From Planctomycetales bacterium (GTDB lineage: Bacteria; Planctomycetota; Planctomycetia; Pirellulales; Thermoguttaceae), in the NCBI GenBank assembly GCA_007119795.1, contig SKOZ01000004.1, forward strand, positions 1 through 34,877: a stretch of 34,877 nt of DNA. The letters run 5' to 3'. This document shows positions 1 through 34,877 of this stretch, in pieces. Position 1 is the stretch's first letter; every line of letters begins with the position of its first letter. Under the pieces are notes generated by a model that saw only the letters and a list, made by a program, of their open reading frames with translations, did no database searches and was not told where the DNA came from. The position numbers and the translations under genes were made by a program.

Positions 1-877
1 GCAGGACGTCGACGCGGCCGACATTGTCGCGGCGGTGCCACTGGACGTAGACGTTGCCCGCCGCGTCGGCACTCTGTCCGAAGGTGGCCGGATACTCGGA
101 GCCGACGTGGGCCGGAATCTCGCCCACGGCCCGCAGCAGGGGAGCCTCCCCGCCATCCTCGAGGAAGACGGTCCGCCCGCCGGCCGGCATGACCACCGTC
201 CGGTCGATCAGGGCGATGTCGCGCGAGCAGACGAAGTGATCGCGCCAGGTCACCCGGTCCTGACCGTGCTCGAGCCAATCCGCCCCGCACCAGCGGTCGC
301 CCCGGAAGCCGACGATCTCCTCGACGAAGTCCCAGGTCCAGACGACCTCGCCGGCCGGCTCGACGGCGTAGACCCGCGCCCCCAGCGTGGCGAAATAGAC
401 ACGGTCGTCCCCCACGGCGGGAGCCGAGAAGATCGGTTCCCGGCAGTCGATCTCGGCGACGACGGCCCCGCTCTCCCGATCGAGGACGTAGTAGTAGCCG
501 GCCATCGTGCCCACGTGCAGGTAGGGGCCGATGACCGCGGGTGTGGCGACGTTGTTGCAGTTTCCCGGCCCTCCCCGGGTGGCGAAGCTCCAGCTCACTT
601 GGTGGGTGGCAGCGTCGATCGCCAGCACGACGCCCGAGCCGTCGACGACGAACACCTGTCCGTCGCTGACCACCGGCGCCGCGAAGAGGGCATCGGTGCA
701 GGGCACGGCGGCGATCAGCCCCAGGGGAAGCTCCAACGAAGCCTGCGGCGCGTTGCCGGAGCGGAGTGCGTCTCCCTGCAACTGCGGCCACGAATCGGCC
801 CCGTTCACCGCGGCACCACGGGCCGCCAGGGTGAGGAGAACCGTTGCCCACAGGAAACCGCGCGCGAACCTGATCAT
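1..877 (-). CDS. PQQ-like beta-propeller exported protein (3' end outside window)
   Basis: The reading frame is open on the minus strand from an ATG at 877 to the window edge (292 codons, no stop), so the C-terminus is missing. The first 27 residues form a signal peptide with an Arg-containing start and a hydrophobic core (LWATVLLTLAA). The mature part opens with a WPQLQGDALRSGN segment, which resembles the W-P-x-x-x-G-D-x-x-R-x-G start of PQQ_2/quinoprotein propellers. It then shows repeated blade motifs such as VYAVEPAGEVVW and YYYVLDRESGAVV. No CXXCH is visible in the part present. The family includes alcohol-dehydrogenase-like quinoproteins and many structural BamB-like or planctomycete propellers without proven cofactor. 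Enzyme activity cannot be assigned. A GAGGT lies about 8 bases before the start. It is separated from the next minus-strand gene by a pseudogene. Confidence 0.85.
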   Translation of the reverse strand, partial: MIRFARGFLWATVLLTLAARGAAVNGADSWPQLQGDALRSGNAPQASLELPLGLIAAVPCTDALFAAPVVSDGQVFVVDGSGVVLAIDAATHQVSWSFATRGGPGNCNNVATPAVIGPYLHVGTMAGYYYVLDRESGAVVAEIDCREPIFSAPAVGDDRVYFATLGARVYAVEPAGEVVWTWDFVEEIVGFRGDRWCGADWLEHGQDRVTWRDHFVCSRDIALIDRTVVMPAGGRTVFLEDGGEAPLLRAVGEIPAHVGSEYPATFGQSADAAGNVYVQWHRRDNVGRVDVL

Positions 878-1090
878 GGCGGACCTCGCCGTCTTCCTTT
901 CGAACTACGGCGGCAGCACGGGCTGTCGCCGCTCTGCCTGGGAATCTCCCCTAATCTACGGAGCCACCCTCCACGGCAACCTTGCGCGGGCGAGCCGGGA
1001 GCTATCGCTCGGCCACCCGCGCGCGTGGGGGCCATCACGCCGGCCTCACCTGCCCGCCGGCTCGGGCTCCCGCTCGACTGCTGCGGATAG

Positions 1091-1359
1091 CAGCATTGTA
1101 AGTCCGCCACCAGGCGGTTGCCAACCTGCGCATTCCGGGTTCCGGTGCCCGATTTCAATCCCGGCGAGCTTCGCCGCCGGCTCCCCGACTGCGTGCGGGT
1201 CCTCGATGCGCTGCTGCGCGAGGGGCACACGGTCTACGTCCATTGCAGGGGGGGATCAACCGCTCCCCGAGCAGCGTGGCGGCCTATCTCCACTGGCTGC
1301 AAGGGATGTCCCTGGCCGAGGCGGCAGGCCTCGTCACCCGGCGGCGGCCGTTGCCATGA
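1091..1359 (+). pseudogene. Dual-specificity/tyrosine phosphatase remnant with frameshift at a G7 run
   Basis: The first frame (open from 1091) encodes RVPVPDFNPGEL, then a helix, then GHTVYVHCRGG. This is the approach to the phosphatase signature H-C-X5-R-S. After the run of seven G at 1248-1254 the rest of the motif and the following helix continue in another frame: INRSPSSVAAYLHWLQGMSL, then a short tail ending RRRPLP and a TGA at 1357-1359. One more G would restore HCRGGINRSPS, with Cys nucleophile and Arg in place. The family is normally about 150 residues. Here the N-terminal half is missing and the C-terminus stops early, so it looks like a decayed fragment even if the G run is a sequencing error. 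No start with a ribosome site was found; TTG at 1118 is the only start-like codon in frame. Confidence 0.7.
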
Positions 1360-1405
1360 GATTGCGGGGCTGTGGGGCGGGCCCATCCTGCCATCGGTTG
1401 CGGCG

Positions 1406-3085
1406 TCAGTCGGCCACGGGGGCGAACTCCAAGCCGCCGAAGTTCAGCGGCGTGGCGTCGAACCGCACCCGCAAGACGCGCGTGCCCTCGGCGAGGCGCA
1501 CTCTCTGCGGCGGCAGTGGCTGGTAGTTGCCCCAATACTGGGTGCCCGTGGTGAAGCGGTGGTCGAACGAGAACTCGGCGAGCGGCTCATCGTCGACTTC
1601 CAAGAGGATGCGGTCCGGCTTCTCCGAGTAACCCTGCATGGCGTCGGGACGGGCGATGAAGGGGGTTACTTGGTAGTCGCCGGTCTCCCTCACCTGGACC
1701 GTGTAGAGGACCCACAGGCCGCGATGGCTGGCACCGATGCCGCTGGCGTTGGGCGAGGAGATCCCCTCCTCCCTCCGGAAGTCGAGGTTCCACGGAGGCC
1801 TTCCGTAGAGGTTGTCGTTCAGGTAGCTTCCGTACGCGGTGCCCTGCCCCCCTTCGTCGTAGTGGCCGGCGACGATGCGGCCGGGAACGTCCTGCGGCCG
1901 GCCCTCGAAGGGCCTGCTCGGCTCCCCCGACGGATTCTGAACCAGGAAGCTGAGCGACTCGGAGACGCCGATCAGCCCGTCGGAGTCGCGGGCCATGGCG
2001 ACGAGGACGTTCTCGCCGGTGTAGAGCTGGTCGGCGGGCAGGGTGAAGGCGGCCGCGGCCGCCCCCTCCGCGCCGCGGATCCGGCCGTTGATGAAGAGCA
2101 GCACTTCGGTCACCGAACCGCCGGACTTCTCGGCGGTGACCTCGAGGGTCACGCCGCGGCCGGCGGGAACGACGCGGGCCGGCTCACGCATCCGCATCGC
2201 CACGGCGGGCCTCTGCCGCCCGCCCAAGTCTTCTTCGTAGACCCGCACATAGTCGACCGCGAGCTGGTCGGGCCACTGGGCATCGTCGTAGTGGCCGAAA
2301 AAACCGCCCCTGCGCGGCTCGCGGAAGCAGCCGGAAATGAGCAGGTGCATCGGCTGGTTCGTCACCGGCACCTCGGTGTGGTCGAGGCGGAACGTCTCCT
2401 CGCCGTTGTGGTAGAAGATGTACTCCAGCGGCGTCCACTCCACGCCGATCACGTGGAAGGCGTCCCAGTCGTCCACGAGCACCGTGGAACGGTGGGAGAC
2501 CCGGTAGAGCCTGTTGCCCGCGAGCCTCTCCTGCGGACTGCGGTCGGCGGGAGCGGGCTCGAGCTGCGCGTCGAAATGCAGGCACTGCGCGTAATCGAGC
2601 TGCTCTTTCGGCTTGAAGAAATCCTCGAAGATGTCGATCTCCTGGCCCATCACGAAGGGGTTGGGCCCCGGCTCGACGCCGTGAAGCCACACGGCGCCCC
2701 ACCAGCCCGGCTCCCGCGTGAACCGGGCACGGGTTTCGACGTAGCCGTACGTGAAGTGGAAATTGCCCTTGGTCTCGATGCCGTGGTGATAGCGGTAGGT
2801 CCCCTCCTCGTCGCGGGTCACCTTGACGACGAAGTGCCCCCGGCCGTCGACGTCGGCATGGTCGTCGCAGAGCACGCCCTGGGCACCGTCCCAGGCGAAG
2901 GCCGGCATGCTCGAGCGGCGCCGCGTCCACTTGGACTCGTCCAGCTCGTCGCCCTCGAAGTCGTCGCTGAAGACGAGCCGCCACTGCTTGTGTTCCGGCG
3001 GACCGGCACCCCGCTCGGCGCCGTGGGAAGATTCGGCGAGGACCGCAAGCAGTCCCGCCAACACCACGACCAAGATGCGTTTCAT
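1406..3085 (-). CDS. GH16 family glycoside hydrolase with Ig-like and CBM6/35-like domains
   Basis: This is a 559-residue secreted protein. Residues 1-22 are a signal peptide (MKRILVVVLAGLLAVLA). Residues 35-285 are a GH16 jelly roll. It has the start LVFSDDFEGDELDESKW and the catalytic signature GQEIDIFEDF, with E149, D151 and E154 in the E-x-D-x-x-E spacing of the beta-bulge type (laminarinase, agarase and carrageenase relatives). Residues about 300-385 look like an Ig-like domain (VTLEVTAEKSGGSVTEV and a following FINGR). Residues about 400-559 resemble a CBM6/CBM35-like sugar-binding domain (VPGRIVAGHYDEGGQG at its start, FGGLEFAP at its end). It would cut beta-1,3/1,4-linked polysaccharide outside the cytoplasm; the substrate cannot be told from the motif. 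No strong ribosome site precedes the ATG at 3085. The upstream neighbour, 104 bases away, is a large FAD protein. Confidence 0.92.
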   Translation of the reverse strand: MKRILVVVLAGLLAVLAESSHGAERGAGPPEHKQWRLVFSDDFEGDELDESKWTRRRSSMPAFAWDGAQGVLCDDHADVDGRGHFVVKVTRDEEGTYRYHHGIETKGNFHFTYGYVETRARFTREPGWWGAVWLHGVEPGPNPFVMGQEIDIFEDFFKPKEQLDYAQCLHFDAQLEPAPADRSPQERLAGNRLYRVSHRSTVLVDDWDAFHVIGVEWTPLEYIFYHNGEETFRLDHTEVPVTNQPMHLLISGCFREPRRGGFFGHYDDAQWPDQLAVDYVRVYEEDLGGRQRPAVAMRMREPARVVPAGRGVTLEVTAEKSGGSVTEVLLFINGRIRGAEGAAAAAFTLPADQLYTGENVLVAMARDSDGLIGVSESLSFLVQNPSGEPSRPFEGRPQDVPGRIVAGHYDEGGQGTAYGSYLNDNLYGRPPWNLDFRREEGISSPNASGIGASHRGLWVLYTVQVRETGDYQVTPFIARPDAMQGYSEKPDRILLEVDDEPLAEFSFDHRFTTGTQYWGNYQPLPPQRVRLAEGTRVLRVRFDATPLNFGGLEFAPVAD

Positions 3086-3189
3086 CGTGATGGTCCCGAC
3101 GAGGGAGGTTTCGGAGGCTTCCGCTTTGCGGACGATCTCATCCCAGGCTGGCGCTATGCATCGGGAAGGACGCTTCCCGTGCCTGCCGG

Positions 3190-6100
3190 CTATTCGCCGA
3201 GCACCGCCTGGGCGTGGCGGGCGAGGTGGCCGCGGAGGTCGGTGGCGTAGGCGCGGAGCGTGTCCTCGCCGAGCCCCTCGTGATCGCCGAGCCGGTAGAG
3301 GGCGCGGGCCAGGAGCAGCTCGCGGAGCGACTCGCGGCGGGTGTGGACGGCGTTCAGGTAGCGGGCCTCCACGGCGTCGTGCGCCTTGGCGGCATGGATC
3401 GTGTCGTGGACGTAGCCCGACATCCCCGGCCTGGCGAGCAGTTCGGCGAGCGCGGCCGCGGCAGAGGGATCCTCCAGCCGCTCGAGGGCCATCGCCACGG
3501 CGCGGTGGTGGGAGAAGTCGGCCTCGGCGTCGAGCAGCGCCACCATCTCGAGGATCGCCGGCACCGCCTCGCGGGCGCCGGCCATGCCGAGGGCCACGAT
3601 ATCGGTGTCCAGGGGGCTCAGGGCGTCGCCGTACTGGCCCATGCCGCGGTAGTTCCAGCCCTGATCCCAGGCATCGGCGGCCCGGATGCGCCCGATGAGC
3701 AGGTCGGCCCCGGCGGCGTCGCCGAGCATGGCCAGCTTCTGGGCATAGGCATACTGCCGCTCACCCTCGCTCGACGCGAAGGCCTCGCGAAGCAGCGGCA
3801 GCGCCTGTTCGCGGTGGAGGAAGACGATCGCCGCGGCGCGGTAGTCGTCCGGGGCCTCGCGGACCGCCTCGGCGATCTTTTCGGCCGACATGGGGAGCGA
3901 GTCCTCGTGCTCGAGGGCCTCTTCCGGCAGGTTGCCGATCTCGACGAGCTTCTCCTGCAGCGCCTTCACGTCGATGGCGCGGAGCAACGCTCCCTCGCGC
4001 GAGGCCATGGCCGCGGCCAGGCCGGCGGCGTAGCCCTGGTTCTGGATGCAGGGCTGCATGCGGGTCAGGGGCACGGCGTCGCGGTGGACGCTGATCCCCA
4101 GGCCGGTGACCAGCAGCCCCTCCATCCCCCGCGGCAGCAGGCAGCGGTAGGGGATGTTGACCGTGAAGCCCTGGCGGTGCGGCGGGGTCTCGAGCATCAG
4201 GTAGGGATCGACCGTGAAGCCGTGCGAGTCGAAGTCGCTGTACGCCTGGCCGATGGTGTCCGGATAGGTGCGGCCGACCATCTGGTCGAGGATCGTCATG
4301 TAGAAATCGCCCACGATCCGCCGCCGCTCGCGGGTATCGATGAGCTGCGCCTGGTCGAAGGCCTCGGGGTACTTCTGCTTGGCGTAGACGAAGACGTGCC
4401 AGACGTCGACCATGTCGGTCTCGTCGACGATGGTGAAGTCGGTGTTCGTGTAGCTGGAGCCGAGGCGCCGCGGGGGGAGCCCCGTGCCCTGCATGCCGAA
4501 CTCGCGGGCATCGGTGTAGTCGAGCTCCGCGCCGGCGGCCGCAGCGATATCGGCATTGCCGGTGGAGTCGATCACCACGTCGGCCAGCACCACGCCTCGG
4601 CCCTCGGGCGTGGCCACCACGGCCCCCACCACCCGGTCGCCGTCGACCAGGGCGCCGCAGCCGATGGTGCCGAACCAGACTTCGGCGCCTTCGTCGAGGA
4701 GCGTCCGCCGCCACCACTCGGCCTTCTGCTCCGGCTGCCAGGCGGCGCCGCCGGGAACCGTCGAGGTGAAGCCCGCACGGTTGCCCCAGTAGTAGCGGGT
4801 GATCAGGCCCGCCGTCCCCACGCCGCCGAGCGTGTGCAGGTACTCGACCACGAGCACCTCGGCCCCCTCGCGGGCCGTAGCGATGCCCGCCGGGGCTCCC
4901 CCCGTGCCGCCGCCGATGACCACCACATCGTAGCGGCCCAGGACGGGGAGGTCGCGAACCTCCTGGGGAATCGTGGGCAACTGCTGGTTCGGCCGCACCC
5001 CGGTGAGCAGCTCGCGGACCTCTGCGGCAGGCCGGGCATTCCTGTCCGGCGCGTCCCGCCCGGCGCTCTCCCCGCCGCCCGCAACCAGCCGCACGCCGGA
5101 AAGCTCGCCGACGTCTGCCGCCTCTTCAGCCGCCGCGGCGCCCACCCGCGCGCCGAGCTCGATCTGCTCCAGCGGCCGCAGCAACTGCTCCGCGCGGGCG
5201 CGACTCACATCGGCCACGCCGCTGAGGACGTACAGGCGGTCCACGCCGTCCGGCCGGAAGGCGTCGAGCGGCAGATCCTCGGCGTCCATGGCGTCGTCGG
5301 CAACGGCCCGGCGGCCATGCACGGCGTCGGGGGGGACCTGAAAGAGCCGGTCGGCGGTGACCTGTTGATCGGGGTGGTAGGTCGCCGTGCGGGCCAACTG
5401 GTCCGCGGCCGCCCAGGCGCGGTAGCTGCCGTCGGCCATGGGGAGCTCGAGCGTGTACTCGATCGTCTTGAATGCGCTCGTCGCCATGCCCGTCGGGGCA
5501 TCTTCCCGGCAGGTAGGGCACTGCCCGGGGAAGTCGCAGGTGCAGGAACCGCCAAAGCGGGGTTCGATGATGCGCACGGAGCCGTTCTCGACCTCCACCG
5601 GCTCACCACCGACGACCACGCGGCGGAAGGTGTGTGTGCCGGCGGGGTAAGGCCGGAAGCGGGCGCCGGCCATGCGGGCCACGGCGCCGCGGTCGGTGGC
5701 ATCGATGATCGTCCGCGCGCGGATCGCCTGGCGGCCGGCGCGGTTGGCCATGACGATGCCCGCCGGGGCCCCGGCGGCGTCGCGGAGCACATCGGTCGGG
5801 TAGCAACTGAAGAGGAACTCCACGCCGGCGTCGATCAGCACCCTCTCCAGCGTCTTCTTCACGTGCAGGGGGCGGGGCGGAGGGGGAGCAGCCGGTTCCT
5901 CGCTGCCCGTGCGGGCACGGATTACCTCGATCTCGCCCAAAAGCACGCGGCGGGCGTCGTCGGCCTTCTCGACGTCGAAGCGGACGTAGCGGGCCTCTCC
6001 CTGGACCGGGGCCGAGAGGAGAATGGGAGCCCCCACCGGACCGGCAACGCCTGCGGGGATCCCGTCGTTCTCGAGCACGGCCGCCTCACTCCAGGCAGCA

Positions 6101-6714
6101 CCGTCTTCGCTGGTCAGCACCGTCACGCGCGCGACCTTGAAGTCCCTCTCCACGTCGTCATGGTCGCGGTGGTAGACCACGATCCGCACGCCATCGATTG
6201 CCTGGCTCTCGCCGAGGTCGGCATCGATGGTGACACTGCCGTCGTACTGGACGCTCTGGGAGGCGGCGTTCCCCCATGTGCCGTTCGTGAGCCGGCCGGG
6301 TGGATCGGTGTCGTGGTGGGGAGAGCCTGTGGGGCGGCTCGCCGCGTAGGTGAGCGCGATACGGTCCGGGTGCGATCCCACTTCAAAGACCACCGGGTCA
6401 TCGTAGATCGCCTGCGCCAGCGGCGAGGCCGGCGCCTCGTCCTCCTCGAGCCAGAGGCGCAGCGTGGCGGTCATGTCGTCGCCAAGGTACGGATGCGGCG
6501 CGGCGAGAAAGACGCGGGCGCCCCCCTCGGCGGCCGCCAGGGCCGCCGAGACCGCCCCGGTGCTGCCGCCGACCACCACCACGTCGACGTCGTAGGCCAG
6601 CGGGAGCTCGCGCCCCGACTCGCGGACCGTCTCCGCGGCGGCCGCCAGCGGGGCGGTCAAGAGGGCAGCCAGCAACGCGAAGGCCGACAGCGGAGTCCGT
6701 GTTCGAGCGATCAT
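3190..6714 (-). CDS. Giant double FAD-dependent oxidoreductase with inserted discoidin domain and HEAT-like tail
   Basis: This is a 1174-residue exported protein. The start is ATG 6714, because a signal peptide (residues 1-27, FALLAALLTAPLAAAA) follows it and GGAGAGGAC lies just upstream. The earlier in-frame start reads through the hemerythrin gene. Module 1 (about 42-535) has a Rossmann motif GGSTGAVSAALAAAEGG at 49-65. It is interrupted by an F5/8C-like discoidin domain at about 108-266 (YDGSVTIDADLGESQAIDGV, then ARYVRFDVEK). A cysteine cluster lies at 391-402 (C-x-C-x5-C-x2-C). Module 2 (about 594-935) is a FAD_oxidored (PF12831-like) unit with GGGTGGAPAG at 601-610 and the closing GLGISVHRDAVPLTRMQP. 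Residues about 955-1174 look like helical HEAT-like repeats. Planctomycete relatives of such modules are often labelled xanthan lyase or FAD oxidoreductase without proof. Substrate unknown; carbohydrate is suggested by the discoidin domain and the GH16 neighbour. Confidence 0.88.
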   Translation of the reverse strand: MIARTRTPLSAFALLAALLTAPLAAAAETVRESGRELPLAYDVDVVVVGGSTGAVSAALAAAEGGARVFLAAPHPYLGDDMTATLRLWLEEDEAPASPLAQAIYDDPVVFEVGSHPDRIALTYAASRPTGSPHHDTDPPGRLTNGTWGNAASQSVQYDGSVTIDADLGESQAIDGVRIVVYHRDHDDVERDFKVARVTVLTSEDGAAWSEAAVLENDGIPAGVAGPVGAPILLSAPVQGEARYVRFDVEKADDARRVLLGEIEVIRARTGSEEPAAPPPPRPLHVKKTLERVLIDAGVEFLFSCYPTDVLRDAAGAPAGIVMANRAGRQAIRARTIIDATDRGAVARMAGARFRPYPAGTHTFRRVVVGGEPVEVENGSVRIIEPRFGGSCTCDFPGQCPTCREDAPTGMATSAFKTIEYTLELPMADGSYRAWAAADQLARTATYHPDQQVTADRLFQVPPDAVHGRRAVADDAMDAEDLPLDAFRPDGVDRLYVLSGVADVSRARAEQLLRPLEQIELGARVGAAAAEEAADVGELSGVRLVAGGGESAGRDAPDRNARPAAEVRELLTGVRPNQQLPTIPQEVRDLPVLGRYDVVVIGGGTGGAPAGIATAREGAEVLVVEYLHTLGGVGTAGLITRYYWGNRAGFTSTVPGGAAWQPEQKAEWWRRTLLDEGAEVWFGTIGCGALVDGDRVVGAVVATPEGRGVVLADVVIDSTGNADIAAAAGAELDYTDAREFGMQGTGLPPRRLGSSYTNTDFTIVDETDMVDVWHVFVYAKQKYPEAFDQAQLIDTRERRRIVGDFYMTILDQMVGRTYPDTIGQAYSDFDSHGFTVDPYLMLETPPHRQGFTVNIPYRCLLPRGMEGLLVTGLGISVHRDAVPLTRMQPCIQNQGYAAGLAAAMASREGALLRAIDVKALQEKLVEIGNLPEEALEHEDSLPMSAEKIAEAVREAPDDYRAAAIVFLHREQALPLLREAFASSEGERQYAYAQKLAMLGDAAGADLLIGRIRAADAWDQGWNYRGMGQYGDALSPLDTDIVALGMAGAREAVPAILEMVALLDAEADFSHHRAVAMALERLEDPSAAAALAELLARPGMSGYVHDTIHAAKAHDAVEARYLNAVHTRRESLRELLLARALYRLGDHEGLGEDTLRAYATDLRGHLARHAQAVLGE

Positions 6715-6733
6715 GGTATTGTCCTCTCCGGTT

Positions 6734-7180
6734 TCAGTCCTTGGCCCCCAGGTCCCGCGTGTAGGCCTCCTGAATGAGGCGGTCCTCGTTCCGCTCGTGG
6801 GCGAGCAGCTTCTCGCGGAACGCGCCGAAGCGCTCGGCGAGCTCGTCCCACCAGGTGTCGCTTCCCATGGCGGCGCTCGCCCAGTCGGCCAGTTCGCGGG
6901 CCGCCTCGGCCATGCGTGGGTGCTCTTCGAGGAGGCCGTCGGCACGATCGGCGAGCTGCGGTGCGTGGGCCACGGCGTCGCTGAAGTAGCCGCCCCGCTC
7001 CTCGAGCTCGAAGTGGCTCAGCAGGTGGTCGGCCAGTTGGCCGAGCATCCGGCAGACCTCTTCGGGGGGCGTGTTCCGTTCGCCGGCCGCCCGGTGCAGT
7101 TCCGTGAGCAGGGCCAGCAGGGCCTTGTGATCCTCTTCAACGGCGCGGAGGATGTCTTGTTCGTGCGGATTGGGGTCCAT
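6734..7180 (-). CDS. Hemerythrin HHE domain protein
   Basis: This 148-residue cytoplasmic four-helix bundle starts at ATG 7180, preceded by CAGGAAGCG. A longer frame upstream lacks family similarity. The ligand pattern of HHE di-iron proteins is present: H18, H52, H56, E60 (DHLLSHFELEE), H87 (LEEHPRMAE), H128 and E132 (LAHERNEDRLI). Such proteins bind a non-heme di-iron site and are linked to oxygen or nitric oxide sensing, oxygen storage or iron-centre repair. There is no fused regulatory domain, so it is a stand-alone hemerythrin. The gene ends 19 bases before the FAD oxidoreductase start, so the two are likely co-transcribed. This suggests that oxygen or iron status is linked to expression or function of the flavoprotein, which is inference. 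Confidence 0.88.
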   Translation of the reverse strand: MDPNPHEQDILRAVEEDHKALLALLTELHRAAGERNTPPEEVCRMLGQLADHLLSHFELEERGGYFSDAVAHAPQLADRADGLLEEHPRMAEAARELADWASAAMGSDTWWDELAERFGAFREKLLAHERNEDRLIQEAYTRDLGAKD

Positions 7181-7268
7181 TGGTCGCTTCCTGGCCAACC
7201 TGTTCGGTAACCGTCCCTCGGCAGCCCGCGAGGCCGCCGCCTCTCGCCTGCGTATTCGGCATGGTACG

Positions 7269-7288
7269 CGGCACAGGCCCCTGTGCCG
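7269..7288. repeat. Perfect inverted repeat, 9-bp arms with 2-base centre
   Basis: CGGCACAGG is followed after CC by CCTGTGCCG. The dyad lies about 90 bases upstream of the hemerythrin start. It could be a dimeric repressor site or an RNA hairpin in the leader. The sequence does not match an operator I recognise. Confidence 0.5.
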
Positions 7289-7485
7289 TGCGTTTCCGAG
7301 TCGATGCCCCATCCCGCGGACCCGGGCACGCCAGACCCGCATCCCTGACTCGTCCTCCCGGGCGCTGCGCCGCACAGCACCTGTACGGCGTACTCTCCCC
7401 GGATGCGTGCCAGTATACGACGCCCGCGCCCTCCCGTCACCTGTTGTAGTGCCTGGTGGCTGGAACCATCCACGAGCCCACTCAA

Positions 7486-7513
7486 CCCTAATCCCTCGCC
7501 CCTCGCCCCTCCC
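7486..7513 (-). other. G-quadruplex-type motif directly after the bshB1 stop
   Basis: The minus strand carries five G-tracts of 3-4 bases with loops of 1, 3, 3 and 4 bases (C-tracts on the plus strand at 7511-7513, 7506-7509, 7499-7502, 7493-7495 and 7486-7488). It begins immediately after the TGA at 7514-7516 and would be at the start of the bshB1 3' untranslated RNA. The pattern fits a two- to three-layer quadruplex. The function is unknown; transcript 3' end protection or termination is possible. Confidence 0.45.
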
Positions 7514-8212
7514 TCAGACCAGCCCGCGGAGCGAGGCGAGGCCGATGGGCTCGCGGCTGGCGATCGGTTCGCCGTAGGCTGCCCCGATCGACCAGCCCCA
7601 GGTGGCCGCCTGGTCGCGGAGGCGGTCGAGGAAGGTTGGCGGCTCGGGGCTGCGACCCTCGATGAACTGGCTGTGGTAAGAGGCGATGGCGGCCTGCTTC
7701 CGCTCCCAGTAGGGGCTGATATCCACGACAAAAGCCGGCTGGGGGACGATCCGTAGGTGGACGCAGTAGTAGTAGAGCACCCGCTCGGGATAATGCGGCC
7801 TGCCCGCCATCTTCGTCTTCACGAATTTCGCCCAGAAGCGGGCGTCCTCGACGAGCTTGGTGGCTGCCGCGTGGTCTGGATGGGCGTCGACCCAGTAGGG
7901 GGCGAAGAGCCATCGGGGGCGCACCCGGCGGATGACCTCGGTGAGCCGTTCGCGGGCTGCGAGGGTCGGCTCGAGGCTCCGGTTGGGCAGCCCCAGGTTC
8001 TCCCGCCAGGCAAGCCCCAGAATCTCCGTGGCGGCGGCGGTCTCGCCGAGGCGGGTCTCGATCGAGCCGAAGGGCGTTGGCTCGCCGTCGGTCAGGTCGA
8101 GCACTCCCACACGGAATCCCTCGTCCTGCATCCGCATGATGGTCCCGGCCAACCCGAGCTCGGCATCGTCGGGATGGGGGGCGACGACCAGCACGTCCAG
8201 CGCATCCGACAT
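7514..8212 (-). CDS. bshB1: Bacillithiol biosynthesis deacetylase BshB1 (PIG-L/LmbE family)
   Basis: This 232-residue cytoplasmic enzyme would remove the acetyl group from N-acetylglucosaminyl-malate in bacillithiol synthesis. The PIG-L zinc motif APHPDDAELG holds H13, D15 and D16, and HPDH (111-114) supplies the second zinc histidine. The order DLTDGEPTPFGS, then ETRLGE, then ILGLAWRENLGLPNR, then FAPYWVDAHPDH, then VVDISPYWERK, then YHSQF is the pattern of the BshB1 subgroup rather than generic LmbE proteins. The length is close to the usual 230-240. The start at 8212 is supported by a CGGAG about 8 bases upstream. No bshA or bshC lies in the window. It is divergent from the secretin-like gene. 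Confidence 0.9.
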   Translation of the reverse strand: MSDALDVLVVAPHPDDAELGLAGTIMRMQDEGFRVGVLDLTDGEPTPFGSIETRLGETAAATEILGLAWRENLGLPNRSLEPTLAARERLTEVIRRVRPRWLFAPYWVDAHPDHAAATKLVEDARFWAKFVKTKMAGRPHYPERVLYYYCVHLRIVPQPAFVVDISPYWERKQAAIASYHSQFIEGRSPEPPTFLDRLRDQAATWGWSIGAAYGEPIASREPIGLASLRGLV

Positions 8213-8322
8213 CGAGGGACTCCGTTTTCCGTCAGTGCCTATCTCTTGCGGCGCCCGGCCGGGCAGCAGCCCGCCCGGTCACTCTCAAACTACCCATTTC
8301 TCCGAGACCAGCTAGATTGGCC

Positions 8323-8351
8323 TTGCCGCCGCCGACTCCTCGCTCTATAGT
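8323..8351 (+). promoter_or_regulatory. Sigma-70-like promoter for the secretin-like gene
   Basis: TTGCCG at 8323-8328, a 17-base spacer and TATAGT at 8346-8351 (five of six matches to the consensus -10) lie 68 bases before the ATG at 8420, in the divergent gap with bshB1. The -35 matches four of six. The position and spacing fit a start of transcription near 8358. Confidence 0.45.
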
Positions 8352-8419
8352 ATGCCGCCCCGGGGTGGATACGGAAGCAAGGTTCCCCTGCCTGGCTGGG
8401 CATGGAGGCTTCGAGAGTG

Positions 8420-9616
8420 ATGGATCGACGGCTTTTCGCGGGACTGATGGCGGCAACGGCCATGGCTCTGCCCCTTTCGGAAGGGGCACGCGGCCAGGAT
8501 GGCGGCACCGCGTGGCGCTCCGTCGGCGAACGGGTCCAGGGCACCTCCTTTGCCGATGCGCCTTCGCAAGATGGCCCTGCGGGCACTGCGCAGAACGATC
8601 GGTCATCGGCTGCTTCGGCAGGCCCGGCCACGCTCCCCAACGAGCACGGCCAGATCTGGCGCGAGTACGACATCGGCCCGTACACGATGCGGGTGACGAA
8701 CACGAACCGCCCCGAACAGGCGGTCGTCGACTGGATCCTCCGCGAGACCGGCTACGAGGCCTGGCACGGGGAGCCCCTGGCCATCCTCTCGGCGACGAAG
8801 CGCACGCTGCGGGTCTACCACACGCCCGAGATGCACGAGAGGGTCGCCGGCCTGGTGGACCGCTTCGTCCGCACCGAAGGACAGACGTGGCATTTCAGCC
8901 TCCGCGTGGTGACCGTCGACAGCCCGGGATGGCGCGCCCGCGCCCAGGGAATGCTCCGCCCCGTCGCCGTGCAGACACCGGGCGTGCAATGTTGGCTGCT
9001 GGCCCGCGAGGACGCCGCCATGCTTCTGGCCGACTTGAGGCGGCGGAGCGACTTCCGCGAGCACAGCACGCCCCATCTGACCGTGAACAACGGGCAGAGC
9101 ACCGTGGTCGCCTCGACGCGGGCCCAGAGCTACGTCCGCAACGTCCAGCTCAAGCCCAACGCCTGGCCCGGGTTCGAGTCGGACATGGGCCAGGTCGACG
9201 AGGGCTTCTCCCTGGAATTCAGCCCTCTGCTCTCCGCAGACGGGCAGATCATCGACGCGACGGTCAAGTGCCACGTCGATCAGGTCGAGAAGATGGTCCC
9301 GGTGATGCTCGACGTTCCCACCCCGGTCGCGCCCCGGCAGCGGGCCAAGATCGAGGTCCCGCAGATGGCCCATTACCGCTTCCACGAGCGCTTCCGCTGG
9401 CCCGCCGACCAGGTGCTCCTGCTGGGGCTGGGCGTGGTCGCGCTGCCCATTCCCGCCGACAACCGCGGGCCCGTTCCCGGGTTGCCCTTGCCCATCCCCA
9501 CCGGCCCCCCGCGGGCCGACCTCTTGGTCTTTCTCGAAGGCCGCCCCTCCGCCGCCGGCGGCGGCGCCCCGCAGACCCTCGTCCGAGACCCGGCCGCCTA
9601 CGCTCCGCGCTACTGA
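8420..9616 (+). CDS. Exported secretin-like protein of unknown function
   Basis: The product has 398 residues from ATG 8420. An in-frame ATG at 8402 adds six residues, but the signal peptide reads best from 8420 (MDRRLFAGLMAATAMALPLS). After a disordered 40-residue linker comes a domain resembling the N-domains of secretins (ILRETGYEAWHGE, ILSATKRTLRVYHTPEMHE), ending in VDRFV. Then comes a beta-rich part with LTVNNGQSTVVASTRAQSYV and GFSLEFSPLLSADGQIIDA, which resembles the secretin core strand pattern (target-nn-x-a, then P-x-x-x-x-DG-x-I). It is much shorter than a pore-forming secretin and lacks a clear C-terminal pore or S-domain, so it may be a non-pore relative. The tail is Pro/Gly-rich. 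It stands alone, upstream of bacterioferritin. I do not recognise a named family. Confidence 0.6.
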   Translation: MDRRLFAGLMAATAMALPLSEGARGQDGGTAWRSVGERVQGTSFADAPSQDGPAGTAQNDRSSAASAGPATLPNEHGQIWREYDIGPYTMRVTNTNRPEQAVVDWILRETGYEAWHGEPLAILSATKRTLRVYHTPEMHERVAGLVDRFVRTEGQTWHFSLRVVTVDSPGWRARAQGMLRPVAVQTPGVQCWLLAREDAAMLLADLRRRSDFREHSTPHLTVNNGQSTVVASTRAQSYVRNVQLKPNAWPGFESDMGQVDEGFSLEFSPLLSADGQIIDATVKCHVDQVEKMVPVMLDVPTPVAPRQRAKIEVPQMAHYRFHERFRWPADQVLLLGLGVVALPIPADNRGPVPGLPLPIPTGPPRADLLVFLEGRPSAAGGGAPQTLVRDPAAYAPRY

Positions 9617-9636
9617 CAGGGTGGTGAGGGGGTGGA

Positions 9637-9665
9637 TTGACGCTTCGTTCCCCGTGGGGTACTGT
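9637..9665 (+). promoter_or_regulatory. Possible promoter for bacterioferritin
   Basis: TTGACG at 9637-9642 is followed after 17 bases by TACTGT at 9660-9665, 75 bases before the bfr start. The -35 is good (five of six) but the -10 is weak (three of six). No Fur-box-like dyad was seen nearby. Confidence 0.25.
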
Positions 9666-9739
9666 GCCCCCCGTGGCCTTCGCCGGGCCTGCCCCCCCGG
9701 CCTCTCCACGCGCCAAGACTTTTTTCATGGAGTTCCACG

Positions 9740-10237
9740 ATGCATGACAAGAGCGTCGAGCTGCTGAACAAGGCCGTTGCCGATGAATTGTCCGCCGTCC
9801 ACCAGTACATGTACTTCCACTTCCACTGCGACGACCAGGGATACGACCTGCTCGCCGATCTCTTCCGCCGGACGGCCATCGAGGAGATGCTCCACATCGA
9901 GCGGCTCGCCGAGCGGATCCTTTTCCTCAAGGGCACGGTGGAGCTTGCTGCATCGGGCACCGTCCAGAAGATCCACGAGGTGGACGCCATGCTCAAGCTG
10001 GCGAGCAAGATGGAGGAGGCCAGCGCCATGGACTACAACCGCTGGGCGAACGAGTGCGGTGTCAACGCCGACAGCGTGTCCAAGAAGCTCTTCGAGGACC
10101 TCGTGGCCGACGAGGAACGCCACTACGACCAGTACGACAACGAGCTGGAGAACATGGGCAAGTTCGGCGACAAGTACCTGGCGCTCCAATCGATCGAACG
10201 GAGCAAGAGCCGCGGCGGGGGAGCGTCGGCCGAGTGA
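9740..10237 (+). CDS. bfr: Bacterioferritin
   Basis: This 165-residue cytoplasmic iron-storage protein oxidises ferrous iron and stores it in a 24-mer cage. The ferroxidase ligands align with the E. coli protein at a constant offset of two: E16, E49, H52, E92, E125 and H128. The axial heme ligand is present as M50 (IEEMLHIERLAERILFLKG), so this is a heme-binding bacterioferritin rather than a plain ferritin. The ATG at 9740 has GGAG eight bases upstream. Residues after 155 form a short polar, glycine-rich tail (SRGGGASAE) not typical of the family. The gene is convergent with ubiA-like and has no bacterioferritin-associated ferredoxin next to it. Together with the hemerythrin and BshB1 it suggests local emphasis on iron and oxygen stress. 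Confidence 0.95.
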   Translation: MHDKSVELLNKAVADELSAVHQYMYFHFHCDDQGYDLLADLFRRTAIEEMLHIERLAERILFLKGTVELAASGTVQKIHEVDAMLKLASKMEEASAMDYNRWANECGVNADSVSKKLFEDLVADEERHYDQYDNELENMGKFGDKYLALQSIERSKSRGGGASAE

Positions 10238-10385
10238 CCGGCGTCGCGGTCGCCGGGGGCAGGGCCCGCCGCCCACGCCTTGTGCGGCGACGCGCCGGAG
10301 TGACCGCACCCGATCGTGTAGATCCCTTGCGTAGGAGACCCCCCCTCAAAGGCGCGCGGCACAGAGGCCTATACCGCGTATCCTT

Positions 10386-11276
10386 TTAGAGCCAGACGAG
10401 GTCGGCCGCGGCCACGGCCGTAAGACCGATGCTCACCAAGGCATTGACGTGGAAGAAGGCCTCGTTGGCGCGCGTCAGGTCGTCGGGACGGACGAGGCGG
10501 TGCTCGTAGACGAGCAGGGCGGCGATGGCCGCCACGCCACCGTAGTAGAGCCAGCCGAATCCGGCGTAGACCTGCGGCAGCAGGAGGAGCAGAGCCAGCA
10601 TCACGGCGTGGCAGGCCGCCGCCAGGCGGAGCGCGCCGCTTACACCCAACCGCCCGGGGAGGCTCTGCAGCCCCTGCCGGCGGTCGAAATCGACGTCCTG
10701 GCAGGCATAGATGACGTCGAAGCCGGCGACCCAGAAGAGGACGGCGCCGCCGAGCACGAGCGGGGCCAACGCCACCTCGGGCCGCAGCGCCCCCCATGCC
10801 GCCAGCGGCGCCAGCATGAGCGCCCCGCCCAGCCAGAAATGGGAGAGGGCGGTGAACCGCTTGGTGAAGCTGTAAGCGAAGAGGAAGAGCAGTACGGGGA
10901 GGGCAGCGACCAGCGGTAAGGGATTGCGGGGCAGGAAGAGGAGCGTCGAGGCGACAAAGCCCGCGGCGGCCACGGCGGTGAAGAGCGCCACGCTGCGGGT
11001 CCCCAGGATGCCCGCCGGCAGGTGGCGGGTCCGCGTGCGGGGATTCGCGGCGTCGAACCGGCGGTCGGCCAGGCGGTTGAAGGCCATCGCGGCCGTGCGG
11101 GCGAAGACCATCGCCAGGAGGATGCCCGCAGCGTCCTGCCAGCGGAAGGGGAGCGGCGGGTCGGCGGCCGCATTCAGCCGCCACGCCATCAGCGCCGCCA
11201 GAAGGGCGAAGGGAAGCGCGAAGACGGTATGGCTGAAGCGAACCAACTCGAAGAAGTGGCGAATGCGTACCAGCAT
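10386..11276 (-). CDS. UbiA-family polyprenyltransferase (MqnP/4-hydroxybenzoate type)
   Basis: This 296-residue integral membrane protein has about eight to nine hydrophobic helices. It transfers a polyprenyl chain to an aromatic acid in quinone synthesis. Both magnesium/diphosphate motifs are intact: N67-x3-D71-x3-D75 (NRLADRRFD) and Y190-x3-D194-x-D196-x-D198 (YACQDVDFD). The short second loop and the sequence HLPAG resemble the UbiA-like subgroup used for menaquinone by the futalosine route (MqnP), which is the expected route in planctomycetes. That subtype is inference, because no mqn genes flank it. ATG 11276 has GAGG a few bases upstream. A double hairpin repeat lies in its leader. Confidence 0.88.
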   Translation of the reverse strand: MLVRIRHFFELVRFSHTVFALPFALLAALMAWRLNAAADPPLPFRWQDAAGILLAMVFARTAAMAFNRLADRRFDAANPRTRTRHLPAGILGTRSVALFTAVAAAGFVASTLLFLPRNPLPLVAALPVLLFLFAYSFTKRFTALSHFWLGGALMLAPLAAWGALRPEVALAPLVLGGAVLFWVAGFDVIYACQDVDFDRRQGLQSLPGRLGVSGALRLAAACHAVMLALLLLLPQVYAGFGWLYYGGVAAIAALLVYEHRLVRPDDLTRANEAFFHVNALVSIGLTAVAAADLVWL

Positions 11277-11599
11277 CGTGCCTCGTGTCTCCTCCCGGGG
11301 GATCTCCGCGTTACCAGGCCGGAGCTTCTTGTGGACCGTATCCTCGTTCCCGAGCTCTAGCTTGGGAACGCCCCTCCGCGAAGCTCTGCTTCGTAACGTC
11401 CGATCCTACCGATCCCCCACTTTTCATCAAGCTCCGGCGAAAATAAAACCGACATTGACGCAACGGCTGGGTAGCGAGTACCGTATAGCCCCCAAATCGG
11501 GTGGGGCGCGGTAGTGTCTCGGGATTACCGGGGCGATCGATTCGCGGGAAGCCAAGGATGGCTCTCGGTTGCAGGCATTGGCAGCGTGAGAACCGGCGG
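11277..11599. other. Divergent intergenic region with a REP-like repeat
   Basis: This gap of about 320 bases separates the UbiA-like gene (minus) from the lipase-like gene (plus). It contains the double hairpin at 11345-11393. On the plus strand there is a TTGACG at 11455-11460 and a TATAGC at 11484-11489, but the spacing (23) is too long for a normal promoter. The coding frame seen from 11501 before the lipase is not conserved-looking. Confidence 0.5.
11345..11393. repeat. REP-like palindromic element with two hairpins
   Basis: The first hairpin is 11345-11370, two 12-base arms around a CT centre (CGTTCCCGAGCT and AGCTTGGGAACG) with one G/T mismatch that would still pair as G-U in RNA. The second is 11379-11393, CGAAGC, TCT, GCTTCG. 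From memory, the motif CGTTCCC-AAGCT…AGCTT-GGGAACG occurs as an intergenic repeat in many bacterial genomes including planctomycetes. Only one copy lies in this window, so copy number cannot be judged here. Confidence 0.6.
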
Positions 11600-13561
11600 A
11601 TGGCAACACCGCTCGTTGTGGTGGTGCTGGTCCTGTCGGTTGCGGCCGGCTCAGGATGTGCCTCGGGCCGCGGGGTGACGCTCCGCGCCGTCCCCCGGAG
11701 CCCCCTGGCCGAGACCTTCCAGCTCACCGCCCGCGAGGGGCCCCGGGTCAGCGATCGGGCCCTCCAACTCGCCCGGGTCCACGACCTGGCCGAGTATCTC
11801 CGCGGCGATCCCCGCGTGCTGCTGGCGCACCTGCAGGAGGAGATCGACCGCGAGCCCACCGCCGAGAAGGTCTACGCCTTTGCCGAGCTGAGCTTCCTGG
11901 CCGCGAAGCACCTCGAGCGGCGGAATCCCGAGATTGCCCTGGACCTCTACGGGGCCTCGGTGCTCAAGTCGTACGAGTATCTCTTCGACGAGCGGTTCGC
12001 CGCAGGACGCAATCCTTACGACCCCCAGTTCCGCCTGGCCTGCGACCTCTACAACGGCGCCCTGGAATCGGCCCTCCGCCTGGTGGCCGGCGACGGCGGC
12101 CTGCAGCCCGGAGAGACGTACACCATCGAGACCACCGCCGGCCGCTGGGACATCACCTGCACGCTCCGCGGCACCGGCTGGCGGACCGAGGAGTTCGAGC
12201 GCTTCGAGTTCGTCTCCGATTACGAGGTCCGCGGGCTCAAGAACCACTACCAGACCTACGGGCTGGGCGTGCCGCTCATTGCCGTCCGCCGCAACTTTCC
12301 CGGTGAACCGCGGGCGGCGGCCTACTATCCGCCCGAGCTGAGCTTTCCCGTCACGGCCTTCCTCCGCCCGGTGCCGCCGCGCGCCGGCGGCGATCCCGCG
12401 CGGCGAGCGGCGGTGCTCGAGCTCTACGATCCCCTGGAGACCACCTACCTGGCGATTGGCGACCGCCGGGTGCCGCTGGAGAGCGATCTTTCCACGCCCC
12501 TGGCCTTCTTCCTCGCCAATCCCCAAATGGGGCACATCAATACCCTGGGGCTGCTCAACCCCGAGTCCTTCGACGCCCTGCAGCCCGGACGCGACGAGGC
12601 CCGGATCACCGGGCTCTACATGGTCCAGCCCTACCAGCCGGGGAAGATCCCGGTGATCTTCGTCCACGGCCTCTGGTCGAGCCCCATGACCTGGATGGAG
12701 ATGTTCAACGACCTCCGCAGCTCGCCCGAGATCCGCGAGCACTACCAATTCTGGTTCTATCTCTACCCGACGGGCCAGCCCTTCTGGATCAGTGCCACGC
12801 AGATGCGCCGCGATCTGGTCGAGGCCCGCGAGGTGCTCGATCCGACCGGCCGCGAGCCGGCCCTGGATCAGATGGTCCTCGTCGGCCACAGCATGGGAGG
12901 GCTCGTTTCCCGCTGGCAGACGCTCCACAGCCGCGACGACTTCTGGCGGGTGGTCAGCGACCGCCCCTTCCACGAGGTCCGCGGCGACGAGGCTTTCCGC
13001 CGCGAGCTGGCGGAGCTCTTCTTCTTCGAGCCCAACCCCTCGGTCCGCCGCGTGGTAACCATCGGCACCCCGCACCGCGGCAGCCCCTTTTCCAACCAGG
13101 CCACCCAGTGGCTTTCCGCCCGCCTGATCACGCTGCCGAAGTGGCTGGTGCAGGGCAAGGGGACGCTCCTGGCCGAGAACCGCGACCTGATCCGCGACGA
13201 CCGCCTGCTGCGGATCGAGACCAGCATCGAGTCGCTCTCGCCCCGTTCGCCGGTCTTCCCCGTGATGCTCTCCGCAGCCGAGCGGCGGCCCGCGTGGGTG
13301 ACGTACCACAACATCGTGGGCATCGTGCCCGGGCAGGGTGTCTTCGGCCGGCTGGCCGCCGGCACCGATGGCGTGGTCGAGGCGAGCAGCGCGCAGGTGG
13401 ACGACGTGGCCAGCGAGCTGATCGTCCCTGCCGATCACATGTCGGTCCATTCCCACCCCCGCGCCGTGCTCGAGATCCGCCGCATCCTCCTCGAGCACCT
13501 CGACGACCTCCGCGGCCTGCCCCCGTCCCATCCCCACGACCGCACCGCAGCCCGGCCGTAG
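11600..13561 (+). CDS. Exported alpha/beta hydrolase (lipase-like), possible lipoprotein
   Basis: The product has 653 residues from ATG 11600, chosen because the hydrophobic export signal (PLVVVVLVLSVAAGSGC) starts there. ATG 11558 is an alternative. C20 could be lipidated, but the -3 residue is not a classic lipobox residue. Residues 40-350 are an N-terminal region without a family I recognise, rich in helices first and strands later. Residues about 350-650 are a lipase/PGAP1-like hydrolase. It has VIFVHGLWSSPMTW with the oxyanion loop HGLW at 356-359 and the nucleophile elbow GHSMGG with S431. VVTIGTPHRGSPF is also typical. A late ADHMSVHSHP probably supplies the catalytic His. It likely cleaves an ester or lipid at the envelope. 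It ends 33 bases from the convergent cytochrome gene. Confidence 0.82.
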   Translation: MATPLVVVVLVLSVAAGSGCASGRGVTLRAVPRSPLAETFQLTAREGPRVSDRALQLARVHDLAEYLRGDPRVLLAHLQEEIDREPTAEKVYAFAELSFLAAKHLERRNPEIALDLYGASVLKSYEYLFDERFAAGRNPYDPQFRLACDLYNGALESALRLVAGDGGLQPGETYTIETTAGRWDITCTLRGTGWRTEEFERFEFVSDYEVRGLKNHYQTYGLGVPLIAVRRNFPGEPRAAAYYPPELSFPVTAFLRPVPPRAGGDPARRAAVLELYDPLETTYLAIGDRRVPLESDLSTPLAFFLANPQMGHINTLGLLNPESFDALQPGRDEARITGLYMVQPYQPGKIPVIFVHGLWSSPMTWMEMFNDLRSSPEIREHYQFWFYLYPTGQPFWISATQMRRDLVEAREVLDPTGREPALDQMVLVGHSMGGLVSRWQTLHSRDDFWRVVSDRPFHEVRGDEAFRRELAELFFFEPNPSVRRVVTIGTPHRGSPFSNQATQWLSARLITLPKWLVQGKGTLLAENRDLIRDDRLLRIETSIESLSPRSPVFPVMLSAAERRPAWVTYHNIVGIVPGQGVFGRLAAGTDGVVEASSAQVDDVASELIVPADHMSVHSHPRAVLEIRRILLEHLDDLRGLPPSHPHDRTAARP

Positions 13562-13594
13562 GGGGGCCGCCCCCGAAGTACGCCCCCAACCCGC

Positions 13595-16054
13595 TCAATG
13601 CCCGTCGTGCCCGCCGGGCTGGAGCCAGAGCGACCGCCAGTAGGCCTGGTCGGCTTCGAAGACGTCGAGCGGCTCGCCCGCCGGATCGAAGGAGGCGGGG
13701 AGGACGCCGAACCGTACCAGCTCGCGGATGTACTGCCGGTTGGGGCGGAAGCCCGGCGTGCCGTAGCGGGGCTTGGCATCGAGCTCCTCTTTGCCCAGCT
13801 CGATGGTGGCTAGGAGCTGCCGGTAGTCGGGGTCGTCGGTATCGGCGAAGACGGCCCCGCAGCTCTCGTACCCTCCCGCCTCCGCGGCCAGCGGGCCCAG
13901 GAGCAGCGGGGAGAGATGGGGGCGGCTGAAGTTGAGCAGGATATGGCTGCCGAAGCGGGCCAGGGGATCGTTCTCGATGATCACCCGCTCGTGGATCCCC
14001 ACGGCCCGGTCGACGCCGCGGTCGGGCCGGGCCACCAGGGGCTGGAAGGGCAGGGCCCGGCCCCCTTCGTTCTGGCGATCGTCAAGCACGTGGCATTCAC
14101 CGCACCGCCGCGCCAGCAGGCTTTGGTTCTGGGAAAAGACCCGACCGGCAGCCCGCCCCGCGACCGCCTGGTCCTCAGCGTTCCGCAGCCCCGCGTAACT
14201 GCCCGCAAACGGCGCACTGCTCTCGATCCAGAGCCAAACGGTCCGCCATTCCTCGGGAGAAACGGTGACGTCGTGGTGGCCGCCGCTGAGCTTGTCCAAG
14301 AGAGGGCTGGCCGAGCTGCCGATGCTGCGGGGGGCGTAGTTGCCCAAGCCGTTACGGCCATCGGAAACCTGCAAGTGCGCCAGGAGGCTGAAATAGCTGT
14401 GCGACCAGGCCGGCCCCAGGTCGCCGGAGAGGACCACCCCACCCTCGCGCTGCCCGTGGTCGTGGCACTCCACGCAGTGGCGGTCGAGGATCGGCTGGAT
14501 GTCGCGGGTGAAATCGAGCACGTCGGGGAAGCCGTCGAACGGCTCGATGGGGCTGGGCGAGCGGCGAAACGCCTCGAGATCGGCCAGCTCGCCGAATTCG
14601 GGTGCGCCCGTCCGCGGTTCGTGACAGCCCACGCAGCCGGTTACCTCCCCGGGCATCACCGTGGTGAAGCTGTGCATCCGTTTCACCGAGAGGTCGTCCT
14701 CGTCGAGGGCCACGAAGAAGACCGGCCGCCCGGCGGGGACCTCGAAGTAGGCCGAGCCGTCCTCCTCGACGGGCACCGTTCCCAGGACGCGGTTGAGCGT
14801 GAACGTCCCCAGCCAGGAGACGAGGTCCGGCCCGCCGCTGAAGTTCACCTGCTTGGGCAGGTCCTCCATCACCAGCAGCCGGCGAATCTCACCCCGTTCC
14901 ACGCCCTCGAGGTGGCGGCTGCGGTTCACGTCGGCCAGGATCAACTCCCCCGTGGGCTGCTCCCAGTCGACGCGCGGCGGAATCACCGGTTCCCGGGAGC
15001 GCGGCCGGATGACGCGCGGCTCGTAGACCTCGCCCTCGCCCGGCCACGTGTAGATGGTTTCCATCTCCCCCGCCCGGTTCATGACGCGGATATCCTTGCC
15101 CTGGGCCACGAGGAAGACGTCTTCCGAGACCGGGTAGGGATCTTTGATCAGCGTATTCCAGCCCTGGTGGAGCGACCGGGCTGCTCCCAGGTCGTCCGGC
15201 CCGGCCTTGGGATTGATGATGGTAGTGAAGCCGCGGTGGTCGGTAACCCCGTGCCCCGGCGAGAAGGCGGCGAGAATCTCTTCCGTGCCGGGGATCGGCT
15301 TGGCGGCGATCATCACGATGCCCGGATGCATGTTGCCGTAGAAGGGGAGCTGGTTGGTGCCGTCGGGGTTCATCGTCCAGAGGTGGTGGAACTCCACCTG
15401 GCTGCGGTCGATGTACTCCCAGCGGGTGAAGAGGATGCGGCCGTCCGGGAGCACCCAGGGGGTGTTGTCGTGGGCCGTGTTGAAGGAGAGGCGGCGGATG
15501 CCGCTGCCGTCGGCCTCGCAGCGGTACACGGTGCCCACCTGCGTCATCCAGCAGGCCACCCAGCTCCGGCAGCGGGTGGAGACGAAGGCGATGCCGCCGT
15601 CGGGCAGGTAGGTCGGCTCGTAGTCGTCGTAGGGCCCGTCGGTGATCTGCCGCAGCCCGCTGCCGTCGAGCTGGATTTCGTAGAGGTGGTAGTGGTGCGT
15701 GCCGGCCTTGAGATAGGAGAAGATCGCCTTGGTGCCGTCGTAGTGCACCTGGGGATCGCGGATGGCGCCGCTTCCCGCGTCCAGCAGGACGGTCGTCTCG
15801 CCGGTGGCCGGGTCGAGCTTCACCAGCCGCCCGTGGGCCGGGCCGCCGTTGCCCGAGTGGGCCATGTGCGATTCGTCGTCGCAGAAGTAGCCGATGTTGG
15901 CGTACCAGTGGGTGTCGTCGTACGTCTCGCGGACGGCGAAGAGGATCGCGTCGGTGCCGGCGAGCGCCGTGCGCGCAGCCTCGCCGCGCGCGTCCCCCGC
16001 GGCCAGTACGAGGAGCATTGCCGGCCCGATCAGGAGTCTTTGCGGAGCGTTCAT
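13595..16054 (-). CDS. Three-heme c-type cytochrome with PD40/TolB-like propeller, hydrazine-synthase-alpha-like
   Basis: This is an 819-residue exported protein starting at ATG 16054, where a signal peptide (LLIGPAMLLVLAAGDARG) begins. Residues about 30-345 form a PD40 propeller with repeated blade ends (DGSGLRQITDG, LPDGGIAFVSTR, LPDGRILFTRW, NPDGTNQL). Then comes a middle domain at about 345-470 (VLGTVPVEEDGSAYFEVPAG) like that of hydrazine synthase alpha (HZS_alpha). Heme sites are C474-H478 (CVGCH), C527-H531 (CVECH) and C651-H655 (CGECH). The protein would be periplasmic or surface-attached and carry electrons. The residue four after H478 is Thr. From memory of the anammox enzyme structure that position is the Tyr heme ligand, so this is unlikely to be a hydrazine synthase. 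The true substrate is unknown. Confidence 0.85.
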   Translation of the reverse strand: MNAPQRLLIGPAMLLVLAAGDARGEAARTALAGTDAILFAVRETYDDTHWYANIGYFCDDESHMAHSGNGGPAHGRLVKLDPATGETTVLLDAGSGAIRDPQVHYDGTKAIFSYLKAGTHHYHLYEIQLDGSGLRQITDGPYDDYEPTYLPDGGIAFVSTRCRSWVACWMTQVGTVYRCEADGSGIRRLSFNTAHDNTPWVLPDGRILFTRWEYIDRSQVEFHHLWTMNPDGTNQLPFYGNMHPGIVMIAAKPIPGTEEILAAFSPGHGVTDHRGFTTIINPKAGPDDLGAARSLHQGWNTLIKDPYPVSEDVFLVAQGKDIRVMNRAGEMETIYTWPGEGEVYEPRVIRPRSREPVIPPRVDWEQPTGELILADVNRSRHLEGVERGEIRRLLVMEDLPKQVNFSGGPDLVSWLGTFTLNRVLGTVPVEEDGSAYFEVPAGRPVFFVALDEDDLSVKRMHSFTTVMPGEVTGCVGCHEPRTGAPEFGELADLEAFRRSPSPIEPFDGFPDVLDFTRDIQPILDRHCVECHDHGQREGGVVLSGDLGPAWSHSYFSLLAHLQVSDGRNGLGNYAPRSIGSSASPLLDKLSGGHHDVTVSPEEWRTVWLWIESSAPFAGSYAGLRNAEDQAVAGRAAGRVFSQNQSLLARRCGECHVLDDRQNEGGRALPFQPLVARPDRGVDRAVGIHERVIIENDPLARFGSHILLNFSRPHLSPLLLGPLAAEAGGYESCGAVFADTDDPDYRQLLATIELGKEELDAKPRYGTPGFRPNRQYIRELVRFGVLPASFDPAGEPLDVFEADQAYWRSLWLQPGGHDGH

Positions 16055-16246
16055 CACCGGGAAGTCTCCCATGAATGTGTCGCGTGGCGGCCCGCAGCGG
16101 CGTCGCTCCTTCGCGCGCCACCCCCCCATTTCCGGCCGCGTCGATGTCCCCTTCGATTATGTCAGCCCTGCGAGCGCCACACAACACCGCGGCCCCATCC
16201 GCGTAGTGCCGGTACCCTTCATCCCCCAGCCTCGACCGGCTGCCGC

Positions 16247-16275
16247 TTGAAGCGCGGCCGGCCGCGTGGTAGGCT
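16247..16275 (+). promoter_or_regulatory. Possible promoter for the SMP-30 gene
   Basis: TTGAAG at 16247-16252, 17 bases, and TAGGCT at 16270-16275 lie 55 bases before the ATG at 16331, in a divergent gap. The -10 matches only three of six positions, which is common in GC-rich genomes. Moderate support from spacing and position only. Confidence 0.3.
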
Positions 16276-16330
16276 CCCATCGGGGAACGCCCCCAAGGCT
16301 TTCGAGGACGCCCGCACGAGGAGAACGACG

Positions 16331-17275
16331 ATGCGCATCGCAGGTTACCTTCCCGGATTCCTCTGTTGGGGAATGCTCTTCCTGTTGGCCGTTGCGGTTC
16401 AGGCGACCGCCGCCGGGGAGATGACCCTGGACGACATCGTGGCACCGGGCACCGAGCCGATCGTTCTCGGCACCGGCTACGGCTTCAGCGAGGGGCCCGC
16501 GGCCGACGCCCGGGGGAACATCTACTTCTCCGACGGCCAGAACGACTCCATCCACTTCTACGAGCTCGGCCAACCCGTTCGGCTCTTCGTCGACGACAGC
16601 ACCGACGCCAATGGGATGATGTTCAACCGCCGCGGGGAGCTCTACGTCTGCGAAGGCGCCGCCTACCGCATCGTGGCCTTCGACGTGGAAACCAAGGAGA
16701 AGCGGGTGCTCGCCGAGAACTTCGAGGGCCTGCGCTTCAACGAGCCCAACGATCTGGCCATCGACGCCACCGGGGGCTTCTACTTCACCGACCCCAACTA
16801 CCGCCACCGCGGGCAGGAAACCGTCCGCAAGGAAGACACCTACTACGTCTCCGCCGACGGCGAGATCACGCGCGTCTCCACGGTATGCGAGAAGCCCAAC
16901 GGCGTGCTCCTCACGCCCGACGACAAGGTCCTCTACCTGGCCGACAACCGCACGCGGCAGATCTACCGCTACGACGTCCTCGGCCCCGGCGAACTGGCCA
17001 ACGAGACCCTCTGGCTCGAGCTCGACGGCCACCCGGACGGCATGACCCTCGACGAGCACGGCAACCTCTACATCGGCTGCAACAAGGCCGGCATCGAGAT
17101 CTACTCCCCCGAAGGCCGCAAGATAGGAACCCTGCCTATCACGGCTTCGAACCTCTGCTTCGGCGGCGAAGACTTCTCCACGCTCTACATCACCTCGTGG
17201 GACAAGTTCCTCGCTCTGCCCACCCAGGTTCGCGGCGTGGCCCCCTGGCCGGCTCGCGATCCGCTGGACGACTGA
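16331..17275 (+). CDS. SMP-30/gluconolactonase-like exported lactonase
   Basis: This 314-residue protein starts at ATG 16331, with CGAGGAGA nine bases upstream. A signal peptide covers about 28 residues (LCWGMLFLLAVAVQATAA). The mature part is a six-bladed SMP-30 propeller with all four metal ligands of the family: E54 (GFSEGPAAD), N140 (NEPNDLAID), N190 (EKPNGVLLT) and D236 (GHPDGMTLD). It would hydrolyse a sugar lactone such as gluconolactone using a divalent metal, in the periplasm. It is convergent with the xylose-isomerase-like gene (56 bases apart) and divergent from the propeller cytochrome. The length is normal for an exported member. Confidence 0.92.
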   Translation: MRIAGYLPGFLCWGMLFLLAVAVQATAAGEMTLDDIVAPGTEPIVLGTGYGFSEGPAADARGNIYFSDGQNDSIHFYELGQPVRLFVDDSTDANGMMFNRRGELYVCEGAAYRIVAFDVETKEKRVLAENFEGLRFNEPNDLAIDATGGFYFTDPNYRHRGQETVRKEDTYYVSADGEITRVSTVCEKPNGVLLTPDDKVLYLADNRTRQIYRYDVLGPGELANETLWLELDGHPDGMTLDEHGNLYIGCNKAGIEIYSPEGRKIGTLPITASNLCFGGEDFSTLYITSWDKFLALPTQVRGVAPWPARDPLDD

Positions 17276-17331
17276 GATCCGCCCTGCCCGTCGGCCGCGT
17301 CGACTCGCCCCGCCCGTCTCGGGCGGTTCGC

Positions 17332-18366
17332 TCAGCCGCCCATCAAGTGGTCGAGCACGGCCATCTCCAGGGCTTCGTAGTCGCGATCGGCGATGCACCG
17401 GGCTTCGACGTCCTTGGGGAAGGTGCGAACCTTCTCCACGAGCTTGAGGAACACGGCCCGGCTGTTGGAGAGGTGCTTGTGCGCCGCCTCGGCCTTCTGG
17501 GACCGCATGGCCTTGACGTCCAGCCCCACGAAGCGGCCCGATTCGGGATAGCCGCCCAATTCGAGCACCCGCACCTGGTTGTAGGCGCCGCGGAGGTTGG
17601 CCGCACCGAAGGTCTTGTCCTGGTCGAACTTCAGGCCGTTCTGATCGTTGAGGTGAACGCTCCAGAGCTTGCCCATGGAGAGGGCGAAGGCCATCTCGTC
17701 GGAGGGGTCGAGGCCGGCGAGCAGGGCGTGGGCCGTCTCGATCAGGCCGCCGACGCGGTTGGGGTCCGCGGCCTGTTCGGCCAGGGCCAGGGCGTGGCCG
17801 ATCGTGGGGACGTACGCGTGATCCATGGGCTCGTTGGGCTTCGGCTCGATGGCGATCTCCACCTCCCGGTCGTGTTCCAGGCCGGCGTTCACCGCCTCGA
17901 GGAGGCGGCGGTGGGCCTCGATGGCGTTCTTCGCTTCGCGGATGTAGGTCCCCTCCCGGGCCAGCCAGAGGACGCAGAGCCGGGTGCCCAGCGCCCGGCC
18001 GATGTCGCAGCACCGCCGGAGCCGCTCCACGGCCCACTTGCGGCAGGCGGGATCGTTGGAAGTGAAGCCGCCGTCGATGCCGCGGGGGTCCTCCCAAAGC
18101 CGCGGCGCCACGAACTCGGCGGTCAGTCCCTCGCTGTCGAGCATCGCCCGCACCGCGGCGGCCTGTTTCTCAACCGCCGCCGCAGGAAGGTTTTCCATCT
18201 CGGGTACGGCGTCGTCGTCGTGGAACTGAACGCCGTCAAAGCCCAGCTCCTTGTAACGCTTGAGCTTGTCGCCGAACTCCACCGTCGGGCGGACGGGGGG
18301 GCCGAACGGATCGGCACCCTCGTGAAGGTTCCAGGGTCCGAACGAGAAGCGGTATGCTGCGGTCAT
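17332..18366 (-). CDS. Xylose-isomerase-like TIM-barrel protein with an altered metal ligand
   Basis: This 344-residue cytoplasmic protein has an ATG at 18366 with GAGGAAATC just before it. It follows the actinobacterial (class I) xylose isomerase pattern: FHDDD with H49, LWLAREG where xylose isomerase has WGGREG, IEPKPNEP with E174 and K176, PTIGHALAL, LIETAHALLAG with E210 and H213, then LNDQNGLKFDQD with D248 and D250, then GLDVKAMR with D283. The position equivalent to metal ligand D245 of the Streptomyces enzyme appears to be H238. The overall barrel and metal site are kept but the metal set and substrate pocket differ, so it may act on another sugar. It is somewhat shorter than the usual 385-440 residues. 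Confidence 0.82.
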   Translation of the reverse strand: MTAAYRFSFGPWNLHEGADPFGPPVRPTVEFGDKLKRYKELGFDGVQFHDDDAVPEMENLPAAAVEKQAAAVRAMLDSEGLTAEFVAPRLWEDPRGIDGGFTSNDPACRKWAVERLRRCCDIGRALGTRLCVLWLAREGTYIREAKNAIEAHRRLLEAVNAGLEHDREVEIAIEPKPNEPMDHAYVPTIGHALALAEQAADPNRVGGLIETAHALLAGLDPSDEMAFALSMGKLWSVHLNDQNGLKFDQDKTFGAANLRGAYNQVRVLELGGYPESGRFVGLDVKAMRSQKAEAAHKHLSNSRAVFLKLVEKVRTFPKDVEARCIADRDYEALEMAVLDHLMGG

Positions 18367-18509
18367 GGCGATTTCCTCGTACTGCTCAGCTTCCCAACAG
18401 GCGGGGCGGCGCGAGAGTCGACACACGCCCTCTCTGTGCAAGACGAGATTCTAGGCGGTCTCGAGTTGCCCGGCCAGTCCCCCCGGACGCGACGGGGTCA
18501 GCGAGAGAC

Positions 18510-18526
18510 GGGGCCAGGTCTTGTAA
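18510..18526 (+). repeat. Left inverted repeat of the RAYT remnant
   Basis: GGGGCCAGGTCTTGTAA pairs with the right end at 18964-18980, with three mismatches. Confidence 0.6.
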
Positions 18527-18550
18527 CCTTGGGTGCGGCAGGGTTGGGGT

Positions 18551-18953
18551 ATGGCCCGACCATTGCGGACCGATATCGAGGACGCCTTGTATCATGGGGC
18601 CAGCCGCCGCTGGCAGCGGCGGGTCATGGTGCGCGACGACCGCGACCGGCAGCGCCGGTTCGAGCTGTTGGACGGCGTTGTCAGACGATGCGGATGGCGC
18701 GTGTTCGATGCGGAGTTGTGAGTCCGCCGCCGCCGGCGTCACGGGGACGACGCGCGGCACGGCGGCGATCTACTTGGCCCACGGGGTCACGGATGAGGCA
18801 GTGGTTGTGATTGGGGAGTACTTCGGCGGCGCGAGCATGGCGGCCGTTTCCAAGACGGTAGCGCGGGCGGAGCACCGACGCGGAGAGGATCGCGCCTGGG
18901 ATCGGCGTCGGGCCAGGCTATCGGAACGCCTGCTGGCAACCGGAGCTGCCTAG
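18551..18953 (+). pseudogene. REP-associated tyrosine transposase (RAYT) remnant
   Basis: The first part (ATG 18551 to TGA 18719-18721) encodes MARPLRTDIEDALYHGASRR, then VMVRDDRDRQRRFELLDGVV and RCGWRVFDAEL. This is the N-terminus of RAYT/Y1 transposases. The sequence then jumps, in another frame, to the family's C-terminal helix-turn-helix tail: IYLAHGVTDEA, IGEYFGGASMAAVSKTVARA and a charged end, stop at 18951-18953. About 600 bases normally between these parts are gone, including the HUH metal motif and the catalytic tyrosine. The gene is therefore dead by internal deletion plus frame change. Confidence 0.75.
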
Positions 18954-18963
18954 AATAGTTGAA

Positions 18964-18980
18964 TTTCAAGCCCTGACCCC
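18964..18980 (-). repeat. Right inverted repeat of the RAYT remnant
   Basis: TTTCAAGCCCTGACCCC is the inverted partner of 18510-18526. It lies 35 bases from the 3' end of the alternative oxidase gene. Confidence 0.6.
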
Positions 18981-19015
18981 AATCAAGGACTTTTCGGCGG
19001 GGCCGGCGTGGCAGG

Positions 19016-19822
19016 TCAAGCGGTCGACAGGTCGTTCATGCCGCTTGGCTGAGGGGAGCCGGGGGATTGAGGGGAGCCTAATGCTTCAGGCGAAACGTTA
19101 ACGCTGACATAAGGAGCGATCTCCTCGCCCCTGCCGCACGCCTCGAGGCTCTCGTTCCGATGCACCCGCTCGTCGAGCCCGATGTGCCGGAACACGTCGC
19201 CCCATGTGGCGGGGTTGCCGAACTGCTTGACCAGTTCGTTGGTCACCGGCTGCTCGTCCAACTCGGGGTGGTCCTTGACGAACTGTGCGTACTCGTGCTC
19301 GGCATGATCCTCGAACATCGCATTGAAATAGAAGGCGGAACGGAGACTGACGATAGCCAGAGTTCGTGCGAAGACCGCGTAGGACAGGGCCATCAGCTTA
19401 GGCATGAAGCGGTACCAGAAGCCGCTTTCCTGGATGTTGTCCTCGCGGATCTTCTCCACCGCAATCACCAAATGCCAGAATTCGTTGTCCTGCGAAAGCC
19501 GCCCCATATGCGCCAGGCGAATTCCCTCTTCGCGAATCCGGTCATCGTAGTAACCGAACGTCAACCGCCAATATGCCTTGAGTTCCCATGCCTGGTAAGG
19601 AATCCGCGCCAGGATCTCGATCAGCTTGATCTTGGGTATCGTCAGCGCCTTGCCGTAGATGAAATTCATGAACCAGAAGAAGAACCTCGCCGACAAGGTG
19701 TACTTCATGCGGGGCCGCGACAACGTCGCCTCTTGCTCCGCCTTGTAATCCACACCCTCCGGATGCAATTGCGTCCCTCCCACATGTTCCAGCATGGCTA
19801 TCCCTTCAACAGGCTTCGACAT
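19016..19822 (-). CDS. Alternative oxidase (AOX/PTOX family di-iron quinol oxidase)
   Basis: This 268-residue protein is predicted to bind one membrane leaflet and pass electrons from quinol to oxygen without proton pumping. All six di-iron ligands of the family can be placed: E69 (IEILARIPY), E114 and H117 (NEFWHL), E171 (FEDHAEHEY), E218 and H221 (LDERVHRNESL). The order and spacing match plastid-terminal-oxidase-like members better than the mitochondrial ones. Start at 19822, with AAAGGG about ten bases upstream; ATG 19795 is possible. The C-terminus carries a Ser/Pro tail (GSPQSPGSPQPSG) encoded by a short direct repeat at 19050-19060 and 19068-19078. Base use is visibly less GC-rich than neighbours and a mobile-element remnant adjoins it, suggesting acquisition by transfer. 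A ferritin-like di-iron protein is the only alternative. Confidence 0.82.
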   Translation of the reverse strand: MSKPVEGIAMLEHVGGTQLHPEGVDYKAEQEATLSRPRMKYTLSARFFFWFMNFIYGKALTIPKIKLIEILARIPYQAWELKAYWRLTFGYYDDRIREEGIRLAHMGRLSQDNEFWHLVIAVEKIREDNIQESGFWYRFMPKLMALSYAVFARTLAIVSLRSAFYFNAMFEDHAEHEYAQFVKDHPELDEQPVTNELVKQFGNPATWGDVFRHIGLDERVHRNESLEACGRGEEIAPYVSVNVSPEALGSPQSPGSPQPSGMNDLSTA

Positions 19823-20432
19823 TACAGGTTACCCTTTCGTGGCAACCCCCCCGCGGGGGTGCCTTCTTTACCCCTCAACTTACACAGCAGGCCAACTCGC
19901 TCCCTACGCTCCTTTTTCCCTCCGCTCGTTCGGCAACGTTTTCCGAAGCGAGCCAACCCCATTCGGAGGGAGCTTGTTCTGTGTATTTTACCGCATGAAC
20001 AAGCATGGACCAGCGTAGCGCCGGTCGCGGACGGTGCTTGAGGTGCGCGGCGACGACCGGCCAGCGATTCCCGATGATGGCGAAAAACCCCACAAGCAGG
20101 GGGCTCGCTGGGTAGTTTCGCACCTCCGGCCGACGCGCCGATGCCGACCTTCGCCATGTTCGCGCTGAAGGACCCCTCGGTTCCGGCTTTCGACGGGCGT
20201 AACCGTTCACGGGGGACGGTCGCATTTTTCGGGCACCGGCGGTCGCTGAAGACAGGGTCTATTGGCCGTCTATTGGCCGAAAAATGGACCAGTCCCCGCC
20301 CGGCCCGTGAACTGTTACGGCAAATCGTGGAATCCAGTGTCAAACTAACGGCTCCGCCCGTAAAATGTTAGCCCGAGCACGGGGCATGCGAATCCAGGTT
20401 AGCGTGTTCCTGCATTGAGGGAGGGCAAGGTG
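19823..20432. other. Long intergenic region with no gene seen
   Basis: This is 610 bases between two divergent genes. Frames of up to about 170 codons exist on the minus strand but show no signal, domain or ribosome site, so I treat them as chance. It holds an imperfect hairpin at 19925-19952 (CTCGTTCGG and CCGAAGCGAG with one bulged base), a tandem 11-base repeat at 20257-20278, and a CTAACGG motif near 20345. The first 170 bases are noticeably less GC-rich than the rest. Promoters for both flanking genes must lie here, but no convincing pair was identified. Confidence 0.5.
20257..20278. repeat. Tandem direct repeat of 11 bases, two copies
   Basis: GTCTATTGGCC occurs twice in a row. It lies about 155 bases before the second propeller cytochrome gene. 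It could be a paired activator site or a chance duplication. Confidence 0.6.
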
Positions 20433-23400
20433 ATGAAACCGGTCTTCTCGTTCGTTGCGGTCGGTATGCTCGTGGCTGGTGCACTCGCTCGGCTGGCAGG
20501 GCCGGTCGTGGCGGAGTCGTTGCCGGAGCGGCCGGGGCGGGCGAGGCTGGTGGCGGTGGCCGACCGCGTGGCGGCCCTTGCCGAGGCGGAGTGGATCGCC
20601 GAGGACCGCCGCTTCGGCTTGGCCGCCGGGGACCTCGTCGGTGATGGTGCGGTGACCACCGCCCAGGACGCGGCCGGGGCGGTCGATGGGGTGAAGTCCA
20701 GCCGCCTGGGCTTCCACACCGCCAGCGCCGAGACCGACCCCTGGTGGCAGGTCGACCTGACGCGGGTCACGCCGATCGAGCGGGTGGTGGTTTACAACCG
20801 CACCGACGGCAGCACCGCGCCGCGGACCCGCCACATCCAGGTGCTCGTTGCCGAAGAAGGCGCCGAGGAGTGCAGGCCGCAAGACTTCCGCCTCGTTTAC
20901 CAGCACGACGGTTCGGTCTTCTACGGGGCCGCGGAAGAGAAGCCGCTGGTGGTCACGTTCGACGAGCCGGTCGAGGCCCGCGTCGTCCGCCTCATGGTCC
21001 CCGGCGAGTGCTCCTTCGCCCTGGTGGAGGTCGAGGTCTACGCGGCCGGCGACCCGGAGACGAACGTCGCCCTGGGCAAGCCGGCGGATCAGAAGAGCGT
21101 CCACCCCACCGCCTCGCACCCGGGTACCAAGGGGCATCCGCTGCCGGAATCGCTCGCGGGTAAGAAGAAAGAAGCGGAGACACGTTTCTCGCTCGAGCAC
21201 ACCCGCGAAGTGCTCGGCCGGGCGGCGCGGCTCGCCGCGCGGCTCGACGGCCAGGCCGACCCGGCACGGCTTGCCCCCCTGGCCGAACGGCTGGCAACGC
21301 TGACCGGACGCGTCGACCAGGCTGCCGAGGCGAACGAGCTGCTTGAGGCCGAGCGATGGGACCTTTACCTTAAGGCCCGCCGGCTCCTCCGCGACATCGC
21401 CTGGACGAATCCGCGGCTGCGGGAGATTGACCGGTTGCTGTTCGTCAAGCGTCACGACCCCGGCTACCACATCCCCGGGGCGCTGGTCCACATGGTGCAC
21501 CAATGCTACGGCTTCGGCGCCAAGCCGGGGGGCGGGCTGTACGTTTTGTCCGCTCCCTTCTCCGAAGTACCCAAGCTGAGTAACCTGCTGGCCGACGCCG
21601 TGGTCGAGAACGGCCGGCTGGCCGGCCGCCGGCTCGAGCCGGGGGCCTTCTTCCGACCGGAGGTCGCCTTCGACGGCGAGTCGATCCTCTTCCCTTACAC
21701 GCAGGCGCTGGGCGAGAAGCCGGAGTGGTCGCCGCGGGCGTGTTACCACATCTACCGCGTCCACGCCGACGGCACGGGCCTTGTGCAGCTCACCGACGGC
21801 TCCTGGAACGACTTCGATCCCTGCTTCCTCCCCGACGGGCGGATCGCCTTCATCTCCGAGCGGCGGGGCGGCTACCTCCGTTGCGGCGCCTCCGCGCCCC
21901 GGTGGCCCTCGCCCACCTACACCCTGCACTCGATGGAGCCGGACGGCAGCGATGTTATCACCCTGAGCTACCACGAGACGCAGGAGTGGAATCCCAGCGT
22001 CAACCACGACGGCATGCTCGTCTACACCCGCTGGGACTACGTCGACCGCGACACGAACGTGGCCCACCACAAGTGGATCTGCTTTCCCGACGGCCGCGAC
22101 CCCCGGGCCTTCCACGGCAACTACCCGAGCGGCCGCCGCCGCGAACGGCCCTGGATGGAGAATCAGATCCGCGCCATCCCCGGCTCGCACCGCTACGTGG
22201 CGGTGGCGTCGTCCCACCACGGACACGAGTTCGGCTCGCTGGTGATCATCGACCTGCGGCTGGAGGACGACGGAGCAATGTCGCAGCTTACGCGGCTGAC
22301 GCCCGAGATTCCTTTTCCCGAGGCGGAAGGGAGGCCCGCCACGGAATTCATGATCTACGGCACCCCCTGGCCGTTGAGCGAGGACGACTATCTGGTGGTT
22401 TACGATCCGGACGCCGCGCATCGGCTGGCCCTCGACGGGGCGCACGCCCAGAACGCGGGCACCTACAACCGGGGGATCTACTGGATCGACCGGGACGGCA
22501 ATCGCGAGCTGATCTACCGCGACCCGGAGATTTCCTGTTACGCCCCCATGCCGTTGCGGCCCCGGCCTCGCCCGCCGGTGATCCCACGGCAGACCGTCCA
22601 GGCAGCCCGCGATGTGGAGGCGGCCGGCGGCGCGGTCCCCCCGGCGACGATTGCCGTGATGAACGTCTACGACAGCGACTTCGAGTGGCCCGAGGGGACG
22701 GAGATCCGCGCCCTGCGGATCGTCCACGTGCTGCCGAAGACCACCTCGCCGGCCAACCAGCCGCGCGTCGGCGCGGCCGACGCGGCCAACGCCCGCGCGG
22801 TGCTCGGCACGGTGCCGGTCGAGGCCGACGGCAGCGCCTTCTTCGAGGCCCCGGTGGGTAAGTCGATCTACTTCCAAGGCTTGGACGATGCGGGGATGGC
22901 CGTGCAGTCGATGCGCTCTTCGACCTACGTCCACCCCGGCGAGCGGCTCACCTGCCAGGGGTGCCACGAGCGGAAGCACACGCCGCCGCACGGCCCGCAG
23001 AGGATGCCGTTGGCCCTGTTGCGGCCCCCTTCACCAATCGAGCCGGAACCGGAGGGGTCACGGCCGTTCAGCTACGTGCGGCTGGTGCAGCCGGTGCTCG
23101 ACCGCCACTGCGTGGAGTGCCACCGTCAGGAGGGGGCGCTCGACTTGAGCGGTGTGATCGAGGGGACCCACGGCTTCAGCCGCTCGTACAACAACCTGGC
23201 GAGCGACTTCGGCTTCTACTACGACTCGACCAACGGCTCGCTGCACCGGGCGGGCCGCGGCGGCGCCCGTACGGAGGCCGGCCGCTTCGGTGCCCGCGCC
23301 GCCAGGCTGACCGACTACCTCGGTGAGGACCATTACGGCGTCCAGCTCAGCGACGGGGAACTCCGCCGCATCATCGTCTGGCTGGACGCGAACTCGGATT

Positions 23401-23468
23401 TCCTCAGCGCCTACGAGGAGGTCGAGGCCCAGCGCCGCGGCGAGGTCGTCTGGCCGTCGCTCGATTGA
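20433..23468 (+). CDS. Two-heme c-type cytochrome with discoidin-like and PD40 propeller domains, hydrazine-synthase-alpha-like
   Basis: This is a 1011-residue exported protein. ATG 20433 has a strong AGGGAGGGCAAGG upstream; a TTG at 20415 in the same frame is less likely. The signal peptide covers about 28 residues. Residues about 60-205 form an F5/8C-like domain (DPWWQVDLTRVTPIERVVVY, then an ARVVRLMVPGECSF segment). Residues about 245-340 are helical. Residues about 410-705 are a PD40 propeller (HADGTGLVQLTDG, LPDGRIAFISERRGG, EPDGSDVITLSYHE), and 740-830 an HZS_alpha-like middle domain (VLGTVPVEADGSAFFEAPVG). Heme sites are CQGCH at 841-845 and CVECH at 893-897. The residue four after the first heme His is His, not Tyr. 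It shares the plan of the 13595-16054 protein but has an added discoidin domain and one heme fewer. Probably surface electron transfer combined with carbohydrate binding. Confidence 0.84.
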   Translation: MKPVFSFVAVGMLVAGALARLAGPVVAESLPERPGRARLVAVADRVAALAEAEWIAEDRRFGLAAGDLVGDGAVTTAQDAAGAVDGVKSSRLGFHTASAETDPWWQVDLTRVTPIERVVVYNRTDGSTAPRTRHIQVLVAEEGAEECRPQDFRLVYQHDGSVFYGAAEEKPLVVTFDEPVEARVVRLMVPGECSFALVEVEVYAAGDPETNVALGKPADQKSVHPTASHPGTKGHPLPESLAGKKKEAETRFSLEHTREVLGRAARLAARLDGQADPARLAPLAERLATLTGRVDQAAEANELLEAERWDLYLKARRLLRDIAWTNPRLREIDRLLFVKRHDPGYHIPGALVHMVHQCYGFGAKPGGGLYVLSAPFSEVPKLSNLLADAVVENGRLAGRRLEPGAFFRPEVAFDGESILFPYTQALGEKPEWSPRACYHIYRVHADGTGLVQLTDGSWNDFDPCFLPDGRIAFISERRGGYLRCGASAPRWPSPTYTLHSMEPDGSDVITLSYHETQEWNPSVNHDGMLVYTRWDYVDRDTNVAHHKWICFPDGRDPRAFHGNYPSGRRRERPWMENQIRAIPGSHRYVAVASSHHGHEFGSLVIIDLRLEDDGAMSQLTRLTPEIPFPEAEGRPATEFMIYGTPWPLSEDDYLVVYDPDAAHRLALDGAHAQNAGTYNRGIYWIDRDGNRELIYRDPEISCYAPMPLRPRPRPPVIPRQTVQAARDVEAAGGAVPPATIAVMNVYDSDFEWPEGTEIRALRIVHVLPKTTSPANQPRVGAADAANARAVLGTVPVEADGSAFFEAPVGKSIYFQGLDDAGMAVQSMRSSTYVHPGERLTCQGCHERKHTPPHGPQRMPLALLRPPSPIEPEPEGSRPFSYVRLVQPVLDRHCVECHRQEGALDLSGVIEGTHGFSRSYNNLASDFGFYYDSTNGSLHRAGRGGARTEAGRFGARAARLTDYLGEDHYGVQLSDGELRRIIVWLDANSDFLSAYEEVEAQRRGEVVWPSLD

Positions 23469-23852
23469 CCGTTGCGGCGAGGCGCTGCGCGAAGGCCGAT
23501 TAAACCCACTACCTGGAGGAGGGGGGACATGGCTTGACAATTATAACCTCAGACGTCCTGACACAGCCCTCTCGCGAGATGAGCGGTTCGTGGCCCATGG
23601 TGGACCAAGCGGTATGGCCAACAGCACCCCGGCACGCGGCGGGCACCTTGACGGCCGAAATACGCCGTTAGCGTGCCGTTAGCATGAGGAGATGGAACTC
23701 GATCGACCCCCATGGGGGGCTGAATCCCCATTCTAGGCCGTTTTGTGGAGCCGCTTGCATGGCGACGGTGCTGCACTACTGTGGATAGAGGGGGGGCGGC
23801 GCCCGGCCTGGTGCCGCTCCGGTCCCTGCCAGCCGAAGACGCCGCCGCGTTG
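23469..23852. other. Intergenic region with short direct and inverted repeats
   Basis: There are 384 bases with no gene supported. It contains GCCGTTAGC twice (23664-23672 and 23675-23683), whose complement CTAACGGC appears on the far side of the preceding gene near 20345. It also contains a perfect 12-base palindrome CCCCCATGGGGG at 23707-23718, which could form a weak terminator-like stem. Confidence 0.5.
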
Positions 23853-25628
23853 ATGACCCACCATCCCCACGCCGATCCTCCTGCCGCCGAGGTGCTGCCT
23901 ACGCCGCCGGGCCGCGCTGCGGCGTGGGCGGTTGCGGCTGCGACGGCGTGGGCGGCGGTGCTCCTGGCCACCGCGCCGATCACCCCCATGGCCTGGGACG
24001 AAGGGAACGCCGTCCTGCGCGCCGAGGGGATCGCCCGCTGGGCAACCCGTTGGTCGGACGCCAAGGACGCCGCGGCTGCACCGCGGCCCCTTCGGGAAGC
24101 GAGGAGCCCGCTCGATCGGGACGTGATCGCCGAAGACTGGCAGTATACGACGCAGCTCGAGGGTCACCCGGCGGTCTACGGGATCGTCATCGCCGCGGGG
24201 CGATGGGCGGCGCCGCACCGGCTGAACCCGCGGGATCGGGCGCGCTTCGGACCCATGCTCCTCTTCGCGGTGGCCGTCGGCGCGGTGGTCTACCGCCTGG
24301 CCCGCGAAGAGGCGGCCATGGCGGCGGTCTCCGCGGCCGCAGCGATGCTCCTGCTGCCGCGGCTCTTCGCCCATGCCCACTTCGCTTCCTTCGACGGCCC
24401 TCTGGTGGCCTTTTGGCTCATCGTCTGGGCCGCCTTTGCCGCGGCACGTTCCGGGATCCCGGCCGCGGCCGGCTGGGGGGTGCTGTTGGGGCTCCTTCTC
24501 GGCTGCAAGGCGACCGGCTGGTTCGCAATGGTGCCGCTGATCGTCTGGACCTTGCTGTACCGCGACCGGCCGGCGATCCGGGCGCTGGCGGTGGGGCTGC
24601 CCGCAGCGGCTGCCGTCTTCTGGCTCGTCAACCCGCCCCTCTGGCACGCGCCGCTGGCGGGGGTGGTCCGCTTCTTCGCTCTGAACTTCCACCGTGCCGC
24701 CCAACCCGAGCTGAACATCGCCACCCAGTTCTTCGGGCGGCTGTACAACCTCGACCACCCGCTCCCCTGGTACAACACGCTCGTGTGGACGGCGGTGACC
24801 GTCCCCCTGCCGGTGCTCGGCTGCTTCGCCGTGGGCCTGGGGCGCGTCGTCCGGCGGTGGCGGAGCGAGCCCGCGGGCATTCTAGTGGCGCTGAACTGGC
24901 TGGTCCTCGTCGTCGTCCGCGCCTTGCCGGGAACGCCGCCCCACGACGCCGAGAGGCTCTTTCTCCCCAGCTTCGCCTTCCTGGCGATCCTCGCCGGCAT
25001 CGGCTTCCGCACCCTCTGGGACCGGCTCCCGCCGGGGGTTGCGAGCGGGGCCTTATCGTCGGGCGGCGCACCGCCTGGCGGTCGCCGCGTTCTCGTGCGG
25101 GCCTTGCTGCTCGTGCTGGTGGCGGGCACGGGCTGGAACCTGGTCGCCTTCGCGCCGCAATGGCTCTCTTATTACAGTCTCGCAATCGGCGGGCTCCGCG
25201 GGGCGACGGCGGCGGGCATGGAGCCGACCTACTACTGGGACGCGCTCGACGACGAAGTCCTCGGCTGGCTGCACGCCCACACCACCGACGAGGAGGCCAT
25301 TCGCTTCGGCTCGCCGTCGGCGGAGAACCTCCTCTTGATGCATCGCTGGGGACTGCTCGACCGCAGGTTCGCCGCCGGCGCCAGTCGCGCCCTGCCGCCG
25401 CGGAGGACGGCCGACGACGTCCCCTTCCGCTGGTACGTCATCCAGCACCGCCCCAGCGGCTGGCAGCCGCTGGACCGCCTCCTCCTCGCCCACGCGGAAC
25501 CAGCCTTCCAGAAGACGCTCCGCAGCGGCTGGGGCCCGTGGGCGGTCGAAGTGCCTCTCCTCTCCATCTTCGACCATGACGATTACCTCCGCGCCCGCCG
25601 CGCCGCCCTCCGCCCACCAACGCCGTAG
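23853..25628 (+). CDS. GT39/ArnT-like membrane glycosyltransferase
   Basis: The product has 591 residues from ATG 23853; the frame extends upstream to 23745 but without a signal or ribosome site. About ten to twelve hydrophobic helices are spread over residues 20-430. The first external loop has the catalytic MAWDEGN motif with D49 and E50, as in PMT/ArnT/GT39 enzymes that use a polyprenyl-phosphate sugar donor. A following EGHPAVYG and later PLWHAP and PGTPPHDAERLFLPS fit the family. The C-terminal 150 residues are a soluble domain outside the membrane. It probably transfers a sugar to a lipid or protein in the periplasm. The acceptor is unknown. It is convergent with the GH38-like gene. Confidence 0.8.
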   Translation: MTHHPHADPPAAEVLPTPPGRAAAWAVAAATAWAAVLLATAPITPMAWDEGNAVLRAEGIARWATRWSDAKDAAAAPRPLREARSPLDRDVIAEDWQYTTQLEGHPAVYGIVIAAGRWAAPHRLNPRDRARFGPMLLFAVAVGAVVYRLAREEAAMAAVSAAAAMLLLPRLFAHAHFASFDGPLVAFWLIVWAAFAAARSGIPAAAGWGVLLGLLLGCKATGWFAMVPLIVWTLLYRDRPAIRALAVGLPAAAAVFWLVNPPLWHAPLAGVVRFFALNFHRAAQPELNIATQFFGRLYNLDHPLPWYNTLVWTAVTVPLPVLGCFAVGLGRVVRRWRSEPAGILVALNWLVLVVVRALPGTPPHDAERLFLPSFAFLAILAGIGFRTLWDRLPPGVASGALSSGGAPPGGRRVLVRALLLVLVAGTGWNLVAFAPQWLSYYSLAIGGLRGATAAGMEPTYYWDALDDEVLGWLHAHTTDEEAIRFGSPSAENLLLMHRWGLLDRRFAAGASRALPPRRTADDVPFRWYVIQHRPSGWQPLDRLLLAHAEPAFQKTLRSGWGPWAVEVPLLSIFDHDDYLRARRAALRPPTP

Positions 25629-25903
25629 CCGGCAGGTGAGGTCCTCGCACGAACGCGGGTCGATCGGCGGCCACCGGGGCTACCCATCGAGCCGGCAGAG
25701 GAGTATTCTGCGGGGCGCCCGGAGCGCCGGCGGAGCACGGACTCCGGACGCGGGGAGACTCCCGATTTCCCTGGGGCGCTCTCGTGCCGGCGAAGGCTAG
25801 GCGACAACGGAGCCCTCTCCATGACCGTTACTCTGCCTGCCGTCGAGCATCCTCCACTGCGACATGGATGGGCCACGGTCGAAGAGCGGGAGCGGCCGGC
25901 AGT

Positions 25904-28771
25904 TCAGCGGGCGAAGTGGGCCTCGACGTCGATCCAGCCGTAGGCGGGTATCGCAACGGAGAGCTTGTCGCCGTCGATGGCCAGCTCGCCGGGGGCCTCG
26001 TCGGGCGCGCGGAAGCGGCGCGCGGCCTTCAGCGGGTAGAGGCATCGGAGCGCCGTGCGGACCTCGCGGCCCTGCGTCTCCAAAAGCCGCATGCGGACGC
26101 CCGCGACGCGGTCCTCGGCCAGCAGCGGCTCGGTGTGCGTGGCCAGCACGTTGCGGGCGCCGACGTGGAAGAGCCAGCCGTGGTCCGCCGGGGGGCGGGT
26201 GGCCTTGGCCAAATGGCTCGCCGGGGCCAGCCATTGCACGGCGGCGGCGGCGGGGTTGGCCAGGTCGATGCCGATCCCCAGGCGGAACCGCCGCTGCCGC
26301 TCACCGGCCGTCACCAGCAGGGTATCGAGCTTCCGCAGGCCGTAGCGGCGGTGGAAAGGGAGACCGCCGCAGAGGATCGTGGTGGCGGTCTTCTCGCGGC
26401 GCAGGTCGATGAAGAGCGGCGACTCGATCCGGTGGTTCTCCGTCGCCGTGACCACCCCGCCCAGGTTCCGCGTGAAGTCGACCGTCTCGTCGCTCCAGGC
26501 GAAGCGGGCCGCATAGTAGTGGTCCCAGGGGGGTCCGACCGGCGGGCGGTCGACGTCGAGCGTCACGTCGATATCGACGATCGGGCTCTGCCGCGGCAGC
26601 GTGGTCGTCTGGGTGTAGCGAGCCACGACGCTGCCGTTGCGGTCGAGGATCCTTCCCCGGCAGGTCACGGCGGCCGAAGCGGGGCCGGCGGCGGACTGCA
26701 TCTCGTCGAGGGCCATCACCGAGTAATCCTTCTCGAGCTCTTCCTCGTCCTCGGACCGGCGGCGCCCCGGCCGGGGCATCCGCAGGGCGAGCTGTTGGGC
26801 GATGCGGGCGCCGCGGCTCGAGTAGGCGGTGACGTTGCGGATGGCTCCGGTCGTCTCGCAGAAGCGGACTTCGAGGAACTCGTTGCGCATCCGTGGGCCC
26901 TCGACGAGCGGCGGCTCCTCGGGCGGCTTGCGCGAGAACCAGCTTCGCCGGCGGGGCCGCTCCCCCGCACCGGCACCGACCCAGGCGAAGCCGAAGGGAG
27001 GGATCTCGACGACCGCTTCCTTGGCGGCACCATCGCCCGCGGCCACGCGGACCGCGCCCGCCGTGTCGGGTACGCCCGCCAGGTCGCTCACGTCGATCCA
27101 GGTCCGGCGGGGCTGCGCGGTGGCGTTGAGCAGCAGGTGCCCCGGCGCCGGTGCCCGGCCCGCACCGGCTACGGCGGCGGCGAGGGCCCCCTCCGCGTCG
27201 GACACTGCAGCGTCGAGGCGGGTATCGAGGTCGCTCTCCTCGCCGCTTGCGGCTGCCAGCTGGTCCTCGATTTCCGTCGCCAGGGTCCGCAGTGCCGGCT
27301 CGCGCAGGTCCGTGCCGCCCAGGCCGCCTGCCGTAGCCGCTGCGGCGGCGAGGGTGAAGAGTGCGCGGGCGGCATCGAGCTTGGCGCGGCGCTGGTAGTA
27401 GCGGACATGGCGGGAGACGGGGTCGGTCTCGGCGGCGTTCACCATCTGACCCAGGTAGGGCGAGCGGTAGCCGTCGGGTCCGTAGTCGACCTGCTGGCCG
27501 GCGTGCTGGGTGCTCTCGAAGTACTTCTGCATCGAGGCGAAACGGCCCAGGACCGGCGAGTAGGCGTCCATCCGCCGGAGATCCTCGTACCAGCAGGTCG
27601 TCTGGCCGGGCCAATGCGCAAAGACCGCGGTGGCCACGTGGTCCAGGTCCATGACGTCGCCGAGCCGGGTGCAGAGCTTGAGGAACAGCTCGGGGCGATG
27701 CGCCTCGATGGGAAGACGGGTCAGGGCGTCGATCTGCGTACCGTCGAGCCCCCGCCAGCGGACCTTGCTCTGGTTTCCGGTGGGGAAGCGACCGTCGTCG
27801 AGCGTGAAGTGGAGGGCGCCGCGGAAGCCGGTCCGCGCGAGCACCTGGGGGAGTAGGGGCGAGAGGCCGAAAGGCCGGCGGGCGAAGACTCGAGGGCGCT
27901 GCCCGAGGTGGTGCTCGTAGACGGCCAGGCCCCGCTCGAGATTCTCGCGCACCGCCTCCACCGGCAGCAGCGGCAGCCGTGCGGGGCGATATTCGCCGCC
28001 GACGACGGTGGCTCGCCCCGCCTCGAGCGCCTCGCGGAGGGCGGCCAGGGTGGCGGGGTGCTCGGCGGCCATGATCTCGAGGTCTGCGGCGCTGAGCAGC
28101 AGGTTCGAAGGGGAGCTGCCGGCGAGCTGATCGATGAGGGCCTGGCCCATCGTCGTGGGGGCGACGAGGGTCAGGTCGACGAGGTGCGGCTCAACCGGGT
28201 AGAAGTACTCGCGGGCCTCGGTGAGGAGGTCGAAGGCCTTCTGCAGCCGTTTCTGCGACTCGGCGTCGTCGCCCGCGACGGAGGCCCGGGCGGCCGCCAC
28301 GGTCTCCTTCTCGAACTGCTGCTCGTCGAGGTTGCTCATGTAGCGCAACTGCCGCGTAAGGAGTTCCACCTGCAGCCGGCAGTAACCGAGGGCGAGGAAG
28401 TCGGCCGTCCGCAGGGGCTCTGCCTGGCCGTCTGCTCCGCCGAGCGACGCCAGGGCCGCGGCCACGATCGCCTCCCGATCGGCGAGGCCGCGGATCACGG
28501 CCATCTCCTCGCTTTCGGCGCGGGTGTCCCACTCGGCGGCCAACGCGCCCTCGCAAACCTGCGGAACGCACACCAGCGCCCCGGCGAGGCGGCCGGGCAC
28601 CTCCTCGGCCGATTGCCACCGGGGCACCACGCCGGCCGCGGCGACCAAACGGGGGTGGTAGAGCGCGGACCAGGCAGCCAGAAGCCCGCTGGCGTGCTCG
28701 GCGGAACGCTCCAGCGAGAGGCTTTCGAGGCTGTAACAGGGGAGCAGGACGAGGACTTTTTCGAGCTTCAT
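25904..28771 (-). CDS. GH38-like alpha-mannosidase-fold protein lacking catalytic residues
   Basis: The product has 955 residues from ATG 28771, with no clear signal peptide (MKLEKVLVLLPCYSLESL). The N-terminal half follows the GH38/57 barrel order: LLLSAADLEIM, VVGGEYRPARLPLLPVEAV, then a segment RPFGLSPLLPQVLARTGF. That segment corresponds to the D-P-F-G-H-S…QMGF nucleophile region of GH38. Here the nucleophile Asp is R299 and His is L303. The usual N-terminal H-x-D metal motif is also not seen; PCYSLESLSL stands there. The second half is beta-rich (DVTLDVDRPPVG, FHVGARNVLATHTEPLL), like the GH38 C-terminal domains. It therefore looks like an inactive or repurposed glycosidase; distant homology makes this an inference. 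No gene upstream is co-directional, so it is probably monocistronic. Confidence 0.65.
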   Translation of the reverse strand: MKLEKVLVLLPCYSLESLSLERSAEHASGLLAAWSALYHPRLVAAAGVVPRWQSAEEVPGRLAGALVCVPQVCEGALAAEWDTRAESEEMAVIRGLADREAIVAAALASLGGADGQAEPLRTADFLALGYCRLQVELLTRQLRYMSNLDEQQFEKETVAAARASVAGDDAESQKRLQKAFDLLTEAREYFYPVEPHLVDLTLVAPTTMGQALIDQLAGSSPSNLLLSAADLEIMAAEHPATLAALREALEAGRATVVGGEYRPARLPLLPVEAVRENLERGLAVYEHHLGQRPRVFARRPFGLSPLLPQVLARTGFRGALHFTLDDGRFPTGNQSKVRWRGLDGTQIDALTRLPIEAHRPELFLKLCTRLGDVMDLDHVATAVFAHWPGQTTCWYEDLRRMDAYSPVLGRFASMQKYFESTQHAGQQVDYGPDGYRSPYLGQMVNAAETDPVSRHVRYYQRRAKLDAARALFTLAAAAATAGGLGGTDLREPALRTLATEIEDQLAAASGEESDLDTRLDAAVSDAEGALAAAVAGAGRAPAPGHLLLNATAQPRRTWIDVSDLAGVPDTAGAVRVAAGDGAAKEAVVEIPPFGFAWVGAGAGERPRRRSWFSRKPPEEPPLVEGPRMRNEFLEVRFCETTGAIRNVTAYSSRGARIAQQLALRMPRPGRRRSEDEEELEKDYSVMALDEMQSAAGPASAAVTCRGRILDRNGSVVARYTQTTTLPRQSPIVDIDVTLDVDRPPVGPPWDHYYAARFAWSDETVDFTRNLGGVVTATENHRIESPLFIDLRREKTATTILCGGLPFHRRYGLRKLDTLLVTAGERQRRFRLGIGIDLANPAAAAVQWLAPASHLAKATRPPADHGWLFHVGARNVLATHTEPLLAEDRVAGVRMRLLETQGREVRTALRCLYPLKAARRFRAPDEAPGELAIDGDKLSVAIPAYGWIDVEAHFAR

Positions 28772-28849
28772 CAGGGATTCGGCGGGGTCTGGGGGTTCCA
28801 CCAAGGCTGGGGGGAGTGCCGTGGCGGGCAGCGAGAGTGCCGGTTGCCT

Positions 28850-28874
28850 TGAATATCAATATTCAGGATTCAGG
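28850..28874. repeat. AT-rich palindrome and tandem ATTCAGG repeat
   Basis: TGAATAT, CA, ATATTCA is a perfect 7-base inverted repeat at 28850-28865. It overlaps a two-copy tandem repeat ATTCAGG at 28861-28874. In a GC-rich genome this AT-rich island could be a protein binding site or the -10 region of the minus-strand GH38-like gene, which starts 79 bases away. Confidence 0.5.
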
Positions 28875-29327
28875 AATAACATCGGTAGCCGCACACGGCG
28901 TCGTGGAGGCGTCAGGGCCGACAAGACCATTCCGCAGCGGGGGATAATACGGCTCGTCAGAAGGAATTCAAAACGAGGTAGAGAGCCGCTCGCGCGATCT
29001 CCACGATAGTCGCTCTACGGGGCGGCGTCGAGCGGCAGGGGGAGGGGTCGTGCCCTCCTCGTCGGCCGGGAGCCACACGCGAAAACCAAGAACGACACAG
29101 AAACGTAGAAACCGTAGCGGTGACGGGCGGCAGCGGGGAAGTGTCTTGCTCGGGTCGCCGCAAGGGGATTTCGAGACGGCAGGGAATGCCGAGCCTTCCG
29201 CGCCGGTGCCGAAGCGGCGGGGGACCGGCCGCTGGGGTGCGGCGGGAGGCGGGAATCCCGCCCGGCCGGATCGTGTGTGAGGGCCGGCGCCGTCGAGGGC
29301 TATCTTGTTTCTGCAAGGGAGTTTTGG

Positions 29328-29357
29328 TTGACAAAAGATAGTCCGCTGCGATAGATT
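29328..29357 (+). promoter_or_regulatory. Sigma-70-like promoter of the pilMN operon
   Basis: A perfect TTGACA at 29328-29333 is followed after 18 bases by TAGATT at 29352-29357 (four of six). It stands 121 bases before the pilMN start and is the clearest promoter in the window. The surrounding sequence is more AT-rich than the gap as a whole. Confidence 0.55.
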
Positions 29358-29477
29358 GGTAGCAGAGAAGCCGGGGCCACGGATTCTGGGGTGCGCTTGT
29401 CTTTTCCCGCACGGCCCGCAGGCTTGCCCGGTCGTCGCGGTGGAAGGTTGAACCCATCGAGAAAGAGGTGCCGCGTC

Positions 29478-31784
29478 ATGGCTCGCAATGACGCCGTGTG
29501 GGGTATCGACATTGGGCAGTGTTCGCTGAAGGCTTTGAAGTGCCGCTTGGACTCCGACGGCCTGGTGGCCGAGGCCTTCGACTTCATCGAGTATCCGAAG
29601 ATCCTCAGCCAGCCGGGGGCCGACCCTGCGGAGCTGGTTCGCGAGGCGCTCAAGCAGTTCCTCTCCAGGAACACGGTTCGCGGCTGCAAGGTGGCGGTCT
29701 CCGTGGCCGGGCAGAACGGACTGGCGCGATTCATCAAGCTCCCGCCGGTCGAGTCGAAGAAGATCCCGGATATCGTCCGTTACGAAGCCCGCCAGCAGAT
29801 CCCCTTCGACCTGCAAGACGTCGTCTGGGATTACCAGCGGATGGGTGTGGGCGCGGAAGAGGAAGGCTTCTCGCTCGACACGGAGATCGGGCTCTTCGCC
29901 ATGAAGCGGGATCAGGTCTACCGCGCCCTGGCGCCCTTCCGCGAGGCGGGCATCGAGGTGGACTTCATCCAGCTCACGCCGCTGGCCCTCTACAATTACC
30001 TCTCCTTCGACCAGTTCCGCGACCGTCCCGCCGTCGACGAATACGATCCGGACAGCCCGCCGCCCTTCACGGTCATTCTCTCGCTGGGGACCGATTCGAC
30101 CGACCTGGTGGTGACCAACGGCTACCGGGTGTGGCAGCGGAGCATCCCCATCGGCGGCAGCCACTTCACGAAGGCCCTGACCAAGGAGCTGAAGCTCACT
30201 TTCGCCAAGGCCGAGCACCTCAAGCGGAACGCCGGCGCGGCGCAGGATCCCAAGGCCGTCTTCCAGGCGATGCGTCCCGTCTTCAACGACCTGCTCACGG
30301 AGATCCAGCGGTCCATCGGCTACTTCAGCAGCATCCACCGCGGCGCGAAGATCGAGCGGGTGGTGGCCCTGGGTAACGCTATGAAGCTCCCCGGCCTCCG
30401 CCGCTACCTGCAGCAGAGCCTGGGCTTCGAGGTGGTGCGTGCCGAGGGTTTCCGCGGACTGCAGGGACCGGAAGTGGTCTCCTCGCCGATCTTCCGCGAG
30501 AACCAGCTCGCCTTCGGCGTCTGCTACGGCCTGGTGTTGCAGGCGTCGAGGAAGGCCGATCTGAAGACGAACCTCCTCCCCAAGGAGATCGTCCGCGACC
30601 GGCTCGTCCGGGAGAAGAAGCCGTGGGCCGCCGCGGCCGCCGCCGTGCTGCTGCTCGGCGGGGCGCTCTCGGTCATCGGGCAGGGCATCTACCTCCGCTC
30701 CGTCTCGGCCGAGCCCCTTCACGCCGAGGCCAGCCAAGCGGAGCAGATCGCCCAGCAGTCGTCCAGTCTGGTCAGCCAGGCCAGCCAGGCGGCCAGCCAG
30801 TTGGAAGAGTTCCAGAGGATCGGCGACAACCTGGTGGGCACCGTGGAGGGGCGGCTCCTCTGGATCGAGTTCCTTCATGCCCTCAACGCCTGTCTGCCCA
30901 GCGACGAGGGGGAGCGTCCCGAGGACATCTCCAGGCGGCGCGAACTCCACGTCGAGAGTTTCGACGTCGCCCGCATCGATTCGGCGACCAAGGAGAACTG
31001 GCTCGAGCACGTCCGCTCCAACGGTTGGCTGGAGGAGGAGGAAGACGCCGAAGAGGCCGGAGCGATGAGCGGTCTTTCCCTGGCCGGTGCGGGCACGGCG
31101 GCCACCACGGGCGCCGCCGATGATGAGGAAGAGCTTTACCTCGTCCAGTTGACCGGCCACCACTACCACAACCCCCCCCCGTCGCAGCCCCGGGCGTGGA
31201 CGGGCGGGGCGGAGTTCGTCCGCGAGACGATCTTGGCGAACCTGGAGAACACCGTCGTGGTGCTTCCCTCCTTCAACGAGGATGAGGATGCTGAGGAGCC
31301 GGAGGTAGTTACCATGGCGGAGTTGGGCGTCCGCTATCCGGTCCTGGTCGATCCGGGCAGCATCATAGCTTTCGAGTTCGACCCGCGCGAAGAAATGCGG
31401 CGGATGGGGGGGGGCGGCCGGGGCACCGCCGGCGCCGACTACGGCTACGAGGGCTACCAAGGCTACGGGCAGACCTATGGCGGACCAGGGGGGATGCCGC
31501 CGACGATGGGCAGCGGCGCCGGAAGCCAGATGGGGCGGGGCGGTCAGCCGGGGGCCGAGGCGAGGCCCATCGAGCTCCGCCGCTTTGATTTTACGGTCCA
31601 GTTCCTCTGGCAGCCGACGCCCCCTTCGAAGCGCGCCGAGATTCGCGAACAGATGCGCGAGACCGCCGAACCGGGTGAGTTCGACCCGGATGGTCTCGAC
31701 CCCGATCAATCCCCGGAGACGACGACCACCGCGGGCGTCGCCCCTGGGCGGCCCGGCCCCGCGGGGGGTGACGGCCGGGGCTGA
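29478..31784 (+). CDS. PilM-PilN fusion, type IV pilus inner-membrane platform protein
   Basis: The product has 768 residues from ATG 29478, with AAAGAGGTG upstream. Residues 1-355 are an actin-like PilM (WGIDIGQCSLKALK; IKLPPVESKKIPDIVRYEAR; SLGTDSTDLVV; ALGNAMKLPGLRRYL). Then T-N-L-L-P-K-E (364-370) matches the N-terminal I-N-L-L-P motif of PilN that docks in the PilM groove. A membrane helix follows (about 383-405) and a coiled coil rich in Gln, Ser and Ala (410-450). After this comes a periplasmic part with acidic and Gly/Tyr-rich linkers (about 655-690) and a late strand domain (RFDFTVQFLWQP). In other bacteria PilM and PilN are separate; here they are one chain. It would organise the pilus motor. 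It is followed by two related membrane proteins. Confidence 0.85.
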   Translation: MARNDAVWGIDIGQCSLKALKCRLDSDGLVAEAFDFIEYPKILSQPGADPAELVREALKQFLSRNTVRGCKVAVSVAGQNGLARFIKLPPVESKKIPDIVRYEARQQIPFDLQDVVWDYQRMGVGAEEEGFSLDTEIGLFAMKRDQVYRALAPFREAGIEVDFIQLTPLALYNYLSFDQFRDRPAVDEYDPDSPPPFTVILSLGTDSTDLVVTNGYRVWQRSIPIGGSHFTKALTKELKLTFAKAEHLKRNAGAAQDPKAVFQAMRPVFNDLLTEIQRSIGYFSSIHRGAKIERVVALGNAMKLPGLRRYLQQSLGFEVVRAEGFRGLQGPEVVSSPIFRENQLAFGVCYGLVLQASRKADLKTNLLPKEIVRDRLVREKKPWAAAAAAVLLLGGALSVIGQGIYLRSVSAEPLHAEASQAEQIAQQSSSLVSQASQAASQLEEFQRIGDNLVGTVEGRLLWIEFLHALNACLPSDEGERPEDISRRRELHVESFDVARIDSATKENWLEHVRSNGWLEEEEDAEEAGAMSGLSLAGAGTAATTGAADDEEELYLVQLTGHHYHNPPPSQPRAWTGGAEFVRETILANLENTVVVLPSFNEDEDAEEPEVVTMAELGVRYPVLVDPGSIIAFEFDPREEMRRMGGGGRGTAGADYGYEGYQGYGQTYGGPGGMPPTMGSGAGSQMGRGGQPGAEARPIELRRFDFTVQFLWQPTPPSKRAEIREQMRETAEPGEFDPDGLDPDQSPETTTTAGVAPGRPGPAGGDGRG

Positions 31785-31814
31785 CGATAACCCTACCATT
31801 GGGAGATGGGATCG

Positions 31815-33668
31815 ATGGACCAGTTGAACACTGTCCTCGCACAAATCCGCAAGCACCACTTCTGGGTGCTCGTCGGCGTGGTCGTCGTCGTCGGCTTGGC
31901 GGCAACGTTCATGGCCGCCGCGGAGCGGGCCGGAGTGGCCCAGGAAAAAGAGCGCACCCTGGAGAACGCCCACGACGGGCTCTCCCGCGTGGCGGGTCTG
32001 CCCGATCACCCCAATCAGGAGGTGATCAACGCCATCCAGGAGCGGCGCGACGAGCAGGCGCGCGAAGTCTTCCAGGCCTGGGAGTCGCTCTACGCGGAGC
32101 AGCGCGCCAACTATCCTTGGCCGCGCGCGCTCAGTCCCCAGTTCCGGGACATGATCCGCAACCGCCGCGGCCCCCAGGAACGGATTCCCCCGAGGTACCG
32201 CGAGGAGTACCAAAACTACGTCACCTACTATTTCGCCACCCTCTTCGACGAGGTGGGCGTGATGCGCCGCGAAGATGAGCCCTTTGAGGCGGCGCAGCAG
32301 ACGCGGCTGCAGCGGGGAGGGTACACTGGCGGCATGGGGAGCTCCCCTGGCGGGGGTATGAGCGGTTACCCTGGTAGCGGCATGGATTCGTATTCCGGTA
32401 GCATGGACTCCTATGGCGGCGGCTACCCGGGCGAATACGGCGGCTCCCAGTACGGTTCCGGCGGCAGGGGCCCCGGCGAGAGCCGCATGATCGGCACCTT
32501 CGAGTGGGACGCCAACGACCGCAACCGCTTCGTAGACCGTTTCTTCTGGCAGAGAACGCCAAACACCCTGCAGATTTGGCTCTGCCAGGAGGATCTCTGG
32601 ATCTACGAAACGCTCCTGCGGATCATCCGCAACACGAATGAGGGGGCTACGAGCAACTACAACGCCACGGTGAAGCGGGTCGAGCGGCTGGCCATAGGGT
32701 CCGATGCCGCCCCGGCCTTTGCCACCCTTACGGGGGCCTCCACAGGCGGTATGGCCAGCCCGTACGGCGGTTCCGGCTCCGGATACCCGAGCGGTTCCAT
32801 GCCGGGCGGTCCCGCGATGGGGAGCGGTTCCGGCTCCGGATACCCGGGCGGTTCCATGCCGGGCAGTTCCGCAGCGGGGAGCGGTCCCGGGGGGGCCACG
32901 CGCAGCACCGCGGGGGCGGCAGATGCCGATGAATTGATCCGCCGGCAACTGCTCAGCTTCCGCTACGTGGACGAGACCGGCACGCCGCTGGCCAGCGATG
33001 ACGAGATGCCCTATCCCCAATTCAAGATGGTACCCGTCCACATGCGGCTGGTGGTCGATCAGCGTCGGTTGCCCCGGTTGCTGGTCGAGTGCGCCAATTC
33101 GCCGATGCCGGTCGAGGTGCGGGCCGTGAAGATCAATCCCGAGCAAGGCCCAATCAACCTCCAGGCCTTCCGGGGGCGGACGACCACCGCGGGGCCGGGA
33201 GCCATGATGGGCGGCATGGATAGCGGCAGCTATGGCGGTTCCGGATACCCCGGGTCAATGGGACCAATGGGTGGTATGGGAGGTATGGGTGGGCCTGGCC
33301 AGCAGATGGGGAGCGGTAGGCGCGGGACGACGGGGAGCCGTACCCGCCTCCCCGCGTCGGCGAGCAGCTTTGACGCCGTTGTAGAAATCCTCGGTATCGT
33401 GCTGATCTACGAACCGCCCGACCTGGAGGGACTCGAGGCACAGGGCGCCACCATCGACGAACTGATCGGCGAGGCGGAGGAGGAGGGGTTCGCAGAGCCG
33501 ATCGACCTGCCCGAAGAAGAAATCGTCGACGAGGTTCCAGACCTCGCGAATGGTGAGGAGCCTCCGGCGGCTCCTCCCGGCCAGCCCGCCCCGGGACCGC
33601 CCAACGCTGGCCAGCCGCTTCAGCAAGGGCAGCCGGCCCAACCCGGTCTGCCCGCGGGGACCCCGTAA
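31815..33668 (+). CDS. Single-span membrane protein of pil operon with PilO-like region and Gly/Tyr/Ser-rich inserts
   Basis: The product has 617 residues from ATG 31815, which has GGGAG about ten bases upstream; ATG 31806 sits too close to that site. A short cytoplasmic N-terminus is followed by one membrane helix (about 17-34, WVLVGVVVVVGLAATF). Then come a helical stalk to about 160, a first Gly/Ser/Tyr/Met linker (168-222), a folded part (RMIGTFEWDANDRNRFVDRF) and a second linker (310-365) holding a 19-residue duplication. The following MVPVHMRLVVDQRRLPRLLV, continuing with ECANSPMPVEVRAVKI, resembles the ferredoxin-like fold of PilO by pattern. A third linker, then VVEILGIVLIYEPP, and a Pro/Gln-rich tail end the protein. 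No named family was recognised. Position directly after pilMN suggests a PilO-type role. Confidence 0.7.
   Translation: MDQLNTVLAQIRKHHFWVLVGVVVVVGLAATFMAAAERAGVAQEKERTLENAHDGLSRVAGLPDHPNQEVINAIQERRDEQAREVFQAWESLYAEQRANYPWPRALSPQFRDMIRNRRGPQERIPPRYREEYQNYVTYYFATLFDEVGVMRREDEPFEAAQQTRLQRGGYTGGMGSSPGGGMSGYPGSGMDSYSGSMDSYGGGYPGEYGGSQYGSGGRGPGESRMIGTFEWDANDRNRFVDRFFWQRTPNTLQIWLCQEDLWIYETLLRIIRNTNEGATSNYNATVKRVERLAIGSDAAPAFATLTGASTGGMASPYGGSGSGYPSGSMPGGPAMGSGSGSGYPGGSMPGSSAAGSGPGGATRSTAGAADADELIRRQLLSFRYVDETGTPLASDDEMPYPQFKMVPVHMRLVVDQRRLPRLLVECANSPMPVEVRAVKINPEQGPINLQAFRGRTTTAGPGAMMGGMDSGSYGGSGYPGSMGPMGGMGGMGGPGQQMGSGRRGTTGSRTRLPASASSFDAVVEILGIVLIYEPPDLEGLEAQGATIDELIGEAEEEGFAEPIDLPEEEIVDEVPDLANGEEPPAAPPGQPAPGPPNAGQPLQQGQPAQPGLPAGTP
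32769..32882 (+). repeat. Two tandem 57-base repeats inside the coding region
   Basis: Units are 32769-32825 and 32826-32882. They encode GSGSGYPSGSMPGGPAMGS and GSGSGYPGGSMPGSSAAGS. The copies differ at only a few bases, so the duplication is recent or kept alike. It lengthens a disordered linker. Confidence 0.85.
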
Positions 33669-33709
33669 CTTCTCAACAGGCGTGCAGGCGAAGAAAAGGA
33701 ATCGGTGCC

Positions 33710-34877
33710 ATGAAAGTCAAGTTGAACTTGGATAAGAATGCAATCGCTGCATTCCTTCTCAGCCATGTTGAGAAGGTCGCCTTCGGCGTCGTGGTGGTGG
33801 TCTTCGCCGTGCTGGCGGTAAGGGGATTCCAGGGCCGTTATGAGAAGACGCCCGAAGATTTCCGCAGCCTGGCCAGCCAGGCCGAAGAGAACATCAATCG
33901 ACCGAAGTCGGACATCGACGCCCGCGTGGTGAGCTATCCGGAGATCGCCGGACGGCTGCGGACGCCGGTTTCCGTAGATCCGTACCGTTTTGCCCGCCCC
34001 TGGCAGCGTCCCCTGATAGACCAGTTGGCCAAACGGGGCGAGCCGCCCTTGCTTCCGGTCAGGGAGCTGCGCATAGCCACCGGCAAGGGTGTGCGCGGCG
34101 GTCCGGGGGGGATGACCGGCGGATACGATTACGGCAGCACCGGTTCGTACGACTACGGCGGAAGCAGCCCCTCTGGCCCGGGATCCTTCCCGGGCGTCGT
34201 CGGGCGGACCGGCCAGACCCGGGAGGTCCCCGACCGCGGGGTCCGCTGGGTGGTCATCACTGGTCTGATCCCCATCGAGGCGCAGCGCCAGGCCTACGAA
34301 GACGCCTTCCGCGATGCCCAAGGCTACGACCCGACCCGCGACATCCCCAATTACGTGGGGGCGGTGATCCAGCGCGCGGAGGTCGATCCCCTGCGGCCGG
34401 ATGCCGAGGTGCGGTGGGTTCACGTGGGGACCCATCCGAGGAGCACCGCCCCCGGTCGGTATGCTGTCGGCGGTTCTGGTATGGGCTACGGTTCTGGCGG
34501 CGGCTATCCGGGGGCGATGATGCCCGATTCCGAATACGGAGGTTACGGGAGTGGAGGAATGGCGGGACAAATGGGAATGGGAATGGGGATGGCGGGACGG
34601 GGCGACATCCTACCGGTCTTCCGCCACCAGGCCCTCACCGCCGCGCTCCCGCAGGTCTCGGGCACGGTCTTCGGCTCGGAGATCGCCCACCCGCCGACGA
34701 TTCCCCTCGCCGCCGACATGACCCCCGAGCAGATTCAGGCCCTCCAGCCCCGCATCGAGCGGCCGATGGCAACGCCTGAGGATGAGGAGTTCGACCCGAC
34801 CGACCCCTTCCAGATGGAGCGGCAGCGCCGCCAGCCGGGCCGTTCGCCGATGCAGCAGGGGATGCACGATGATCCCC
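33710..34877 (+). CDS. Third membrane protein of the pil operon (3' end outside window)
   Basis: This frame is open from ATG 33710 (AAAAGGAATCGG upstream) to the window end, 389 codons with no stop. Residues about 22-40 form a membrane helix (VAFGVVVVVFAVLAVRGF) after a charged N-terminus. Next are a helical region (TPEDFRSLASQAEENI), a Gly/Tyr linker at about 128-155 (GGYDYGSTGSYDYGG), and a folded segment RWVVITGLIPIEAQRQAYED. Then follow NYVGAVIQRAEVDP, and a second low-complexity stretch with Gly, Tyr and repeated Met-Gly at about 248-303. The design repeats that of the preceding gene. No known family was recognised, and it starts 41 bases after the previous stop, so it is in the same operon. 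It may be a PilP or PilO counterpart. Confidence 0.8.
   Translation, partial: MKVKLNLDKNAIAAFLLSHVEKVAFGVVVVVFAVLAVRGFQGRYEKTPEDFRSLASQAEENINRPKSDIDARVVSYPEIAGRLRTPVSVDPYRFARPWQRPLIDQLAKRGEPPLLPVRELRIATGKGVRGGPGGMTGGYDYGSTGSYDYGGSSPSGPGSFPGVVGRTGQTREVPDRGVRWVVITGLIPIEAQRQAYEDAFRDAQGYDPTRDIPNYVGAVIQRAEVDPLRPDAEVRWVHVGTHPRSTAPGRYAVGGSGMGYGSGGGYPGAMMPDSEYGGYGSGGMAGQMGMGMGMAGRGDILPVFRHQALTAALPQVSGTVFGSEIAHPPTIPLAADMTPEQIQALQPRIERPMATPEDEEFDPTDPFQMERQRRQPGRSPMQQGMHDDP

Follow-up and report, generated by a model that had tools for sequence, protein, structure and literature searches.

Which machine do three consecutive genes at the end of a stretch of planctomycete DNA belong to, and what is to be made of the glycine-rich low-complexity segments that all three encode? 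The genes lie at the 3′ end of a 34,877-nucleotide stretch of a Planctomycetales genome (assembly GCA_007119795.1, contig SKOZ01000004.1), the whole of which is called the window here. The locus probably encodes the inner-membrane alignment module of a type IV pilus machine of planctomycetes, with the Amuc_1101/Amuc_1100 gene set of the gut bacterium Akkermansia as its homologue and with loops that co-vary among its proteins.

The PilMN fusion and the layout of the locus

The PilM domain of the first gene product, PilMN, was computed directly: PF11104 matched with an E-value of 1.2e-28 and 100.5 bits against a cut-off of 27, and TIGR01175 reached 142 bits, exceeding its cut-off of 133. The motif TNLLPKE, the residues KKPW and a hydrophobic stretch come after it in the sequence, so that PilMN has the NLLP-type motif ahead of one hydrophobic helix, the latter judged by eye, that is expected of a type IV pilus PilN. 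KKPW, which opens the helix of the PilN part, was invariant in the 23 aligned relatives (alignment A1, the window and 22 of the best 120 of 7029 PilMN relatives). The Pfam family PilN (PF05137) gave no match in PilMN at E≤0.1. The putative PilN-type periplasmic part was instead computed via short forms as intermediates, with 96.4, then 99.0 (129 columns), whereas long C-termini compared directly with separate PilN gave only 37.7. An earlier note on this DNA had described one chain with PilM, TNLLPKE, a hydrophobic helix and a further part, all of which are present, and the PilM-PilN fusion within a pilus-type platform that it proposed is supported.

TNLLPKE aligns with NLLP of the single-chain PilM-PilN construct 5eou. 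Because the linker from PilM to the motif differs from that construct by one residue, docking in cis is plausible from the sequence, and PilMN may hold its own PilN-type motif on its PilM body in a GspL-like layout. A unique or chance fusion is ruled out, since the fused form is widespread among relatives. Nor is the fusion as unusual as had been supposed, as published accounts treat PulL/GspL and EpsL as fusions of PilM with PilN (PMC10191384, PMC6325625).

The order of the genes, also computed directly, proved widespread in planctomycetes, where it had been suggested to look for it. Two of 68 loci (L016 and L042) miss the strict rule that ORF2 comes next, solely because the ORF call runs upstream over PilMN. 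Members of alignments A4, A5 and A6 were chosen by hand, partly by their place after PilMN and not all through a significant match of their own.

Table 1. Features of the locus, with positions in the window.
Feature	Position	Strand	Basis
PilMN fusion, 768 aa, stop included	29478..31784	+	ORF; of the 7997 proteins scored, 7029 match at E≤1e-3
PilM domain, aa 9-355 of PilMN	29502..30542	+	PF11104; PDB PilM chains 3jc8, 2ych, 5eou, 5eox
PilN-type docking motif TNLLPKE, aa 364-370 of PilMN	30567..30587	+	sequence; alignment to NLLP of 5eou
PilN-part hydrophobic helix, approximately aa 380-404 of PilMN	30615..30689	+	by eye
Gly/Tyr/Met-rich tract of PilMN, aa 642-698, flanked by two conserved PilN-type stretches	31401..31571	+	composition rule, alignment
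ORF2, 620 aa, predicted Amuc_1100/PilO-type partner	31806..33668	+	ORF, structure model, comparisons
ORF2 tract 1, aa 162-233, between long helices and fold	32289..32504	+	tract rule, model
ORF2 tract 2, aa 306-370, within fold	32721..32915	+	tract rule, model
ORF2 tract 3, aa 457-514, flanked in the model by strands 436-444 and 523-535	33174..33347	+	tract rule, model
ORF2 C-terminal tail, Pro/Gln/Gly-rich, aa 583-620	33552..33665	+	tract rule
ORF3, first 389 aa, no stop, cut by window end	33710..34877	+	ORF
ORF3 tract 1, aa 123-171	34076..34222	+	tract rule
ORF3 tract 2, aa 242-303	34433..34618	+	tract rule

ORF2 and the PilO fold

Two partners closely follow PilMN, each with one N-terminal hydrophobic stretch by eye and a helix there in the models, in agreement with the earlier note. 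No Pfam family matched ORF2 of the window at E≤0.1, PilO (PF04350) included. The Amuc_1100 model NF038287 gave 11.6 bits against an equivalog cut-off of 180, and it matched 10 of the 59 long ORF2 proteins and 4 of the 18 short ones, in each case weakly and far under the cut-off; in whole genomes it matched weakly in 8 of 294 and also in the unrelated control B. subtilis. Amuc_1100 was missing from the profile search with the long form of ORF2.

The fold of ORF2 was computed directly as a structure model. It has an N-terminal hydrophobic helix (the single stretch seen by eye lies inside the long model helix 18-64), long helices and a ferredoxin-like domain bearing the insert loops, which is the combination of long helices and alpha-beta-beta-alpha-beta-beta order of the PilO-type fold. 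The structural match to Amuc_1100 spans model residues 74-537, across tracts 2 and 3. By Foldseek the pairing of ORF2 with Amuc_1100 has an E-value of 0.39, which is not significant, and the rmsd is 6.6 in the top row. On the model, ORF2 is of PilO type, closest to Akkermansia Amuc_1100, and would act as the PilO-type partner in the platform. The earlier note had PilO replaced by one of the partners; replacement by an unrelated protein is ruled out by this assignment.

ORF3 and the secretin gene of some relatives

ORF3 has HVEK and, by eye, one hydrophobic helix in its N-terminal part. In the full-length model of ORF3 from the related locus L006, the long helix 31-62 holds the hydrophobic stretch, and a ferredoxin-like part and an FnIII-like beta domain are predicted, with low-confidence residues 344-416 between two predicted domains. 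Within the first 389 aa available in the window no Pfam family matched at E≤0.1, and the NCBIfam matches of ORF3 include no Amuc-named model. ORF3 would be a bitopic partner whose FnIII-like domain may form a bridge to the large secretin, the gene for which comes next in some relatives.

The earlier note had suggested looking downstream for a PilQ-type secretin, and a secretin gene was found directly 3′ of ORF3 in some relatives, among them the closest relative among the matches listed; of 15 other loci compared gene by gene, however, only 4 have it adjoining. The genes tested 3′ of ORF3 in L051 and L003 were not secretins. Of 20 phylum-wide regions, five (L154, L155, L159, L163 and L168) were left unscored, the simple ORF picker giving an antisense frame or nothing at the place of ORF2, and in 5 of the 15 scorable ones a secretin-type gene came straight after ORF2 with ORF3 absent between them. 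Some lineages thus lack ORF3, and often the secretin gene is no immediate neighbour. These counts of neighbouring secretins are the author's reading of printed rows. The large secretin that follows in some relatives carries weak TPR matches.

Other pilus and secretion genes in related genomes

Separate PilO genes, which the earlier note had named as evidence against its own proposal, occur in 13 of 18 related genomes, a sample that lies outside the window's own genome. The search for PilP was silent in these 18 genomes and equally in 14 controls. More than one PilM match was found in 15 of the 18, and many genomes examined keep more than one PilM-type machine. In the closest relative among the matches listed, the separate PilO lies within a second cluster (L081) with its own PilM, a GspD/PilQ-type secretin, a PilB/GspE-type ATPase and weak GspM- and GspC-type matches.

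This second cluster bears on whether the locus is a type II secretion-like platform that exports enzymes instead of a retractable pilus, with PilMN as GspL, ORF2 as GspM and ORF3 as GspC. We regard that as unlikely: the published layout of GspL is indeed a PilM+PilN fusion (PMC10191384) and a GspM model weakly matched 2 of 18 short ORF2 proteins (best 0.0018), but no GspL model was among the matches of PilMN at E≤0.1, no ATPase gene is among the reading frames of L006, a locus of 15 kb, and L081 is the better candidate for such a system. For the pilus module, a PilB-PilT-PilB triad was found in at least 13 of the 18 genomes (for example L083; the author's reading of printed rows, with PilT assigned by size and place), so that a PilT-type ATPase, the mark of type IV pilus retraction, is present in genomes of the relatives. 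The module may work with a PilB-PilT-PilC cluster that is encoded elsewhere and itself has no PilMNO.

Low-complexity tracts vary together

Tracts were defined as 20-residue windows with G+Y+M+S+P+Q of at least 65% and G of at least 20%, and by this rule the inserts reported earlier in all three proteins were confirmed. Among 55 complete related loci (window excluded) the PilM domain had no low-complexity residues in 55 of 55, while ORF2 averaged 115 and ORF3 106, and the tracts therefore exceed chance. In the lineage of the window, meaning loci titled Pirellulales, Thermoguttaceae, Planctomycetaceae and similar, the periplasmic parts of ORF2 and ORF3, and less so of PilMN, would have gained Gly-rich disordered loops.

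The co-variation of loops across the partner proteins was computed directly and remained at r 0.77 after phylogenetic contrasts and GC correction. The loops of PilMN correlate more weakly, with ORF2 at r 0.22-0.48 (not significant at 2 of 5 settings) and with ORF3 at 0.29-0.43. Since amount and make-up of the loops change together, the loops may meet in the assembled complex.

The loops might also be products of neutral slippage without joint function, their co-variation stemming from remaining relatedness among the loci, from a mutational climate in common, from a trend in periplasmic proteins across the genome or from exchange between neighbouring genes. This is the less favoured account, though a serious one. 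Slippage would suit the 57-base tandem repeat at 32767-32890 in tract 2 of ORF2, and the control with the secretin of the separate cluster was small (14 genomes, rho 0.28, p 0.33). Kinship and base composition had been corrected for in the value above, however, and a divergent GH neighbour showed no co-variation in 29 loci. For 26 of 39 loci (p 0.0025), loop make-up resembled that of the partner at the same locus more than that of the nearest relative's partner. ORF2 and ORF3 adjoin, and at one locus they have a 95-base word in common, but the longest shared DNA word had a median of 13 within loci against 12 between loci, which lends little support to DNA exchange as the source of matching loops.

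According to the earlier note, the tracts were flexible linkers spanning an enlarged periplasm. Planctopirus limnophila has been described with such a periplasm (PMC11131199), and the low-confidence residues of the L006 ORF3 do separate two predicted domains. Tracts 2 and 3 of ORF2 (by the model) and the tract of PilMN (by alignment only) interrupt a single domain, to which the chain returns, and therefore cannot serve as periplasm-spanning spacers; the Amuc_1100 match likewise runs across the ORF2 tracts. Linker function is rejected as what the tracts chiefly do, and as an explanation it is very improbable.

PilM+PilN fusions are thus known elsewhere, and what is odd in the lineage of the window is that the partner proteins bear flexible glycine-rich loops which change in concert from one species to another. 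Such co-variation offers a testable indication of joint evolution among the low-complexity segments of a membrane machine. The alignment-module reading would give ORF2 and ORF3 of the window, planctomycete genes that match no Pfam family, their place in an established machine. Amuc_1100 of Akkermansia, whose effects on the host have been studied (PMC5332112), would join a wider pilus-platform family. As a long shot, PilMN, ORF2, ORF3 and the secretin could be the molecular core of the crateriform pits of planctomycetes, whose pilus-like fibres bind dextran; the set would then be a pilus for capturing glycans, in common with Akkermansia MUL2, and the co-varying Gly/Tyr/Met-rich platform loops of the window lineage would jointly surround the filament in the periplasm as a disordered collar. 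Were the link to these fibres true, planctomycete uptake machinery would be directly testable; P. limnophila strains without three pilQ-like genes have been constructed (PMC11958385).

Comparison with known systems

The type II protein GspL/PulL resembles PilMN in that PilM and PilN share one chain, but PilMN has no match to TIGR01709 or another GspL model at E≤0.1. The L006 locus, being without an ATPase, differs further from type II secretion, and the fused PilM do not belong to the clade that the second cluster's separate PilM form. With the PilM-PilN-PilO-PilP set of type IVa pili the locus has in common the PilM domain, the PilN-type motif and putative PilN-type part, the predicted PilO-type partner and, in some relatives, the secretin; it differs in the fusion of PilM and PilN and in the large partner ORF3 with its predicted FnIII-like domain.

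The link to Akkermansia rests on models, PDB entries and published locus tags, all curated cut-offs for Amuc families being missed. Amuc_1101 is the top NCBIfam match of PilMN (E 3.5e-64, aa 1-476), with 217.7 bits for its family NF045709 against an equivalog cut-off of 650, which none of 294 genomes reaches among the matches listed. In the Amuc_1098-1102 (MUL2, pili-like) cluster of Akkermansia muciniphila, MUL2 being reported in Verrucomicrobiota (PMC13174399), ORF2 finds its counterpart in the predicted fold of Amuc_1100, whose model has 326 positions against 620 aa in ORF2, the latter being longer because of the tracts. The large secretin of some relatives is Amuc_1098-like in its weak TPR matches, Amuc_1098 having been described as a large secretin with TPR (PMC4960237). 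The order PilMN, Amuc_1100-like gene, third gene and secretin is found in L006 and other relatives, some loci being without the neighbour and the window ending inside ORF3; the Akkermansia order is that of the published locus tags, strand not included.

The fused module and its distribution

The window encodes a fused PilM- and PilN-type chain (PilMN), a PilO/Amuc_1100-type partner (ORF2) and a third, bitopic partner (ORF3). In PilMN, the PilM domain (aa 9-355; Pfam profile match PF11104, E 1.2e-28; TIGR01175 match exceeding the model cut-off) is followed by the motif TNLLPKE at aa 364-370, after which come a hydrophobic helix and the periplasmic portion of the chain. The Gly-rich low-complexity tracts were found where the earlier note had placed them.

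A protein search with PilMN gave 7029 proteins at E<=1e-3 (7997 candidates scored); the best 120 were 669-900 aa long, and all organism-bearing names among them were planctomycete. A genome scan gave at least 566 confirmed stretches, and 80 loci were retained. The gene order proved to be shared among planctomycetes: of the 68 loci offering 1.5 kb or more of downstream sequence, 66 had ORF2 next after PilMN (median gap 48 bases), and of the 53 offering 4 kb or more, all 53 had ORF3. The full order PilMN, ORF2, ORF3 and a 1484-aa secretin was seen in L006, the closest locus, whose best PilMN segment is 71% identical. A GH neighbour as in the window lay within 1.5 kb of PilMN in 39 of the 66 loci with enough upstream sequence, and a putative glycan link of this GH38/GH57-type protein to the pilus is possible. 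The observation is genuine and the module widespread.

Features of the window, of ORF2 and of related loci
Feature	Location	Strand	Remark
GH16 match	window 1406-3085	-	glycosyl hydrolase family 16, E 1.1e-7
UbiA-type prenyltransferase	window 10386-11276	-	PF01040, E 6.4e-46
844-aa protein	window 13595-16129	-	hydrazine synthase alpha middle domain, PF18582, E 3.6e-21; weaker PD40 match
GH38/GH57-type protein, 966 aa	window 25904-28804	-	profile matches; divergent, adjoins PilMN
PilMN, 768 aa	window 29478-31784	+	ORF
ORF2, 620 aa	window 31806-33668	+	ORF
ORF3, 389 aa visible	window 33710-34877	+	ORF, cut by window end
ORF2 tract 1	aa 162-233		before fold (predicted model)
ORF2 tract 2	aa 306-370		inside fold (predicted model)
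ORF2 tract 3	aa 457-514		between two strands (predicted model)
Pseudopilin-like gene	L081 cluster		
PilM, 351 aa	L081 cluster
PilN, 259 aa	L081 cluster
GspM-type, 190 aa	L081 cluster
GspC-type, 228 aa	L081 cluster		weak match
Secretin, 724 aa	L081 cluster
PilB/GspE-type ATPase, 575 aa	L081 cluster
Platform-like protein, 398 aa	L081 cluster
PilN match within longer frame	L089 5602-7167	-	Pfam
PilN match within longer frame	L096 2106-3680	+	Pfam
PilN match within longer frame	L097 2294-3859	+	Pfam
Two prepilin-like genes	L077 16361-18609	-	Blastopirellula marina; directly 3' of ORF3

Position and co-variation of the tracts

The tracts had been proposed as linkers possibly spanning an enlarged periplasm. 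The structural alignment with Amuc_1100 covers residues 74-537 of the ORF2 model, crossing tracts 1 to 3, and the PilMN tract is flanked by two conserved stretches. From these positions it follows that most internal tracts exit and re-enter the same domain.

Among 55 complete loci (25 of the 80, cut or without a partner, were left out), the tract contents of ORF2 and ORF3 were correlated (rho 0.87), with no part played by GC; corrected for kinship, r was 0.77 (p 1e-11, 54 contrasts). Across five tract definitions r was 0.73-0.80 for ORF2-ORF3, 0.22-0.48 for PilMN-ORF2 (not significant at two of the five) and 0.29-0.43 for PilMN-ORF3. The divergent GH neighbour co-varied neither with ORF2 (r -0.18 to 0.02) nor with ORF3 (r -0.23 to 0.00) in 29 loci, its tract content being non-zero in 0-16 of these depending on the setting, and the separate-cluster secretin, a weak control of 14 genomes, was flat (rho 0.28). 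The ORF2-ORF3 distance in tract make-up within a genome was 0.126 against 0.212 for permuted pairs (39 loci; 0/5000 permutations as low), and was smaller than the distance to the nearest relative in 26/39 loci (p 0.0025). These co-varying loops, common to the partner proteins, are the part worth following.

Secretins and other machines in the same genomes

The PilQ-type secretin sought downstream was present in some loci: it directly followed ORF3 in L006 and in at least four of 15 other mapped loci (L057, L064, L024, L063); in two more of the 15, L051 and L003, the genes examined at this position proved not to be secretins. TPR matches in the L006 secretin were weak and below cut-off. Of the 18 related genomes, 8 have a large secretin on the PilMN contig no more than 15 kb away from PilMN (coordinates read by eye); in the others it was farther off, on another contig or unrecognised. 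Secretin models matched 19/20 large secretins or fourth genes, the Amuc_1098 model among them with scores far below its cut-off. Both prepilin-like genes of L077 carry GFTLVELLVVIAIIAIL near the start.

Pfam matches among the 18 genomes were found for PilM (18), secretin (18), PilO (13) and PilN (8). The closest relative holds separate PilM, PilN, GspM-type, GspC-type and secretin genes in a second cluster, L081. The PilM of L081 falls into one clade with those of 11 similar loci, and 45 fused PilM lie outside it (local support 0.998). A PilT-PilB-PilC-pilin cluster (L083) had no PilM, PilN or PilO match on its contig, and at least 13 of the 18 genomes contain a PilB-PilT-PilB triad, PilT being assigned from size and position. 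By elimination, the fused module is likely the platform of the PilT-PilB-PilC-pilin pilus.

In three of the 18 genomes (L089, L096, L097; left out of the PilM tree), the frames with the PilN match are 529-542 aa long and stand next to a small bitopic protein and to a frame that includes a secretin; they may represent another GspL-like fusion, part of a third machine. Contig C55 of genome G011 (L091, L092) carries two PilN/PilO/secretin sets together, in a genome that also has the fused module.

Phylum-wide survey and relation to the Akkermansia set

NF045709 (Amuc_1101) matched in 293/294 planctomycete genomes and reached its cut-off in none of the 294; since 8/14 control genomes matched too, a bare match is unspecific. 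The best 30 rows, in frames of 536-800 aa, extended to model positions 438-537, beyond the PilN motif. Among 20 fetched regions, 15 were scorable for downstream order, and in these 15 PilMN was followed by an ORF2-like gene whose product has a hydrophobic stretch at its N-terminus. Next came an ORF3-like gene in nine and a secretin-type gene in five (L150, L151, L152, L156, L164), L165 being ambiguous; ORF3 is therefore not universal. The short, phylum-wide ORF2 (n = 18) measured 283-419 aa, 17 of the 18 being devoid of a Gly-rich tract, against 408-731 aa in the window's lineage (55 complete loci). Long and short forms matched in profile comparison (probability 98.4 for ORF2, 98.1 for ORF3).

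No description of the planctomycete module was found in titles and abstract openings, most subscription journals lying outside this scope. A PilM-PilN fusion is by itself unsurprising. The complex of PilM with PilN has been termed a GspL orthologue (PMC4471445). Dextran binding is reported for large crateriform structures that bear 12-nm pili-like fibres, and these structures are described as apparently forming press-stud-like inter-membrane links (PMC5394234). In the Akkermansia literature, Amuc_1098 is an outer-membrane secretin with TPRs at its N-terminus (PMC4960237), Amuc_1100 is labelled 'PilO' in one paper, with similar sequences chiefly from Verrucomicrobia (PMC11573778), and MUL2 (amuc_1099-1102) is reported from Verrucomicrobiota and linked to attachment (PMC13174399). 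The module is best read as a variant type IV pilus platform, near in kind to the Akkermansia set.
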